Below, in pieces: positions 1 through 64,000 of a stretch of DNA of 64,000 nt. Under the pieces are notes generated by a model. That model was not told the DNA's origin. It worked only from the letters and a program-made list of their open reading frames with translations, and ran no database searches. Source of the DNA: Dokdonia sinensis. GTDB lineage: Bacteria > Bacteroidota > Bacteroidia > Flavobacteriales > Flavobacteriaceae. The position numbers and the translations under genes are program-made. The stretch covers positions 124,001-188,000 of the forward strand of contig NZ_REFV01000006.1 of assembly GCF_003688895.1 (NCBI RefSeq), in the 5' to 3' direction. The stretch's first letter is position 1. Each line of letters opens with the position of its first letter.

Positions 1-1
1 T

Positions 2-157
2 GGTTTTGTATCTGATACCAGCCAGATATCTCACGTAGATGCGTTGGAGGACAATTTACTTCCTAAAAAAAGCACCTATCACACCGATATAATTTTAAAG
101 AGCTATTTGAGAAACAAAAAGAATCCTACAATAATAGCCCTAGGCGCCACAGCTTGA
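2..157 (+). CDS. 3' end of an unrecognised protein (5' truncated by window edge)
   Basis: An open frame runs in from the window edge and stops with TGA at 155-157, one base before the next gene's ATG. The visible 51 residues are hydrophilic and end in a small hydrophobic stretch (IIALGATA). I do not recognise the family. The close spacing to the following small gene suggests they are co-transcribed. Only the C-terminus is present, so no function is assigned. Confidence 0.55.
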   Translation, partial: GFVSDTSQISHVDALEDNLLPKKSTYHTDIILKSYLRNKKNPTIIALGATA

Positions 158-158
158 T

Positions 159-443
159 ATGAATGCGACCATATCATATAAAGAGCATTACATGAACTTG
201 GCAAATGAGCTAGTCAAGACCTACCCTGAGTTCAACTTTGAAAATCACTGTTACTTACGAATTGCACTAGACAACGCAGTGGGAACTAAATGGGATACAA
301 AAATTGCGAGACCAGCCTATAAAAACTTGACCATAGTTCAGCGAGCATTGGTCATCGACTATCTTGCTCATTACTTGAGCGACCGAGATATGTTATTGTC
401 CCACAATGCGATTTCGCTCGCATATCGTGGGAAACTCGTTTAA
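159..443 (+). CDS. small conserved-looking hypothetical protein, 94 aa
   Basis: A 94-residue soluble protein without signal peptide or membrane segment. It is rich in aromatic and charged residues (YPEFNFENHCYLRIALDN near residues 22-39). The ATG at 159 follows the upstream stop by one base, which supports this start and co-transcription; Met12 is an alternative. I have an impression that homologues in Bacteroidota carry an 'acetyltransferase' label, but I see no GNAT acetyl-CoA motif (Q/R-x-x-G-x-G/A). Function is left open. Confidence 0.6.
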   Translation: MNATISYKEHYMNLANELVKTYPEFNFENHCYLRIALDNAVGTKWDTKIARPAYKNLTIVQRALVIDYLAHYLSDRDMLLSHNAISLAYRGKLV

Positions 444-464
444 ACCAGACCATTTTTAAACGAG
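435..464 (+). terminator. possible hairpin after the 159-443 gene
   Basis: Inverted repeat CTCGTTTAAA (435-444) and TTTAAACGAG (455-464) with a 10-nt loop, overlapping the stop codon of the small gene. The downstream T-run is poor (CTTTATTTT after a gap), so terminator activity is uncertain. Confidence 0.35.
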
Positions 465-537
465 CTTCAACTTTATTTTGAGATAATACTAGACTATCTT
501 GCACCATTCCCTATTTTCAAATATAAAGTAGACATCA

Positions 538-1374
538 ATGCACGATAATAATATCCATAAAGAGAACTATAATTTTAAGACGCTTGTAAAAAGTGTTCCT
601 GAGCTTCAACCACACCTAAAAAGTATCACGGGAAAAACGACCATAGATTTTAATGATGCTTCAGCAGTTTTTCTTTTGAACAAGGCGCTTCTTTTGTCAC
701 ACTACGATATAAGAGATTGGAGTATTCCCGAAAATTACCTCTGCCCTCCTATTCCGGGGCGCGTAGACTATATACATCATCTCAAGGATCTAATAAATAA
801 GAATGACGTAAAAGGTTTGGATATAGGAACCGGAGCAAGTTTGATTTACCCACTATTGAGCGCAAGTGTTTATGATTGGGAAATGACAGGTGTTGAGGTG
901 GATGAGACCGCTTTCAAGAAAGCAAAAGAAAACCTATCCCACAACCCGCATTTAGCATCAAAAATCAATATCATTCATCAAAAAGACCGAGGCAACATCT
1001 TCAAAGGCGCCATCGCCGAAGAGGAATTCTATGAATTTACAATGTGCAATCCACCTTTTTATGCCTCTGAAGAAGACGCTGTAAAAGCAAACCGCATTAA
1101 AAATCAAAACTTGAAGGCTCGAAACCTCACAAGAAATTTCGCAGGAGTCTCCACCGAACTCTGGTGCAACGGTGGCGAAGCACTTTTTATCAAACGAATG
1201 ATAAAGGAAAGCGTCGATTTTAAAACGCAAGTGGGATGGTTTACAACCCTCGTCTCAAGAAGTGAGCACCTTCCTAAAATCTATAAACAATTGGACAAAT
1301 TAAAGGCAACACATAAAACTGTCGCTATGGAACTTGGGAATAAGAAGACGAGGTTTGTGGGTTGGAGGTTTTGA
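538..1374 (+). CDS. rlmF: 23S rRNA (adenine(1618)-N(6))-methyltransferase RlmF
   Basis: An S-adenosylmethionine-dependent methyltransferase that should N6-methylate A1618 of 23S rRNA in the cytoplasm. The N-terminal family signature is clear: a PEL...TIDF segment (residues 21-38), then LCPPIPGRVDYIHHL (68-82). The SAM-binding loop is DIGTGAS (95-101) and the catalytic N6-methyltransferase tetrapeptide is NPPF (171-174). At 278 aa it is slightly shorter than the E. coli protein (about 308 aa). It stops three bases before the convergent membrane-protein gene. No anomaly seen. Confidence 0.95.
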   Translation: MHDNNIHKENYNFKTLVKSVPELQPHLKSITGKTTIDFNDASAVFLLNKALLLSHYDIRDWSIPENYLCPPIPGRVDYIHHLKDLINKNDVKGLDIGTGASLIYPLLSASVYDWEMTGVEVDETAFKKAKENLSHNPHLASKINIIHQKDRGNIFKGAIAEEEFYEFTMCNPPFYASEEDAVKANRIKNQNLKARNLTRNFAGVSTELWCNGGEALFIKRMIKESVDFKTQVGWFTTLVSRSEHLPKIYKQLDKLKATHKTVAMELGNKKTRFVGWRF

Positions 1375-1377
1375 ATT

Positions 1378-1746
1378 TTACTGGGCATTCAATTTATTGG
1401 CAGGTACTAAAATTAGAATAATACTAAGGCCGATGTATATGGAGAGAGGGATTTGGAAGCCGTGATAATCAAATTTTTCTAATGGGACTTCAAAGAAACG
1501 AGAAGCAATAGGCAAAAGCATCAAAATGAGACTCGCGATTTTGACAGTTCTTTTAGAATACCACTTTGAAAACAAAAGGACAATACCTAATATTCCTATA
1601 ATAGCAAAAAATTGTCTTTCACTTCCAAAATCAGCCATTTCTACAATGAGCCAAAAGATAAAAGGAATACCGATCATTTGTCCCATTAATAGAATTGAGA
1701 AATAGGAAATAAGTGCTAATACTTTAAGGGACGGTTCGAGATTCAC
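1378..1746 (-). CDS. hypothetical four-helix membrane protein, 122 aa
   Basis: A small integral membrane protein with about four hydrophobic stretches (residues roughly 9-34, 45-61, 68-82, 98-115). The start used is a GTG at 1744-1746; an ATG would only appear at residue 21, inside the first helix, so the GTG is preferred. It ends three bases from the rlmF stop (convergent). I recognise no domain and cannot suggest a function. Confidence 0.65.
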   Translation of the reverse strand: MNLEPSLKVLALISYFSILLMGQMIGIPFIFWLIVEMADFGSERQFFAIIGILGIVLLFSKWYSKRTVKIASLILMLLPIASRFFEVPLEKFDYHGFQIPLSIYIGLSIILILVPANKLNAQ

Positions 1747-1803
1747 GGGCTTTGGAAAAATATGGCTTTTTACGGAATTAGATTTGTATTATTATTATAA
1801 GAT

Positions 1804-2523
1804 TCACTTCAAATCAAACAAACTATCCACCGCAGGATACCTTTCTACCGTAAAACCTTCACCGTATTCTGTGCCGATAAGCCTTCCTAAGTCTCGCGCT
1901 CTATAATTAATACTTTCCTTAAAAGTAAGGCTGGAAATAGGTGTATCTCCACTTTCTTTATCTGAGGGGTCGTAAAACTGTGTTTTATAGGCAAACACGG
2001 CTTCACACTTTTTTTCTATAAAGTCGCTTACATCCACCACGATATCTGGCTCTAAGTTTTTCCATTGGATATAGTGGTATACGAATTTTGGACGCCATTT
2101 TGTTTGTTTCACGTTATTAACAGAAGTCTCAATCTTTTCCAATCCACTTAGGAAACAGGCGTCGCTAGCTAGTTTTGCTCCTTTGCCGTGGTCTATATGC
2201 CTATCATCTATCGCATTGCAAAGCACCATTTCTGGCTGGTATTTACGTATGATTTCTATGATTTTAAGCTGGCTCTCTTTATTGTTTTCAAAAAATCCAT
2301 CGCCTAAATCGATATTTTCTCTCACAGAAACACCCAGGATTTTAGCTGAGGCGGTTGCCTCTTCCTTTCTAGTTTGTGCAGTTCCCCGAGTTCCCAATTC
2401 GCCACGAGTGAGGTCTAGGATGCCAACTTTTTTTCCTGATGCTATTTCCTTTGCAATCGTTGCGCCACAGCCTAGCTCAACATCATCTGGGTGTGCGCCT
2501 ATGGCGAGTATGTCTAATTTCAT
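1804..2523 (-). CDS. bshB1: bacillithiol biosynthesis deacetylase BshB1
   Basis: A LmbE/PIG-L zinc deacetylase of the BshB1 type (239 aa), which removes the acetyl group from GlcNAc-malate on the way to bacillithiol, a low-molecular-weight thiol. The zinc motif is AHPDD (residues 10-14: His11, Asp14) with the third ligand in DRHIDH (His112). The TRGELGTRG segment (39-47) is typical of this subfamily. It begins 24 bases after the stop of the trans-sulfuration gene on the same strand, so the two are probably one transcript and may link cysteine supply to thiol synthesis. No bshA or bshC is in the window. Confidence 0.9.
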   Translation of the reverse strand: MKLDILAIGAHPDDVELGCGATIAKEIASGKKVGILDLTRGELGTRGTAQTRKEEATASAKILGVSVRENIDLGDGFFENNKESQLKIIEIIRKYQPEMVLCNAIDDRHIDHGKGAKLASDACFLSGLEKIETSVNNVKQTKWRPKFVYHYIQWKNLEPDIVVDVSDFIEKKCEAVFAYKTQFYDPSDKESGDTPISSLTFKESINYRARDLGRLIGTEYGEGFTVERYPAVDSLFDLK

Positions 2524-2547
2524 ATAGGTGTTTTCGTAAGTAAAATT

Positions 2548-3723
2548 CTAGCTTTCCACAAGCGTTACCGCGCTGTGAACTTCGGCGAGGGCTTGCTCGA
2601 TGTCTGCTATTAAGTCTTCTTTATCTTCTATTCCGACGGAGAAGCGTATCAATCCATCGGAAATTCCTTGTTTTGCTCTTTCCTCTTCGCCCAGCAATGC
2701 GTGGGAAGTTTGCGCAGGACACAACATCGTACTCTCTACTCCTGCAAGGCTCATTGATGGTTTAATAAGTTTTAGTGCTTTTTGAAATGCTTCGGCATCA
2801 ATGTGATCTTGAAGTTCAAAAGACATCATCCCGCCAAATCCTGTCATCTGCCTTTTGGCCAATTCATAATCTGGGTGAGATTTTAATCCTGGGTAATACA
2901 CCTTGGCTACAGCATCATTTTTTGACAACCATTTGGCTAACTTCTTTGCATTTTTATTTTGTGCTTTTACACGTATCGCCATTGTTTTCATACTTCGTTC
3001 TAGCATCCACACAGTCATATCGCTCAAGCTCCCTCCCAGATTTTTGGCAAGATTCCAGATGCGCTCCGTATGTTCCTTACTAGTTGCAATGGCTCCTGCA
3101 CAGATATCGCTGTGTCCGCCCATATATTTGGTCGCACTATGAATAATCACGTCAATCCCAAACTGTAGAGGATTCTGATTTACAGGCGATGCAAAGGTAT
3201 TATCTATCATTGTGACAATGCCATTTGCTTTGGCAAGGCTACTCACCATAGTCATATCTGTCACTTTCATAAGCGGGTTGGACGGAGTTTCTATGTAAAT
3301 GACTTTAGTTTTGGGAGTAATCGCTTTCGCGAAAGCGGCCTCATCAAGACCTTTTGTAAACGTATATTCTATTCCGTACTTGTGGAATTCCTCCACCACC
3401 AGATTATAAGTACCTCCATACAAGGTTTCCTGCAACACAATATGATCTCCAGCCTTGAGAAACGCCAGTAGCGCAGTGCTCACAGCTGCCATGCCGCTGC
3501 CAAAAATTAGTGCATCCTCCGTACCCTCAAGTGCTGCAATCTTCTTGCATAAAGCTTCTTGATTAGGTGTATTGAAATACCGCGGATACCGCTTTACGTC
3601 TACATCCATAAACGCATATGAGGAAGATAAGTAAATAGGAGAAATCGCTCCTTTGAACTGTTCATCCTTTACTTCGCCCACGTGGGTGCAGATTGTATTT
3701 ATTCCTTTAGTTCTGGATTTCAT
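2548..3723 (-). CDS. trans-sulfuration family PLP enzyme (cystathionine gamma-synthase/lyase-like)
   Basis: A 391-aa Cys/Met-metabolism PLP enzyme. The PLP lysine is Lys199 in SATKYMGGHSD, the PLP-nitrogen aspartate is in MIDNTF (Asp174), and ETPSNP (145-150) is also family-typical. Whether it acts as cystathionine gamma-synthase, gamma-lyase or methionine gamma-lyase cannot be decided from motifs alone. Being upstream of bshB1, a role in supplying cysteine for bacillithiol is attractive (inference). Residues 130-134 (AFAKA) are encoded by a copy of the dispersed palindrome at 3322-3337, in a stretch between conserved blocks. Confidence 0.9.
   Translation of the reverse strand: MKSRTKGINTICTHVGEVKDEQFKGAISPIYLSSSYAFMDVDVKRYPRYFNTPNQEALCKKIAALEGTEDALIFGSGMAAVSTALLAFLKAGDHIVLQETLYGGTYNLVVEEFHKYGIEYTFTKGLDEAAFAKAITPKTKVIYIETPSNPLMKVTDMTMVSSLAKANGIVTMIDNTFASPVNQNPLQFGIDVIIHSATKYMGGHSDICAGAIATSKEHTERIWNLAKNLGGSLSDMTVWMLERSMKTMAIRVKAQNKNAKKLAKWLSKNDAVAKVYYPGLKSHPDYELAKRQMTGFGGMMSFELQDHIDAEAFQKALKLIKPSMSLAGVESTMLCPAQTSHALLGEEERAKQGISDGLIRFSVGIEDKEDLIADIEQALAEVHSAVTLVES
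3322..3337. repeat. dispersed 16-bp palindrome, copy in trans-sulfuration gene
   Basis: Perfect CGCTTTCGCGAAAGCG inside the minus-strand trans-sulfuration gene, translated as AFAKA (residues 130-134). Confidence 0.95.
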
Positions 3724-3831
3724 AACTCATAAATTATCCTCTAAAAGTACAAAAACTTCTTACGACTGCAGTTCCAATTTCTGACAAGGAAGAGGCGTAT
3801 TTTCGGCATAAATCTGCTACCTTTATGTGAT

Positions 3832-5061
3832 ATGAAATTGATTACAAACATCCATCAGTTACTTGTGACTGGAGAATTCCTTAAACCGCTCGCCGGCAAA
3901 GAGATGCACGAGCTACCATATATTGAGAATGCTTTTCTCGCCATTGAGGATGGCCTCATCTATGAATTTGGAAAGATGGAAGACCTACATCCGCTCGCCG
4001 TAGCCGAAGTTATAGATGCCACAGGACAGATTGTCTTACCCCTGTGGTGTGACTCTCACACCCATCTTGTGTATGCTGCAGACCGTGAAGATGAATTTGT
4101 AGACCGTATTAAAGGACTTACCTATCAAGAGATCGCTCAGAAAGGTGGCGGTATTTTAAATAGTGCCAAACGCCTACGAGAAATGGACATCGACACGCTG
4201 TATGAAGATGCTGCAAAACGCCTTGAATCTCTTATCGCGATGGGTACTGGCGCAATCGAGATTAAAAGTGGCTACGGCCTTACGGTATCTTCAGAGCGCA
4301 AGATGCTGGAGGTTATTGCGAGGCTCAAAGAAAACTTTGACATTCCAATAAAAGCAACCCTACTCGCCGCTCACGCTATTCCTGAATTGTATAAGGATAG
4401 ACGCGAGGATTATATAAAGCTCATTGTTGAGGAGATGATTCCCGCTTTCGCGAAAGCGAACCTCTGCGATTTTATAGACGTTTTTTGCGAGTCTGGCTAC
4501 TTTACGGTGGCAGAGATGGAAACCATTTTAACCGAAGGAAAAAAACACGGTTTGCAACCAAAAGTTCACGTAAACCAATTCAACTCCATAGGTGGCATTG
4601 CCAAGGCAGTAGAGCATAAGGCGGTAAGCGTAGACCATTTAGAGGAACTCACTGAAGCCGATATTATAGCACTTCAAAATGGAACAACTATTCCCGTCGC
4701 ATTGCCCGGGTGTTCATTCTTTTTAGGAATTCCGTACACACTGGCGCGCAAGTTAATAGATGCTGGATTACCACTCGCAATAGCAACAGATTACAACCCG
4801 GGGTCCTCCCCTAGTGGCAATATGAATTTTATCGTATCCCAAGCTTGCGTAAACCTGCGACTCACCCCGCAGGAAGCAATAGCCGCAGCCACCATAAATG
4901 GTGCATTTGCAATGGGAATCGCTACTGAAACAGGAAGCATAACAAAACAAAAAAAAGCCAATATTATGATCACACAACCACTCAACTCTTTCAACGCGAT
5001 TCCCTATCGCTTTGGAAACCCGCAAATAGATAAAATTATGATTAACGGAGAATTTATATAG
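3832..5061 (+). CDS. hutI: imidazolonepropionase HutI
   Basis: Hydrolyses 4-imidazolone-5-propionate to N-formimino-glutamate, the third step of histidine degradation. It is an amidohydrolase of 409 aa, the usual length. The metal motif is DSHTH (His76, His78), followed by ADREDEFVDRIKGLTYQEIA; later blocks include GAIEIKSGYGL and ATDYNPGSSP with the metal aspartate. It leads a five-gene operon: the next gene starts two bases after its stop, with hutG beyond. AFAKA at residues 205-209 comes from a palindrome copy at 4443-4458. Upstream, TACCTTTA (3818-3825) is one base off the Bacteroidota -7 consensus. Confidence 0.95.
   Translation: MKLITNIHQLLVTGEFLKPLAGKEMHELPYIENAFLAIEDGLIYEFGKMEDLHPLAVAEVIDATGQIVLPLWCDSHTHLVYAADREDEFVDRIKGLTYQEIAQKGGGILNSAKRLREMDIDTLYEDAAKRLESLIAMGTGAIEIKSGYGLTVSSERKMLEVIARLKENFDIPIKATLLAAHAIPELYKDRREDYIKLIVEEMIPAFAKANLCDFIDVFCESGYFTVAEMETILTEGKKHGLQPKVHVNQFNSIGGIAKAVEHKAVSVDHLEELTEADIIALQNGTTIPVALPGCSFFLGIPYTLARKLIDAGLPLAIATDYNPGSSPSGNMNFIVSQACVNLRLTPQEAIAAATINGAFAMGIATETGSITKQKKANIMITQPLNSFNAIPYRFGNPQIDKIMINGEFI
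4443..4458. repeat. dispersed 16-bp palindrome, copy in hutI
   Basis: Perfect CGCTTTCGCGAAAGCG, translated AFAKA at HutI residues 205-209. Confidence 0.95.
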
Positions 5062-5063
5062 CT

Positions 5064-5636
5064 ATGCTCCCTAATTTTAGATTATCAAATGATAAACCCC
5101 TCTCAGAGCGTTTTCGGAATAAAGGTATGGATACCTTTCACGATGCGATACGCTACGTTCAGAAGTTACCTTATGGTAGAAACTCTAGCACACGCAAGGC
5201 TTCAATTATTCTGACAGAAGGTAAAGGAACCTGCTCGACAAAGCACGCGTGCCTCAAGACTCTCGCCGAAGAAAATGAAATCAATAGCATCGATTTTAAT
5301 CTCGCAATTTACTCGATGAACGGTGAAAATACTCCCGGTGTAGGCCAAGTTCTCAAAAAGTATAATTTGGACTATATTCTAGAAGCCCACACTTATTTAT
5401 CTTATGATAGTGAGCGTTTTGATTATACTTTCCAAAAAGCAAATAATAGGGCTTGGGAGAAAGATATCCTAATAGAAATACCCATAGACGCAGATCAAGT
5501 GGGGAGTTGGAAAAAAGAATATCATCAGTCAGTTTTAAAAAGCTGGATTAAAAGAGAAAAAATGCCATATAGCCTCGATGAAATCTGGGATATACGTGAA
5601 GAATGCATAAAGGCTCTAAGTCCTAGAGAAGTATGA
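5064..5636 (+). CDS. unknown protein between hutI and hutG, possible transglutaminase-like fold
   Basis: A 190-aa soluble protein that I cannot assign to a named family. GKGTCSTKHACLKTLAEE (residues 54-70; Cys57), followed by His109 in LEAHTYL and Asp120 in ERFDYTF, has the order and spacing of a transglutaminase/papain-like Cys-His-Asp triad (inference). It starts two bases after hutI and its stop overlaps the hutG ATG by four bases (ATGA at 5633-5636), so it is firmly in the hut operon. A role with formiminoglutamate, glutamate or a related amide is conceivable, but nothing in the sequence proves it. Confidence 0.85.
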   Translation: MLPNFRLSNDKPLSERFRNKGMDTFHDAIRYVQKLPYGRNSSTRKASIILTEGKGTCSTKHACLKTLAEENEINSIDFNLAIYSMNGENTPGVGQVLKKYNLDYILEAHTYLSYDSERFDYTFQKANNRAWEKDILIEIPIDADQVGSWKKEYHQSVLKSWIKREKMPYSLDEIWDIREECIKALSPREV

Positions 5637-6628
5637 TACAGCTTCATTTTCATACTCAAGAAGATTCTCATAAACAACTCTCTGCTAGAGATGGAGAAAC
5701 AAAACTTGGTCAGAGCATACAATACATCTCGAGCTTAGATGATCTGAAGAATCACACCTCTAGATACGTTGTTTTTGGGATTTGCGAGGACATGGGAGTT
5801 CAGGCAAATTTTGGAAAGACTGGTACCGCAAAAGCTTGGTCTGCCTTTTTAAGATCGTTTCTTAACATACAGGATAATAAATACAATCACGGATCATCTA
5901 TAATACTGTTAGGACATATATCTGTCAAACCTGATTTTACAATTACAGCAGAAACCCCAAAAGAAGAACTAGGAGCTGTAGTAAGCAGAATAGATAAGAT
6001 GGTTACTCAAGTCGTAAAAGCAATTGTAGCTGCTGGAAAAATTCCTATTGCCATAGGTGGAGGCCATAATAATGCTTTCGGAATGATAAAAGGGACTGCT
6101 ACTGCCTTAAATACTGCCATTAATGTGATTAATATAGACGCGCACACAGATTTACGTACTGCAGATTATCGTCATAGTGGTAATGGTTTTAGATACGCTT
6201 ATGAAAACGAACCTCGTCTTTTAAACAAATACTGCATTTTTGGTCTACACAAAAATTATACCCCAGCGTATATTTTCGAATGGATTGAAGCCCGAAAAGA
6301 AGAAGTAAAATACGTGTTATTTGAAGATATTATCGCAGAGAATAATGGTAGAGAATTGTATAAAGATATGATAGCAGAATTATCTGTCACGTCATTTGGA
6401 TTAGAGTTAGACTGCGATGCTATAGAAAATTTTTCAAGCAGTGCAATAACTCCTAGTGGTTTCAATTTGAGTGATATAAGAAATTTAATCTCAATTACAG
6501 GTTTAAGTAAAAAATGCAGTTACTTTCATCTTTGCGAGGCAGCGCCTACTAATAAAAATATGACTCAAATAGGTAAAGCACTATCCTATATGGTTACAGA
6601 TTTTATCCATTCTAAAAATGAAGATTAG
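5633..6628 (+). CDS. hutG: formimidoylglutamase-like ureohydrolase HutG
   Basis: An arginase/agmatinase-family hydrolase (331 aa) that, by context, should split N-formimino-glutamate to glutamate and formamide. All binuclear manganese ligands are visible: His145 in GGGHNN, Asp169/His171/Asp173 in IDAHTD, Asp260/Asp262 in LDCDAI. No hutU is in the window, and hutH lies more than 42 kb away. It overlaps the unknown gene by 4 bases upstream and the GNAT gene by 11 bases downstream. Another ureohydrolase specificity is possible, but the link to hutI makes HutG the best call. Confidence 0.88.
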   Translation: MIQLHFHTQEDSHKQLSARDGETKLGQSIQYISSLDDLKNHTSRYVVFGICEDMGVQANFGKTGTAKAWSAFLRSFLNIQDNKYNHGSSIILLGHISVKPDFTITAETPKEELGAVVSRIDKMVTQVVKAIVAAGKIPIAIGGGHNNAFGMIKGTATALNTAINVINIDAHTDLRTADYRHSGNGFRYAYENEPRLLNKYCIFGLHKNYTPAYIFEWIEARKEEVKYVLFEDIIAENNGRELYKDMIAELSVTSFGLELDCDAIENFSSSAITPSGFNLSDIRNLISITGLSKKCSYFHLCEAAPTNKNMTQIGKALSYMVTDFIHSKNED

Positions 6629-7076
6629 ACCTTTTACACATAGGGATGCAGAAACTTTTAAAGCGCTCAATGTGGCTTGGCTTCATAAGTATTTTTACGT
6701 GGAGCCTTATGATAATGAAGTCTTGAGTAACCCATTTCAATATATTTTGGAGAAAGGCGGCTATATTTTTATGGTAGATTACGAAGGTAAGACTGTAGGA
6801 ACGATGTCTTTAATATTTATAGAAAACGGAGTTTACGAGTTTACAAAGATGGCGGTAGATCCTTCTGTGCAAGGCAAAGGTTTAGGGAAAAAGATGATGG
6901 AGTCTGTTATTGCTTTCGCGAAAGCAGAAAAAATGAACACCCTCATACTCTATTCTAACAGGATTTTAGAAAATGCCATCCACATCTACAAGAAATATGG
7001 ATTTGTGGAAATACCTTTAGAAACTGAAAATCAATACGAAAGAGCAAATATTAAAATGAAACTAAAACTGATATGA
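6618..7076 (+). CDS. GNAT family N-acetyltransferase
   Basis: A 152-aa Gcn5-related acetyltransferase. The acetyl-CoA pyrophosphate loop is VQGKGLGKK (motif A, about residues 83-92), and KKYGF near the C-terminus is the motif B region. The substrate is unknown. It overlaps hutG by 11 bases and the lipoprotein gene by 4 (ATGA, 7073-7076), so it is translated within the hut operon. AFAKA at residues 99-103, just after motif A in the alpha-3 region, is encoded by the palindrome at 6911-6926. Confidence 0.88.
   Translation: MKIRPFTHRDAETFKALNVAWLHKYFYVEPYDNEVLSNPFQYILEKGGYIFMVDYEGKTVGTMSLIFIENGVYEFTKMAVDPSVQGKGLGKKMMESVIAFAKAEKMNTLILYSNRILENAIHIYKKYGFVEIPLETENQYERANIKMKLKLI
6911..6926. repeat. 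dispersed palindrome, copy in GNAT gene (TG...CA ends)
   Basis: TGCTTTCGCGAAAGCA: the 14-bp core is perfect and the outer pair is T/A instead of C/G, so it is still a 16-bp palindrome. Translated AFAKA. Confidence 0.93.
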
Positions 7077-7855
7077 AAAAGATACTTTTTACAATGTCCA
7101 TATGTCTTGCATTCTTTGCGTGTAAGAATGACAAAAAAGAAAATAATACGGTACAAACTAATGAAGACGTAACCGTAGAATCACCTACAACAAACTTTGA
7201 AATAATCCCCATCTCCCACGCTACAATGGTTTTAAAGTGGAATGGAAAGACTATTTATGTAGATCCTGTAGGTGGTGCCGAGCTTTTTGCAGATTATGAT
7301 AATCCAGACATCGTGCTAGTTACAGACATACACGGCGACCATCTTAACGTGGAAACACTTGAAGGTTTAAATATGGATAATGCCACCCTCATCGTTCCCA
7401 GTGCAGTAAATGAAAAAACACCGCAGGGAATTTCTTCTCAAATTATAGTACTAAACAATAGTAATACAGCAGATGTGCTCGGCTTTAATATTGAAGCAAT
7501 CCCAATGTATAATCTCAGAGAAGAAGCTCTTAATTTTCACACTAAAGGTCGTGGTAATGGTTATGTAATTGAGAATGACGGGAAACGTATCTATATTTCG
7601 GGCGATACGGAGGATATCCCAGAGATGCGCAATCTTGAGAATATTGATATTGCATTTGTCTGTATGAACCTTCCCTACACAATGACTGAAGAAAGTGCTG
7701 CTGCCGCAGTTCTGGATTTTAAGCCAAAAACGGTCCTGCCCTACCACTATCGTGGCAAAGAAAAGATGAGTGATGTATTCAAATTTAAAAACCTTGTCAA
7801 TGCCGGTAATGAGAATATTGAAGTGCTAATGATGGATTGGTACCCAGAACAGTAA
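7073..7855 (+). CDS. lipoprotein with metallo-beta-lactamase fold
   Basis: A 260-aa protein with a short lipoprotein signal (lipobox ending at Cys17 in FFACK), then an acidic linker and an MBL-fold hydrolase domain of the UlaG/UPF0173 type. The metal motif reads TDIHGDH (84-90), so the first histidine of the usual T-H-x-H-x-D-H is aspartate. Later ligands fit SGDTED and PYHYRG. It is the last gene of the hut operon (4-bp overlap with GNAT). Likely membrane-anchored in the periplasm or envelope. Substrate unknown. Confidence 0.8.
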   Translation: MKKILFTMSICLAFFACKNDKKENNTVQTNEDVTVESPTTNFEIIPISHATMVLKWNGKTIYVDPVGGAELFADYDNPDIVLVTDIHGDHLNVETLEGLNMDNATLIVPSAVNEKTPQGISSQIIVLNNSNTADVLGFNIEAIPMYNLREEALNFHTKGRGNGYVIENDGKRIYISGDTEDIPEMRNLENIDIAFVCMNLPYTMTEESAAAAVLDFKPKTVLPYHYRGKEKMSDVFKFKNLVNAGNENIEVLMMDWYPEQ

Positions 7856-7859
7856 GAAA

Positions 7860-8108
7860 CTATTCTTTTCTAGGTTGCTTAGGAGGCATAGGTCCCCGAA
7901 GATGAATAACGAGACCATTTAAAAAATTACGCAAGAACTGATCACCGCATTCCATATATTTTGCGTGGTCCGGATGACGGAAAATAGCTCCCAGTTCGCT
8001 TTTAGACACTTGAAAATCTACGAGTTCACAAATCTTGATAATATCATCGTCCCTTAATTTATGGGCCACACGGAGTTTTTTAAAGATATCGTTGTTTGTA
8101 AGTGCCAT
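7860..8108 (-). CDS. DUF1456 (YehS-like) single-domain protein
   Basis: Resembles one repeat of the DUF1456 domain, which E. coli YehS has in duplicate: NNDIFKKLRVAHKLRDDD, then LRNFLNGLVIHLRG. The ATG at 8106-8108 (MALTNND) is preferred because the domain begins there; the frame extends seven residues upstream to 8129. The protein has 82 residues and a basic, proline-rich tail. Function of the family is unknown. It converges on the MBL lipoprotein gene with a 4-base gap. Confidence 0.75.
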   Translation of the reverse strand: MALTNNDIFKKLRVAHKLRDDDIIKICELVDFQVSKSELGAIFRHPDHAKYMECGDQFLRNFLNGLVIHLRGPMPPKQPRKE

Positions 8109-8145
8109 AGCTTTTAAAGTTTTATGCAAGTTACGGTTAAAATTG

Positions 8146-8161
8146 CGCTTTCGCGAAAGCG
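8146..8161. repeat. dispersed 16-bp palindrome, intergenic (divergent region)
   Basis: Perfect CGCTTTCGCGAAAGCG between the divergent DUF1456 and rluF genes. Confidence 0.95.
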
Positions 8162-8229
8162 TAATCCTCCACCTTCGTACAATTTACTTAAGAATATAAT
8201 CTAATGCAAAGCAATCACATAATTACCTG

Positions 8230-8237
8230 TAATTTTG
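8230..8237 (+). promoter_or_regulatory. Bacteroidota -7 box for rluF
   Basis: TAATTTTG fits TAnnTTTG and lies ten bases before the chosen ATG (8247), implying an almost leaderless transcript. No clear TTG/TTTG -33 element at the usual distance. Confidence 0.4.
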
Positions 8238-8246
8238 CAACATATT

Positions 8247-8978
8247 ATGGAAGAAAAGAAACAGACCAGAATTAATAAATATTTAAGCGAAATGGGCTAT
8301 TGCTCACGTCGCGCCGCAGATAAGCTTATAGACCAAGGAAGGGTAACCATAAATGGTAAAATACCCGAAATGGGAACGAAAGTCTCTGAAGGTGATGAAG
8401 TACGTGTGAATGGGGAACTTATAGGTGGTAGTGGAGAAAAACCTGTATATATAGCTTTCCACAAACCCGTTGGCATCGTATGTACAACAGATACGAGGGT
8501 TGAGAAGGACAATATTATAGATTACATAAATTACCCCTCACGTATATTTCCTATAGGTAGACTCGATAAACCCAGTGAAGGTCTCATTTTATTGACAAAC
8601 GATGGAGACATTGTAAATAAGATTCTGAGAGCGCGCAATAATCACGAAAAAGAATATGAAGTAACGGTAGACAAGCCCATTACTCCATCATTTATAGCTC
8701 AAATGAGCAATGGGGTTCCTATTCTAGATACGGTTACAAAAAAATGTAAAGTAGAGCAGTTGAGCCGTTTTAAGTTTAAGATTATCCTGACTCAAGGATT
8801 AAACAGACAGATACGCCGTATGTGTGAGTTTCTGGATTACGAGGTCACTCAGCTTAAGCGTAATCGAATTATGAATATCGCTTTAGATGTTCCCGTAGGA
8901 GAATGGCGCGACCTCACTCCTGCTGAACTTAGCGAATTAAATGAGTCTATTCAAGATTCTGATAAAACGCATAATTAA
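8247..8978 (+). CDS. rluF: 23S rRNA pseudouridine synthase RluF-like
   Basis: An RsuA/RluF-type pseudouridine synthase. The N-terminal S4 RNA-binding domain contains [20 protein letters not shown], and the catalytic aspartate sits in [10 protein letters not shown], the RluF form of the motif. [18 protein letters not shown] is the conserved C-terminal block. I choose ATG 8247 (243 aa); an upstream TTG at 8235 is less likely because it overlaps the -7 box. A strong bidirectional terminator follows. It modifies U2604 in E. coli; the exact target here is inferred from homology. Confidence 0.92.
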
Positions 8979-8994
8979 GAACTATAAGTACTTA

Positions 8995-9034
8995 AACAAA
9001 GAAAAACGGGCTATTGAGCCCGTTTTTCTTTGTT
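8995..9034. terminator. strong bidirectional terminator after rluF
   Basis: Perfect 18-bp stem: left arm 8995-9012 (AACAAAGAAAAACGGGCT), 4-nt loop 9013-9016, right arm 9017-9034. The GC core is flanked by A/T runs on both sides, so it can end transcripts from either strand. The small minus-strand frame at 9011-9193 ends inside it. Confidence 0.88.
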
Positions 9035-9193
9035 TTCTTCTTCGGTTTTTGTCCGCTTTAGTGATTCGTCTTTTGCTTCTTTTTGTGCGAGTTTCGATTC
9101 TTCTCTATGAACCCCATTCCCTATCGAAATCGGTTTAGGATCATCGCGAACGATACGCGCATCTATTTCTTTTTTTCTTTCTTTCTCAGTCAT
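9011..9193 (-). CDS. small highly charged hypothetical protein, 60 aa
   Basis: A Lys/Glu-rich 60-residue frame starting MTEKERKKEIDARIVRDDPK and ending ENKEKRAQ. The first half (IDARIVRDDPKPISIGNG) looks protein-like. The last residues are encoded by an arm of the rluF terminator, as would happen if a short gene shares a bidirectional terminator. No domain recognised. It could be spurious. Confidence 0.45.
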   Translation of the reverse strand: MTEKERKKEIDARIVRDDPKPISIGNGVHREESKLAQKEAKDESLKRTKTEEENKEKRAQ

Positions 9194-9252
9194 ACATTAA
9201 AGATAAATATGAAAAGTAACGTCTAGCGTTAAGATGTCGTTAAACCTACACC

Positions 9253-9945
9253 TTATTTAAGCTCAAAACTAACCGCAATGCGTGTAGTGATTGTAAGTTC
9301 ACCGGGAGCAATGGTTTCGCCTCCGCTACCATCCATCTCGGCAGACATCATTCTTGCTTTATACATAGGTGGTTGTGGAGATACACTTCCCTCTTCAGAA
9401 ATCTGAACCGCTTTTCCAATAGATTGTCCCAGGGCTCCAGCGTAAGCTGTTGCCTTTTCCTTCGCATCTTGAATGGCCTTGACACGGGCTTCGGCCCGTA
9501 GTTTCTCCATATTGGACGCTGTAAACTGGACACCATCTATTCTATTGATTCCAGAAGATAATAATCCAGACATAATAGCCTCATATTTCTTAAGGTCTTT
9601 TAATTGTACTGTGAGCGTCTGATTTGCTTTGTAAGTGTATGTTTTGCTATTGTAATCATAGTTTTTATTCAGATTTATATATTCAGTCTGAACGTATTTA
9701 CCTTCTATTCCAGCACCTCTCAAAAATTTAATAACATTATCGATGGACTGGTCGTTTTCTACCTTAACGGACTGTGCATCCTTACCTTCACTTTCTACCC
9801 GTACGCGTATGTCAACACCATCTGGTGCAACTTTTACTTTTCCTTCACCTGTAACATTTACAAGAGGTTCCATTTTAGACTGTTGTGCGGTTAGACTCAT
9901 AGTTACAAATAAGATTATGGCTGTTATGTATTTCATTATAGTCAT
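9253..9945 (-). CDS. SIMPL (DUF541) domain protein, exported
   Basis: A signal peptide (about residues 1-20, ending near LTAQQ) is followed by a SIMPL/DUF541 domain beginning VNVTGEGKVKVAPD, the typical family start. Later segments (TYKANQTLTVQLKDL; EARVKAIQDAKEKATAYAGALG) are also characteristic. The start could equally be the Met at residue 4 (9936). Periplasmic or outer-membrane-associated; molecular role unclear across the family. A methionine-rich patch (PPMYKARMMSAEM) precedes the C-terminal strand. Confidence 0.88.
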   Translation of the reverse strand: MTIMKYITAIILFVTMSLTAQQSKMEPLVNVTGEGKVKVAPDGVDIRVRVESEGKDAQSVKVENDQSIDNVIKFLRGAGIEGKYVQTEYINLNKNYDYNSKTYTYKANQTLTVQLKDLKKYEAIMSGLLSSGINRIDGVQFTASNMEKLRAEARVKAIQDAKEKATAYAGALGQSIGKAVQISEEGSVSPQPPMYKARMMSAEMDGSGGETIAPGELTITTRIAVSFELK

Positions 9946-9998
9946 TTTTAAATTTCAATTACGTATTGCAAATGCAATGCCGATGTGGCTGCTGTAAC

Positions 9999-10649
9999 CT
10001 AAATCTTTCCTAATTTAATGAGAATAAACAGAACAATTATAGGAATAGCAAGTAGAATAATCATAAGCAAGTTTGTTTGAAAAAGTATAGGAACCATTGC
10101 TAGGGTAATGATATAACCTCCTATTGCTCCGCCAAAATGCGCATCGTGACCTATGTTATCTCTTCTCGATTTCATCCCGTAAATAGAGTAAAATAAATAA
10201 CCTATTCCAAAAATGTATGCAGGAATAGGGATCGGTATAAAGAACATATATAAGCTCATTCCTGGCTGTAATAATATAGCAGCATAAAGTATTCCCGAAA
10301 CAGCACCACTAGCTCCTACAGCACTATAGTGATACTCTTCTTTGTGAAAAAAATAGCTTAACAAATTTCCGAGAATTAGACTTCCTAAATAAATAATTAC
10401 AAAATTTAATGGTCCTAACTGATAAATCACCGCATCTGCAAAGAAATACAGCGTCAACATATTAAAAAACAGATGCGGAGTATTTGCGTGTAAGAATCCA
10501 GAAGAAAGCATACGTATTTGCTCTCCCCGGGAGATACCACCTATATTAAACTTATATTTTTCGAAGAAACTAAAGTCATTAAAACCCTTCATAGAAAAGA
10601 GCACGTTGACAAGTATTATTCCAATTGTTACCGGATGTAAATCCCCCAT
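9999..10649 (-). CDS. rhomboid family intramembrane serine protease
   Basis: A 216-aa multi-span membrane protein with the rhomboid catalytic dyad: Ser114 in GASGAVSG and His171 in HDAHFGGAIGG. HANTPHLFFNML (54-65) is the conserved TM2 segment with the oxyanion-region asparagine. It starts at ATG 10649, divergent from the acyltransferase gene. Substrate unknown. Confidence 0.93.
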   Translation of the reverse strand: MGDLHPVTIGIILVNVLFSMKGFNDFSFFEKYKFNIGGISRGEQIRMLSSGFLHANTPHLFFNMLTLYFFADAVIYQLGPLNFVIIYLGSLILGNLLSYFFHKEEYHYSAVGASGAVSGILYAAILLQPGMSLYMFFIPIPIPAYIFGIGYLFYSIYGMKSRRDNIGHDAHFGGAIGGYIITLAMVPILFQTNLLMIILLAIPIIVLFILIKLGKI

Positions 10650-10677
10650 TTGCGCTTATTTTACTTGTAAAGATAGC

Positions 10678-10685
10678 TATATTTG
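10678..10685 (+). promoter_or_regulatory. -7 box for the acyltransferase gene
   Basis: TATATTTG fits TAnnTTTG, 26 bases before ATG 10712. A TTTG at 10649-10652 is 25 bases upstream, longer than the usual spacer, so the -33 assignment is doubtful. Confidence 0.45.
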
Positions 10686-10711
10686 CCCGATTCACTTTGT
10701 AAATAAATGTA

Positions 10712-11635
10712 ATGAAAGCTGTTGTTTTTTGGATATTTTACCCGCTTCTTTGGTTGCTATCTGTGCTTCCATTCCGTTTACTTTATATCATTTCGGATTG
10801 TTGCTATTTTCTTATATATAGAGTGATTGGGTACAGAAAGAAAACTGTGCGTTACAACCTGCGTACCTCTTTTCCAGAAAAATCTGAAGCTGAACTAAAA
10901 TCTATAGAGCGCAAATTTTATAGTCACTTGTGCGACATGTTCTTAGAGATGATTAAGTCTATGAACATAAAAAAGAAAGACCTACTAGAGCGCTATCAAT
11001 TTGCAAACGTCGAGGCTATCACAGACTACGACCAGGCAGATCAAAGTACGTGTCTCATCATGGGGCATTATGCCAGTTATGAGTGGGTTTTTGCATTACA
11101 ACTTTACGTCAAGCATCCAGGTTATGCGATTTATAAAAAAATAAAGCATAAACAATTTGACAACCTCATTAGAGACATACGCGGGCGGTGGAATACGTTT
11201 ATGGTAGATTCTAAAGAAGCTATGAGAACCATCCAGAAACTCGAGAGCGAAGGAAAAACAGGTTGTTATGGTTTTGTGGCAGACCAATCTCCCCGTTTTC
11301 ATAGAGCCAAATACTGGACACAATTCTTAGGTCACGAGCTACCGTTTTTTACCGGTGTTGAGCGTATTGCTCAAGAATTTGACTTACCGGTAAGGTATCT
11401 TGGTGTAGAAAAAGTAAAGCGTGGCTACTACGTGGGCACTTTTCAATCACTTACCACCAATGGGAGTCAGACAGAAGAGGGTGAAATTACTTCCGCTTTC
11501 GCGAAAGCGTTAGAAACCCAAATACGCAACCGTCCAGAGTTTTACCTATGGACGCACAAAAGATTTAAGCTCTTAGGAAAAAAGGAAGAAGTCCTTGCCG
11601 AAATTGAAGCAAGAAGAAATAGAAATCACACTTAG
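10712..11635 (+). CDS. lipid A biosynthesis acyltransferase (LpxL/HtrB-like)
   Basis: A lysophospholipid-acyltransferase-superfamily enzyme (307 aa) with an N-terminal membrane anchor (residues about 1-35). The HX4E catalytic pair is His119/Glu124 in MGHYASYEW. PEFYLWTHKRFK near the C-terminus matches the LpxL family end (usually W.H.RFK). Expected to add a secondary acyl chain to lipid A at the inner membrane. AFAKA at residues 262-266 comes from a palindrome copy. The stop overlaps the convergent class V PLP gene by four bases. Confidence 0.9.
   Translation: MKAVVFWIFYPLLWLLSVLPFRLLYIISDCCYFLIYRVIGYRKKTVRYNLRTSFPEKSEAELKSIERKFYSHLCDMFLEMIKSMNIKKKDLLERYQFANVEAITDYDQADQSTCLIMGHYASYEWVFALQLYVKHPGYAIYKKIKHKQFDNLIRDIRGRWNTFMVDSKEAMRTIQKLESEGKTGCYGFVADQSPRFHRAKYWTQFLGHELPFFTGVERIAQEFDLPVRYLGVEKVKRGYYVGTFQSLTTNGSQTEEGEITSAFAKALETQIRNRPEFYLWTHKRFKLLGKKEEVLAEIEARRNRNHT
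11494..11509. repeat. dispersed 16-bp palindrome, copy in acyltransferase gene
   Basis: Perfect CGCTTTCGCGAAAGCG, translated AFAKA at residues 262-266. Confidence 0.95.
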
Positions 11636-13137
11636 AACTCAAACCAAGAATCTATTGCAATACTTCTACTTTTAGAGGTCTTAGCATCATCCTTATGCAG
11701 ATACTCGTTAGTTTCTGGCATATAATTATAATCATTTTTCCATTTCTTAAAATTTGAAGCGACTTCTTTAATGCCATTACAGATAAGTAATATTTCGTCA
11801 TTGGTCATTGTCGGGTGAATGGACATTCTTATCCAGCCTGGTTTACGGAGGTAGTTTCCAGAACTTATCTCACAGGTTACCTCGTGAGACATTTTTCTGT
11901 CTACATTTAAAAGGTAATGTCCGTAAGTTCCTGCACAGCTGCAGCCTCCCCTAGTTTGAATACCGTAACGATCATTTAATAATTTTACCGCAAGGTTAAA
12001 ATGTAAATCGCTTATGTAAAATGACACTACACCGAGCCGTTCCTTATGTTCTCCTGCTAGAATTGTGAGGTTTTCTATATTTCCTAGCTCTTTCCAAATG
12101 ATATCGATAATCTCGTGTTCTCGTTGCAAAATATTTTTTACCCCCATTTCCTCTTTGAGCTTTATAGCCAAAGCAATTCGAATAGTTTGTAAAAATCCTG
12201 GAGTACCACCATCCTCTCGTTCTTCAATATTATCTACGTATTTGTGCTCGCCCCAAGGATTGGTCCAAGAGACAGTACCACCACCTGGATTATCTGGCAC
12301 TACATTTTTATACAAATCTTTATTAAAAATCAAAACACCGGAAGACCCAGGACCGCCTAGGAATTTATGTGGAGAGAAGAAAATGGCGTCCAAACGCTCT
12401 TCTGGATGCTCTGGATGCATATTAATAGTAACGTAAGGAGCGTTACAGGCAAAGTCTACAAAACATAATCCTCCGTGTGCGTGCATTAGCCTTGCGACAT
12501 CGTGATAGGGAGTTTCGATTCCCGTAACATTACTGCAGGCCGTAATGGAGGCAATCTTAAAAGGATGATCTTCATATTTAAGTAATTCTTTCTCAAAATT
12601 ATCTAGACAAAAGCGACCATCACTTTTTGCAGGAACTATAATAACTGTTGCCATCGTCTCTAGCCAAGTTGTTTGATTGCTATGGTGCTCCATATGGGAC
12701 ACAAAAACGATAGGCTTAACTTCTTCTGGAATAGCAGTAAATTTTCTAATATTCTCAGGAACTTTGAGGCCAAGAATACGCTGAAATTTATTGACCATTC
12801 CCGTCATCCCGTTTCCGCCTACAATGAGCACATCATTCTCATTTGCATTAACATGCTGTTTAATGATATTTTTAGCCTTATGATAAGACATTGTCATAGC
12901 GGTACCCGATACGGTTGTTTCCGTATGTGTATTTGCAACATACGGTCCAAAATCTCGTAACATTTTCTCCTCGATAGGTCCGTATAACCTTCCCGAGGCC
13001 GTCCAATCTGCATATATAAGCGGTTGGCTGCCATAGGGCGATGTGAAGTGCTGATTATAACCAACAATGTTTTTACGAAAGCGAGAAAAGTATTTCTCTA
13101 GTTTATCACTAGACTTTATAGGTTTTAAGATTTTCAT
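11632..13137 (-). CDS. class V aminotransferase-fold PLP enzyme (cysteine desulfurase-like)
   Basis: A 501-aa PLP-dependent protein of aminotransferase class V. The PLP lysine is in SPHKFLGGPGSSG and the PLP aspartate is in FVDFACNAP. RGGCSCAG places a cysteine pair where SufS-type desulfurases carry the catalytic loop. It is longer than SufS (about 400 aa) and there are no suf genes nearby, so it is probably a separate desulfurase/selenocysteine-lyase-like subfamily. A matching -7 box lies upstream (13157-13164). It overlaps the acyltransferase stop by 4 bases. Confidence 0.85.
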   Translation of the reverse strand: MKILKPIKSSDKLEKYFSRFRKNIVGYNQHFTSPYGSQPLIYADWTASGRLYGPIEEKMLRDFGPYVANTHTETTVSGTAMTMSYHKAKNIIKQHVNANENDVLIVGGNGMTGMVNKFQRILGLKVPENIRKFTAIPEEVKPIVFVSHMEHHSNQTTWLETMATVIIVPAKSDGRFCLDNFEKELLKYEDHPFKIASITACSNVTGIETPYHDVARLMHAHGGLCFVDFACNAPYVTINMHPEHPEERLDAIFFSPHKFLGGPGSSGVLIFNKDLYKNVVPDNPGGGTVSWTNPWGEHKYVDNIEEREDGGTPGFLQTIRIALAIKLKEEMGVKNILQREHEIIDIIWKELGNIENLTILAGEHKERLGVVSFYISDLHFNLAVKLLNDRYGIQTRGGCSCAGTYGHYLLNVDRKMSHEVTCEISSGNYLRKPGWIRMSIHPTMTNDEILLICNGIKEVASNFKKWKNDYNYMPETNEYLHKDDAKTSKSRSIAIDSWFEF

Positions 13138-13156
13138 TACCAGTAGATTAGCAACT

Positions 13157-13164
13157 CAAATCTA
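13157..13164 (-). promoter_or_regulatory. -7 box for class V PLP gene
   Basis: On the minus strand TAGATTTG, fitting TAnnTTTG, 19 bases before the start codon. No -33 element recognised. Confidence 0.4.
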
Positions 13165-13219
13165 ACAATTCTTAAAGAAATATAAAACGGGCATTTACCC
13201 TATTTTCCAAAATAAAAAA

Positions 13220-13245
13220 CCAGATTTCTATTTCTAGAAATCTGG
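13220..13245 (-). terminator. intrinsic terminator of the phosphoglucosamine mutase gene
   Basis: Stem CCAGATTTCTA (13220-13230) and TAGAAATCTGG (13235-13245) with a 4-nt loop. On the minus strand it is followed by GGTTTTTTATTTT, a good U-tract, 22 bases after the stop at 13267. Confidence 0.85.
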
Positions 13246-13266
13246 CTCAGAACTGAGTTGTTTAGT

Positions 13267-14655
13267 TTATATCCCAGCAATCTCTTTAATCGTCGCAATC
13301 ATATCATTTGCAACACTATCTGCCTTATTTTGAGTAGATGCTTCCGTGTAAATTCTAATAATGGGTTCTGTATTAGACTTACGCAGGTGTACCCAATACT
13401 CTTCAAAGTCAACTTTTACACCATCAATGGTAGATACATCTTCGTCACTATACTTATTTGCCATTTTTTCGAGCAGTACATCTACATCTAATTCTGGAGT
13501 AAGCTGGATTTTTTGCTTGCTCATAAAATATTGAGGATAGCTGGCTTTGAGTGCGCTCACAGAAATTTTTAGATTCGCAAGATGTGTCAGAAACAATGCT
13601 GTTCCCACCAGGCTATCACGTCCATAATGAGAATCTGGATAAATGATACCGCCGTTTCCTTCTCCACCTATGACAGCTTTTACTTCTTTCATTTTCTCTA
13701 CCACGTTAACTTCACCTACTGCACTCGCGTAGTAATCGCCACTGTGTTTTCGGGTAATGTCGCGCAGTGCTCTAGATGATGATAGGTTAGAAACGGTATT
13801 TCCTTTCTTTTCTCCTAACACATAGTCTGCGCAGGCAACGAGGGTGTATTCCTCGCCAAACATTTCTCCCTTTTCATCTATGAATGCAAGTCTATCTACA
13901 TCTGGGTCCACTACAACTCCAAAATCTGCGCGCTCGTCAACGACCATTTTACAAATGTCTCCCAGATGCTCTTTGAGCGGTTCCGGGTTATGAGGGAACT
14001 CCCCATTAGGTTCACAGTATAACTTAACGGCTTCGACACCCAATTCCTCGAGCAATCGTGGTATAGCAATTCCTCCTGTAGAGTTTACTCCATCTACAAC
14101 AACTTTAAATTTTGCGGCTTTGATAGCAGCTACATTCACAAGTTCTAGGGCGAGTACTTCCTCAATATGGAGGTCTATATAGGCATCGTTTTTTGTTATT
14201 TTTCCTAGATCATCAACCTGAGCAAATGTAAAGTCTTCATTTTCTGCATAGTTGAGGATTTTTTCTCCTTCGGCGCCATTCAGGAATTCTCCTTTACTGT
14301 TTAAGAGTTTTAGCGCGTTCCATTGTTTAGGGTTGTGAGAGGCAGTGAGAATAATTCCTCCGTCTGCGTGTTCCATAGGCACCGCAATCTCGACAGTAGG
14401 TGTGGTAGAGAGTCCAAGGTCTATCACGTGTATTCCCATCCCGATGAGTGTATTCATTACAAGATCCTGAATCATTGCTCCAGAAATGCGGGCATCTCGT
14501 CCCACAACGACTCTGTAAACGTTCTTGTTTCTATCATTCTTGAGCCAAGCTCCATAGGCCGCCGCAAATTTTACAGCATCTATAGGTGTTAGATTATCGC
14601 CGGGGCTTCCTCCTATTGTTCCGCGGATTCCTGAAATGGATTTTATGAGGGTCAT
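13267..14655 (-). CDS. glmM: phosphoglucosamine mutase (GlmM-like phosphohexomutase)
   Basis: An alpha-D-phosphohexomutase of 462 aa. Active-site phosphoserine is Ser106 in TASHNP; the metal loop is DPDVDR (Asp250, 252, 254); the sugar-binding loop is GGEGNGG; the phosphate-binding loop is RKSNTEPIIR. GlmM is the likely role (GlcN-6-P to GlcN-1-P for cell-wall and LPS precursors), although phosphomannomutase activity cannot be excluded by motif. It ends in an intrinsic terminator. It is divergent from acpH, with a palindrome copy in the gap. Confidence 0.9.
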   Translation of the reverse strand: MTLIKSISGIRGTIGGSPGDNLTPIDAVKFAAAYGAWLKNDRNKNVYRVVVGRDARISGAMIQDLVMNTLIGMGIHVIDLGLSTTPTVEIAVPMEHADGGIILTASHNPKQWNALKLLNSKGEFLNGAEGEKILNYAENEDFTFAQVDDLGKITKNDAYIDLHIEEVLALELVNVAAIKAAKFKVVVDGVNSTGGIAIPRLLEELGVEAVKLYCEPNGEFPHNPEPLKEHLGDICKMVVDERADFGVVVDPDVDRLAFIDEKGEMFGEEYTLVACADYVLGEKKGNTVSNLSSSRALRDITRKHSGDYYASAVGEVNVVEKMKEVKAVIGGEGNGGIIYPDSHYGRDSLVGTALFLTHLANLKISVSALKASYPQYFMSKQKIQLTPELDVDVLLEKMANKYSDEDVSTIDGVKVDFEEYWVHLRKSNTEPIIRIYTEASTQNKADSVANDMIATIKEIAGI

Positions 14656-14721
14656 TGCTTGTTTATTTTGATTTGCTGTAAAAATAAAGATTTGTGAGGC
14701 TAATTGCTATGAAGATGTTTA

Positions 14722-14737
14722 CGCTTTCGCGAAAGCG
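14722..14737. repeat. dispersed 16-bp palindrome, intergenic (divergent region)
   Basis: Perfect CGCTTTCGCGAAAGCG between glmM and acpH. Its flanks are also shared: 14716-14740 is identical over 25 bases to 45147-45171 in the gyrA/clpC gap. Confidence 0.95.
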
Positions 14738-14783
14738 GACCAAAAAATTTCTCCATTTGTATGATAAGAAGTATCTTAGAACA

Positions 14784-15368
14784 ATGAATTTCCTCGCTCA
14801 TATTTACCTCACAGACGGTTACCCTATGGAAACCATAGGCAATTTTATGGCAGATGGTATCAAAGGAAAAAAATACCTGAAATATTCTGATGAAATACAG
14901 CGCGGTATCCTCATACATCGCTGGATAGACAGTTATACGGACAGTCATCCCATTGTAAAACAGAGTACAAAGCGATTGCACGCCAAATATGGGCATTATT
15001 CTGGTGTGATTGTAGATATATTGTACGACCATTTTTTGGCAAAAAATTGGTTACAGTATCACAACACACCACTAGATGAATACATTACAGACTTTTATAA
15101 CCTTCTCCAAGAAAACCACCATTTACTCACGGGTCGTATCCAGAAAATGATGATTCCTATGATGGAACAGAACTGGTTACTTTCCTATGCAAATCTAGAC
15201 GGTATTGCTACAGTGTTGTATAATATGAACATACGCACAAAGCGCCGTGTCGCGATGGATGAGGCTATTGAGGATTTAAAAGAATACTATAACCTTTTTG
15301 AAGACGAGTTTACTCGATTTTTTGAAGAACTACGAGCCTTTGTAAAAAATAAATTTGAAGAACTATAA
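14784..15368 (+). CDS. acpH: acyl carrier protein phosphodiesterase-like (AcpH, DUF479)
   Basis: The protein begins MNFLAHIYLTDG at 14784, the typical AcpH start with the metal-binding HD-like region (FMADGIKG, HRWIDSYTDSHP). 194 aa matches the family. The open frame extends 30 codons further upstream, but that part reads through the palindrome and is not conserved-looking, so I reject it. AcpH removes 4'-phosphopantetheine from ACP in E. coli. Six bases separate it from the gamma-glutamyltransferase frame. Confidence 0.88.
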   Translation: MNFLAHIYLTDGYPMETIGNFMADGIKGKKYLKYSDEIQRGILIHRWIDSYTDSHPIVKQSTKRLHAKYGHYSGVIVDILYDHFLAKNWLQYHNTPLDEYITDFYNLLQENHHLLTGRIQKMMIPMMEQNWLLSYANLDGIATVLYNMNIRTKRRVAMDEAIEDLKEYYNLFEDEFTRFFEELRAFVKNKFEEL

Positions 15369-15383
15369 ACCATTATGATCACT

Positions 15384-17078
15384 ATGAGATATTTATGTAC
15401 ACTTCTCTTTGCTCTACTCATACTAGGGTGTAAAACCGAAAATCCTAAAAAAGAAACAAAACGTGGACTCATAACCCAGAAAGCGATGGTCGTTTCTGCA
15501 CGTGAAGAGGCCTCAAAAATAGGCTCTGCCATCATGGAGCAGGGTGGTAACGCCTTTGATGCGATGGTTGCGACAGAAATGGCCCTCGCAGTCACCTATC
15601 CTTTTGCGGGTAATTTAGGCGGTGGTGGCTTTATGGTGTATAGAACAACATCGGGCGAAGTAGGAGCACTAGATTATCGTGAAAAAGCTCCAGGCGCGGC
15701 TCGCAAGGAAATGTATCTAGATGAAGAGGGCAACGTAATTCCCAAGCTAAGTACAGAAGGTGCAATGGCGGTGGGTGTTCCAGGGACAATCTCGGGAATA
15801 TTTGCTGCTCACGAGAAGTTTGGGTCCTTGCCTATTGAAAAATTATTGCAACCTGTTGTTGATCTGGCACGTAACGGTTATGTGGTTACCGAGAATCAAG
15901 CGAGGCGCTTTGAACACTATGCTCCTGTATTTACAGAGGTGAACGGTGACAGTACGATGCTTTATAGTACCGCTTTCGCGAAAGCGGAAACCATTAAAAA
16001 CACCGCCCTAGCCGAAACCTTAGAGCGCATCATCGCAAATGGAAAGAGCGAATTTTACGGTGGAGAAACTGGACAGAAAATGGTGGAATATATTCAGGCC
16101 AAAGGTGGTATAATGACTGTTGAAGATCTACAAGCTTACGAGGCGCAATGGAGGGATCCCGTTATCTTTAACTACGATAATCTCAGAATAATATCAATGT
16201 CCCCGCCATCATCTGGAGGCGTGGCAATGGCACAAATTTTTGAATCCATCGAGCCTTATGATGTATCTCAATACGGACACAATACAGAAAAGACCATCCA
16301 ACTCATCACCGAAGCAGAGCGCAGAGCCTACGCAGATCGTAGTTTCTATCTGGGCGATCCTGATTTTGTAAACGTTCCTGTAGCCGAGCTGATTTCGGAG
16401 AAATATAATAAGAACAGAATGGATGATTTCTCTTGGGATAAGGCGACGCCTTCCAGCGATCTGGAACACGGAAAATTACCGGGCTATGAAAGCATGGAAA
16501 CAACTCACTACTCCATAGTCGATTCGTTTGGGAATGCCATTGCGGTAACTACAACGCTTAACGGCGCTTATGGCTCTAAATTATATGTAGACGAGCTTGG
16601 CTTCTTCCTAAATAATGAAATGGACGATTTTTCGGCAAAGCCGGGTGTGCCTAATATGTTTGGACTTATAGGTGCAGAGGCAAATGCTATCGCGCCTGGA
16701 AAAAGAATGCTATCCAGTATGACACCTACTCTGGTTGAGAAAGATGGTAAATTCTGGATGACCGTAGGAACACCAGGAGGTTCTACCATAATCACCTCTG
16801 TGATGCAGACGATACTTAACGTGCACGAGTTTGAAATGAGTATGCAAGAGGCCGTGAACGCTCCTCGCTTTCACCATCAATGGTTACCAGATGTGGTAAT
16901 GTTTGAACCTGATAGTTTTGACCAAGAGATGCTTAAAAATCTTTCGGCAAAAGGGTATAACATAAATCAAGAGGACTCTCCCATTATCGGAAAGGTAGAT
17001 GGAATTTTGGTTCTTCCAGATGGGTCTCTAGAGGGTGGTGCAGACCGTCGTGGTGATGATACAGCGGTGGGGTTTTAG
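15384..17078 (+). CDS. ggt: gamma-glutamyltransferase, lipoprotein
   Basis: Cleaves gamma-glutamyl bonds (glutathione-type substrates) outside the cytoplasm. It starts MRYLCTLLF with a lipobox ending LILGC, so it is probably a lipoprotein; an ATG three codons upstream (15375) is possible. The Ntn-hydrolase nucleophile is the Thr starting TTHYSIVD, where the precursor self-cleaves. SSMTPT and GTPGGSTIIT are conserved substrate-loop blocks. AFAKA near residue 197 is encoded by the palindrome at 15971-15986. Probably co-transcribed with acpH. Confidence 0.93.
   Translation: MRYLCTLLFALLILGCKTENPKKETKRGLITQKAMVVSAREEASKIGSAIMEQGGNAFDAMVATEMALAVTYPFAGNLGGGGFMVYRTTSGEVGALDYREKAPGAARKEMYLDEEGNVIPKLSTEGAMAVGVPGTISGIFAAHEKFGSLPIEKLLQPVVDLARNGYVVTENQARRFEHYAPVFTEVNGDSTMLYSTAFAKAETIKNTALAETLERIIANGKSEFYGGETGQKMVEYIQAKGGIMTVEDLQAYEAQWRDPVIFNYDNLRIISMSPPSSGGVAMAQIFESIEPYDVSQYGHNTEKTIQLITEAERRAYADRSFYLGDPDFVNVPVAELISEKYNKNRMDDFSWDKATPSSDLEHGKLPGYESMETTHYSIVDSFGNAIAVTTTLNGAYGSKLYVDELGFFLNNEMDDFSAKPGVPNMFGLIGAEANAIAPGKRMLSSMTPTLVEKDGKFWMTVGTPGGSTIITSVMQTILNVHEFEMSMQEAVNAPRFHHQWLPDVVMFEPDSFDQEMLKNLSAKGYNINQEDSPIIGKVDGILVLPDGSLEGGADRRGDDTAVGF
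15971..15986. repeat. dispersed 16-bp palindrome, copy in ggt
   Basis: Perfect CGCTTTCGCGAAAGCG, translated AFAKA in the large subunit of GGT. Confidence 0.95.
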
Positions 17079-17111
17079 GAGGTTTTCGGCTACTAAAACG
17101 AGTTGCGTATA

Positions 17112-17127
17112 AATTTCGCGAAAGCGG
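17112..17127. repeat. decayed palindrome copy, left arm lost
   Basis: AATTTCGCGAAAGCGG in the ggt-17239 gap: the centre and right arm match the 16-mer, but the left arm CGC has become AA/AT. Confidence 0.6.
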
Positions 17128-17184
17128 AAAAATAATATAGTGATTCATATGACGTTTTGGGAATATTATAACAGTTCTTGCTAG

Positions 17185-17192
17185 TATATTTG
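17185..17192 (+). promoter_or_regulatory. -7 box for the serine hydrolase/carrier pair
   Basis: TATATTTG fits TAnnTTTG, 46 bases before ATG 17239. A TTTG at 17156-17159 is 25 bases upstream, longer than usual. Confidence 0.4.
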
Positions 17193-17238
17193 GCAACCTT
17201 TTTGTATACTTTATATTAACCTAATAAAACAAACCACT

Positions 17239-18135
17239 ATGAAATATATAACGCTCATTATAGGCGTGTTAATTTGTTCTTTTGCAACTGCTCAGAGTCT
17301 TCCTGTGGAAGTGGATAGTGTTGAGCCTCTTGAGACTTATGAAAGTCCAATTTTAAAAGAGCTGTTATCTCAAGAAATAAATAAGAATCCGCAGTGGAAA
17401 AGCCTCGTTAGGTCAAACAGAATGTCTGTTGGGATTGTAGATTTGAGCAATTTAGACAATATAGAATACGCTGGTATAAATGACGAATTTATGATGTATG
17501 CAGCAAGTCTTCCCAAAATCGCCATACTACTAGCTGCGATGGATGCCATTGATAAGGGTGAACTTAAAGATTCTAAAGAGATTCGAAAAGACATGCGCCT
17601 TATGATTAGTAAGTCTAATAATGCGGCTTCTACTAGAATGATAGATCGTGTAGGTTATGATAAAATCGAGTCAGTATTACGTAGTGATCAGCTTAAATTA
17701 TATGATGAGGAAGTAGGTGGTGGCTTATGGGTAGGCAAGCGTTATGCGGCTGGAGGCAAAAGACATCCTGAGCCTATGAAGGGGCTAAGCCACGCTGCAA
17801 CTGCGAGACAAGTGTGTAGTTTTTATTATCAACTCGTTTTAGGAAATCTGGTAAGTCCTAAGCGCTCTAAGCAGATGCTGGACATAATGAAAGATCCTGC
17901 ATTACACCACAAATTTGTAAATACACTTGATAAAATTGCGCCAAAAGCAGATTTGTACAGAAAATCAGGTTCTTGGAAAAACTATCACTCTGATTCCGTA
18001 CTCGTTTGGGGACCCGAGCGCAGATATATTTTAGTTGCGTTAATAGATGATGCAAATGGCGAGCAAATTGTAAGAGATTTAGTTATCCCTTTAGAAAAAG
18101 TAATGAAAAAATCACGTTCTTTAGCGTATAACTAA
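17239..18135 (+). CDS. exported serine hydrolase, class A beta-lactamase-like
   Basis: A 298-aa protein with a signal peptide (residues 1-19, ending ATAQ). The three active-site elements of the penicillin-interacting fold are present: S90-L-P-K93, S126-N-N128 and K242-S-G244. I do not find the ExxLN omega-loop glutamate of true class A beta-lactamases, so a peptidase/esterase or transpeptidase-like role is possible. It lies 15 bases upstream of the carrier gene, suggesting one transcript. A second protein with the same elements is at 21041-22303. Confidence 0.82.
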   Translation: MKYITLIIGVLICSFATAQSLPVEVDSVEPLETYESPILKELLSQEINKNPQWKSLVRSNRMSVGIVDLSNLDNIEYAGINDEFMMYAASLPKIAILLAAMDAIDKGELKDSKEIRKDMRLMISKSNNAASTRMIDRVGYDKIESVLRSDQLKLYDEEVGGGLWVGKRYAAGGKRHPEPMKGLSHAATARQVCSFYYQLVLGNLVSPKRSKQMLDIMKDPALHHKFVNTLDKIAPKADLYRKSGSWKNYHSDSVLVWGPERRYILVALIDDANGEQIVRDLVIPLEKVMKKSRSLAYN

Positions 18136-18150
18136 TTTGACAATATTTTA

Positions 18151-20979
18151 ATGCTAAAGAGGCTTTACAAGAAAGCATTTGACATAAGAGATGGTGAAAT
18201 CACTATCTCTTTTTTTATGCAATTGTACATATTCCTTGTAATCACGGTGTTGCTCATTGTGAAGCCCTCGGTAAACGCATTATTTCTGTCTGCCCTAGGT
18301 GCAGATAGTTTACCGTATGGATACCTGCTCGTAGCTATAGTCGCCATATTGAGTTCTTACTTTTATAATAAGGCAATTAGAAAATATTCTTTCCGTAGGG
18401 TTGCTACTATTTCCCTATTAAGTTTTGCATTACTCTTTATCTTTTTGAGTGTTGCCCTGCATTTAAGATTTCTAGAAGTGTGGGTGCTCTATTTTTATTA
18501 CGTCCTAATTTCACTATTTGCTGTTGTGATCACTTCGCAATTCTGGATACTCGCAAATATGGTTTACAATGCTCGGGAGGCTAAGCGATTATTTGGATTT
18601 ATAGGAGCTGGGGCAATAGCTGGAGGAATTTTTGGTGGATACCTTACTACGCTAGTCTCAGCAAACTTTGGGAATAAGGTTTCTATATTCATTGCAGCAA
18701 TACTTACTTTGGGTTGCATTCCTATATTGTTTCGCATTTGGAAGATGCGATTAAAAGAGCTTTCTGTCTACGCAAGAAAGAAGAAAATACACGAGGAATC
18801 AACACCAGACACACACGCTTTTCAGCTAATTCTTAGGTCAAAACATTTACTTTATACAGCTCTTATAATAGGTGTGGGAGTTCTTGTTGCTAAACTTGTA
18901 GATTTCCAATTTTCAGATTTTGCACATAGGGCAATTCCAGATTCTGACGAGTTAGCATCTTTCTTGGGTTTTTGGTTTTCTACGTTTAACGTAATTGCTC
19001 TTTTAATACAGCTTTTTGCAACTAACAGAGTACTGGGCTATCTAGGTGTTACCTCTACAATGCTAATTTTGCCCTTGGGAATAGCGCTGGGCTGTCTTCT
19101 ATTTATTACTGTTCCAGAACTCTGGGTATTAATAATCATTAAAGGTCTCGACGGTAGTTTTAAACAGTCTATTAATAAAGCCGCAGCAGAACTTTCTATT
19201 CTTCCCATCCCCTACGCTATTAAGAACCAAGCAAAGTCTTTTATAGACATCGTTGTAGATAGTGTTGCAACGGGTCTTGCTGGCTTCTTGCTTATTTTTG
19301 GGATTAGAGGAATGGAGTTGGGAACACTTTTCGTGTCAGTTCTTATTTTACTCTTTTTATTTGTCTGGCTTATTCTCATTTATAAATTGAGAGATGCCTA
19401 CTTCTCATCGTTTAGGAAAAATCTTGAAAGCCTTGTTGAAGATAAGATAAAGAACAAATCTCGAAGAGAAACAACGATTACTTCGGCGAGAAGAGTTCTA
19501 TCACAAGGTAATGAATCCGAAATTTTAATTTTACTTGACCGCATTGGAACTACAAAATTAAAACCATTACAAAATCAAATCATTGAGTTATTAGATCACC
19601 CTTCCACGGCTGTTAAACTTGCTGCCATTGATCAACTATATTCTTATAGGGAAGGAACAGCAGTAAGAAAAGTGCAGTCATTTCTTAAACTCAAAAACGA
19701 CGATCTTACTATTGGCGCACTCCAATACCTCTTGCATCATACAAAAATAGATGACCGCAATATCTTTAGAGACTATCTTGATCACAAGGATCCTTCTGTT
19801 GCTAGAGCAGCTCTACTTTGTCTTGCTAAAGATGCTCAGACCAATAAACGTTTGGGCATCGAGTTTGACCTTTTAAAACGAATCAAGCAAAGAATAGATA
19901 TCCTCTCTACTCCCGAAGGGCTTGAAAATGTAGAAGAAACCGAGGAACTTCTCTTAACAATCGCCTATGCCAGAGTTAAGGATTATTATTATTTTATCTC
20001 AATACACTTCGGAAATAAAAATGATGCTGTCGTAAAGAGTGCTATTAAAGCTGCTGGCATTACTGCAGATCCAGTTTTTATTCATAAACTATTACCATTC
20101 CTTGAATTTAAAAAATTTAGAAAAAGAGCTATAAAAAGCTTAACTGCTTATGGTCCAGAAATAACTACAGCAATCTTAAAACTAGAAAATGATGAGGTAT
20201 TTAACACAGAGGTAAGACGATATCTGCCTAAGGTTGTTGCGTCTTTTAACACCCAAGATTCCGTAAGAGTACTGTATAAGTTTCTGTTAAGCAAAGACGT
20301 TATCACACGACGCCACGCTTCAAAATCATTGCAAAAATTACAGCGTACAAATGCTAATATAAATATAGACAGACGCCGTATTACTAAATTGATTTTAAGT
20401 GAAAGTCAGTTTTACCAAGATACTATCGTTGCTTTAGCCACCTTCAGTCAATTGCTGAATAATACTGAATTGAGTAAAGAAATAACAGACCAAGAAACAG
20501 AAATACTTGTTGCGCGTGAGACTATTGTTCAAGTATTACGAGACCAACTTAATCAGAGTTTAGATAGTGTATTTACGCTACTGAGTTTGCGGTATAATCA
20601 GGAAGACATAAAGGCGGCTTACTTTGGTGTTAAAAGCAACGATAAAGAAGCAAAGATTAACGCCATTGAATTTCTGGATAATCTACTTCACATTAAATTA
20701 AAGAGTAACATTCTTCCCCTTTTAGAATATACGGTTATCGAAGATAATGATATTCAGGTTGCGAGCTTTGATTTAGAAATAGAGAACGAAAGTAAGATTA
20801 TAAAATCTTTACTAGCAAATCGTGGCAAACGTATGAAACTAGCCTTACTTAACCTTATAATTCATTTACAAGATAGCCAATACCTTCAGCAGATTAGTAG
20901 GCTGCAATATCACGAAGACAAGCAGATAAGAAAATTAGCAAAGCGCGCTGTGACAGCGTTAAATGCTGAAAACAAATAA
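18151..20979 (+). CDS. ATP/ADP-translocase (NTT)-like carrier fused to a HEAT-repeat tail
   Basis: A 942-aa protein in two parts. Residues about 1-410 form roughly 12 membrane helices resembling the nucleotide-carrier/MFS-related NTT family: RDGEITISFF start, LPYGYL, and FWILANMVYNAREAKRLFGFIGAG followed by GGIFGGYL. Residues about 430-940 are soluble alpha-helical repeats of HEAT type (LLDHPSTAVKLAAIDQL, YLDHKDPSVARAALLCL). True NTT carriers exchange ATP/ADP in plastids and obligate intracellular bacteria. In free-living bacteria the substrate of such long versions is unknown. Pairs with the serine hydrolase upstream. Confidence 0.8.
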   Translation: MLKRLYKKAFDIRDGEITISFFMQLYIFLVITVLLIVKPSVNALFLSALGADSLPYGYLLVAIVAILSSYFYNKAIRKYSFRRVATISLLSFALLFIFLSVALHLRFLEVWVLYFYYVLISLFAVVITSQFWILANMVYNAREAKRLFGFIGAGAIAGGIFGGYLTTLVSANFGNKVSIFIAAILTLGCIPILFRIWKMRLKELSVYARKKKIHEESTPDTHAFQLILRSKHLLYTALIIGVGVLVAKLVDFQFSDFAHRAIPDSDELASFLGFWFSTFNVIALLIQLFATNRVLGYLGVTSTMLILPLGIALGCLLFITVPELWVLIIIKGLDGSFKQSINKAAAELSILPIPYAIKNQAKSFIDIVVDSVATGLAGFLLIFGIRGMELGTLFVSVLILLFLFVWLILIYKLRDAYFSSFRKNLESLVEDKIKNKSRRETTITSARRVLSQGNESEILILLDRIGTTKLKPLQNQIIELLDHPSTAVKLAAIDQLYSYREGTAVRKVQSFLKLKNDDLTIGALQYLLHHTKIDDRNIFRDYLDHKDPSVARAALLCLAKDAQTNKRLGIEFDLLKRIKQRIDILSTPEGLENVEETEELLLTIAYARVKDYYYFISIHFGNKNDAVVKSAIKAAGITADPVFIHKLLPFLEFKKFRKRAIKSLTAYGPEITTAILKLENDEVFNTEVRRYLPKVVASFNTQDSVRVLYKFLLSKDVITRRHASKSLQKLQRTNANINIDRRRITKLILSESQFYQDTIVALATFSQLLNNTELSKEITDQETEILVARETIVQVLRDQLNQSLDSVFTLLSLRYNQEDIKAAYFGVKSNDKEAKINAIEFLDNLLHIKLKSNILPLLEYTVIEDNDIQVASFDLEIENESKIIKSLLANRGKRMKLALLNLIIHLQDSQYLQQISRLQYHEDKQIRKLAKRAVTALNAENK

Positions 20980-20984
20980 ATAAA

Positions 20985-21017
20985 AAAGCGAGACTATAAA
21001 GATTACAATCTCGCTTT
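20985..21017. terminator. bidirectional terminator between convergent operons
   Basis: Stem AAAGCGAGA (20985-20993) and TCTCGCTTT (21009-21017) with a 15-nt loop, A-run on the left and T-rich on the right. It lies between the carrier gene stop (20979) and the minus-strand hydrolase stop (21041). Confidence 0.75.
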
Positions 21018-21040
21018 CAATTTTATGAGCTATGTTACTC

Positions 21041-22303
21041 CTATGATTCTTTAGGATTTATAAGCTTATCGATGCTACTTGCTAAATACATGTGAGCTCC
21101 AGCACTATTTTTATTAAGAACATTAGTCATTAAGCAACAGATGTACTTCTTACCATTAGGTTGCTCTACAATGATTACGGAGTTCATATAGTTGTAAACA
21201 TTACCTGCGTACGCGCTACAATCAGGATTTTTTACTCTGTCACATTTATAAAAACTACCAGATTTAAAATACACTGCAGCATCATCTAGCTGTGGTGCGC
21301 GAGCATAACGTATTCTGCGATCGGTCATATACAGTAGGCGCTTCATCTCGAGGCTACTCTGCTCATCAATTACATTTCCTTGTTCGAGGCTTACTAAGAA
21401 TTTCATAAGTCCTATTGGTGTGCCTGTGCTCCCACCTTTATCACCTACGTACTTATTTGCAGCACCGGTAAAGAAACTACCTAGACGCCATTCATCACTA
21501 GAAATTCCAAGTTTGCGCAGAGGGTCATTCACGATACGATTTGCACGATCTGTTAATGAGTCACGTGGAGTATCTTTAAAATAAGCCTCAGCTTCCTCTT
21601 CTGTAATATCTGCGTATTTTTTGCCAAAATGAGAAATCAACATTGCTTCTCTCCACACCACACTCGCTGCACCATTATTACTTACAGAAACCATATGGTC
21701 GGCCCATTCTATTACAGAGAATTCATCACTTGCTACTACCTGACGCTTTGTTAGTTTATCCTTTTCTATGTCATAAATTGGGATTGTATGATGGTCACCC
21801 GTCCCCCAGTACCTTGCTTTTACGCGCTTATTACAAATTAAACCCATTCGTAAGTCAAAATCTGCCGAGTCCGGATATACCTTGTGAAGCTCCGTAAATA
21901 AGGCCGCTAGTACAGCAATTTTTCCTACACTTCCAGGCTGGTAGCCTACATTCTCACGATGGTCTGCATATTTTAAGCTATCTGGATTAGACATATCTAG
22001 AATAGCCAGTGAATATGCTCCGCCTGGAGTAATACGTTGCACGGCACGAGAAAATTCAGGATCTTCTATAAGTAATGCAGAAGCACTATCCCGCCTTCGC
22101 GAAAGCAAATTCAGCTTAATATCTGCAAGCTTTTTATAAGCTCCGTCAGGAATACGTTTGTTATCTATACTATCCATCTCCATTTTCTGAAGGCGGTAGA
22201 GGCGTTTGATTCCCGTGCGATCATATCCATCTATAGGATATAAAGACATTAGAAACAGTGCCGAAATTAAAATCGCGGGTATTATAATTAGTTTAGTTTT
22301 CAT
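21041..22303 (-). CDS. exported serine hydrolase, class A beta-lactamase-like (second copy)
   Basis: A 420-aa protein with an N-terminal signal or anchor (residues 4-22). Active-site elements: S125-V-G-K128 in QPGSVGKIAVL, S208-N-N210, and K347-S-G349 in FKSGSFYKC. It is about 120 residues longer than 17239-18135, with an extra region before the serine motif. The ATG shares one base with the stop of the dikinase-like gene (TAATG), so the two are translationally coupled. LSRRR (67-71) is encoded by a partly decayed palindrome. Substrate unknown. Confidence 0.8.
   Translation of the reverse strand: MKTKLIIIPAILISALFLMSLYPIDGYDRTGIKRLYRLQKMEMDSIDNKRIPDGAYKKLADIKLNLLSRRRDSASALLIEDPEFSRAVQRITPGGAYSLAILDMSNPDSLKYADHRENVGYQPGSVGKIAVLAALFTELHKVYPDSADFDLRMGLICNKRVKARYWGTGDHHTIPIYDIEKDKLTKRQVVASDEFSVIEWADHMVSVSNNGAASVVWREAMLISHFGKKYADITEEEAEAYFKDTPRDSLTDRANRIVNDPLRKLGISSDEWRLGSFFTGAANKYVGDKGGSTGTPIGLMKFLVSLEQGNVIDEQSSLEMKRLLYMTDRRIRYARAPQLDDAAVYFKSGSFYKCDRVKNPDCSAYAGNVYNYMNSVIIVEQPNGKKYICCLMTNVLNKNSAGAHMYLASSIDKLINPKES
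22091..22106. repeat. partly decayed palindrome copy in serine hydrolase gene
   Basis: CCGCCTTCGCGAAAGC: centre and one arm intact, the other arm changed. On the minus strand the region reads LSRRR. Confidence 0.6.
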
Positions 22304-25221
22304 TATTTAATGGGTGCATCTAGAGTTATTAAAAAGTCATTATCTATCTCTGGAGAAATAGATTCTAAGTATTCTGAGGTTTTTGCATTCTTATTTTCGA
22401 CAAATGGACGAATCTGGAACAACCATAATTTGTCATTCTCAAATCCCAGCTCAACATCATAAGCGCCTTTATAATCTGAATTTGTCATCTCAGGAAGTCG
22501 CTTCCGTATTGCGGAGGCAATCGCTCTAATGTCCGAAATATTCTGCTCATTTAAAATTTCATTTTCAAACGTGGCGGTTTTCTTGGCCGTTCCACCTGTT
22601 GATGGTAATCTTATATAGTCACTCTGCCTCGCAGGCGACAACAGTCTATTCCCTGTGGTTGTTACAAGTCTTGTCTCGGCGGCCTGACCGTCTACAGCTC
22701 CTCCTGCCCCACGACTAAAAGCGATAGTCAAATCATCATCTGTCCCCAAGTTGATTCCTTTTGTTATCATCACCCCACTATACTCCACATCAACCGATGG
22801 GATAATGAGAATAGAAGGAAATACATTTTCTGGATTGCTTAAGTATTGCTGTCTCCACTTAAAACTACGCTCTGTGTATGGAGAAGCCCAAACGTCTTTA
22901 ATTCCCTTGAGAATACGTTCTTCCTCCAGAATATTAAATAGTGTAAGGTTTAGTCCAGCACCAGTAAACTCTTCTAGATCCTCCATATTTGTATCACTAC
23001 GTAGGAACACAGGGACTTTTCCCATAGGAGCTTTGAGCACGCTTTGAAAATCTGCCTTTAGGTTTTGGATAAAAGATGGTTTTAATGTCATCTGTGCAAT
23101 GGCGCCTCTTAAACGTTGCAACTCTCCTAGCTGGAAGTCCTCAACTTCTTTAGAAGAAGCACCGTCTTTTTTGAGTTTTTCCGCTTTCGCGAAAGCGTCA
23201 TTAAGAAAACCCCAATAAGAGCCCTCATAATTAGGCATCTTTTGGTCCATATGATCTTTAAAAATCCCAAAAGGGATTACAAGTCCTTCAACTACTTGAT
23301 CTGGAAACATTTTCTTGAGTTGGCCCAAATTGGCTGCCTTAGGACCCGTCAATTTTCCAGAGGCGCTGGCATCTATGTCGCGCATATTAATCACGCTTGT
23401 CTGGTCGAGTTTTATCTGTTCTACGGGAACAGTAACTTGGTTTGTAGAGCGTTCTTTCTTTGAAAACAAAGCGAGTTCTTGCTCATCCATATCCTTCTCT
23501 GCTTTGATAATTACGTTGCCTCTGTTTGAGACGGCGTAAAAAACTTTCTTACCACTATATTCCATCAAGTCTTCAAGATTTCCTTGCGATAAGGCCGCAT
23601 TAGGAATCCCTAAATTTCGCGCCAGCAACTGTACGTGGGACACAAGATTCCCTTCAGAAACCGTCATAATTCCAGCTACAGGTTTTAAGTCTGATGGTGG
23701 TCGTTCAAAAACATAAATCTTCTCTGTATCGACCTCAATGTTTTCTGGAGTTCCCTGCACTACAACGAGCTCGCCATAAGCATATCCAGGATTCAATCCC
23801 CTTACAGAAGCTTGGCCGTTTATATCCATAACTTTATTTTCAAGTCCTGAGTACTTAGTTATAAAGGCTCCTAACTTACTCACACTTTCTCCTAAGTCCA
23901 GCGCCACAGACGACCGAACACGATCATCTATAAAGCCGTGTGCTTTAGGCTCGAACTGCGCGTAGCGTTCTACAACATCTTGATAGTTTGCTTTTACCTG
24001 AGCGGCGCTCCACTCCACTATTCCTCTTGAGGTTGCTAGAAAATCATTGAGTTGGGCTACGCTTTTATCCTCGTGGTAGCTTTCGGCGACGAGATAGGGC
24101 TCTATGGCATACCACTCTCCTAGCTCAACAAGTCCTGTACCAGCGGTGGCGTAACTGAGGGTTTCTATTTTTTGCAATAAATCGCCTAGTGTTTCTGGTT
24201 GCCACTCCTGCATTTTTAATAATAAGATATCTTCGAGCTCATTAGTAAGGTCTAGCATTTGAAGTTTATCACTTGCTCTGGATAATGAAGTAATATCCTG
24301 ACGGATGTAACAGAGCACGTCTGCAATTTCGGTGACGAGTTTTTTAGCATCTTGATCTTTTGACCCATTTTCTAGAAAAGTTTTAACTCTGCTTACTAAA
24401 ACATCATCAGACTTGATTTTATTAAGCTGGGCATTGAGTGCCGTGAAGTCAATAGGCGCGTAAAACTCTTTCATCGTTTTTTCCAGCGCATCAAATTCTT
24501 TGGCAATTGCGGGAGAAAATTTATCCTTATTCCTTGCGCGAAATTCCTGCACCATCTGAATATCACTTACATCCGGTTTTCCGTGGATTTTTATTCTAGC
24601 TTCCATAAATTTTGGAAACTCTTCGGCAATCGTTTTAGACTGACTGCGCATTGCTTGTGCTAGGTTGCTATCGCCGTCGTGCGGGATATCTCTCAGGGAT
24701 TGTCTAAGTAGGTAATAATTTTCGCGTAAGCGGGCATCATCTCTTAATAACCATTGATAAAACTCAATACCCCAAGCTTCCTCATCTTCTGATTGAACGG
24801 CACCACGGTAGTATTGTGATTTACGTTGTACCCAGCCATCATCTACACTTGCTAGGTATCTTGCAAGTTGGTATTGTTTTAAACGGCTGTGGTTGTTAGA
24901 GCTGTCCCAGAAATCTTCTTTATCCGTATTTGTAAGAATATCTGCAAAAAATAAGTGATACTTATTTCCCAAGTCTTTTAGGTCGTCGCGGTAACTGGCG
25001 TGCTGTACGCCACCGCCTATTTTATCTGGACAAGGGTCTTTAGAATCACGGCGGGTTCCATCTTTACAGAACCACTCAATTTGTTTGTAAGGCCCTCTAT
25101 AATTTTCCTTATAAAGTTCAATTTGCTTTTTTATAGAAGCGACGGGAAGGTCTTGCGCATTTACAGTAGACACAAAGAAACTGGCGACCATAATGGTCAT
25201 CCCTAGTATAGTATATTTCAT
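22303..25221 (-). CDS. exported PEP-synthase/glucan-dikinase-like protein
   Basis: A large protein (972 aa from the preferred Met at 25221, which begins signal peptide MKYTILGMTIM...VNAQ; the frame extends 18 codons upstream). In upstream numbering: residues about 45-480 unrecognised helical; a swivelling phosphohistidine-like domain about 490-590 with H547 in LVSHVQLLARNLGIP; a PPDK/PpsA-type ATP-grasp about 640-965 with KAANLG, FLRSDTNMEDLEEF (Arg759), VWASPYTERSF, SGVMIT and LFQIRPF. The His domain precedes the ATP domain, unlike PpsA but like plant glucan water dikinase, whose LSHVSVRARN motif it resembles. An exported ATP-dependent dikinase is unusual. Coupled to the serine hydrolase. 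Confidence 0.82.
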   Translation of the reverse strand: MKYTILGMTIMVASFFVSTVNAQDLPVASIKKQIELYKENYRGPYKQIEWFCKDGTRRDSKDPCPDKIGGGVQHASYRDDLKDLGNKYHLFFADILTNTDKEDFWDSSNNHSRLKQYQLARYLASVDDGWVQRKSQYYRGAVQSEDEEAWGIEFYQWLLRDDARLRENYYLLRQSLRDIPHDGDSNLAQAMRSQSKTIAEEFPKFMEARIKIHGKPDVSDIQMVQEFRARNKDKFSPAIAKEFDALEKTMKEFYAPIDFTALNAQLNKIKSDDVLVSRVKTFLENGSKDQDAKKLVTEIADVLCYIRQDITSLSRASDKLQMLDLTNELEDILLLKMQEWQPETLGDLLQKIETLSYATAGTGLVELGEWYAIEPYLVAESYHEDKSVAQLNDFLATSRGIVEWSAAQVKANYQDVVERYAQFEPKAHGFIDDRVRSSVALDLGESVSKLGAFITKYSGLENKVMDINGQASVRGLNPGYAYGELVVVQGTPENIEVDTEKIYVFERPPSDLKPVAGIMTVSEGNLVSHVQLLARNLGIPNAALSQGNLEDLMEYSGKKVFYAVSNRGNVIIKAEKDMDEQELALFSKKERSTNQVTVPVEQIKLDQTSVINMRDIDASASGKLTGPKAANLGQLKKMFPDQVVEGLVIPFGIFKDHMDQKMPNYEGSYWGFLNDAFAKAEKLKKDGASSKEVEDFQLGELQRLRGAIAQMTLKPSFIQNLKADFQSVLKAPMGKVPVFLRSDTNMEDLEEFTGAGLNLTLFNILEEERILKGIKDVWASPYTERSFKWRQQYLSNPENVFPSILIIPSVDVEYSGVMITKGINLGTDDDLTIAFSRGAGGAVDGQAAETRLVTTTGNRLLSPARQSDYIRLPSTGGTAKKTATFENEILNEQNISDIRAIASAIRKRLPEMTNSDYKGAYDVELGFENDKLWLFQIRPFVENKNAKTSEYLESISPEIDNDFLITLDAPIK
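23182..23197. repeat. dispersed 16-bp palindrome, copy in dikinase-like gene
   Basis: Perfect CGCTTTCGCGAAAGCG, translated AFAKA at residues 694-698 (upstream numbering), in a charged segment of the ATP-grasp domain. Confidence 0.95.
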
Positions 25222-25434
25222 AAAAATGGTTAGTGTTTTCAGTATGTTAAAGGTACTTGAATTGCAATGTTCCAAAAGAATGATTAACCTTTTTATAACA
25301 GCCCCGTTTTAGCCTGAAGTGCCAAAAACTGTGTCATTGAACGATTCCATTTTGTACATCGAAAAGTTTTTCGTTAATTCGCTCAAGTTCTGCATTAGCA
25401 AATAAGCCCAACTTATTGATAATGAAGTTTTTAA

Positions 25435-26448
25435 ATGAAATTTCTTAATTTTGTCAAACTAGTTGTGCCCAAAATTCCTGCTCTTGTGAGTGGGCTTTTG
25501 TGTTTGGCAATTCTCTATGGCCTATACTTTTATCTTCCTCCAGATTATATTGACTCTGAATTATTAAACCGTATCCTTCTCATTGTCAGTTTTATAAGCA
25601 TCATTCTCGTATTTGTTTTTATTGCTTTTATTTTTTCGAAGGTAAATCAAGCACGTTTTAAAGGCAGTAATCTAAACGCAGAGATATCAAGCCTTACACA
25701 AAAACTACATCATTTTAGAGACCTTATCGATGTACTCCTGCGTTCTAAAGTTTGGAATCCGGGGTTAAAAGAATATATAGATGAGGAGTTTGCAGACTTG
25801 AACTACTTCCAAATGAAGGAATTTTATAAAGGTCGTTCTAAAATTGCGCTAGAATTTATTGAAGAAAACAACCGCTACGGGGAGACAGAAAATCTTTACC
25901 TAGAGGCAAAGTCCCTGTTACTCAATGATCCCTCAAAAACACGCGTGGAGGGTTACTCTAACCCACGTGTTTATGACAAGAATATATTATCAAAATGGGT
26001 GGAACATAAGTGTGGCTCTGGCTTGTGGTATTACTTTGGGTACAAATACACTAATTTTAAAGATGAGCTAGAAGTCCAAAGGGTTTACGAACGTCATCAG
26101 GATAAAATCACAAACCTTGCGATACAAATAGATGCTCAAAAATATCAAGATATGGGCTTTAGTGAGGAGCTCCTTTCTAAGGTAGGCGAGCAAATGTCTG
26201 AAGATATCATTCCGCGATTGCATTCCTTAACAATGCAATCCCACAAACGACTGCCTAAGATCGTAAATGCCGTATATGTTTTGTTGCTTGCTACCACCCT
26301 TTTAGGTGTTTTTTTGCCCCTTTCTACAATGCTTTTAAAGCTAAATGAATTTTACGCATTTCTCTCCATAAGCACCGTATTAAGCATCTTCATGTTTGTT
26401 GTTTTGGGTATATATCCCTATGTAATTAAGGAGATTAATAGGAAATGA
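25435..26448 (+). CDS. hypothetical membrane protein, 337 aa
   Basis: Two N-terminal membrane helices (about 12-33 and 45-68) are followed by a soluble helical domain of about 200 residues (SSLTQKLHHFRDLIDVLLRSK; WYYFGYKYTNFKDEL) and two C-terminal helices (about 278-298, 307-331). I recognise no family. It stands alone between the dikinase-like gene (divergent) and uvrA. Confidence 0.75.
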   Translation: MKFLNFVKLVVPKIPALVSGLLCLAILYGLYFYLPPDYIDSELLNRILLIVSFISIILVFVFIAFIFSKVNQARFKGSNLNAEISSLTQKLHHFRDLIDVLLRSKVWNPGLKEYIDEEFADLNYFQMKEFYKGRSKIALEFIEENNRYGETENLYLEAKSLLLNDPSKTRVEGYSNPRVYDKNILSKWVEHKCGSGLWYYFGYKYTNFKDELEVQRVYERHQDKITNLAIQIDAQKYQDMGFSEELLSKVGEQMSEDIIPRLHSLTMQSHKRLPKIVNAVYVLLLATTLLGVFLPLSTMLLKLNEFYAFLSISTVLSIFMFVVLGIYPYVIKEINRK

Positions 26449-26457
26449 TTATAGGTA

Positions 26458-26473
26458 CGCTTTCGCGAAATTT
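26458..26473. repeat. decayed palindrome copy, right arm lost
   Basis: CGCTTTCGCGAAATTT upstream of uvrA: left arm and centre intact, right arm GCG replaced by TTT. Confidence 0.65.
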
Positions 26474-26592
26474 ACAATAAGCTAGTTTCAAGAGCATTTA
26501 TCTCATCTTTCAAACTTTTTAAATGCAAAATACGCCTCACAATTAACAATTGCTTAAGTAGTACTCGCCTTTATTTTGTGCTCCCTTCTCCG

Positions 26593-26600
26593 TAAATTTG
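26593..26600 (+). promoter_or_regulatory. -7 box for uvrA
   Basis: TAAATTTG fits TAnnTTTG, 20 bases before the GTG start of uvrA. No -33 element at normal spacing. Confidence 0.42.
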
Positions 26601-26620
26601 AGGTTTTGTAAAAAATTGCT

Positions 26621-29446
26621 GTGACTGAAGAATTTATAGAAGTATACGGGGCTCGTGCCCATAATCTGAAGAATATTGACGTGATGATTCCCAGGGATAA
26701 ACTGGTGGTTATCACAGGACTTTCCGGAAGTGGAAAAAGCTCACTAGCCTTTGACACTATTTATGCCGAAGGTCAACGTCGCTATATCGAAACGTTTTCT
26801 GCCTATGCCAGACAATTTCTAGGTGGGTTGGAGCGTCCAGATGTAGATAAAATACAAGGCCTCTCCCCTGTTATTGCTATAGAACAAAAAACTACCAGCA
26901 AGAGCCCACGTTCTACCGTAGGAACGATTACAGAAATTTACGATTTTCTAAGACTACTTTATGCCCGTGCAAGTGATGCTTACAGTTACAACACGGGAGA
27001 GAAAATGGTAAGCTATAGCGATGAGCAAATCAAGGAACTCATTTTTGAAATATTTAAAGGGAAGCGCATAAATATCCTCGCTCCCACGGTAAGATCTAGA
27101 AAAGGACATTACCGTGAACTCTTCGAACAAATCGCTAAACAAGGCTTTGTAAAAGTCCGCGTAGATGGTGAAGTGAGAGATATTGTAAAGGGAATGAAAA
27201 TAGACCGTTACAAGACGCACGATATCGAGATTGTAGTGGACAGACTGGCGATTACAGATACTGAGGATAATGATAAACGATTAAGTGAGAGTATTAATAC
27301 AGCAATGTATCACGGTGACGATGTGCTTATGGTGCTGGATCAAGATAATAACGAAGTGCGCTACTTTAGCCGTAACTTAATGTGTCCTTCTACTGGAATA
27401 TCCTATCCTAATCCAGAACCAAATAACTTTTCATTTAACTCTCCAAAAGGTGCTTGTCCTAAATGCAATGGTATAGGAGAACTCTATGAGGTGAATCCAA
27501 ATAAAATAATTCCTGATAAAAAGTTATCGATTAAAAACGGAGGTTTAGAGCCCCACGGGCCTTATAAGAACAATTGGATTTTTAAACAACTTCAACTCAT
27601 TGCAGACCGTTACGAGTTTAAACTTACTGACCCGATAGAAAAAATTCCAAAAGATGCCCTACAATTTATCTTTTACGGAGGAAATGAAGAATTTTCTGTT
27701 CAGTCTAAAGCATTGGGAGTTACTAGAGATTATAAAATAGACTTTGAAGGTGTTGCAAACTTTATAGAAAGTACCTTTAATAATGCAGACTCGACCTCGC
27801 TTAAACGCTGGGCAAAGGGATATATGGACAAAATTTCTTGTCCTGTTTGTGAAGGGTCTCGATTGAGAAAAGAGTCGCTCTACTTCAAAGTAGCAGATAA
27901 GAGTATCGCAGACCTTGCAATGATGGATATCATTGAGCTTCAAGAATGGTTTAGTACGCTGGACGTACAACTTTCTGAAAAGCAAATGGCTATTGCGTCC
28001 GAGGTGACAAAAGAAATAAGAACCCGTATTCAGTTTCTTGTGGATGTAGGTTTAACCTATTTATCGCTTAACCGAGGTTCCAAATCATTATCTGGTGGTG
28101 AGGCACAACGAATCAGACTTGCTACACAAATAGGTTCTCAGCTCGTAGGAGTATTATATATTTTAGATGAGCCTAGTATTGGGTTGCACCAGCGTGATAA
28201 TGAGAAATTGATAAACTCTCTTATTTCGCTACGAGATATTGGAAACTCTGTGATTGTCGTAGAGCACGATAAGGATATGATTGAGCGAGCAGATCACGTG
28301 ATAGACATAGGTCCACGTGCAGGAAAGTACGGTGGGACGATAATAAGTGAGGGTACTCCTAAGGAACTTCTTAAGCACCACACGCTTACCGCTCAATATC
28401 TCAATGGCGAAAAAGAAATTGCTGTTCCAGAAAAAAGACGTGAAGGCAATGGTAAGTTTATTGAGCTCAAAGGAGCTACGGGAAACAATCTTAAGAGTGT
28501 TTCTATAAAAATACCTTTGGGTAAAATGATAGCCGTTACTGGAGTTTCTGGAAGCGGAAAATCTACTTTAATAAATGAGACCCTCTACCCTATAATGAAT
28601 GCTCATTATTTTAATGGCGTAAAGAAACCGATGCCGTATAAAAGCATCAAGGGGCTCGATAATTGTGATAAGGTAATAGACATTAATCAATCGCCTATTG
28701 GGAGAACACCACGTTCAAATCCTGCTACGTATACTGGGGCTTTTAGCGAAGTGCGAAGTCTTTTTGCCAAAATTCCAGAGGCTCTCATACGCGGTTATAA
28801 GCCCGGTCGCTTTTCATTTAATGTCAAGGGCGGTCGTTGTGAAACCTGTAAAGGTGGCGGACTGCGCGTGATAGAAATGAATTTCCTTCCAGATGTCTAT
28901 GTGGAGTGTGAAACCTGTCAGGGAAAACGTTTTAATAGAGAAACCCTAGAAATACGCTACAAAGGAAAGTCTATAGCAGATGTGCTGGAAATGACCATTA
29001 ACGAGGCAACAGAATTCTTTGAGCACATTCCAAAATTGTACAGAAAACTTAAAACCATAAAGGATGTTGGTTTAGGATATATTACCTTAGGACAGCAATC
29101 TACCACCCTTTCTGGTGGAGAGGCACAGCGTATAAAACTAGCAACAGAATTAAGTAAGCGAGACACAGGAAATACATTTTACATTCTCGATGAGCCTACT
29201 ACGGGACTACATTTTGAAGATATTAGAGTTTTAATGGATGTTCTCAATAAATTAGTGAATAAAGGAAATACAATCCTTATCATTGAGCACAATCTGGACG
29301 TCGTAAAAATGGCAGACCATATTATAGACATAGGTTACGAGGGTGGAAAAGGCGGAGGTCAACTTGTTGCACAAGGAACTCCCGAAAAAGTCATTAAGGA
29401 TAAGAAAAGTTATACTGCAAAGTTTTTAAAGAAAGAAATGAACTAA
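26621..29446 (+). CDS. uvrA: UvrA excinuclease ABC subunit A
   Basis: The damage-recognition ATPase of nucleotide excision repair (941 aa, usual length). Two ABC modules: Walker [10 protein letters not shown] (33-41) and GVSGSGKST; signature [14 protein letters not shown] and [14 protein letters not shown]; zinc modules with [16 protein letters not shown] and CETCKGGG...CETCQGKR. The start is GTG at 26621, with a matching -7 box 20 bases upstream and no earlier ATG. SOS control was not visible. Followed 29 bases later by the LOG-family gene. Confidence 0.97.
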
Positions 29447-29475
29447 GGCAATCGCCTTGTCAGAAAAGCAATATT

Positions 29476-30165
29476 ATGAGAAACGAAACGAGACCAAAAG
29501 GCTGGAACGAAAATAAAACTAACGACTCTTGGGCCATATTCAAGATTATGGGAGAGTTTGTAAACGGTTTTGAGCGTATGAGTCGCATCGGGCCTTGCGT
29601 GTCCATTTTTGGAAGTGCGCGTACTAAGCCCGATCATAAGTACTACAAACTTGCCGTAGAGGTCGCTGAGAAAATTGTAGAAAATGGCTACGGAGTTATC
29701 ACAGGCGGTGGCCCAGGAATTATGGAAGCAGGAAATCGTGGGGCGCACCTTGCTGGTGGAACTTCTGTAGGACTTAATATAGATTTACCGTTTGAGCAAC
29801 ACGACAACCCTTATATAGATCCAGATAAGAGTCTTGATTTTGACTATTTCTTTGTGCGCAAAGTGATGTTTGTAAAGTATTCTCAAGGTTTTGTGGTGAT
29901 GCCTGGAGGATTTGGAACACTGGATGAACTTTTTGAGGCCATCACCTTAATACAGACCAATAAGATTCAAAAATTCCCAATTATCCTTGTAGGTAAAGAC
30001 TTTTGGGGCGGTTTGTTCGAGTGGGTAAAGACGACTTTACTCGATAGCTTTCAGAATATCAGTCCACAGGATATTGATTTGATTCATCTGGTAGATACTT
30101 CTGATGAAGTGATTGAGGTGCTTAACAAGTTTTATGATGAATATAAATTAAGTCCAAACTTCTAG
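29476..30165 (+). CDS. LOG family protein (TIGR00730, Rossmann fold)
   Basis: A 229-aa lysine-decarboxylase-like (LOG) family member. The hallmark PGGFGTLDE (143-151) and GGGPGIMEAGNRGA (77-90) bind nucleotide 5'-monophosphate in characterised members, which release free cytokinin bases or nucleobases from nucleoside monophosphates. The role in bacteria like this is not established. Likely co-transcribed with uvrA. Confidence 0.88.
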   Translation: MRNETRPKGWNENKTNDSWAIFKIMGEFVNGFERMSRIGPCVSIFGSARTKPDHKYYKLAVEVAEKIVENGYGVITGGGPGIMEAGNRGAHLAGGTSVGLNIDLPFEQHDNPYIDPDKSLDFDYFFVRKVMFVKYSQGFVVMPGGFGTLDELFEAITLIQTNKIQKFPIILVGKDFWGGLFEWVKTTLLDSFQNISPQDIDLIHLVDTSDEVIEVLNKFYDEYKLSPNF

Positions 30166-30192
30166 TAGTTACGTAAGTATTAATGTTTTTTC

Positions 30193-30208
30193 CGCTTTCG
30201 CGAAAGCG
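30193..30208. repeat. dispersed 16-bp palindrome, intergenic
   Basis: Perfect CGCTTTCGCGAAAGCG in the 54-base gap between the LOG gene and the secreted nuclease gene (same strand). Confidence 0.95.
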
Positions 30209-30219
30209 TACTCCTCTTT

Positions 30220-31455
30220 ATGAAATACTTTTTTGCATTACTTTTCATTTCTTTAGGCACTCTTGTACAAGCGCAAGAGACCATAAATCTTGCATTTTAT
30301 AATGTGCTCAACTATCCGAGTGCCCCGCCCGATAATCGGGAGGTAATCTTACAAGATATTGTCGCCGAAATGAATCCAGATATTTTTATGATATGCGAGC
30401 TAGAGTCTGAAGATGCTGGAGGTGACATTCTGGATAATAGCTTGAACGCTTTTAATGATGTTTACAATCAGGCGCCATATTTTAATAATACATCGAGCGG
30501 TGCAGACTTGCAACAACTGCTGTATTATAATCGCAACAAATTTGAGTTAGTACTTACGGACATCATCGAGACCTCCGTGCGAGATATTAACCGATATAGA
30601 CTTAGGGTAATTGTAGAAAATACGGCAAGTGAACCTTTATTTATGGAGGTTTTTGTCGCACACCTCAAAGCGAGTCAAGGCGCGCAAAATGAGTTACTAC
30701 GTTTTGATATGGTAGAGCAGTTTACGGAGTATCTGAGCGAGCTAGACCCAAATGATACCGTAATTTTTGCTGGGGATCTTAATCTTTATACCAGCGATGA
30801 GCCTGCTTATCAAGAGCTTATCAATAGTTCTGGTGAGTTTGCACTTACAGATCCCATAGATAGTCCCGGCGACTGGAATAACAACTCCAGCTTTGAGTTT
30901 TTACACACACAGAGCACGAGGATAAGTAATGATGAGTTTGATGATTTTGGCGCAGGTGGAGGTCTGGATTCCCGTTTCGATTTTATTTTACTTTCGGATA
31001 ACACCTTTGACGAGGATGCGTCACTTCGCTATGTGGATGGGAGTTACAAGGCCTTTGGCAATAACAGCAACTGCTTTAATGACCGGATAGATAGTAGCGA
31101 CTGCGGTGGCGACTATACACTGGCTACGCGAGAGTTACTGTACCAAATGAGCGACCACTTACCCGTAATCGCACAGCTTGAAATTTCAGAGGAGTTTCTT
31201 TCGGTAGATGTGGTTCAGGATGAAAAGTCGGCTTGGTTTGTGCGGGGTAATGTGGTGAGTGATGTGGCTGAGATTGCTTTCGCGAAAGCGTATACAAACA
31301 AGTCTATTATTTTATACAACACTGTAGGACAACAATTAATGCAATTTAAAACTACAGCCGAACGTTTGTCCATGGATACAAGTTTTCTGGCAGATGGTGT
31401 TTATTACCTCAAATTAAATGACAACACACTTTTAAAATTTATTAAAACTAGGTGA
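30220..31455 (+). CDS. secreted endonuclease/exonuclease/phosphatase family protein with T9SS tail
   Basis: Signal peptide (1-18, ending VQAQ), then an endonuclease/exonuclease/phosphatase fold: FYNVLNYP, CELES, AGDLNLY and SDHLPVIAQ carry the expected metal and catalytic residues. The C-terminal about 70 residues, ending LADGVYYLKLNDNTLLKFIKTR in sense (read in two pieces), look like a type A sorting domain of the type IX secretion system, so the protein should reach the cell surface. The palindrome copy (AFAKA, 353-357) sits in the start of this tail. The stop overlaps the next gene's GTG by four bases (GTGA). Confidence 0.87.
   Translation: MKYFFALLFISLGTLVQAQETINLAFYNVLNYPSAPPDNREVILQDIVAEMNPDIFMICELESEDAGGDILDNSLNAFNDVYNQAPYFNNTSSGADLQQLLYYNRNKFELVLTDIIETSVRDINRYRLRVIVENTASEPLFMEVFVAHLKASQGAQNELLRFDMVEQFTEYLSELDPNDTVIFAGDLNLYTSDEPAYQELINSSGEFALTDPIDSPGDWNNNSSFEFLHTQSTRISNDEFDDFGAGGGLDSRFDFILLSDNTFDEDASLRYVDGSYKAFGNNSNCFNDRIDSSDCGGDYTLATRELLYQMSDHLPVIAQLEISEEFLSVDVVQDEKSAWFVRGNVVSDVAEIAFAKAYTNKSIILYNTVGQQLMQFKTTAERLSMDTSFLADGVYYLKLNDNTLLKFIKTR
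31275..31290. repeat. dispersed palindrome, copy in secreted nuclease gene
   Basis: TGCTTTCGCGAAAGCG: the 14-bp core is perfect; the outer pair T/G breaks the 16-bp symmetry. Translated AFAKA. Confidence 0.92.
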
Positions 31456-34280
31456 ACGCACGTTTAAACTTCATTTTTCTTCTCTTTTTAGTACTTCCTA
31501 CTGTATTACTATCGCAGCACAGGATAAATATTACCGCGCGATTGATTCCTGAGTCGAAAACTATTGAGTTACAGCAGCAATTAACCTACGTTAATGAAAG
31601 TAAGGATACTCTACATAGCCTATACCTTACCGACTGGGCAAATAGCTTTTCTAGCAAGACTACTCCCCTAGCCCAACGATTTGCCGAAAACTATGACAAA
31701 TCCTTCCATCTTGCCAAAATGGAAGATAGAGGATTTACAAATGTAAAATCCGTGCAATCGCAAGGAGATTCACTCGTGTATTCTCGACCAGCAGATCATC
31801 CAGATATCCTCAAAGTAGAATTTAAAAATGCGATTGCTCCAGCTGAAAGTCGCACATTTTTCCTCAAATACGATGTTATTCTTCCTGATGAGAAATTTAC
31901 TAGATATGGGGTAACAAAATCTGAGCAATACAATTTAAGATACTGGTTTATGACTCCAGCATCTTACAATGATGGATGGCAATATTATAGTAATAAGAAT
32001 ATAAACGACAGGTTTATTCCTAAGACCGATATTGAGATTAGCATCTCCATACCTAAAGATTATTTTCTTATATCAGATCTTGAGACAGCCGTTATGAATA
32101 GTTCATATAACGCTGGAGAGAAAATTATTCGTCTAAGTGGTAATAATCGGATAGATGCAAAAGTCTTTTTAAGGAAGTCATCAAAATTTGAATCTATAGA
32201 AACTGATTTTTTGACGATTATCACAGACATTACGGATGAGCAAGTACCCCCTCAGAACCGTGCTTTAATCATAGATAGAATTGCCGGATTTTTAAATTCT
32301 GAATTAGGTAGCTACCCACATAAACAAATTTTAGTATCTAATTTAGATTACCGGGAGAATCCCGTCTACGGGCTCAATCAATTACCTGATTTTATAAGAC
32401 CGTTTCCTGACGGCTTTCAGTACGAACTAAAGCTGCTCAAAACAACAATTAATAATTATGTAGACAATACCGTGCTTATTAACCCCAGGTACGACCGATG
32501 GGCTGTTGATGGTATAAAGACGTACTTGTTGCAGTCCTATATGGATACGTTTTATCCGGATTTAAAAGTTGTTGGAAGTCTCAGCAAGTACTGGCTTGTA
32601 CGTCAGTTTTATGCTTCTAATCTAGAATTTAATGACCAGTTCAATCTCCTATATATGCATATGGCTCGTTTAAATTTAGACCAGCCGCTCACAAAACCAA
32701 GAGACTCCCTAATAAAATTTAATCTCAATATTGCAAATCAATACAAAAGTGGTGCTGGTTTATTTTACTTAGGCGACTTTATAGGACAAGAAAAAATAAG
32801 TTCAAGTATTAAGAAGTACTATAACAGTTTTAAGCTTGAGTCTTCTAAAACTTCAGATTTTGAACGAATTCTAAGAGAAGCAACAGATAAAAATATAGAT
32901 TGGTTTTTTGACGATTTTGTAAACACCCGCAAAAAGATTGATTTCAAATTTGGTAAAACGAGGGTTTTAGGTGACTCGCTCTATGTTGATGTAAAAAACA
33001 AAAAAGACAACAAAATGCCCGTATCTGTCTTTGCTTTTAAGAATGACACTCTGACCTCTAAAACTTGGGTAGAAAATATTACAGACAAAAAAACAATAGT
33101 GTTACCTAAGGATAGTGTAGACAGGCTTGTTTTAAATTATAACAGAGCACTTCCAGAATACAACTTACGAGATAACTATAAAAAGCCAGGCGCATTTTTA
33201 GGATTAAACAAACCCTTTCAATTCAAGTTACTCCAAGATTTAGAAAATCCGTCCAAAAATCAGCTGTTTTTTATGCCCGTTTTTGAGTACAATTTATATG
33301 ATGGCTTTACTTCGGGTATGAAGGTTTATAACAAGACATTACTAAGAAAAGAATTTAACTACAAATTAGAACCGCAATGGGGTGCTCGTTCTAACACGAT
33401 TGTAGGCAAAGCATCACTTTCATACACTCATAATTTAATGGACAGTAGGCTCCATAGGATACGTTACGGTTTCTCAGGAAGTAGATTTTCTTATGCAGAT
33501 GATTTATTCTTTAGAAAATATACACCATTTATACGGTTAGATTTCAGAAAAAGAGATTTACGATTAGATGAAGGACAAAGTATTACTGCGCGATGGGTAA
33601 ATGTAGATAGAGACGAAGATGTGAGCTTAGTAGATCAAGATCCCAATTATAGTGTGTTTGATTTGCGTTATACCAAGTCTAAACGAGGTATTATTAGTGT
33701 TTTAAATTATAATGTTGATTTTCAAATAGCCAAGAATTTTAGCAAAGTATCTAGTACCGCTTTTTATAGAAGACTGTTTTTAAATAATAGACAACTGAAT
33801 CTCAGATTTTTTGGAGGCGTTTTCCTAAACAATAATGCTCGAGATAATGGTGATTTTTTCAGCTTTGCTTTAGATAGGCCTACCGATTATCTCTTTGACT
33901 ATAATTATTATGGTAGATCTGAAGATACTGGCCTTTTTAGCCAGCAGTACATCGTCGCCGAAGGTGGGTTTAAATCCCAACTAGAGCCAGCATTTGCAAA
34001 CGATTGGATCTTAACCACCAATGCAAGTACCACAATCTGGAAGTATATCTATGCTTACGGAGATTTTGGTATTGTTAAAAATGAAGGAATAAATACTCGT
34101 TTTCTATATGACTCTGGAGTACAATTGAGTTTATTAGATGACTATTTTGAACTATACTTCCCTGTATACTCAAATTTAGGATGGGAAATAGGGCAACCTA
34201 ACTACGAAACAAAGATTCGATTTACGGTTTCTTTAAGTTTTGATACGCTTATAGGTTTGTTTACTAGGAAGTGGTACTAA
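31452..34280 (+). CDS. degenerate M1-peptidase-like protein with C-terminal outer-membrane barrel
   Basis: A 942-aa exported protein (signal peptide ending VLLSQ). The N-terminal half resembles gluzincin M1 aminopeptidases (beta-sandwich, YNLRYWFMTPASY, then NPRYDRWAVDGIKTYLLQSY, which looks like the M1 W-x-x-E-G block), but no HExxH zinc motif is present where it should precede that block. Residues about 610-942 alternate aromatic and polar positions and end in a terminal aromatic residue (TRKWY), as in outer-membrane beta-barrels. GTG start overlaps the nuclease stop (GTGA), so the genes are coupled. Likely a non-catalytic surface protein. Confidence 0.7.
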   Translation: MNARLNFIFLLFLVLPTVLLSQHRINITARLIPESKTIELQQQLTYVNESKDTLHSLYLTDWANSFSSKTTPLAQRFAENYDKSFHLAKMEDRGFTNVKSVQSQGDSLVYSRPADHPDILKVEFKNAIAPAESRTFFLKYDVILPDEKFTRYGVTKSEQYNLRYWFMTPASYNDGWQYYSNKNINDRFIPKTDIEISISIPKDYFLISDLETAVMNSSYNAGEKIIRLSGNNRIDAKVFLRKSSKFESIETDFLTIITDITDEQVPPQNRALIIDRIAGFLNSELGSYPHKQILVSNLDYRENPVYGLNQLPDFIRPFPDGFQYELKLLKTTINNYVDNTVLINPRYDRWAVDGIKTYLLQSYMDTFYPDLKVVGSLSKYWLVRQFYASNLEFNDQFNLLYMHMARLNLDQPLTKPRDSLIKFNLNIANQYKSGAGLFYLGDFIGQEKISSSIKKYYNSFKLESSKTSDFERILREATDKNIDWFFDDFVNTRKKIDFKFGKTRVLGDSLYVDVKNKKDNKMPVSVFAFKNDTLTSKTWVENITDKKTIVLPKDSVDRLVLNYNRALPEYNLRDNYKKPGAFLGLNKPFQFKLLQDLENPSKNQLFFMPVFEYNLYDGFTSGMKVYNKTLLRKEFNYKLEPQWGARSNTIVGKASLSYTHNLMDSRLHRIRYGFSGSRFSYADDLFFRKYTPFIRLDFRKRDLRLDEGQSITARWVNVDRDEDVSLVDQDPNYSVFDLRYTKSKRGIISVLNYNVDFQIAKNFSKVSSTAFYRRLFLNNRQLNLRFFGGVFLNNNARDNGDFFSFALDRPTDYLFDYNYYGRSEDTGLFSQQYIVAEGGFKSQLEPAFANDWILTTNASTTIWKYIYAYGDFGIVKNEGINTRFLYDSGVQLSLLDDYFELYFPVYSNLGWEIGQPNYETKIRFTVSLSFDTLIGLFTRKWY

Positions 34281-34352
34281 CCTGTATCTCAATACTGCAA
34301 AGTTTCTATGTTCTTTAAAATAAAGTTATCTTAATTATAGATTTCTTAACGA

Positions 34353-34411
34353 TTTCACAAAAAACATTTGTTTCTTATATTATTAATAGCAAAAAATACA
34401 TTTTTGTGAAA
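34353..34411. repeat. inverted repeat upstream of E1 gene
   Basis: TTTCACAAAAA (34353-34363) and TTTTTGTGAAA (34401-34411), 11-bp arms 37 bases apart, in an AT-rich 210-base leader upstream of the promoter of 34492-36900. It could be a regulator site or only an AT-rich coincidence. Confidence 0.4.
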
Positions 34412-34440
34412 AAAATGCAAAATTTTAGCTATATTATGAA

Positions 34441-34471
34441 TTGCATTGGACACTCTTTTAACCTATTTTTG
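34441..34471 (+). promoter_or_regulatory. best Bacteroidota-type promoter in the window (E1 gene)
   Basis: TTG at 34441-34443, 20-base spacer, then TATTTTTG (34464-34471), matching TTG-N17-23-TAnnTTTG. ATG follows 20 bases downstream at 34492. Confidence 0.6.
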
Positions 34472-34491
34472 CGATTGAAAACCATTTAATT

Positions 34492-36900
34492 ATGAAGACA
34501 AATACTGCTCACAAAGCTTCTCTTTCATTTGATGATTTTAAAGCCTCTGTGCTAGAAGATTATCGTGTTGCTGTGACAAGTCGTGAGTGCAGTCTTCTGG
34601 GGCGAAGGGAAGTTCTTACTGGTAAAGCAAAATTTGGAATTTTTGGAGATGGGAAAGAGGTGCCACAGCTTGCTTGGGCTCGTGCTTTTAAAAATGGAGA
34701 CTTTAGATCTGGTTATTATAGAGATCAGACATTTATGATGGCCATAGGCGAGTTAACTATCACTCAATTTTTTGCCGGATTATATGCTCATACAGATCTT
34801 AATTACGATCCTATGAGTGCTGGAAAACAAATGGGCGGTCACTTTGCCACACATAGTCTTGATAAAAATGGTAATTGGAAAAACCTTTTAGAACAAAAAA
34901 ACTCAAGTGCAGACATTTCTCCCACTGCCGGGCAAATGCCTAGACTCTTAGGACTCGCACAAGCTTCGAAAATTTATAGAAATGTAGCCACAACAAATAA
35001 AGATAATTTCTCTGACAATGGTAATGAAGTAGCTTGGGGTACTATAGGTAATGCGAGCACGAGTGAAGGCCTGTTTTTTGAAACTATAAATGCCGCTGGA
35101 GTATTGCAAGTTCCTATGGTTATTAATGTATGGGATGATGAATATGGAATCTCTGTACACGCAAGACATCAGACGACAAAAGAAAATATATCAGAAATTC
35201 TCTCAGGATTCCAGCGCACAGAGGCCGAAAAAGGTTACGAAATAATTCGAGTAAAAGGTTGGGACTACCCTGCACTAGTTGAAGCTTATGAAAAAGCAGG
35301 AGCCATCGCGAGAAATGAGCACGTTCCTGTACTCGTACACGTTAATGAACTAACCCAGCCGCAGGGACACTCTACCTCTGGTTCTCATGAGAGATATAAA
35401 GATGAGGATCGTCTTGAGTGGGAAAGAGCGCACGACTGTAATCTAAAGATGAGAGAATGGCTAATAAGTCAGGGACTAGCTACAGATGAGGAATTACAGG
35501 AAATAGAAAAAGGAATAAAAAAAGAGGTACGCGACGGCAAAAAAGAGGCTTGGACTTCTTTTATGAAGCCTATAAAATCTGAACAATCAAGTTTAGTAGG
35601 TCTAATCAAGAACCTAATACAAGAAAGTGCAAATGGTGTTTTTTTAAAACCTTTACTAAAGGAATTAGAAGAAAATAAAGAACCTTTAAAATCTGATTTG
35701 CTCAAAATCGCAAGAAGATCTCTTCGATTTGTTATCGGAGAATCCAGCACAGCAAAAGAGGCACTCTTAGCCTGGATTACAACATATATAGACGCAGTAC
35801 AGCCTCAATACTCTGCTCATTTATATAGCGAGACAGCGTCTAATGCTACTTTAGTAAGAGAGATTAAACCAGAGTATGGAGAAGAAAATCTTGTAGACGG
35901 AAGAGTAATTCTGCGAGATAATTTTGATCATATTTTTGGGAACCATACCAATACGTTAATTTTTGGAGAAGATTCAGGCGCAATAGGCGATGTAAATCAG
36001 GGGCTTGAGGGACTGCAAGAAAAATATGGAGACTTACGCGTGGCAGATGCTGGTATACGCGAGGCAACAATCCTTGGACAAGGTATAGGAATGGCAATGC
36101 GTGGACTACGTCCTATTGCAGAGATTCAATATTTAGATTATTTACTCTATGCTCTACAAATAATGAGTGACGACCTCGCTACACTACGTTATAGGTCTCA
36201 CGGTCGTCAGAAGGCACCATTAATAGTCCGGACCAGAGGGCATCGCTTAGAAGGAATCTGGCACAGCGGCTCTCAAATGGGAGCAATCATAGCATTACTG
36301 CGAGGAATGTACATCCTTACTCCACGCAATATGACAAAAGCCGCAGGGTTTTACAACACGCTATTAGAAAGTGATGAACCAGCACTTATAGTAGAATGTC
36401 TAAATGGTTACCGCCTTAAAGAAAATTTACCAACTAATATCGGTCAATTTAGAACGCCAATCGGTGTTGTCGAGACCGTAAAGGAGGGCGTAGATATGAC
36501 GGTACTTTCCTATGGGAGTACATTGCGTATCGTTCAGGAAGTTGCAAAGGATTTGGTGGCTGTAGGGATTGATATTGAAGTTATAGATGCACAAAGTTTA
36601 CTGCCATTTGACCTTAATCACGACGTAGTAAAAAGTATTGAAAAAACAAATAGACTTCTCGTAGTAGATGAGGATATGCCAGGAGGAGCAAGTGCTTATT
36701 TACTAGATAAAATTCTTAATGAACAAAATGCTTATCAGTATTTAGATTCTAAGCCTGAGTGTCTCGCTTCAAAGCCACATCGTCCTGCCTATGGTACTGA
36801 TGGAGATTATTTTTCAAAACCTTCGGCAGAAGATATTTTTGAGAAAATTTATGCAATGATGCACGAGGCTGATCCTTTGAGCTACCCTAAATTGAGATAA
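34492..36900 (+). CDS. fused alpha/beta E1 of a 2-oxoacid dehydrogenase complex
   Basis: An 802-aa thiamine-diphosphate enzyme with E1-alpha (about 1-400) and E1-beta (about 450-800) on one chain, as is common in Bacteroidota. Alpha part: SGYYRDQT, ADISPTAGQMPR, GNASTSEGLFFETINAAG (ThDP region). Beta part: GEDSGAIGDVNQG, DAGIREATILGQGIGMAMRGLRPIAEIQY, and the C-terminal VDEDMPGGASAYLLD. Probably branched-chain 2-oxoacid or pyruvate dehydrogenase E1. E2 and E3 are not in the window. A good promoter precedes it. Confidence 0.9.
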   Translation: MKTNTAHKASLSFDDFKASVLEDYRVAVTSRECSLLGRREVLTGKAKFGIFGDGKEVPQLAWARAFKNGDFRSGYYRDQTFMMAIGELTITQFFAGLYAHTDLNYDPMSAGKQMGGHFATHSLDKNGNWKNLLEQKNSSADISPTAGQMPRLLGLAQASKIYRNVATTNKDNFSDNGNEVAWGTIGNASTSEGLFFETINAAGVLQVPMVINVWDDEYGISVHARHQTTKENISEILSGFQRTEAEKGYEIIRVKGWDYPALVEAYEKAGAIARNEHVPVLVHVNELTQPQGHSTSGSHERYKDEDRLEWERAHDCNLKMREWLISQGLATDEELQEIEKGIKKEVRDGKKEAWTSFMKPIKSEQSSLVGLIKNLIQESANGVFLKPLLKELEENKEPLKSDLLKIARRSLRFVIGESSTAKEALLAWITTYIDAVQPQYSAHLYSETASNATLVREIKPEYGEENLVDGRVILRDNFDHIFGNHTNTLIFGEDSGAIGDVNQGLEGLQEKYGDLRVADAGIREATILGQGIGMAMRGLRPIAEIQYLDYLLYALQIMSDDLATLRYRSHGRQKAPLIVRTRGHRLEGIWHSGSQMGAIIALLRGMYILTPRNMTKAAGFYNTLLESDEPALIVECLNGYRLKENLPTNIGQFRTPIGVVETVKEGVDMTVLSYGSTLRIVQEVAKDLVAVGIDIEVIDAQSLLPFDLNHDVVKSIEKTNRLLVVDEDMPGGASAYLLDKILNEQNAYQYLDSKPECLASKPHRPAYGTDGDYFSKPSAEDIFEKIYAMMHEADPLSYPKLR

Positions 36901-36950
36901 GAGTATTTTAAAATTATATGAGCCCTGCAGCGATGTGGGGATTTTTTTTA

Positions 36951-36966
36951 CGCTTTCGCGAAAGCG
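36951..36966. repeat. dispersed 16-bp palindrome, intergenic (convergent region)
   Basis: Perfect CGCTTTCGCGAAAGCG after an ATTTTTTTTA run, between the stops of the E1 gene and the PgpH-like gene. Confidence 0.95.
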
Positions 36967-36989
36967 CACCTCTAATTAGTCAAAAAAAA

Positions 36990-39044
36990 TTATTCTGGAT
37001 ACTCAATTCTTAAATGATAAATATTATTAAGCTTACGTTTGAGCACTTTCTTAATCTGCTGGATTTCTTTAAAGGTGATATTTGCATTAAGAAACTGTCC
37101 CTCATCCATTTGCTTTTTGACAATTTTTTCGACAAAAGCGTCAATTAAGGTTGATGTAGGATTTTTTAAACTTTTACTTGCTGCTTCTACACTATCTGCC
37201 ATCATTAAAATAGCTGTCTCTTTACTGAAGGGCAATGGTCCTGGATAACTAAAGTCTTCCTGTTTTACATCGTCATCAACCTCCTTTGCTTTCATGTAAA
37301 AATAATAAACCGTGCTCGTCCCGTGATGCGTTCTTATAAAATCAATTACGCGGTCCGGGAGCTTATTTTTTCTTGCAATTTCTATCCCGTTAATAACGTG
37401 ATCTACAATGATTCTGGCACTTTCCTGAGGTGATAAATCTTCGTGGCTATTTACTCCTGTTGCTTGATTTTCGGTAAAATCTGTAGGATTTGTCATTTTT
37501 CCTATATCGTGATAAAGGGCTCCTACCCTAACCAACATGGCATTTGCTCCAATCTCATTTGCCGCAGCCTCACATAAATTTGCAACATTAAGGCTATGGT
37601 GAAAAGTACCTGGAGCATCATCTGCTAATTGTTTGAGCAATTTTGTGTTTGTATCTGAAAGTTCTAGAAGCGAGACATCACTTACAAGTCCAAAAATTCT
37701 TTCATAAACATATATCAAAGGCTGTACAAATAGCGTCCCTAAACCTGCAAGTCCAAACATTGCAAAATTTTCCCATTTTAAATTGTCTACACTTCCTTCG
37801 TGTATAGCGTGAAAAGCAAAATAAGCAATAATATATACCAGAGTAATTTGACCTACGGAGATAAATAGATTTGCTCTTTTGTAAAGCTCTGGAACTGTAA
37901 GAATGGTAACAATACCAGCAATCACTTGTAAAAAGAAGTATTCAAAACTATCTGGGACAATAAATCCCAACAATAAAATAGTAATCACGTGTGTAAATAA
38001 TCCTAATCGTGCATCAAAAAACGCTTTTAAAATAAGCGGAAGTATACACAAAGGAACAACATATACATACTCAGGCTTAAGTTTTACAATAAGCGTCGTG
38101 AGCAACACCATTAAGACCACATTGAAGAAAATAAATGTAATCTTCGTATTGTTCATATAAACCTCAAATCGATACGTTTTTATAAACAATACCAGCATTA
38201 CTAACGCTAGCATTACTAAAAAAATATAACCAAGTAAAATCCAATTGTAGGTCGACTCACTAAAATCTTGTGATTCATATTGTGACTTTAATGACAGTAG
38301 CTTAAGTAATGTTTCACCCTCTACAATTTCTCCTCTTGCGACAATCCGACTTCCCTTTGCCACCACACCACGCGTTGGGCTTATTTTAGATAATCCATCT
38401 TTAATAGCTGCTTCTGTCAGATCAGAATTAAAAGAAACATTTGTCTTTATATTTTCATAAAGCACTTTGAGCAATTTACCTTTAAGAGGTGCATATGGAG
38501 ATGTGACGATTTCATTTTCTAAGAATTTTGATACTTGTGCAGTAGTGCGTAACTGACTCAAAGTTATTTGAGATGCTTTATTTCCTTTTTGAAGGTAAAT
38601 AAGTCTTTCTTCATTAAAACTATAGGCTTGATCTATAACACCAAACTCGTATATAGTATTAAGAAGATCGGTCGTAAACTTTTCTAATTCACTTTTGTCA
38701 CTACCTAGATTTTTTAGTGTAGAATCATTACTTATTGAAGCTATTTCGTCTTTTACTTTACTAACCGTTGTATTAACTTTTTCTTCATCATAAGTAAAAT
38801 AGAGAATAGCATTATCTCTAACCGCTTTTTTTTCTTCTTCAATTGATGATTCACTCTTTAGTATGGCAAAGTCATCGTCAGCATAAAGATTATTGTAAGA
38901 CCAGGGAAATCCTTTCTGAATGTCATACTGAAACTTCCCACTCTTAGGTAAGGTGTATACAATAAGAACCGCACTCGCAACAACTAGTAATAACTTATAA
39001 AGAAGGTCTTGATGTTTATAGAAGGACTTGAGATAGTTTTTCAT
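36990..39044 (-). CDS. PgpH-type 7TM-HD phosphohydrolase (cyclic-di-AMP phosphodiesterase family)
   Basis: A 684-aa membrane protein: one N-terminal helix, an extracytoplasmic domain (about 40-265), seven helices (about 270-455) and a cytoplasmic HD domain. HHSLNVANLCEAAANEIGAN and ALYHDIGKM carry the HD residues; IDFIRTHHGT and MADSVEAAS complete the metal site. The architecture is that of PgpH, which hydrolyses c-di-AMP in Firmicutes; the same activity here is inference. A -7 box (39062-39069) lies upstream. Confidence 0.9.
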   Translation of the reverse strand: MKNYLKSFYKHQDLLYKLLLVVASAVLIVYTLPKSGKFQYDIQKGFPWSYNNLYADDDFAILKSESSIEEEKKAVRDNAILYFTYDEEKVNTTVSKVKDEIASISNDSTLKNLGSDKSELEKFTTDLLNTIYEFGVIDQAYSFNEERLIYLQKGNKASQITLSQLRTTAQVSKFLENEIVTSPYAPLKGKLLKVLYENIKTNVSFNSDLTEAAIKDGLSKISPTRGVVAKGSRIVARGEIVEGETLLKLLSLKSQYESQDFSESTYNWILLGYIFLVMLALVMLVLFIKTYRFEVYMNNTKITFIFFNVVLMVLLTTLIVKLKPEYVYVVPLCILPLILKAFFDARLGLFTHVITILLLGFIVPDSFEYFFLQVIAGIVTILTVPELYKRANLFISVGQITLVYIIAYFAFHAIHEGSVDNLKWENFAMFGLAGLGTLFVQPLIYVYERIFGLVSDVSLLELSDTNTKLLKQLADDAPGTFHHSLNVANLCEAAANEIGANAMLVRVGALYHDIGKMTNPTDFTENQATGVNSHEDLSPQESARIIVDHVINGIEIARKNKLPDRVIDFIRTHHGTSTVYYFYMKAKEVDDDVKQEDFSYPGPLPFSKETAILMMADSVEAASKSLKNPTSTLIDAFVEKIVKKQMDEGQFLNANITFKEIQQIKKVLKRKLNNIYHLRIEYPE

Positions 39045-39061
39045 GCGATGATTATCTATCT

Positions 39062-39069
39062 CAAAAATA
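39062..39069 (-). promoter_or_regulatory. -7 box for PgpH-like gene
   Basis: Minus-strand TATTTTTG fits TAnnTTTG, 17 bases before the ATG. No -33 element recognised. Confidence 0.42.
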
Positions 39070-39179
39070 CTAAAATTTAACTGGGAATTGTTAGGGTTAA
39101 AAGTACATCAGCAAGAAATGTAATAGGTCAATTTTCCTTACATTCGCAAAAGAAAACACCCTTAAATAGGAATTGAGAT

Positions 39180-40361
39180 ATGAGCAAAAAAGTTGTAATT
39201 GTTGCCGCCGTAAGAACACCTATAGGAAGCTTTTTAGGTAAACTTTCCTCCGTAAGCGCTACTAAATTAGGAAGTTCGGCCATTAAAGGTGCTTTGGATA
39301 AAATTAACCTAGACCCAAAACTGGTAGATGAAGTTTATATGGGTAATGTTGTACAGGCTGGTGTTGGGCAAGCCCCTGCGAGACAGGCTGCACTTGGAGC
39401 TGGTATTCCTGAAACCGTTCCTTGTACTACGGTAAATAAAGTCTGTGCATCGGGAATGAAAGCGGTAAGCAATGCCGCACAAGCAATACTCGTAGGCGAT
39501 GCAGAAATTGTTGTTGCTGGAGGTATGGAAAATATGAGCTTAATTCCTCATTATGTTCACTTGCGTAATAGTCATAAATTTGGGCCTCAGACTTTTGTAG
39601 ACGGAATGCAAAAAGATGGCCTTGTAGATGCTTATGACGGAAACGCTATGGGAGTATGTGCAGATGCATGTGCCTCTAGATATGAATTTAGTCGTGAGGA
39701 TCAAGACAGTTATGCAATTCAGTCCTATGAGCGCAGTGCTGCTGCTTGGAACGCAGGAAAGTTTAAAGATGAAGTAATTCCTGTAGCTGTGCCGCAACGT
39801 CGTGGTGATGATATCATTGTCGATACAGACGAAGAATTTACAAACGTTAGAATAGATAAAATACCTGCGCTGCGACCAGCATTTACTAAAGATGGTACAG
39901 TAACAGCTGCAAATGCTTCTACCATAAATGATGGAGCAGGAGCTGTAATACTTATGAGCGAAGAAAAAGCAAAAAAACTAAACCTTACTCCGCTATGTAC
40001 TATAAAGGGGTATGCAGATGCTGCTCAAGAACCAGAATGGTTTACTACCGCTCCGGCGAAAGCTTTGCCCAAAGCACTCGCTAAGGCTGGTGTAACACAA
40101 GATGATATAGACTTTTTTGAATTTAACGAGGCTTTTTCAGTAGTAGGACTAGCAAATATGAAATTACTAGGTCTTACAGATAAAAATGTAAATGTAAACG
40201 GTGGCGCAGTTTCTCTAGGTCATCCATTAGGATGTAGTGGTGTTAGAATCTTAATCACCCTGATTCATGTTCTAAAACAGAACAATGCAAAACTTGGTGC
40301 TGCAGCAATTTGCAATGGTGGTGGCGGCGCCTCTGCAATAGTAATAGAAAATCATATTTAA
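39180..40361 (+). CDS. acetyl-CoA C-acetyltransferase (thiolase)
   Basis: A 393-aa thiolase that condenses or cleaves acetoacetyl-CoA. The acyl-cysteine is Cys89 in NKVCASGMKAV; the second-site residues are in NEAFSVVG, GHPLGCSG and CNGGGGASA. Full length. It starts 20 bases upstream of the NlpC/P60 gene's neighbour space, and both run the same way, so they may be co-transcribed without an obvious functional link. Confidence 0.95.
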   Translation: MSKKVVIVAAVRTPIGSFLGKLSSVSATKLGSSAIKGALDKINLDPKLVDEVYMGNVVQAGVGQAPARQAALGAGIPETVPCTTVNKVCASGMKAVSNAAQAILVGDAEIVVAGGMENMSLIPHYVHLRNSHKFGPQTFVDGMQKDGLVDAYDGNAMGVCADACASRYEFSREDQDSYAIQSYERSAAAWNAGKFKDEVIPVAVPQRRGDDIIVDTDEEFTNVRIDKIPALRPAFTKDGTVTAANASTINDGAGAVILMSEEKAKKLNLTPLCTIKGYADAAQEPEWFTTAPAKALPKALAKAGVTQDDIDFFEFNEAFSVVGLANMKLLGLTDKNVNVNGGAVSLGHPLGCSGVRILITLIHVLKQNNAKLGAAAICNGGGGASAIVIENHI

Positions 40362-40381
40362 TAATTTCTGTTTCATAAAGT

Positions 40382-41131
40382 ATGCGCTACGGAATATGTC
40401 CTCTTAGTATCGTCCCAATGCGAGCTGAACCTTCAGACCGCAGTGAGCTCGTAAACCAAGTACTTTATGGTGAGTATTTTAAGGTTTTAGAACAGCGCAA
40501 GAAATGGAGTAAGATTAGACTTGCACACGATAATTACGAGGGGTGGGTAGATAATAAACAATATGTGGAGCTTAATGAAAGTGATTACGCTTTCGCGAAA
40601 GCGCAAAAAACAACCTTAACCGCAGATCCCGTGCAATTTGTTACTACTCCTGATGGATCTTTAGTCACGACCGTCTTGGGATCAACAATATCGACAACTT
40701 CGCTTCTTGAGCATACTTACGACGGTCAAGTAAAATCGGGGCGGAAAGACAAGATACACCTTATTGAAACAGCATTACTTTACATCAAAGCTCCATATTT
40801 ATGGGGAGGCAGATCACCTTTCGGTATTGATTGTAGCGGTTTTACACAAATGGTTTACAGACTCAACGGTCATAAATTACTACGTGACGCCTCACAGCAA
40901 GCTTCGCAAGGAGAACCTTTAAGTTTTATAGAAGAAAGTCAGGCAGGAGATCTTGCATTTTTTGATAATGCAGATGGGGATATAACTCATGTAGGTATTA
41001 TTATGGATGATAATTATATAATTCACGCCCACGGTGAAGTACGAATAGATCGCTTAGATCATTCAGGGATTTATAATATTCATTTAAGACGACACACTCA
41101 CAAATTAAGAGTAATTAAAAAAATTATTTGA
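40382..41131 (+). CDS. SH3 + NlpC/P60 (C40) cell-wall peptidase
   Basis: A 249-aa protein with an N-terminal bacterial SH3-like domain (residues 1-65, WSKIRLAHDNYEGWVD) and a C-terminal NlpC/P60 domain. Catalytic residues: Cys151 in GIDCSGF, His203 in THVGI, His215 in IIHAHG. Such enzymes cleave peptidoglycan peptide stems (gamma-D-Glu-DAP). No signal peptide is visible at this start. AFAKA (70-74), from a palindrome copy, lies in the linker between the domains. Confidence 0.92.
   Translation: MRYGICPLSIVPMRAEPSDRSELVNQVLYGEYFKVLEQRKKWSKIRLAHDNYEGWVDNKQYVELNESDYAFAKAQKTTLTADPVQFVTTPDGSLVTTVLGSTISTTSLLEHTYDGQVKSGRKDKIHLIETALLYIKAPYLWGGRSPFGIDCSGFTQMVYRLNGHKLLRDASQQASQGEPLSFIEESQAGDLAFFDNADGDITHVGIIMDDNYIIHAHGEVRIDRLDHSGIYNIHLRRHTHKLRVIKKII
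40588..40603. repeat. dispersed 16-bp palindrome, copy in NlpC/P60 gene
   Basis: Perfect CGCTTTCGCGAAAGCG, translated AFAKA at residues 70-74, an interdomain linker. Confidence 0.95.
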
Positions 41132-41160
41132 AATAAGTTTAATATTCATTCTAGATTCAA

Positions 41161-41202
41161 AACAAAAAATCCAGTAATTTAAAAATTACTGGATTTTTTG
41201 TT
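41161..41202. terminator. bidirectional terminator between convergent genes
   Basis: Near-perfect 20-bp inverted repeat: AACAAAAAATCCAGTAATTT (41161-41180) and its complement at 41183-41202. A-rich left and T-rich right flanks serve both the NlpC gene and the TPR gene. Confidence 0.85.
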
Positions 41203-41217
41203 TAAAGAATAAGGCAA

Positions 41218-42480
41218 TTATTCTCCTCCCTCAAGAGCGTCTATTTTAGACTTAATAGTATCTGCCTTACTTTGCATATCCAACTGCTGATAGATTCCGT
41301 AAAGAGATCTTGCCACCTGAATGTTTTGTGGTTTAGCTGCAAGTGCTTTCTCGAGATAAGGCATAGCGTCTCTATAAATATTCTCGCGCTTTACTTTTAA
41401 CTCGTCGTACTTTTTAAAATCTGCTTTTGAAGTGCCTAGGGAATTCATTTCATCTACAATCTTTTGCTCACCAGATAAAATTAGAGCCGCTAAGTTATTG
41501 TAAGAACTACCATAATCCGGATTGAGCTCAATAGACTTCTTGTAATACAACATAGCTTGTTCCTTATCACCTAACTGATCTGCACTAACTCCAAGATTGT
41601 AAAATAATTCTGGTTTTTCGTCTTCACTAGCCAATTTTAAAACCTCTTCGATGCTTTCCTTATACTTATCCATCTTATTCATTTTGAGATAGATATCTGC
41701 TTCCGAGCGGAGTAATAAGATATCGTCAGGATTTTCTGCACGAGCATCTGCCATTGCTTGTAACGCTTTGTCATTATCTTCTTTAGAGATGTAGATAAGA
41801 GCTATGTTTTTTGCAATTTCGGCGCTTTTTGAGTCAGTAAGTTTAGTGTCCGGCTTGATATGAGTTTTACCAAGTACTGCTATCTCACGTTCTGCGGCAT
41901 TTCCAAACTCTTCTACTTCTCCCGTCTCAACGTTTGTGGCAATAAGAACCTGCTCTCTTCCTTGGAATTTCATATCCTTGAGTTGCGTATAATATTTAAG
42001 CGCAGTATCATAATCCTGACCATTTACAGCATTTGAGGCTGCGTAGTATAAGTATATGGTATCTTTTTTACTCATTTGGTACGCCTGTTCTAGCTTTTGA
42101 GCAGCACCTTTAAAATTCTCAGCGTTCTGATCTGCAATGGCACCATTAACAGTATTTGAAATTATGGTATTGAGACCATTCTGTGCATCTTCACTATACT
42201 TTGAGTCTTTAAGCATACTAAAAGTCTCTGCAGCTACTTTAAGATCTGCTGCATTTGTATTATTTACACCTAAGTATGCTTGAGCTTTTAAGAGCAAGAA
42301 TTTCTCTTTTGTCTTTTCATCCATATTTCCCATAAGAGCTTCTGCTGCTCCTACAGCAGCTTTGGCCTGGCCATAACTACCAGACTTTACGGCTTTCTCT
42401 ATTGCTTTGACTTCTTTCTTTTGAGCAAAGGCTACTGTTGTCAAAGCAAAGGCCAATGCAAATAAAAATTTCGTTTTCAT
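41218..42480 (-). CDS. exported TPR repeat protein
   Basis: A 420-aa protein with a clean signal peptide (1-19, ending VAFAQ) and several tetratricopeptide repeats, e.g. PELFYNLGVSADQLGDKEQA followed by YYKKSIELNPDYGSSYNNLA. Periplasmic scaffold or complex-assembly role by fold; partners are unknown. It lies 74 bases downstream of gyrA's stop on the same strand. Confidence 0.85.
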   Translation of the reverse strand: MKTKFLFALAFALTTVAFAQKKEVKAIEKAVKSGSYGQAKAAVGAAEALMGNMDEKTKEKFLLLKAQAYLGVNNTNAADLKVAAETFSMLKDSKYSEDAQNGLNTIISNTVNGAIADQNAENFKGAAQKLEQAYQMSKKDTIYLYYAASNAVNGQDYDTALKYYTQLKDMKFQGREQVLIATNVETGEVEEFGNAAEREIAVLGKTHIKPDTKLTDSKSAEIAKNIALIYISKEDNDKALQAMADARAENPDDILLLRSEADIYLKMNKMDKYKESIEEVLKLASEDEKPELFYNLGVSADQLGDKEQAMLYYKKSIELNPDYGSSYNNLAALILSGEQKIVDEMNSLGTSKADFKKYDELKVKRENIYRDAMPYLEKALAAKPQNIQVARSLYGIYQQLDMQSKADTIKSKIDALEGGE

Positions 42481-42554
42481 CTTTTAATGTGTGTTAATTA
42501 TATAAAGGGTTAATCAAATTTAAACATTTTTAGACAACCCATATTTATTTCTAT

Positions 42555-45077
42555 TTATTCCTCCTCGTCAGAGGCTTTAGTATCTTGGATTGTATCTACT
42601 TGTGATGTTTCATCTACTTCATCATCATCTATATCATCCTCATCACTCTTTACTTTAGCAACTGCAGCAATGGAGTCATTTCCTTTTAAATTAATCAATC
42701 GTACTCCTTGTGTCGCACGACCCATCACTCGTAAAGAAGCAACTTCCATTCGGATGGCAATTCCAGATTTATTAATAATCATAAGATCATCATCATCTGT
42801 AACGTTTTTAATCGCAACCAGTTCTCCAGTCTTCTCTGTAACAGAAATAGTTTTTACACCTTTCCCACCACGATTAGTAATTCGGTAATCTTCGAGGCTA
42901 CTTCGCTTACCGTAACCCTTTTCGGAAACTACAAGAATATTACTCTCCGTATCGTTTACAGATACCATTCCTACCACTTCATCATTATCGTTTGCAAGAG
43001 TTATGCCACGAACGCCAGATGCGTTTCTTCCCATCGGTCTCGTCTTACTTTCTTCAAAGCGTATTGCCTTACCAGACTTAAGCGCAAGCATTACCTGACT
43101 TTCACCAGTCGTAAGTTTAGCAGAAAGTAGTTCATCTCCCTCTTTAACAGTAATAGCATTAATTCCATTAGTACGAGGACGTGAGTATTGCTCTAGAGCA
43201 GTTTTCTTAACCTGACCTTTTTTAGTCGCCATTATAATATAATGGTTATTAATATAATCCTCATCTTTAAGATCACCAGTACACACAAATGCTTTTACTT
43301 CATCATCTTGCTCAATATTTATTAGGTTCTGAATCGCTCTTCCTTTTGATGTTTTGCTGCCTTCAGGAATCTCAAACACGCGCATCCAGAAACATTTTCC
43401 TTTCTGGGTAAAGAATAACATATACTGGTGGTTCGTACCGACAAAAAGATATTCTAAGAAATCTTCATTACGTGTTGTAGAGGCTTTTGTTCCTACTCCT
43501 CCTCTATTTTGAGTTTTGTACTCTGAAAGTGATGTCCTTTTAATATATCCAGCATTAGAAATCGTAATGACTACTTTCTCATCTGGAATAAGATCTGTAA
43601 TACTCACATCACCTCCTGCATATTCAATTTTTGAACGGCGTTCATCACCATATTTTTCTTTTACTTCGGCAAGTTCTTCACTTATGATTTGCATACGACG
43701 CTCTTTTTTGTCAAGAATGTCTTTTAAATCAATTATCGTTGCCATAATTTCATCGTACTCAGAGCGCAATTTATCTTGTTCCAGACCTGTAAGCTGGCGT
43801 AGACGCATCTCGACAATTGCCTTTGCTTGTATTTCAGAAAGTTTGAATCGCTCAATGAGGTTTGCGCGAGCTTCATCTGCATTTGAGCTTGCTCTTATGA
43901 TCGCAATAACTTCGTCGATGTTATCTGAAGCGATGATCAATCCCTCAAGAATATGAGCGCGCTCCTCTGCTTTATTAAGTAGGTATTTTGTACGGCGCAC
44001 AACAACCTCGTGGCGATGCTCTACAAAGTGATGGATCATATCCTTCAAGTTGAGCATTTGAGGACGTCCTTTTACAAGGGCGATATTGTTTACACTAAAA
44101 GAAGATTGCAGGGCAGTATACTTAAATAAGGTGTTCATTACGATATTCGGGATCGCATCACGTTTTAAAACGTAAACGATACGCATACCGTTGCGGTCAG
44201 ACTCATCACGTATAGCAGAAATTCCTTCGATTTTCTTATCGTTAATCATATCTGCGGTTTTCTTAATCATATCTGCCTTATTGACCTGATATGGAATCTC
44301 GCTCACAATGATACACTCACGACCTTTTACTTCTTCTATCTCTGCTTTTGCACGCATTACTACACGACCACGACCAGTTTTAAAAGCTTCACGCACTCCG
44401 TCGTAACCATATATAATCCCACCGGTAGGGAAATCTGGTGCTTTTATATGCTCAATCAGTTCGTCTATTGTAATATCGTGGTTTTCAATATAGGCCTGAA
44501 TACCATCGATAACTTCAGATAAGTTATGCGGTGGCATATTAGTCGCCATACCTACTGCAATTCCTGATGCTCCATTTATAAGGAGACCTGGCACACGCGT
44601 TGGGAGTACCGTAGGTTCTTTTAAAGTATCATCAAAGTTGAGTTGATGATCTACCGTATCTTTATCGATGTCTGCCATCATATCCTCGGATATCTTGCGC
44701 ATTCTCGCCTCCGTATAACGCATAGCCGCCGGGCTATCTCCATCTACAGAGCCAAAGTTACCTTGACCATCTACAAGCATATAGCGTAAGCTCCACTCCT
44801 GAGCCATACGAACCATTGCATCGTAAACAGAAGTATCACCGTGTGGGTGATATTTACCTAATACTTCTCCTACGATTCTTGCACTTTTTTTATGTGCACT
44901 ATTTGCACGTATTCCCAACTCGTGCATTCCGAAAAGAACACGGCGGTGCACAGGTTTCATACCATCGCGTACATCTGGCAAAGCACGGGAAACAATAACC
45001 GACATCGAGTAGTCGATGTAGGCAGATTTCATTTCATCTTCAATATTAATCGGGATCAGTTTTTCTCCTCCAGCCAT
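42555..45077 (-). CDS. gyrA: DNA gyrase subunit A
   Basis: The cleavage-rejoining subunit of gyrase (840 aa). Active-site Tyr121 in [10 protein letters not shown]; GyrA box QNRGGVGTK in the C-terminal pinwheel; N-terminal [21 protein letters not shown]-type opening present. At the quinolone-determining site it reads GDTSVYD (80-86), with Thr82 where E. coli has Ser83 and the Asp87 equivalent (Asp86) retained. The tail is acidic ([13 protein letters not shown]). Divergent from clpC. Confidence 0.97.
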
Positions 45078-45152
45078 ATATAATTTGATTAGATTTAAGT
45101 CAAAATTTACTAGCTAGCAATGTAGCGATTTTAAAGGGGTTTTGAGTGTTTA

Positions 45153-45168
45153 CGCTTTCGCGAAAGCG
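45153..45168. repeat. dispersed 16-bp palindrome, intergenic (gyrA/clpC divergent gap)
   Basis: Perfect CGCTTTCGCGAAAGCG. The surrounding 45147-45171 is identical to 14716-14740, an extended match over 25 bases. Confidence 0.95.
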
Positions 45169-45332
45169 GACTTTTTATCAACAATATTTAACAACTATTT
45201 TTAATAACTCTGACACAACATTCTTGGCAAACTGTCAGTTATTTTGTCAATTAGCTACTAACAGTTTAAGGCGGAATGGTTTTTGCCCTTTATTGCTTAA
45301 ATTTACAGATAACAGAAAAGGAAGATTGAAGT

Positions 45333-47894
45333 ATGGATGATAATTTTTCACCAAGAGTCAAAGACGTAATCGCCTACAGTAAAGAGGAAGCATTGCGCTT
45401 AGGACACGATTTTATAGGTACTGAGCATTTACTGCTTGGATTATTGAGAGACGGTAGCGGCAAGGCCATAGATATTTTAGGCGCTTTAGATATAGATTTA
45501 GAACATCTACGTCGTAAAGTCGAAATACTGAGCCCTGCAAACCCAAATATTGCGCTACAAGGAAATGATAAGAAAAACTTGCACCTCACAAGACAGGCGG
45601 AGCGTGCTTTAAAAACAACATTTCTCGAAGCAAAACTTTTCCAAAGTTCAAGCATTAATACGGCTCACCTTCTGCTCTGTGTTCTTAGAAACGAAAACGA
45701 TCCCACAACAAAGCTTCTTAATAAGCTTAAGGTAGATTATGATAATGTTAAAGACCAGTTTAAAGTTATGATGTCAAGTGAAGATGAAAATTATATAGAG
45801 CCTATAAAGTCAGAATCATTTAGTGAAGATGAGACTTCTGGTGATGATGCATCAAAGGATAATCCTTTTAGCGCTCCTTCAGGAAATAAAGGAGCTACAA
45901 AGAAAAGTAAAACACCTGTCCTAGATAACTTTGGCAGGGATCTTACTACGATGGCAGAAGAAGATAAACTTGATCCTGTCGTAGGTAGAGGAAAAGAAAT
46001 AGAGCGCGTATCGCAAATACTAAGTAGACGGAAAAAAAATAACCCGCTTCTCATAGGTGAGCCTGGTGTGGGTAAATCTGCTATTGCAGAAGGGCTGGCG
46101 TTGCGCATCGTGCAACGTAAAGTTTCACGAATTCTTTTTGATAAACGAGTAGTTACGCTTGATCTTGCGAGTCTAGTTGCGGGAACCAAGTACCGTGGAC
46201 AGTTTGAAGAGCGTATGAAGGCGGTGATGAATGAGCTTGAGAAAAATGATGACATTATTCTCTTTATAGATGAGATTCATACGATTGTAGGTGCTGGAGG
46301 AGCTACTGGCTCCCTAGATGCCTCTAATATGTTTAAACCTGCCCTCGCTCGAGGCGAAATACAATGTATAGGAGCAACAACTTTAGATGAATACAGACAG
46401 TATATTGAAAAAGATGGAGCCCTTGAGAGACGTTTTCAAAAGGTTATTGTAGAACCAACTTCAGTTGAAGAAACAATCGAAATCCTGGACAATATAAAAG
46501 GCAAGTACGAAGAGCATCATAACGTAACGTATACTGATGAAGCTATAAAAGCTTGTGTTACACTTACAAATCGATATATGACTGATAGGTTCCTGCCGGA
46601 TAAAGCAATAGATGCTCTGGATGAAGCTGGTTCACGTGTGCATATCACAAATATAGACGTACCAAAGAAAATTCTCGAACTCGAAGGACAACTTGAACAA
46701 GTACGCGAGCTCAAAACATCTGTTGTTAAAAAGCAGAAGTATGAAGAAGCTGCAAAACTTAGAGATGATGAGAAGAAAATAGAAAAAGAACTTGCTACTG
46801 CCCAAAAGCAATGGGAGGATGACGCAAAACTTCACAAAGAAGAAGTAAGTGAGGACAATGTCGCAGATGTGGTTAGTATGATGACTGGAATTCCTGTAAA
46901 TCGTATCGCACAGACAGAAAGTAATAAACTTGCAGAACTTCCTGCAACTATCAAAACAAAGGTTATCGGTCAGGATGATGCTGTAGCTAAAGTTGCCAAA
47001 GCTATACAGCGTAATCGTGCAGGTCTCAAAGACCCTAATAAGCCCATAGGTTCATTTATATTCTTAGGGCAAACAGGAGTAGGAAAAACACAATTAGCAA
47101 AAGTTCTAGCAAAAGAGCTTTTTGATAACGAGGATTCTCTAATTCGTATTGATATGAGTGAGTATATGGAAAAGTTTGCCATATCTCGATTAGTTGGAGC
47201 ACCTCCTGGGTATGTAGGATACGAAGAAGGTGGACAACTTACCGAGAAAGTGCGCAGAAAACCATATTCTGTGATACTTCTGGATGAGATAGAAAAGGCA
47301 CATCCAGACGTTTTTAATATGATGCTTCAAGTCTTAGATGATGGGTTTTTAACAGATTCTCTTGGTCGTAAGATAGATTTTAGAAACACGATTATCATAA
47401 TGACTTCTAATATTGGAGCTCGTAAATTAAAGGACTTTGGTCAAGGTGTAGGATTTGGTACAGCGAGTCGCAAGACACAGTCTGATGAAAATGCTCGAAG
47501 TATTATACAGAATGCACTCAAGAAGGCTTTTGCTCCTGAGTTCCTAAATAGGATTGATGACGTTGTAGTCTTTAATGCGCTTGAAAGAGAGGACATTCAC
47601 AAGATTATCGATATTGAACTAGCAAAGCTTTATTCACGCATTAAAGGTCTCGGATATGACTTATCTCTGAGTGAGAAGGCAAAAGATTACATAAGTGATA
47701 AAGGATTTGATAAAGAGTATGGTGCTCGACCACTAAAACGAGCTATCCAGAAATACATTGAAGACGCTCTAGCCGAAGAAATTATAACCTCGAATCTGGA
47801 AGAAGGGGATGCTATTTTTATGGATTTTGATGAAAAAGAAGATGAATTAACTATTAAAATTAGCAAGCAAGAACAACCCTCTGAGTCTAAATAG
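45333..47894 (+). CDS. clpC: ClpC-type AAA+ Clp protease ATPase
   Basis: An 853-aa HSP100 unfoldase. Clp N-domain repeats (about 1-145), first AAA module with [15 protein letters not shown] and [12 protein letters not shown], a UVR-like middle segment ([18 protein letters not shown]), second AAA module with [12 protein letters not shown] and [14 protein letters not shown], then the D2-small domain ([16 protein letters not shown]). It works with ClpP in protein quality control. A terminator follows. TAAATTTA (45298-45305) is one base off the -7 consensus. Confidence 0.95.
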
Positions 47895-47915
47895 ATTTTA
47901 GTTTTATTGTATAAC

Positions 47916-47957
47916 AAGGCATACGTCGCTTTTAAAGTCTTCGTATGCCTTTTTTTA
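47916..47957 (+). terminator. intrinsic terminator of clpC
   Basis: Stem AAGGCATACG (47916-47925) and CGTATGCCTT (47942-47951), 16-nt loop, followed by a run of T. Confidence 0.85.
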
Positions 47958-48017
47958 TTTAATGGGAATTCCGTTTAAAAAAACAGAGATGTCAAAATAG
48001 GTGATTCACAGCACATA

Positions 48018-48039
48018 ATATTTTTAAGTCTAAAAATAT
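48018..48039. repeat. AT-only hairpin upstream of 48085 gene
   Basis: ATATTTTTA (48018-48026) and TAAAAATAT (48031-48039), 4-nt loop. A weak stem that may be chance in AT-rich spacer. Confidence 0.3.
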
Positions 48040-48084
48040 CCCATAATTCTTTCGTAAATTTAAGGAAACCAGCTGCTTGAGTTT

Positions 48085-48477
48085 ATGATTAAACATTACC
48101 ACCTAGAAGTTAGTGAAGTATTTATTTATGATAATTTTCTTGTAAATCAAATCTATGAGGGACAGGACATACAACCACACCATAATAATTTGCTTAAGAC
48201 AATAATCCAAGAACACTTTGCTAGTAGTCCTTTAATATATATTTCAAATAGGCTACACTCCTATTCTGTAAATCCGCTTATATACATTGAGGCGGGACAT
48301 ATAACCAATCTTGTTGCTATGGCAATGGTCATACATGATGATGAGCAACGGAGAATGGCTATGTTTGAAAAAACTTTCTTTAAAAAACCATTTAAAATTT
48401 TTGAGAATCTTACAGAGGCAATCGTCTGGTCAAAACAAGAACTTACCAAATTCCAAACGCAAAACACTAAGAACTAA
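48085..48477 (+). CDS. small STAS/SpoIIAA-like protein, first of a tandem pair
   Basis: A 130-aa soluble protein. It shares clear blocks with the next gene: ISNRLHSYSVNPLIYIE here and ISHRKNSYTVNPTVYLQ there, then EKTFFKKPFKIFENLTEAIVW against EKMFFKNPFESFDTIDQAKNW. Length, alternating strands and the C-terminal helix after a 'P-F-x-x-F' turn resemble SpoIIAA/STAS-type domains (inference). No catalytic residues seen. The pair is a diverged tandem duplication. Confidence 0.7.
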   Translation: MIKHYHLEVSEVFIYDNFLVNQIYEGQDIQPHHNNLLKTIIQEHFASSPLIYISNRLHSYSVNPLIYIEAGHITNLVAMAMVIHDDEQRRMAMFEKTFFKKPFKIFENLTEAIVWSKQELTKFQTQNTKN

Positions 48478-48577
48478 ACTTGTAAGTTACTGACTAATGG
48501 TTCCTTAAAATCTGGTTTGTTTTATTGGTTTTTTTATTAGTATTTTAGTGTTAAATGTTAATTTTTCATCTCCCTAA

Positions 48578-48958
48578 ATGCAAAAAAAACAATTACTAAA
48601 ACAGGCCATTTTTGACTTTGGCACAGTACAAATAATAGACAATATTGTTATCGCTGAAATAAATGAAGGTGTAATATTTGATGAAGAACAGAATAAACAG
48701 ATGCTCGAATTTTGTAGCAATGTCTTAGGTGAACGTTCATACGGTTATATCTCTCATCGCAAAAACTCTTATACTGTTAATCCTACGGTATATCTACAGT
48801 CCTCAAAAATATCAAATATGGAGGCTATTGCAATAGTATCATCCAACCCTTCTAACAAACTAAGTGTTTCGGTTGAGAAGATGTTCTTTAAAAATCCCTT
48901 TGAAAGCTTTGATACCATAGACCAAGCAAAAAACTGGATGCATAATATTCTAAACTAG
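48578..48958 (+). CDS. small STAS/SpoIIAA-like protein, second of a tandem pair
   Basis: A 126-aa paralog of 48085-48477, 100 bases downstream on the same strand. Conserved blocks ISHRKNSYTVNP (about residues 58-69) and FFKNPFESFDTIDQAKNWM at the end. Function unknown; a regulatory or scaffold role is possible if the STAS-like fold is right. Its stop overlaps the convergent hutH stop by four bases (48955-48958). Confidence 0.72.
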   Translation: MQKKQLLKQAIFDFGTVQIIDNIVIAEINEGVIFDEEQNKQMLEFCSNVLGERSYGYISHRKNSYTVNPTVYLQSSKISNMEAIAIVSSNPSNKLSVSVEKMFFKNPFESFDTIDQAKNWMHNILN

Positions 48959-50520
48959 CTAAAGAGTTCTGTATCATCAATAGTAAAGGAGCTTAAAAAA
49001 GTAATCCCCTTTTGAATATCTTGAGACAGTATCCGATCATTTTCTACAAATGGAACTTCTTGTCTATATGCTGCAATAAATGATTCTAAAAAAGGAGCTG
49101 TTTTTAATGGCGCTCTATAATGTATTGCTTGCGATGCGTTGAGCAGCTCGATGGAAAGAATCGTTTCTATGTTGTCTACAACCTTGAGTAATTTTGTTGC
49201 GGCATTTGCTCCCATACTCACGTGATCTTCTTGTCCATTAGAGGAGACAATGGAGTCCACACTCGCTGGAGTTGCTAGTTGCTTGTTTTGGCTTACAATG
49301 CTAGCCGCCGTATACTGTGGAATCATCATCCCACTATTAAGTCCAGGAGTATCTACAAGAAATGGCGGTAACCCTCGTAGTCCACCTATGAGCTGGTAGG
49401 TTCTGCGCTCACTTATACTTCCTAACTCTGCCATTGCTATAGCTAAAAAATCGAGTGCTAGCGCCAGCGGTTGCCCGTGAAAGTTGCCACCGCTTATAAT
49501 TTTATCGTCTTCGGCAAAAATGTTAGGGTTATCAGTAACACTATTAATTTCTGTTTTAAAGGTTTTTGTGGCACTTGCAATAACGTCTTTTGTAGCACCG
49601 TGTACTTGGGGGATACATCTAAAAGAATATGGATCTTGAACATTTACTTTTTCGAGTTCTGCAATTTTGCTCTCAGCGAGAAAGGTTCTTACTCTATCAG
49701 CCGTTTTGATCTGACCGCGATGTGGCCTAACAAAATGCACTAATGGATCAAAGGGTGACAAGTTACAATTAAAGGCATCGATAGAAATTGCTCCAATGAC
49801 ATCTGCCAGGTAGGAGAGTTTATGACATTTTAATAAGGCATATACTCCGTAAGCAGCCATAAATTGAGTTCCATTAAGCAAGGCAAGCCCTTCTTTAGAT
49901 TGAAGTTTAATAGGCTCTAGGTTATGTTTACTTAAATGCTCATCTGCAGGAGCAGTCTTATCACCATCCCATACTAAGCCCTCTCCTATTAAGGGAAGTG
50001 CGAGATGTGCTAGTGGTGCGAGATCACCGCTTGCACCCAGAGAACCTTGTGTATAAACTACGGGTAAAATATTTAAATTATAAAAATCTAAAAGACGTTG
50101 AACTGTGTTGATATGTACACCGCTGTGCCCATAACTTAGCGATTGTATCTTAAGCAATAACATCAATTTTACAATCTCTTTAGGAACATAACCGCCAGTT
50201 CCACAAGCGTGAGACCGGACTAGGTTTTCTTGCAATAATGTAAGATTTTCATTTTGGATGGCGACATTACACAAACTTCCAAAGCCTGTATTAATTCCGT
50301 AAAGCGGGACAACACTCCCTGTTACCTTCTCATCAAGATAAGCTCGGGATTTATTGATGTTAAGCCTACTCTCCTCACTAAGCTCGAGTGTGTAGTTTTG
50401 ATTTATTATTCTTGAAATCGTACTAAGATCTAATATCTCAGAACTTATATAGTGCGTATCACGCATAGTCGGGGTATTGTTTTGGGTTGTCTGGTTGCAA
50501 TTTCGCAAAAAAACATTCAT
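48955..50520 (-). CDS. hutH: histidine ammonia-lyase HutH
   Basis: Deaminates histidine to urocanate, the first step of the pathway whose later enzymes HutI and HutG are at 3.8-6.6 kb. The MIO cofactor triad Ala163-Ser164-Gly165 is in GSLGASGDLAPL; Tyr74 in YGINTGFG is the catalytic tyrosine; NGQEDHVSMG is conserved. The start may be Met19 (50466, MRDTHYISSE), giving about 503 aa; the -7 box at 50535-50542 allows either. VRSHACGTG fits HAL better than tyrosine lyases, but an aromatic lyase is not excluded. Confidence 0.9.
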   Translation of the reverse strand: MNVFLRNCNQTTQNNTPTMRDTHYISSEILDLSTISRIINQNYTLELSEESRLNINKSRAYLDEKVTGSVVPLYGINTGFGSLCNVAIQNENLTLLQENLVRSHACGTGGYVPKEIVKLMLLLKIQSLSYGHSGVHINTVQRLLDFYNLNILPVVYTQGSLGASGDLAPLAHLALPLIGEGLVWDGDKTAPADEHLSKHNLEPIKLQSKEGLALLNGTQFMAAYGVYALLKCHKLSYLADVIGAISIDAFNCNLSPFDPLVHFVRPHRGQIKTADRVRTFLAESKIAELEKVNVQDPYSFRCIPQVHGATKDVIASATKTFKTEINSVTDNPNIFAEDDKIISGGNFHGQPLALALDFLAIAMAELGSISERRTYQLIGGLRGLPPFLVDTPGLNSGMMIPQYTAASIVSQNKQLATPASVDSIVSSNGQEDHVSMGANAATKLLKVVDNIETILSIELLNASQAIHYRAPLKTAPFLESFIAAYRQEVPFVENDRILSQDIQKGITFLSSFTIDDTELFS

Positions 50521-50534
50521 TCTTATGGATTCTT

Positions 50535-50542
50535 CAAAAGTA
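50535..50542 (-). promoter_or_regulatory. -7 box for hutH
   Basis: Minus-strand TACTTTTG fits TAnnTTTG, 14 bases before the first start codon. No -33 element recognised. Confidence 0.4.
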
Positions 50543-50645
50543 CTTACGAACAGACTTGTAAATTCAGAAGACTTTCACATATTCCAATAGCAGTATGGCA
50601 AATTTTATATCCTGTCCATAAGTCTCACGATAGATATACAAAATA

Positions 50646-50678
50646 AAAAATGCTACTCAACAACTGAGTAGCATTTTT
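50646..50678 (-). terminator. terminator after the 50717-51022 gene
   Basis: Stem AAAAATGCTACTCA (50646-50659) and TGAGTAGCATTTTT (50665-50678), 5-nt loop, with A/T runs both sides. It ends the minus-strand membrane-protein gene; a palindrome copy lies between stop and hairpin. Confidence 0.82.
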
Positions 50679-50691
50679 GTATTTAATATTA

Positions 50692-50707
50692 CGCTTTCGC
50701 GAAAGCG
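50692..50707. repeat. dispersed 16-bp palindrome, 3' untranslated region
   Basis: Perfect CGCTTTCGCGAAAGCG; the symmetry extends to 20 bp here (50690-50709, TA...TA). Lies between a stop codon and its terminator. Confidence 0.95.
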
Positions 50708-50716
50708 TATATACTA

Positions 50717-51022
50717 TCAAACACCCTTATCAACCATAGTACCTACTTTAGAATCTTTAAAAACGTATGTGTAAAGCCACATTAACGTAAAAGAAGGTAC
50801 AACGTCAACAAAGGGAATAATTTCTTCTACAAATGTGACAACTCCCGCAACTTTTCCCGCTGTTCCCTTGTACATCTTTGTCATTATCCAAGCAGAAAAT
50901 GGCGCCCAAGCGATGTCTGCAAAATCACCAACTCCTGGTAGAATCCAACTAGAGGTCAGAATACCCACGGCATCCATAAGAATTCCGATGATGAGTATTT
51001 TATATTTATTTGTTGTGTCCAT
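50717..51022 (-). CDS. hypothetical small membrane protein, 101 aa
   Basis: About three hydrophobic stretches (residues 8-28, 34-47, 75-90). GDFADIAWAPFSAWIMTKM and EEIIPFVDVVPSFTLMW look conserved, with acidic residues inside membrane-adjacent segments. I do not recognise a named family. It lies upstream of hutH and has its own terminator. Confidence 0.7.
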   Translation of the reverse strand: MDTTNKYKILIIGILMDAVGILTSSWILPGVGDFADIAWAPFSAWIMTKMYKGTAGKVAGVVTFVEEIIPFVDVVPSFTLMWLYTYVFKDSKVGTMVDKGV

Positions 51023-51077
51023 AAGTGATTATATCATTAAATATAACACTTTTGTTAGAACAAAAAAATAGACGTAT

Positions 51078-51674
51078 TTAAGATAAATCAGAGCTTATGA
51101 GCTTTAAGAACTCGTTACGAGTTTCCTGCTTTTCAAATTGCCCTCTAAATCCAGAGGTTGTCGTTGTAGAGTTTTGTTTTTGCACACCACGCATCATCAT
51201 ACACATGTGTGCTGCCTCGATAACAACTGCTACTCCTTTGGGTTTTAATGTATCATTTATGCATTCTAAAATATCGTGTGTTAGTCGTTCTTGTACTTGG
51301 AGGCGACGTGCAAAAACATCTACAATTCTAGGTAACTTGCTCAAACCTACGATATGACCGTTAGGAATATATGCAATGTGGGCTTTTCCAAAAAATGGTA
51401 ACATATGATGTTCACATAGAGAATACAGCTCAATATTTTTTACGATAACCATATCATCGTAATCTTCTTTGAACATTGCACCTTTCAGGATGGCGCCCGC
51501 ATCCATTTCGTAACCTGAGGTTAAGAATTGCATTGCCTTTGCGGCACGCTCAGGGGTTTTTACAATGCCTTCTCGGGTTGTATCTTCTCCTAACTTATTG
51601 ATAATAGACTCAAAACTATTTTTTACATCCTCAGTTACTTGGATGTTATACTCTTCAAACTGTCTGTATGGCAT
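51078..51674 (-). CDS. folE: GTP cyclohydrolase I FolE
   Basis: Converts GTP to 7,8-dihydroneopterin triphosphate, first step of folate/pterin synthesis. 198 aa. Zinc ligands Cys87 and His90 in [17 protein letters not shown], and Cys158 in [10 protein letters not shown]; catalytic His156 precedes. It starts eight bases after the msrA stop, so the two are likely one transcript. Confidence 0.95.
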
Positions 51675-51682
51675 ATTTATTT

Positions 51683-52249
51683 TTATTGACTAAGTGATGT
51701 AGACTTAAGTTGATCTTTAAAAAACTGCTTTAATTTTTGAACTTTTGGGTCTATGATAATTTGGCAATACGGCTGTGAGCGATGAGAGTTGTAATAATCT
51801 TGGTGATCCTCATCTGCATAATAAAAGGGACCGAGCTCAGTAACCTCTGTGACAATATCGTTTTCAAAAACAGCAGCTTTATCCAATTGGGCAATAAGCA
51901 ATTGCGATTCTTGTTTTTGCTGCTCCGTAGTGTAAAAAATTCCTGAACGGTATTGCGTCCCCTTATCATTACCTTGTCGGTTTAGTGTAGTTGGATCGTG
52001 AGTAGCAAAGAATATCTCTAAGAGCATTTTAAAAGAGATTATCGAGGGGTCGTAAGTTACCAAAATACCCTCTGCGTGACCAGTCCGACCAGTACAGATC
52101 TCTCTGTAAGCAGGGTTCTTAATAGTGCCGCCCGTATAACCTGAGTTTGCCGAAATTACACCTGCAACTCTTTGAAAAACCGCCTCTGTGCACCAAAAGC
52201 ATCCAGCAGCAAAAACTACTTTTTCTAAATTTATATTTTCCTTTTTCAT
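51683..52249 (-). CDS. msrA: peptide-methionine (S)-S-oxide reductase MsrA
   Basis: Repairs oxidised methionine. 188 aa; catalytic Cys17 in [12 protein letters not shown], with [23 protein letters not shown] following (read in parts). No msrB fused or adjacent. No signal peptide. Likely co-transcribed with folE. Confidence 0.95.
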
Positions 52250-52352
52250 AGATTGACTGCAAGATAAGAACTGTTGAACTATTTTTATCTTTGCTTAAAC
52301 GAAATAATTCTTTTTTTAACTTATAATTAATAATCCTAGATAATCGAACTTA

Positions 52353-52360
52353 TAGATTTG
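52353..52360 (+). promoter_or_regulatory. -7 box for the DUF5916 protein gene
   Basis: TAGATTTG fits TAnnTTTG, 20 bases before ATG 52381. Confidence 0.42.
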
Positions 52361-52380
52361 TACTTCATCAAGTTCTATTT

Positions 52381-54810
52381 ATGCGACAATTTTTGTTGAG
52401 CGTTTTTGTCGCTCTAGTTTCTTTTTTTATAAATGCTCAGGAATCAAAAACGATTCGGGCTACTCGTATAACAAATGCACCAAAGATCGATGGGATTCTA
52501 GATGATACTGTCTGGAAAAACTTACCTACCTATAATCAATTTTATATGCTAGAACCTAGTAATGAAGGTCTAGCAGCACCAGAGGTGCAAACGGAAATAA
52601 AACTCGCCTATGATGACCTAGCAGTTTATGTAGCCGCCTATATGTATGATGACCAGCCTGAACTTATTCCGATGCAGTTTAGCCAACGAGATGAAGTCTT
52701 TGTACAGGCAGATCAATTTATGGTGGCGCTTAACACGTACAATGATGGAATAAACGAAACTAGATTTTGGGTCACTAGTGCAGGAACTATAGGAGATTCT
52801 AGGCTTACACTAAATAATCAAGATTTTGGATTTAACGTTGTATTCCAATGTCGTGTATCTCTAGACGATAAAGGCTGGTACGCCGAATTTAAGATACCCT
52901 ATAATACACTTCGTTTTCCTGAGATAGATGTGCAAGATTGGAGTATAAATTTCTTTAGGCGATTAGTACGTCAGAATGAAACGCATTCTTTTAATAGAGT
53001 AAACAAGTCTATAGGCAGAGAGGCTCAATATAGCGCACCGGTTACAGGTGTTAGAGACATAGACCCTCCTGTGAGACTTACATTTTTTCCTTTCGCGCAG
53101 GCGAGTCAAACTATATTTGACGGAGAAAGTACTACAGAATTCTCTGGTGGGATGGATGTAAAATATGGTTTAAGCGACAGTTTTACGCTAGATGCGCAAT
53201 TAATACCTGATTTTGGACAGGTAGCCTTTGACGCAGTTCGACTTAATTTGGGTCCATTTGAGCAAACCTTTAGTGAGAATAGAGCATTTTTTACCGAGGG
53301 AATTGATTTATTTAACAAGGGAAGAATTTTCTTTTCTAGACGCATAGGAGGTGCGCCTACTGGCCGTATCGATCTCAATGATAATGAGACTATCACAAAT
53401 TCACCTAGTAAAGTAAATCTCATAAACTCGATAAAGGTCTCAGGACGAACAAAAAATAACTTAGGTGTAGGAATTTTAAATTCTATTACAGAACAAACTT
53501 TTGCTACGGTAGAAGATTCTGAGACTGGGACAATGCGAGAGGCAGAGATTGAACCATTGACAAACTATAATGTGGTTGTTCTTGACCAACAGTTTAATCA
53601 AAATTCATCTGTATCCCTCATTAATACTAATGTTACCCGCAACGGAAGTAATAATAGAGATGCAAACGTATCAGGACTGGTCTTTAGCCTTGCTAATAAA
53701 GAAAATAGCTTTCTTGCTTCTGGTAGAACTATTGTGAGTAATGTAAATGGTCTGGAAGGTCTGAAGACAGGCTTTAGTTCTGAGTTTGATTTTTTTAGAA
53801 CTAAGGGTAATTTTAGATATCGATTTGGTCACGACTTTGCAAATACGACCTACGATATCAATGATTTAGGACTGAATTTTAGAAATAATTTTAACAGTTT
53901 TGCAGCTGGAAGTTCCTATGAGACCTTTGAACCTGTAGGTGTATTTAACAGACTTCGTTTCAGTATTACTGGTAGACATAGAAGACTTTATAGGCCAGAT
54001 GTTGAGACGGGAACAAGCTTTGATTTTGACACCTTCTTTGCCTTAAAGACTAGGGATGCTTTCGGAATTGATTTTGACTATGATTCTCCAGAAAACGATT
54101 ATTTCGAACCGCGATCCCCTGGACGTTTTGTTATTTATGATGAAAAATATGGAGCAAGTGGGTTTATCTCTACTGATTATAGAAGACGACTTGCGATCGA
54201 TATACGTGGTGGTTTTCAAGATTGGGTAGATGTAGATGATCAATTTTTTTACAGGCTCAATATCTCTCCGAGATATAGATTTTCAGAAAAACTATTACTT
54301 ATCCTAGAGTCCAGTTATCGTAATAACACTAACAACTTTGGATGGGTAGATAGCTCGGATACCGAAATTTTCTTTGGTAGAAGAGATATAACATCCTTAG
54401 AGAATACGCTAAGTATTGCATATAACTTTGACCCTTATAAGGCAATAAATCTGAGATTCCGTAATTTCTGGAGTACTGCAGACTATAGTGACGATACGTT
54501 TTTTACCCTGAATGAAGACGGTACACGAACACCTACAAATTATGATCTCGCAGAGCGTCGTGACCCGAATACAAATTTTAATATTTGGAACTTGGATTTG
54601 AGCTTTAGATGGAGATTTGCCCCAGGAAGCGAAGCCTCTCTACTCTACCGTAATCAAATCTTTAATCAAGATGAGTTATCGCAGCTAGGATATTCTGAAA
54701 GTTTAGATAGTTTATTTGATCAACCCATACAGCATACCGTATCTCTAAGGGTTACATATTTTATAGATTACAATAACATTAAAGGGATCTTTAATAAGAC
54801 AGAATCTTAG
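52381..54810 (+). CDS. exported DUF5916 / CBM9-like outer-membrane protein
   Basis: An 809-aa protein with a signal peptide (1-19, ending INAQ). Residues about 25-210 look like a family 9 carbohydrate-binding-type sandwich ([29 protein letters not shown]). The rest, with repeated aromatic-polar strands ([40 protein letters not shown]), looks like a DUF5916 outer-membrane barrel. Substrate unknown. A decayed match to the palindrome may lie near 53088, but it is too weak to call. LolD-like gene follows by 49 bases. Confidence 0.82.
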
Positions 54811-54859
54811 TATTGAACTCTACGAGGATTGTAGTATTTTCACAATTCTAATTTTTATA

Positions 54860-55522
54860 ATGGTACAGGCAACACATCTCAATAAATTTTACGGAGACTT
54901 ACAGGTTCTTAAAGACGTTTCTCTTCATATAAAAAAAGGGGAAGTTGTTTCTATAGTCGGACAAAGTGGTGCTGGAAAAACTACCTTACTACAAATCCTA
55001 GGAACATTAGATAGAGCAGAAAACGATGGTTCTGTACTTAAAATTAATGATGTTCTTGTGTCTTCTTTAAAACATAAAGAACTGAGTACTTTTAGAAATA
55101 AAAATATTGGTTTTATATTTCAGTTTCACCAGCTACTTCCTGAGTTTACGGCTGTAGAAAATGTGTGTATACCTGCTTTTATTGCAAAAACACCTAAAGC
55201 TCAAGCCGAAAAGCGTGCAAAAGAACTTTTGGATTTTTTAGGTCTAAGCCATAGAATTAATCACAAACCCAACGAACTGTCTGGAGGCGAACAACAGCGT
55301 GTTGCAGTAGCGAGATCACTGATTAATAATCCCGCACTCATACTGGCAGATGAACCCTCTGGAAATCTTGATACCGAGAGTGCTGACGCCTTACACAACC
55401 TATTTTTCAAACTGCGAGAGGAAATGGGACAAACTTTTGTCATCGTAACTCACAATGCAGAACTAGCTCAAATGGCCGACCGTAAACTCACAATGGTAGA
55501 CGGATCAATAGTAAACGAGTAA
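54860..55522 (+). CDS. ABC transporter ATP-binding protein (LolD/MacB-like)
   Basis: A 220-aa ATPase: Walker [10 protein letters not shown] (34-42), Q-loop [16 protein letters not shown], signature [15 protein letters not shown], Walker [12 protein letters not shown]. This is the LolD/FtsE/MacB subfamily, which extracts lipoproteins or drives mechanotransmission. No FtsX-like permease is adjacent: the next gene is a different multi-pass protein one base downstream, so the partner must be elsewhere. Confidence 0.92.
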
Positions 55523-55523
55523 A

Positions 55524-57224
55524 ATGCTTTCAATCCTTATATACTGGTGCTTCCTCTTCCTTATTACCAGCGCCTTTGGGATTGTTGTTTGTAAAATTTT
55601 TAATTTTAGTGATACTCCTAATCCAACCATTATTCTTCTTTTTGGCGGCTTCGGAATTACAGTCATCGCTAGTATAGTTGCAATATTTGGGAATCTAGGT
55701 GTTTACTTTGAGGTGGCTCTAATAATACTGAGTATATTTATAATATTGATATACAGACGGTTACTAAATAATATTTTCCTTTCGCTTAAAGCGAAAATAG
55801 CTACCCTTGCGATATCTCTTAAAATTATATTCATTGCAATTCTAATATTAGCACTTGCTCAGAGTGCCACGGCGCCGTATATGATAGATAATGAGACCTA
55901 TTATATCCAAACTGTCAAATGGTTAGATAACTTTGGATTTGTACCAGGGCTAGCAAATCTACATTTTTTCCTGAGCCAAATGTCTGGTTTTCACATCTTA
56001 CAAGCTGCAACAAATCTTGATGGAGTTTTTCACTATTTTAATGACTTGAGCGGTTTTTATTTAGTTGTTGGAAACTTATATGCTTTATTCCATATACAAC
56101 GCTATTTTGAGAGTAAGGAATTACCAAATTTAATCATAGGACTTTTCCCTATTTTTAATGTTTTTCTTTTCCAATTTATAGGAGCTCCGTCACCAGATAT
56201 TCTCATTTATGTGCTTTCTCTCGTCATTTTTGGCGAGTACTTAAAAAATTATAATGAGGCAGATTATAAAACGATAGTGCTCTTATTTATCTTAACCGTA
56301 TTTGCAACTTATACTAAGCTTACTGCAATTCTATTAGTCGTATTACCATTACAACTCGCTCTAAAAAAACAATCTTTAAAAAAACTATTTATACCGTTAT
56401 CTTTAACAGGAGTACTTATGTTACTACTGTTTCTTATTAAAAATAGTATAATTACAGGACATCCGTTTTATCCCTTAGTATTAGAGTCCACAACAATTGC
56501 AAGGTGGGCGCTTCCTGAAAATTTACAACAATTTTTCTCAGAGCAAACAAAACTTCACGGCTACTTCCTGCAAGCTACTGAGTACAATCAGGCCAGTACA
56601 AGAGAGTTGTTTACACGCTGGCTCTTCCTACCCAAATTACACGGACTCTTTAATTTTGGTATGATTATCCTACTTACGATTATGCCATTTCTAATTAGAA
56701 AAAATCCTATACGCAACTCCTTATTTTTTATATATGGTTTAGCTGTTTTACAGATGGTATTATTATGGGTAAGCTCCCCTCAATATCGCTACTTCTTTAT
56801 GTTTTTTATGATATTGTTATGTATTTGTATAGCGAGCTTAAAACTTAAAAAAAACATACTAATCATTGGATTAGGAAGCGCAACGATACTCATTGCTATT
56901 CCACTATTTGTTCCGTTTAATTTAAATAGTTTAACGACAAATGAGTTTCATATGAGTCTTTCTACATTTTCATCAGATTATAGTTTTTTACCTCACAGTA
57001 AAACAAAATATACTGATGCAAAATATGAACCATTTACAATAGGTAAAGACACACTTTACACACCTACAAATATTGAATTCTTTTGGGCAACTGGTGATGG
57101 CCCACTACCTTGTGTACAGCGGGATCAGGTGCTATATTTTGCTCAAGAATATAAAATAATACCCCAGCGCAGAGGAAGTTCATTAAAAGATGGTTTCTTT
57201 TCTAAGGAGATAACAAATGAATAA
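55524..57224 (+). CDS. multi-pass membrane protein, LIC_10190-like
   Basis: A 566-aa integral membrane protein with about 12-14 helices and a C-terminal extracytoplasmic tail. DNETYYIQTVKWLDNFGFVPG (read as DNETYYIQ then VPGLANLH) resembles the acidic loop of GT-C-type glycosyltransferases and of the LIC_10190 membrane-protein family. A surface-polysaccharide role is inference. It begins one base after the ATPase stop and overlaps the TIGR02757 gene by eight bases. Confidence 0.72.
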   Translation: MLSILIYWCFLFLITSAFGIVVCKIFNFSDTPNPTIILLFGGFGITVIASIVAIFGNLGVYFEVALIILSIFIILIYRRLLNNIFLSLKAKIATLAISLKIIFIAILILALAQSATAPYMIDNETYYIQTVKWLDNFGFVPGLANLHFFLSQMSGFHILQAATNLDGVFHYFNDLSGFYLVVGNLYALFHIQRYFESKELPNLIIGLFPIFNVFLFQFIGAPSPDILIYVLSLVIFGEYLKNYNEADYKTIVLLFILTVFATYTKLTAILLVVLPLQLALKKQSLKKLFIPLSLTGVLMLLLFLIKNSIITGHPFYPLVLESTTIARWALPENLQQFFSEQTKLHGYFLQATEYNQASTRELFTRWLFLPKLHGLFNFGMIILLTIMPFLIRKNPIRNSLFFIYGLAVLQMVLLWVSSPQYRYFFMFFMILLCICIASLKLKKNILIIGLGSATILIAIPLFVPFNLNSLTTNEFHMSLSTFSSDYSFLPHSKTKYTDAKYEPFTIGKDTLYTPTNIEFFWATGDGPLPCVQRDQVLYFAQEYKIIPQRRGSSLKDGFFSKEITNE

Positions 57225-57981
57225 AAAGGAACTCAAGGCATTTCTAGATGAAAAAGCAGTTCAATACGAGAAACCGGACTTTATACCACACGATCCGATA
57301 CAAATACCGCATCGTTTCTCTAAAAAAGAGGATATCGAGATTGCCGCATTTCTGACAGCGACAATAGCTTGGGGCAACCGTAAGAGTATTATAACTAATG
57401 CTACTAAACTTATGGATATAATGGGCAACGCACCGTACGATTTTATTTTAAATTATAACCCAAACGACGCATACCTTTTTGAAAGTTTCGTACACAGAAC
57501 CTTCAATCAGGTAGATTTGGAAACATTTATAAGGTCATTACAAAACCTATATTTAAATTATGGCGGACTCGAAAAAGCGTTTGTTTCTGGAATTAAGGAA
57601 CGCAATGTACAATTGGGAATTTCAAACTTCAAAAAACTCTTTTTTGAAGTTGAACATCTACAAAGAACACAAAAACACGTGAGCGATCCTCTCAAGAATT
57701 CGGCGGCAAAGAGAATCAACATGTTTTTACGATGGATGGTCAGGGATACTTCTGCAGGGGTAGATTTTGGCATCTGGAAAAGTATCTCACCCGCGCTTCT
57801 CTCCTGCCCTCTTGATGTACATACTGGGAATGTAGGAAGGAAGCTTGGTTTGCTTTCGCGAAAGCAAAATGATGGAAAAACCCTTTTAGAATTAGATACT
57901 TCTCTTCGTAAGATGGATGCTACAGACCCTGTAAAATATGACTTTGCCTTATTTGGGTTGGGCGCATTTGAAAAATTTTAA
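57217..57981 (+). CDS. TIGR02757 family protein
   Basis: A 254-aa protein of the TIGR02757/DUF2400 family, common in Bacteroidota: AFLTATIAWGNRKSIITNA, AAKRINMFLRWMVRD, LDVHTGNVGRKLGLL, KYDFALFGLG. Helical, reminiscent of HhH base-excision glycosylases; activity unproven. LSRKQ at about 213-217 comes from a palindrome copy read in the Leu-Ser-Arg-Lys frame, between two conserved blocks. Confidence 0.9.
   Translation: MNKKELKAFLDEKAVQYEKPDFIPHDPIQIPHRFSKKEDIEIAAFLTATIAWGNRKSIITNATKLMDIMGNAPYDFILNYNPNDAYLFESFVHRTFNQVDLETFIRSLQNLYLNYGGLEKAFVSGIKERNVQLGISNFKKLFFEVEHLQRTQKHVSDPLKNSAAKRINMFLRWMVRDTSAGVDFGIWKSISPALLSCPLDVHTGNVGRKLGLLSRKQNDGKTLLELDTSLRKMDATDPVKYDFALFGLGAFEKF
57851..57866. repeat. 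dispersed palindrome, copy in TIGR02757 gene (TG...CA ends)
   Basis: TGCTTTCGCGAAAGCA, a perfect 14-bp core and 16-bp palindrome, read as LSRK rather than AFAKA. Confidence 0.93.
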
Positions 57982-58059
57982 TGCTATTCAAAAAATTGGG
58001 ATTTACTTCACAAACTTTAGTTTCATCTTTGTGTAAATATTGAAAAGACCTCGCATTAA

Positions 58060-59256
58060 ATGAAGAGAGCACCGATTCCTGTACACGAAGATAAACGCCT
58101 TGAGGCAGTTTATTCTTACAAACTATTAGATACATTACCTGAAAAGTCGTACGATGCGATAACTTCTCTTGCATCTGTACTTTGCGACACTCCTATTTCA
58201 TTAGTTACTGTAATGGATGCAGAACGTAATTTTCTAAAATCACATCTAGGCGTACCCTTTAATGAGTCCCCTCGAGACATATCCTTTTGCGGTCACGCCA
58301 TTGTTGAACCTGAACCTATATTTATTGTAGAGGATGCACGTGTGGATCCTCGATTTGCAGATAATCCCCTTGTTGCCGAACACAATGCCATCTTTTATGC
58401 CGGAGTACCTTTACGCACAAATGATGGATACGCCCTTGGCACGCTCTGTATATACGACACAAAACCGCGCAAGCTTACAGAGGTACAAAAAGATGGACTT
58501 CATAATCTAGCCCACCAGACTATGGAGCTTTTTGAGGCACGTTTACGCAACTTACAGCTAGAGGAGGTTACAGAAGAACTGCAAGAAAGAAATCACCAGT
58601 TGCAAGCCTTTTCAAACTTGATTGCCCACGACTTAAAATCTCCGGTAAATAGCATAGTAGGACTAATTAGACTTATTCGTGAGGATTTTGAAGATACACT
58701 CACAGATGATCTCAATGAGTATCTACATATGATAGAAAAATCTTCCTACTCATTAAGTAATTATGTTGAGAACCTACACGCCCATTATAAGTCTAAAGAT
58801 TTACTCAATAAACCGAAAGTAGACGTAGACTTTATAGTTATGATAGAGGATATAAAATCACTCCTTCTCATTAAAAATGAGGAAATAATAGTACCCACAT
58901 CAATACGTCTCAAAGGCATCAATGAATCGGCAGTAAAGCAAATTCTTGTAAATCTTATTACAAATGCTCTTAAGTACAATGACAAAGAACAGCCAGAAAT
59001 AAGGCTAAAAGCTCAAAGTTCTGACTCACATTATATTTTTGAAATAAGTGATAACGGTATGGGAATTTCAAAAGAATCACAAGAGCGTGTTTTTGAAATG
59101 TTTAAAACTGCAGGAGTAAAAGATAAATCTGGAAACCAGGGATCTGGAATAGGTCTTGCAACGGTAAAAGAACTAGTAACAAAATTAGGGGGTACTATCA
59201 CCCTAAAATCTGAACTGGAAAAAGGAAGTACTTTTACATTTACGATCTTAAAATAA
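58060..59256 (+). CDS. GAF-domain sensor histidine kinase
   Basis: A 398-aa cytoplasmic kinase: GAF domain (about 20-165, with FLKSHLGVPFNESPRDISFCGHAI in pieces), a short coiled linker, HisKA with phospho-acceptor His190 in LIAHDLKSPVNS, and HATPase with N-box NLITNALKYN, DNGMGIS and GSGIGLATVKEL. No membrane helix and no adjacent response regulator, so it is an orphan here. Signal unknown. Confidence 0.92.
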   Translation: MKRAPIPVHEDKRLEAVYSYKLLDTLPEKSYDAITSLASVLCDTPISLVTVMDAERNFLKSHLGVPFNESPRDISFCGHAIVEPEPIFIVEDARVDPRFADNPLVAEHNAIFYAGVPLRTNDGYALGTLCIYDTKPRKLTEVQKDGLHNLAHQTMELFEARLRNLQLEEVTEELQERNHQLQAFSNLIAHDLKSPVNSIVGLIRLIREDFEDTLTDDLNEYLHMIEKSSYSLSNYVENLHAHYKSKDLLNKPKVDVDFIVMIEDIKSLLLIKNEEIIVPTSIRLKGINESAVKQILVNLITNALKYNDKEQPEIRLKAQSSDSHYIFEISDNGMGISKESQERVFEMFKTAGVKDKSGNQGSGIGLATVKELVTKLGGTITLKSELEKGSTFTFTILK

Positions 59257-59270
59257 CGAAGTGATTTCCT

Positions 59271-59278
59271 TACTTTTG
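59271..59278 (+). promoter_or_regulatory. -7 box for the BatA operon
   Basis: TACTTTTG fits TAnnTTTG, 19 bases before ATG 59298, just after the kinase stop. Confidence 0.42.
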
Positions 59279-59297
59279 AGCAAAGACTTAGACAAGA

Positions 59298-61229
59298 ATG
59301 CAGTTTAGACATCCGGAACTTCTTTATGCCCTTTTTTTACTGATAATTCCCATCCTTGTCCATTTATTCCAACTCAGGAAATTTAAGAAGGAAGCCTTTA
59401 CCAATGTTGCTTTCCTTAAGAAAATCAATATTCAAACCCGCAAGAGTAATACCATAAAGAAACTGCTGGTAATGCTTACGAGGATGGCGGCACTTGCGAT
59501 GATTATCCTTGCCTTTGCCCAACCTTTTTTTACTTTGAGCGATAGTGCAGTTAAGGCAAAGGAAACTGTTATTTATTTAGACAACTCTTTTAGTATGCAG
59601 GCTAAGGGTAGCGCTGGGCCATTACTTAAACAGAGTATTCAGGATTTAATTAAGAATGTTCCAGAGGACACACAATTCTCACTCATAACAAATGATCGAG
59701 TTTTTAAGAACACTCGTATAAAAAACATACGTCAGGAGCTCCTTACTCTTCCATACACTGCGAGTCAGTTGTCTCAAGCAGCGATAGCACTCAAGGCGCA
59801 AAACGAATTTTCTGATGATCCCTCTACAGAAAAGCGTTTGGTGCTTATATCTGACTTTCAGGATAAAGGTCAGTCACCGCTTTCTGTTTCCGAGGACTAT
59901 AAGTCATATATCGTACAGCTCACTCCTGCTACGTTGCGCAACACAAGTATAGATAGCGTATATGTAACTAAAAATCAATCTAATACAATAACACTTGCCG
60001 TATTGTTATCGTCTAGTGAAAAGCAAGAAAGTAATATTCCGGTCTCTCTTTACAATGGAGAAATTCTAGTAGCAAAGGGTACGGCATCTTTTAGAGAATC
60101 GCTAGAAACCACCGTAAAATTTGACGTGCAACCTGAAGGCGTTTTTGAAGGAAAGCTCATAATAGAAGATCCAGACCTTAACTTTGACAACAGTCTATAT
60201 TTTAGTTTCAATAGCGGCACGAGCGTAAAAGTGTTAAGTATTAACGAGAGTGATGACCGTTTTTTGGCTAGAATTTTTAGTCAGCCTGATTTTGAGTATA
60301 CTGGTGTTTTGTTTCGCAATCTCGATTATAGCACGATTGCAGATTATAATCTAATCGTGTTAAACGAAGTGGGGTCGCCTTCGGTGGCGTTAGTAAATGC
60401 GTTGTCCGCTTTTGCAAAAGCGGGAGGCACTATAGTCATCATTCCTAACCAAAAGAGTGAGCCGTCTGCCTACAGCACGTTACTGACAACTTTAGGCGGA
60501 ATGAGTTTTTCTAAAATAAACACTACCCAAAGACTTATCACAACCATAAACTACGACCATCCTTTATACACAAACGTATTTGAAAACCGGATCAAAAACT
60601 TCCAATACCCGAGAGCTTTAGTGAGTTTTAACCTTAATGGCGGTGATAGATTACTAACTTATGAAGATGGAGCTGCCTTTCTGGCAACAAGAGGAAACAC
60701 TTATGTATTTACAAGCGCGCTCAGCGAGGAGAATTCAAATTTTAAAAACTCGCCACTTATAGTCCCCACCCTTTTTAACGTAGGAAAACAAAGCCTCAAT
60801 CTCCCAGAACTCTATTTTACTATTGGAAAAGATAACGTTTATGATATTCCGATCTCGCTAGGGGAAGACGCTATTTTAAACCTATCTCATACGGAGCGAG
60901 CAAGCGATAATCTTATCCCCTTGCAGCAAAGTTTTGCTACTAAAGTAAGAGTCACTACTGGAGAGACTCCCGCAGAAGCTGGAATTTATAATGTAAAATT
61001 AAAAGACAGTGTCATACAGCGAGTGAGTTATAACTACGACCGGTCAGAAAGTGTGTTGCGCTATCTGGAACAGCAACCACAAGAAGGTATCTCATATACC
61101 ACCTCAATTATTACGTTATTTGACAACCTGAAAGCTGCAGATGATGTACAGTCGCTTTGGAAATGGTTTGTTATTTTTGCACTCGGCTTCCTATTACTGG
61201 AAATGCTCATCTTAAAATTCCTGAAATGA
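59298..61229 (+). CDS. BatA-domain / vWA membrane protein
   Basis: A 643-aa protein. The N-terminal BatA module (MQFRHPELLYALFLL, two helices up to about residue 75), then a vWA domain with a MIDAS-like D95-N-S97-F-S99, a long extracytoplasmic middle part, and a C-terminal helix (about 622-641). Bacteroidota Bat proteins are linked to aerotolerance and envelope functions, but role here is inference. AFAKA at 371-375 is encoded by a variant palindrome with compensating changes. Its stop overlaps the dihydroorotase-like ATG (ATGA). Confidence 0.85.
   Translation: MQFRHPELLYALFLLIIPILVHLFQLRKFKKEAFTNVAFLKKINIQTRKSNTIKKLLVMLTRMAALAMIILAFAQPFFTLSDSAVKAKETVIYLDNSFSMQAKGSAGPLLKQSIQDLIKNVPEDTQFSLITNDRVFKNTRIKNIRQELLTLPYTASQLSQAAIALKAQNEFSDDPSTEKRLVLISDFQDKGQSPLSVSEDYKSYIVQLTPATLRNTSIDSVYVTKNQSNTITLAVLLSSSEKQESNIPVSLYNGEILVAKGTASFRESLETTVKFDVQPEGVFEGKLIIEDPDLNFDNSLYFSFNSGTSVKVLSINESDDRFLARIFSQPDFEYTGVLFRNLDYSTIADYNLIVLNEVGSPSVALVNALSAFAKAGGTIVIIPNQKSEPSAYSTLLTTLGGMSFSKINTTQRLITTINYDHPLYTNVFENRIKNFQYPRALVSFNLNGGDRLLTYEDGAAFLATRGNTYVFTSALSEENSNFKNSPLIVPTLFNVGKQSLNLPELYFTIGKDNVYDIPISLGEDAILNLSHTERASDNLIPLQQSFATKVRVTTGETPAEAGIYNVKLKDSVIQRVSYNYDRSESVLRYLEQQPQEGISYTTSIITLFDNLKAADDVQSLWKWFVIFALGFLLLEMLILKFLK
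60407..60422. repeat. variant palindrome with paired changes
   Basis: CGCTTTTGCAAAAGCG: differs from the 16-mer only at the two symmetric positions 7 (C to T) and 10 (G to A), keeping full palindromy and the AFAKA translation. Confidence 0.8.
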
Positions 61230-62482
61230 ACGCACTCATAAAAGCCGCCACCGTCATAGATTCCAAGAGTCCACATAATGGAAACGTCGTAGACATCCGT
61301 ATTAAAGACGGAATCATTACAGAAATTGCCTCCACGCTTACTCCAAGTAAGAACGAAAAAACAATAACTTTTGACGATTTAAAAGTTTCCTCGGGTTGGT
61401 TTGACACTAGTGTGAGTATAGGAGAACCAGGTTATGAAGAGCGAGAGACCATAAAAAACGGACTTAAGGTGGCTGCTCTATCTGGATTTACTGGAATCGC
61501 CGTAAACCCAAACACAAATCCCATTATAGACACCAGTGCAGACGTTGCTTTTATGATGCACAAGAGTGCTGGTAATGCCACGGAATTGTTTCCCATAGGT
61601 GCGCTTTCGCGAAATAGTGAATCCGTAGATCTAGCAGAGCTTTACGATATGCAACAATCTGGAGCAGTCGCTTTTGGAGACTATCAAAAACCTGTGTCAA
61701 ACCCTAATTTATTAAAAATAGCATTACAGTACACACAAGGGTTTGATGGACTCGTACTCTCATTTCCCCAAGAAAATGATATTGCCGGAAAGGGTCAGGT
61801 AAATGAAGGAGTAATGAGTACGAGAATAGGTCTCAAAGGGAAACCTGCAATTGCCGAAAGTTTACAAGTCGCTAGAGATTTACACATTCTAGAATATACG
61901 GGAGGAAAATTACATATCCCCACTATATCAACAAAAGCCTCAGTACATCTCATTGCAGATGCTAAAGCAAAAGGTCTAGACGTTACATCTAGTGCGGCAA
62001 TTCACAATCTTTTTTTTACAGATGATGTCTTAGAAGATTTCAATACAAATTACAAGGTCACTCCACCATTACGCAATCAAGATGATGTTGAAGCGCTTAT
62101 TCAAGGCATAAAAACTGGTGTGATAGATTTTGTAACCAGCGACCACAATCCTCTCGATGTGGAGCGTAAGCACGTGGAGTTTGATAATGCGACGTACGGA
62201 ACTATTTCTCAAGAGGCAACTTTTGGTGCATTGCTAACTCTGGTAAGTGAGAAAAAAGCGGTAAAACTTTTGACCCAAGGACGCGCAAGATTTACAAATA
62301 AAGAACAATCTATCGTCGAAGGTGCAAATGCAAATTTGACGCTGTTTAGTATTAAGGGAAGTTACACCTTTAGCGAAAGCGATATTAAATCAAAATCTAA
62401 GAATGCGGCTTTCTTAGGAGCAAAACTTAAGGGTAAAGTGTATGGAATTGTCAATAACAATCAAATCATCTTAAACGACTAA
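61226..62482 (+). CDS. dihydroorotase-like protein lacking the HxH metal motif
   Basis: A 418-aa amidohydrolase-fold protein close to dihydroorotase (GTISQEATFGALL, SDHNPLDVERK). The usual D-x-H-x-H-x-R-E-P-G reads D60-T-S62-V-S64-I-G-E-P-G, so both metal-binding histidines are serines. It is probably not an active dihydroorotase, like the PyrC' chain that scaffolds aspartate transcarbamoylase in some bacteria (inference). I start at ATG 61226, where it overlaps the BatA stop by four bases; a longer in-frame opening upstream would overlap BatA. LSRN at 127-130 is from a decayed palindrome. Confidence 0.85.
   Translation: MNALIKAATVIDSKSPHNGNVVDIRIKDGIITEIASTLTPSKNEKTITFDDLKVSSGWFDTSVSIGEPGYEERETIKNGLKVAALSGFTGIAVNPNTNPIIDTSADVAFMMHKSAGNATELFPIGALSRNSESVDLAELYDMQQSGAVAFGDYQKPVSNPNLLKIALQYTQGFDGLVLSFPQENDIAGKGQVNEGVMSTRIGLKGKPAIAESLQVARDLHILEYTGGKLHIPTISTKASVHLIADAKAKGLDVTSSAAIHNLFFTDDVLEDFNTNYKVTPPLRNQDDVEALIQGIKTGVIDFVTSDHNPLDVERKHVEFDNATYGTISQEATFGALLTLVSEKKAVKLLTQGRARFTNKEQSIVEGANANLTLFSIKGSYTFSESDIKSKSKNAAFLGAKLKGKVYGIVNNNQIILND
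61602..61617. repeat. decayed palindrome copy, right arm lost
   Basis: CGCTTTCGCGAAATAG in the dihydroorotase-like gene: left arm and centre intact; the right-arm GCG is TAG out of frame. Read as LSRN. Confidence 0.65.
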
Positions 62483-62811
62483 TGACGGAAGAAACTATTT
62501 TTGAAGGCAAACCGGCAGCAGCTTTAAGCTATTTTACCTTCATAGGCTTAATAATCGCTTATTTTATGAATGCGGATAAGAAAAATCCTTTTGCCTCTTT
62601 TCATATCCGGCAGTCTCTCGGGCTCACTTTAGGGTATTTTCTCGTAATGCTTCCTCTTGGCTTTTTTGACTCTTGGCTCATTTCTGGACCGTTCATGTTT
62701 GCATTTTTTGCGCTGTGGTTATACGGAATTGTTTCTGCATTTCAAGGTCAAACCAAGCCTGTTCCGATTGTAGGCGAGTTTATACAAAAGACCTTTACTG
62801 TTAATAACTAA
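62482..62811 (+). CDS. small membrane protein, DUF4870/Tic20-like, first of tandem pair
   Basis: A 109-aa protein with three helices. NADKKNPFASFHIRQSLGLTLGY is shared with the next gene (NNDKKDPFASFHIRNMLGL, in pieces), as is PVPIVGEFIQKTF / LPVVGPLFQDWF at the end. ATG shares one base with the upstream stop (TAATG), so it is coupled to the BatA operon. Resembles DUF4870/Tic20-type four-helix proteins; function unknown. Confidence 0.75.
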   Translation: MTEETIFEGKPAAALSYFTFIGLIIAYFMNADKKNPFASFHIRQSLGLTLGYFLVMLPLGFFDSWLISGPFMFAFFALWLYGIVSAFQGQTKPVPIVGEFIQKTFTVNN

Positions 62812-62882
62812 AACCGCATTAGTTTACAAAAAATAGTACTTTAGGTTATTGGAAATCAAACACTAACCAAAATCTATTTACT

Positions 62883-63200
62883 ATGTCCACACCAACATCA
62901 GAAGGAAAGAACATCGCTATAATTGCTTACATCACCTTCATCGGTTTAATTATTGCTATTGTTATGAATAATGATAAAAAAGATCCCTTTGCCTCGTTTC
63001 ATATTCGGAATATGTTAGGACTTATACTTTTTGGAATTATAAATTCTTTTCTAGCAAGGTTTATACCCGTAGTACCACTATTAATTTGGATAGGATTATT
63101 CGTTTTCTGGATTATCGGTCTTATAGGTGCGGTACAGGAAGAGCGTAAGGAATTACCTGTTGTGGGACCTCTCTTTCAAGATTGGTTTAAAAGTCTATAA
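62883..63200 (+). CDS. small membrane protein, DUF4870/Tic20-like, second of tandem pair
   Basis: A 105-aa paralog of the preceding gene, 71 bases downstream. Helices about 12-28, 42-58 and 66-84; conserved DKKDPFASFHIR between helix 1 and 2. Tandem duplication with divergence. A good intrinsic terminator ends it. Confidence 0.78.
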   Translation: MSTPTSEGKNIAIIAYITFIGLIIAIVMNNDKKDPFASFHIRNMLGLILFGIINSFLARFIPVVPLLIWIGLFVFWIIGLIGAVQEERKELPVVGPLFQDWFKSL

Positions 63201-63230
63201 TCGTTTTAAAAATATAATTATACGTTATTT

Positions 63231-63259
63231 AAAATGCCACTTTCACAGTGGCATTTTTT
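63231..63259 (+). terminator. intrinsic terminator of the BatA operon
   Basis: Stem AAAATGCCACT (63231-63241) and AGTGGCATTTT (63247-63257), 5-nt loop, then TT. Confidence 0.82.
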
Positions 63260-63270
63260 ATTTTTGGAAA

Positions 63271-63933
63271 ATGGAAAAACTCTCACTAGAACACATAATT
63301 CAAAAACCTAAAAAATCAATTACGGGCAAAGCCCCACTCCTACTTTTACTGCACGGTTACGGTAGTGATGAGAATGATTTATTCTCATTTGCCTCAGAAC
63401 TACCAGAGGAATATTTTATAATCTCTGCGAGAGCTCCGCACGCAATGCAACCATATGGCAATGCCTGGTATGCTATAAGCATAGACCCAAATGGGGTCAA
63501 GGAATCTGATAATGTAGAGGCAGTAGCATCCCGTGATACTATTGCACAGTTTATAGATGAAGCGGTAAAAGCGTATGACCTCGACCCGTACAATGTTACC
63601 TTGCTCGGTTTTAGTCAGGGCACTATCTTAAGTTATGGCGTTGCCCTTACCTATCCTGAAAAGGTTAAAAACGTTATTGGTCTGAGCGGATATATCAATG
63701 AAGAAATTATAGAATTGAAGTCTGCACCCGCGTATGCGCATCTTAACATTTATAATTCTCACGGTACGGCAGACCAAGTCATTCCTATAGAAGCTGCGCA
63801 AAAAACACCAGATTATCTCAAGGATTTAGGTATAGAAAGCTCATTGAGTACTTTTCCCGTAGGCCACGGTGTTCATCCCCAAAACTTTTACGAGTTCAAG
63901 AAATGGCTCGAAGAGCACAACAACTTCAAATAG
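63271..63933 (+). CDS. phospholipase/carboxylesterase-type alpha/beta hydrolase
   Basis: A 220-aa hydrolase: oxyanion/entry motif LLHGYGSDEND (27-36), nucleophile Ser115 in GFSQGT, acid in HGTADQVIP, and the terminal histidine in GHGVHP. This is the YpfH/carboxylesterase family, cytoplasmic. I start at ATG 63271; the frame is open further upstream but would pass through the preceding gene's end and terminator. TATTTTTG (63259-63266) just upstream fits TAnnTTTG. Confidence 0.88.
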   Translation: MEKLSLEHIIQKPKKSITGKAPLLLLLHGYGSDENDLFSFASELPEEYFIISARAPHAMQPYGNAWYAISIDPNGVKESDNVEAVASRDTIAQFIDEAVKAYDLDPYNVTLLGFSQGTILSYGVALTYPEKVKNVIGLSGYINEEIIELKSAPAYAHLNIYNSHGTADQVIPIEAAQKTPDYLKDLGIESSLSTFPVGHGVHPQNFYEFKKWLEEHNNFK

Positions 63934-63940
63934 AAAGAAA

Positions 63941-64000
63941 ATGAAAAAAATTATTACAACCCCTAACGCACCAGCACCCATAGGGCCTTATAATCAGGCA
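63941..64000 (+). CDS. ridA: RidA family protein, 5' end only
   Basis: The window ends after the first 20 residues, MKKIITTPNAPAPIGPYNQA. APAPIGPYNQA is the N-terminal signature of RidA (reactive enamine/imine deaminase). ATG lies eight bases after the esterase stop. Truncated by the window edge. Confidence 0.85.
   Translation, partial: MKKIITTPNAPAPIGPYNQA

Follow-up and report, generated by a model that had tools for sequence, protein, structure and literature searches.

The window, a stretch of 64,000 nucleotides from Dokdonia sinensis, contains four genes arranged as two converging pairs. On the plus strand lie the genes for hydrolase A (17239-18135; 298 aa) and for a carrier (18151-20979; 942 aa), separated by 15 bases. 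On the minus strand lie those for DIK, a candidate exported dikinase (22303-25221; 972 aa), and hydrolase B (21041-22303; 420 aa), the DIK stop codon and the hydrolase B start codon having one base in common in the sequence TAATG. Between the converging pairs, a stem search and reading of the sequence revealed a hairpin with a 16-pair stem (20984-21018), which may act as a bidirectional terminator. A preliminary description of this DNA had outlined the same layout: an SxxK hydrolase and an NTT-like carrier with a HEAT tail on one strand, a dikinase-like protein and a second SxxK hydrolase on the other, and a single terminator on which all four genes converge. The ORF coordinates and the hairpin bore this out at base level for both pairs, as did the Pfam matches of the four proteins. 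None of the four proteins matched any PADLOC anti-phage defence model.

DIK begins with a predicted signal peptide (25156-25221, minus strand) that would be cleaved between STVNA and QDLP, following the Bacteroidetes Q-rule of SPI cleavage before Gln (PMC5837995). A Q-rule Sec/SPI pattern was found in 86 of 93 DIK homologues, 80/89 homologues of hydrolase A and 0/91 of hydrolase B, compared with 95 of 643 background ORFs. Conserved Cys pairs were also counted in favour of export; C52 and C64 are invariant in the N-terminal domain of DIK. On these features DIK is very probably exported, as had been proposed. The signal peptide is followed on the same strand by a predicted helical domain of about 450 residues (residues 23-470; 23812-25155; AlphaFold pLDDT 86.9), presumed to be the acceptor domain, by a phosphohistidine swivel domain (23422-23811), and by a C-terminal ATP-grasp domain (residues 621-951; 22369-23361). 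The latter was recognized by Pfam as PPDK_N (residues 624-951, 1e-23), and its residues K628, R741, T760, E924, Q936, and R938 were invariant in 93 homologues, among them the catalytic Lys, Arg, Glu, Gln, and Arg of the ATP-grasp domain of PEP synthase and pyruvate phosphate dikinase. The swivel domain, which gave a weak Pfam match to PEP-utilizers (0.086), aligned with the PEP synthase swivel. Its S528, H529, and R535 were invariant in the same homologues, and it carries the swivel hallmark, a Gly-containing loop that bears the His and precedes Ala-Arg-x-x-Gly-Ile-Pro (SEGNLVSH529VQLLARNLGIP). The codon of the putative catalytic His529 is located at 23635-23637 (minus strand), within the motif SEGNLVSHVQLLARNLGIPNA. 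The invariant ATP-grasp and swivel residues match the catalytic Lys22, Arg117, Thr136, Glu297, and His825 of rifampin phosphotransferase (RPH; PMC4844700). This conservation makes it likely that DIK carries out dikinase chemistry, with the ATP-grasp domain phosphorylating His529.

Several known enzymes were considered as identities for DIK. PEP synthase and pyruvate phosphate dikinase (PPDK) were ruled out, as the protein ends 21 residues past the ATP-grasp domain with no Pfam barrel match, and the NCBIfam PEP synthase equivalogs scored at most 81.6 bits against cut-offs of at least 598; the initial likening of DIK to PEP synthase is not sustained, there being no PEP/pyruvate barrel. Glucan, water dikinase (GWD) was dropped, since Pfam detected no CBM45-type or other carbohydrate-binding domain in 96 DIK homologues; their N-terminal 450 residues gave no Pfam family at all, just scattered chance matches. 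RPH has the reverse domain order, and a PDB fold search with the model of the DIK N-terminal domain retrieved nothing at E <= 0.001, despite the presence of RPH structures in that database. A tblastn search of a plasmid collection with DIK gave no match.

Both hydrolases belong to Pfam Beta-lactamase2 (1e-21 for A and 2.2e-8 for B). Hydrolase A has a predicted signal peptide (17239-17292, plus strand), with a Q-rule site between SFATA and QSLP, whereas hydrolase B has an N-terminal hydrophobic anchor without such a site (22241-22303, minus strand; hydrophobic N-terminus in 83/84 homologues), directly followed by the motif YPIDGYxxTGIKRL. Hydrolase A is thus described here as a putative exported serine hydrolase, and hydrolase B as a putative uncleaved, membrane-anchored one. 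The S-x-x-K, S-N-N, and K-S-G elements that the preliminary description had seen in both proteins were found at S90/K93, S126-N128, and K242-G244 in A (codon of the nucleophile Ser90 at 17506-17508, plus strand) and at S125/K128, S208-N210, and K347-G349 in B (codon of Ser125 at 21929-21931, minus strand). S90, K93, S126, N128, K242, and G244 were invariant in 89 homologues of A, and S125, K128, S208, N210, K347, and G349 in 91 homologues of B. These elements (SxxK, SxN, K-S/T-G) would lie in a beta-lactamase/PBP fold, as judged by predicted fold for B and by sequence for A. PBP-A was the nearest solved relative of hydrolase A by sequence, and the top fold match of the hydrolase B model (pLDDT 94.5; E=1.5e-10). 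In the omega-loop segment of hydrolase A, GGGLWVGKRY..PEP, placed by sequence, no Glu is invariant, E178 being Glu or Asp (49/40). True class A beta-lactamases were ruled out, as the two hydrolases scored 20.8 and 12.9 bits against the NCBIfam bla_class_A cut-off of 200. The earlier designation of beta-lactamase-like hydrolases calls for a correction: by sequence (A) and model (B), the nearer relative of the two proteins is PBP-A, a DD-peptidase, rather than the true beta-lactamases.

The carrier combines in one protein a polytopic NTT/TLC domain of about 430 residues (18151-19440, plus strand; Pfam TLC ATP/ADP transporter, 4.8e-13, 49.2 bits against a gathering score of 21) and a HEAT-repeat tail (19468-20979, plus strand; Pfam HEAT_2, 1.6e-10, and a profile match to alphaRep/HEAT structures). 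It is the sole TLC protein in the D. sinensis genome, and it matched AtNTT1 (9j3j) and ADP,ATP carrier protein 1 (9j3n). NTT-HEAT fusions have been described before in free-living bacteria as uncharacterised proteins, with their role open in 2017 (Major et al., 2017, PMC5381601). ATP/ADP exchangers bear four charges, K155, E245, E385, and K527 in AtNTT1 (PMC10654386, PMC3306366), whose numbering was put on the PDB chain through an offset fitting E245, E385, and K527. In phmmer alignments, E245 corresponded to Ser/Ala/Gly121 of the carrier, K527 to Thr374 (Thr in 88/92 homologues), E385 to Asp251 (Asp in all homologues), and the loosely aligned K155 region to Tyr/Gly. The carrier therefore appears to lack three of the four hallmark charges (E245, K527, and probably K155), E385 alone being kept as Asp251. 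Because these charges are replaced, ATP transport is not implied by the carrier sequence, and the proposal that it transports ATP is not yet supported. That the carrier supplies ATP to DIK is nonetheless the somewhat favoured possibility. AMP, which to our knowledge is not exchanged by classical NTTs, is the return product of a dikinase, and this was counted against the ATP-supply reading.

Co-occurrence of the four families across Bacteroidota had been named beforehand as a test, and it proved near perfect. The genome searches covered Bacteroidota, and a collection scan used patterns drawn from Dokdonia sequences. DIK, hydrolases A and B, and the NTT-HEAT carrier were found in an identical set of 22 out of 121 Flavobacteriaceae genomes, one per genus (Fisher p ~1e-24 per gene pair). 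The remaining 99 had none of the four families, two of them having just a bare HEAT-less NTT. Among 346 Bacteroidota genomes, DIK, A, and B shared a single set of 11 (p ~6e-21), and an NTT was present in each of these. The same convergent block was present at about 70 of 80 homologous loci, a recurrence far beyond chance. No fifth neighbour recurred, the next commonest gene being found at 19/80 loci, nor did any around dispersed copies. Genes absent from broken blocks were located elsewhere in every such genome searched: the genes of genome G327 are scattered over four places on two contigs, in G141 the carrier gene lies 2 Mb away, and Leeuwenhoekiella keeps DIK-B and A-carrier as two separate pairs. 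Seven Dokdonia genomes yielded no full DIK and no carrier either; six of them gave no DIK match, and the incomplete G002 had a DIK fragment where a contig ends. A point against the reading proposed below is G331, a divergent genome whose sole NTT found was short and had no HEAT repeats. Since the four genes are kept or lost together across Bacteroidota, they almost certainly constitute one functional system. A description of this gene set was not found in the open-access literature searched, paywalled work being outside its scope. The claim of an undescribed system thus stands for the set of four genes but not for the carrier architecture; as NTT-HEAT fusions were already described (PMC5381601), the novelty resides in the exported dikinase as an obligate partner.

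We propose that these genes encode an extracytoplasmic system of ATP-driven phosphotransfer whose target is an envelope compound, a reading to which we assign a probability of about 0.55. In this scheme, the NTT-HEAT carrier would move nucleotide across the inner membrane from the cytoplasm to the periplasm, in the simplest form ATP outward in exchange for AMP or ADP. Sec-exported DIK would bind ATP in its C-terminal ATP-grasp domain and phosphorylate His529 of the swivel, releasing AMP and Pi; the swivel would then swing to the N-terminal helical domain, where the acceptor would be phosphorylated or phosphoryl-activated. Periplasmic A and membrane-anchored B, as PBP-A-like serine acyl-enzymes, may prepare the acceptor or process the product by cleavage or transfer of a D-alanyl-type amide or ester. 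Given this type of hydrolase, the acceptor would most likely be a peptidoglycan peptide or another envelope component. A peptidoglycan-related acceptor is suggested tentatively, as nothing in the acceptor domain of DIK, which has no known fold or family, points to peptidoglycan. A cell-wall or surface polymer as acceptor, the hypothesis of the preliminary description, is likewise conjectural. The fullest version, in which Bacteroidota deliver ATP to the periplasm by way of an NTT-HEAT carrier dedicated to this task, and the dikinase powered by it builds or remodels an envelope polymer together with two PBP-A-like acyl-enzymes, is given slightly less than even odds.

In intracellular bacteria, the NTTs that have been characterized serve nucleotide import (PMC5381601), and many named matches are from marine flavobacteria, which would suit a role in nucleotide import or salvage. 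The carrier would then bring in extracellular or prey-derived nucleotides, ATP outside the cell would come from lysed neighbours, and exported DIK and the hydrolases would act outside, freeing or converting envelope material that is phosphorylated or linked to nucleotides. We regard this as unlikely, because a steady ATP consumer that is exported and keeps all its ATP-grasp residues needs a dependable source of ATP, beta-lactamase-fold hydrolases are not nucleotidases, and the carrier, the only TLC protein of the genome, is lost along with DIK. The loss of hallmark residues could also mean that the carrier transports something other than ATP, ADP, or AMP, for example a phosphorylated or D-alanylated precursor, with periplasmic ATP arriving by another route; NAD and further nucleotides are also carried within the NTT family (PMC5381601). 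This too seems improbable, as it does not account for the fact that an exported enzyme that uses ATP and a protein of a nucleotide-carrier family stay inseparable even when unlinked.

An antibiotic inactivation island, in which a periplasmic relative of RPH and two beta-lactamase-like enzymes would be fed with ATP by the carrier, would account for the RPH-like residues of DIK and the Beta-lactamase2 membership of both hydrolases. It is nevertheless quite unlikely: resistance genes are mostly mobile and gained singly, and these four are all-or-none at phylum depth; the plasmid collection gave no DIK match; the hydrolases reach 13-21 bits where class A beta-lactamases require 200; hydrolase B is predicted to fold best as PBP-A; and the N-terminal domain of DIK has no fold match, RPH included. 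Finally, synteny by itself could be inherited among close relatives, so that the genes might be chance neighbours, an island of unrelated genes, or share ancestry without a functional link. This is very improbable, since the co-occurrence holds with one genome per genus, phylum-wide, and with the genes scattered.

The periplasm is generally considered free of ATP, with its reactions driven otherwise. A phylum-wide gene set that ties an exported ATP-grasp dikinase inseparably to a member of the ATP/ADP-translocase family offers a strong lead to ATP-driven chemistry outside the cytoplasm in some free-living bacteria. If the fullest version is true, it would be a new kind of energy export by bacteria, with covalent envelope chemistry powered by periplasmic ATP. 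The question is directly testable in culturable Dokdonia, Polaribacter, and Leeuwenhoekiella. One NTT-HEAT protein, of a type whose role had been left open (PMC5381601), is now given a functional context. What is new is the system as a whole, every single part coming from a known superfamily.

RPH and the two-component phenolic dikinases (HpeHI, CreHI, PpsAB) share with DIK an ATP-grasp domain, a swivel, and an acceptor domain that is not a TIM barrel, and HpeH (acceptor and swivel) followed by HpeI (ATP-grasp) reproduces the domain order of DIK (PMC4844700, PMC12167813). Unlike all of these, DIK has a predicted Sec/SPI signal peptide and obligate carrier and hydrolase partners; RPH moreover has its ATP-grasp domain at the N-terminus and its swivel at the C-terminus, and the DIK acceptor domain has no fold match to it. 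The ATP-grasp and swivel domains of PEP synthase and PPDK are homologous to those of DIK, which differs in its predicted export, C-terminal ATP-grasp, and lack of a C-terminal PEP/pyruvate barrel. Plant GWD and PWD have, like DIK, the order acceptor domain, His domain, and C-terminal ATP domain, but DIK is a probably exported bacterial protein with no carbohydrate-binding domain detected by Pfam. The carrier has the same architecture as the known NTT-HEAT fusions (PMC5381601), for one member of which a partner set is now identified, and differs from canonical ATP/ADP exchangers in that it appears to be without three of the four exchange charges. PBP-A (PMC11189452), a DD-peptidase of cyanobacteria that lies near the class A beta-lactamases, resembles both hydrolases in the SxxK, SxN, and KSG elements and is the closest solved relative of A by sequence and of B by predicted fold; hydrolase B shares ~12% identity with it and has large insertions in its candidate DD-peptidase-like fold.

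The four genes of the candidate module form two converging pairs, and their coordinates as read in the preliminary description were borne out by ORF calling in the window. Hydrolase A (17239–18135, plus strand; Pfam Beta-lactamase2) is followed after 15 bases by the carrier gene (18151–20979, plus strand; Pfam TLC ATP/ADP transporter and HEAT_2). On the minus strand, the dikinase gene (22303–25221; Pfam PPDK_N at the C-terminus) overlaps that of hydrolase B (21041–22303; Pfam Beta-lactamase2) by TAATG, and a 16-pair hairpin (20984–21018) lies between the convergent ends. The host genome measures 3.65 Mb, and Dokdonia are the closest relatives that carry a name. A gamma-glutamyltransferase gene (15375–17078), immediately upstream of hydrolase A here and in many Dokdonia, is outside the conserved unit. 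Scanning of 84,980 species genomes yielded 80 loci, nearly all from Flavobacteriaceae and one from Saprospiraceae, and the whole convergent block was intact in about 70 of them (identity 36–78%). By clustering of neighbouring ORFs, the four families were found in 80, 79, 70, and 68 loci; since no further family exceeded 19 of the 80, the conserved unit comprises exactly four genes. Usual spacing was about 0 between dikinase and hydrolase B and 10–30 bases between hydrolase A and carrier, and the converging pairs overlapped slightly or lay a few bases apart. Among Dokdonia relatives, those that possess the dikinase contained all four genes in unchanged order and orientation, even where the adjacent ggt and acpD were absent. 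The carrier is the fastest-evolving member: 30 of 92 carriers (loci L017–L142) form a group less than 42% identical to that of the window in otherwise similar blocks, in which the dikinase and hydrolases mostly show 50–60% identity.

Profiles of the four families (A2–A5) were run against 121 Flavobacteriaceae genomes, one per genus. Dikinase, hydrolase A, hydrolase B, and the carrier with its HEAT-repeat tail (NTT-HEAT) were each detected in the same 22 genomes, and none of them in the remaining 99. A bare NTT lacking HEAT was present in two of the latter (G049:C1:99243 and G110:C4:202906). Among 346 Bacteroidota genomes, dikinase and both hydrolases occurred in an identical set of 11, all 11 with an NTT; NTTs as such were commoner (37/346). 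Fisher tests on family pairs gave p ~1e-24 and ~6e-21, respectively. The genes also co-occurred when separated: in genome G327 all four are unlinked (C1:547683, C1:397893, C1:309498, and C2:106568), in G141 the carrier lies 2 Mb from the other three, and in Leeuwenhoekiella the block is divided into the pairs dikinase-hydrolase B and hydrolase A-carrier. Tenacibaculum adriaticum seemed an exception, with hydrolase A absent beside the dikinase, until a second locus was located elsewhere. This additional, dikinase-less hydrolase A-carrier-hydrolase B copy (L144, 7206–12234) is a partial duplication of the module, the main locus being dikinase-hydrolase B-carrier. The carrier was likewise missing from the seven Dokdonia genomes in which a full dikinase was not detected: six gave no match, and the incomplete G002 gave a 50-residue piece at the end of a contig. 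The weakest case was G331, in which the sole NTT detected was short and HEAT-less. In the distant Bacteroidota genome G347, a bare NTT (453 aa) adjoins an NTT-HEAT (903 aa) at C7:47924–52243 (L139), with the other three genes elsewhere; these paired NTTs could form a heteromeric carrier. Co-occurrence, set beforehand as the refutation test for the proposed four-gene system, came out in its favour (22/121 and 11/346 genomes), and the four genes constitute one functional unit.

Bacteroidota SPI substrates typically start with Gln once cleaved (PMC5837995). This Q-rule pattern, scored as small-x-small|Gln behind a hydrophobic stretch, fitted 86/93 dikinases and 80/89 hydrolases A, against 95/643 other ORFs of the same loci, signal statistics that place both among the exported proteins. 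Since the pattern never fits hydrolase B (0/91 homologues), yet a hydrophobic N-terminus (83/84) and a subsequent YPIDGYxxTGIKRL are conserved, this protein is probably anchored and periplasm-facing. The motif (22199–22240, minus strand) directly follows the membrane segment; its Y-P-I-D-G is invariant and explained by no known family. Cysteines conserved in pairs fit an oxidising compartment: C52/C64 occurs in every dikinase and C354/C362 in 97% of hydrolases B. The hydrolases are mutually related (profile E = 1e-6), with complete catalytic elements in every homologue, and neither came near the class A beta-lactamase cut-off score. Among solved structures, PBP-A (PMC11189452), a DD-carboxy/endopeptidase from cyanobacteria, comes closest to hydrolase A in sequence and to hydrolase B in fold; this likeness, the main pointer toward a peptidoglycan-type substrate, is only a pointer.

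The carrier belongs to TLC/NTT by Pfam and matches solved chains 9j3j (AtNTT1) and 9j3n (ADP,ATP carrier protein 1); NTT-HEAT fusions have been described, uncharacterised (PMC5381601). AtNTT1 requires the charges K155, E245, E385, and K527 (PMC10654386, PMC3306366). In a provisional mapping, with AtNTT1 numbering moved onto the PDB chain by the offset that puts E245, E385, and K527 on Glu, Glu, and Lys, E245 corresponds to Ser/Ala/Gly121, E385 to Asp251, K527 to Thr374, and K155, uncertainly, to a Tyr/Gly region; K38, D251, K338, E347, and K362 are invariant instead. As judged from sequence, family membership does not imply canonical ATP/ADP exchange. Because a dikinase releases AMP, an ATP/AMP exchanger would be its natural partner, and we predict this activity for the carrier. 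The preliminary description is supported as to one system and weakened as to the carrier being an ATP/ADP translocase.

The dikinase comprises an N-terminal domain (residues 23–470), a swivel domain (471–600), and an ATP-grasp domain (621–951), with no PEP/pyruvate barrel in this layout. No match emerged for the N-terminal domain: its almost wholly helical model (pLDDT 86.9, good confidence) resembled no solved structure at E <= 0.001, and its sequence no Pfam family. Four conserved stretches in this domain, YRGxxQSEDEEAW, PHxGD, RIKIHG, and FIDDRxRSS, presumably form the walls of the acceptor site. H529 in SEGNLVSHVQLLARNLGIP, K628, R741, T760, E924, Q936, and R938 are invariant in 93 homologues.

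Sequence conservation indicates intact active sites in the dikinase and hydrolases. The carrier would supply ATP, the dikinase would perform its chemistry on an envelope acceptor, and both hydrolases may act on that same compound. No publication on the four-gene set was found in the open-access literature, and we regard the module as a novel type of system whose parts all come from known superfamilies. The exported dikinase has the domain order of plant glucan, water dikinase. In rifampin phosphotransferase (PMC4844700), the counterparts of its invariant residues are His825, Lys22, Arg117, Thr136, and Glu297, the Lys22 equivalence resting on Pfam alignment position. Read in succession, HpeH and HpeI of the two-component phenolic dikinase (PMC12167813) give the domain order seen here as well.
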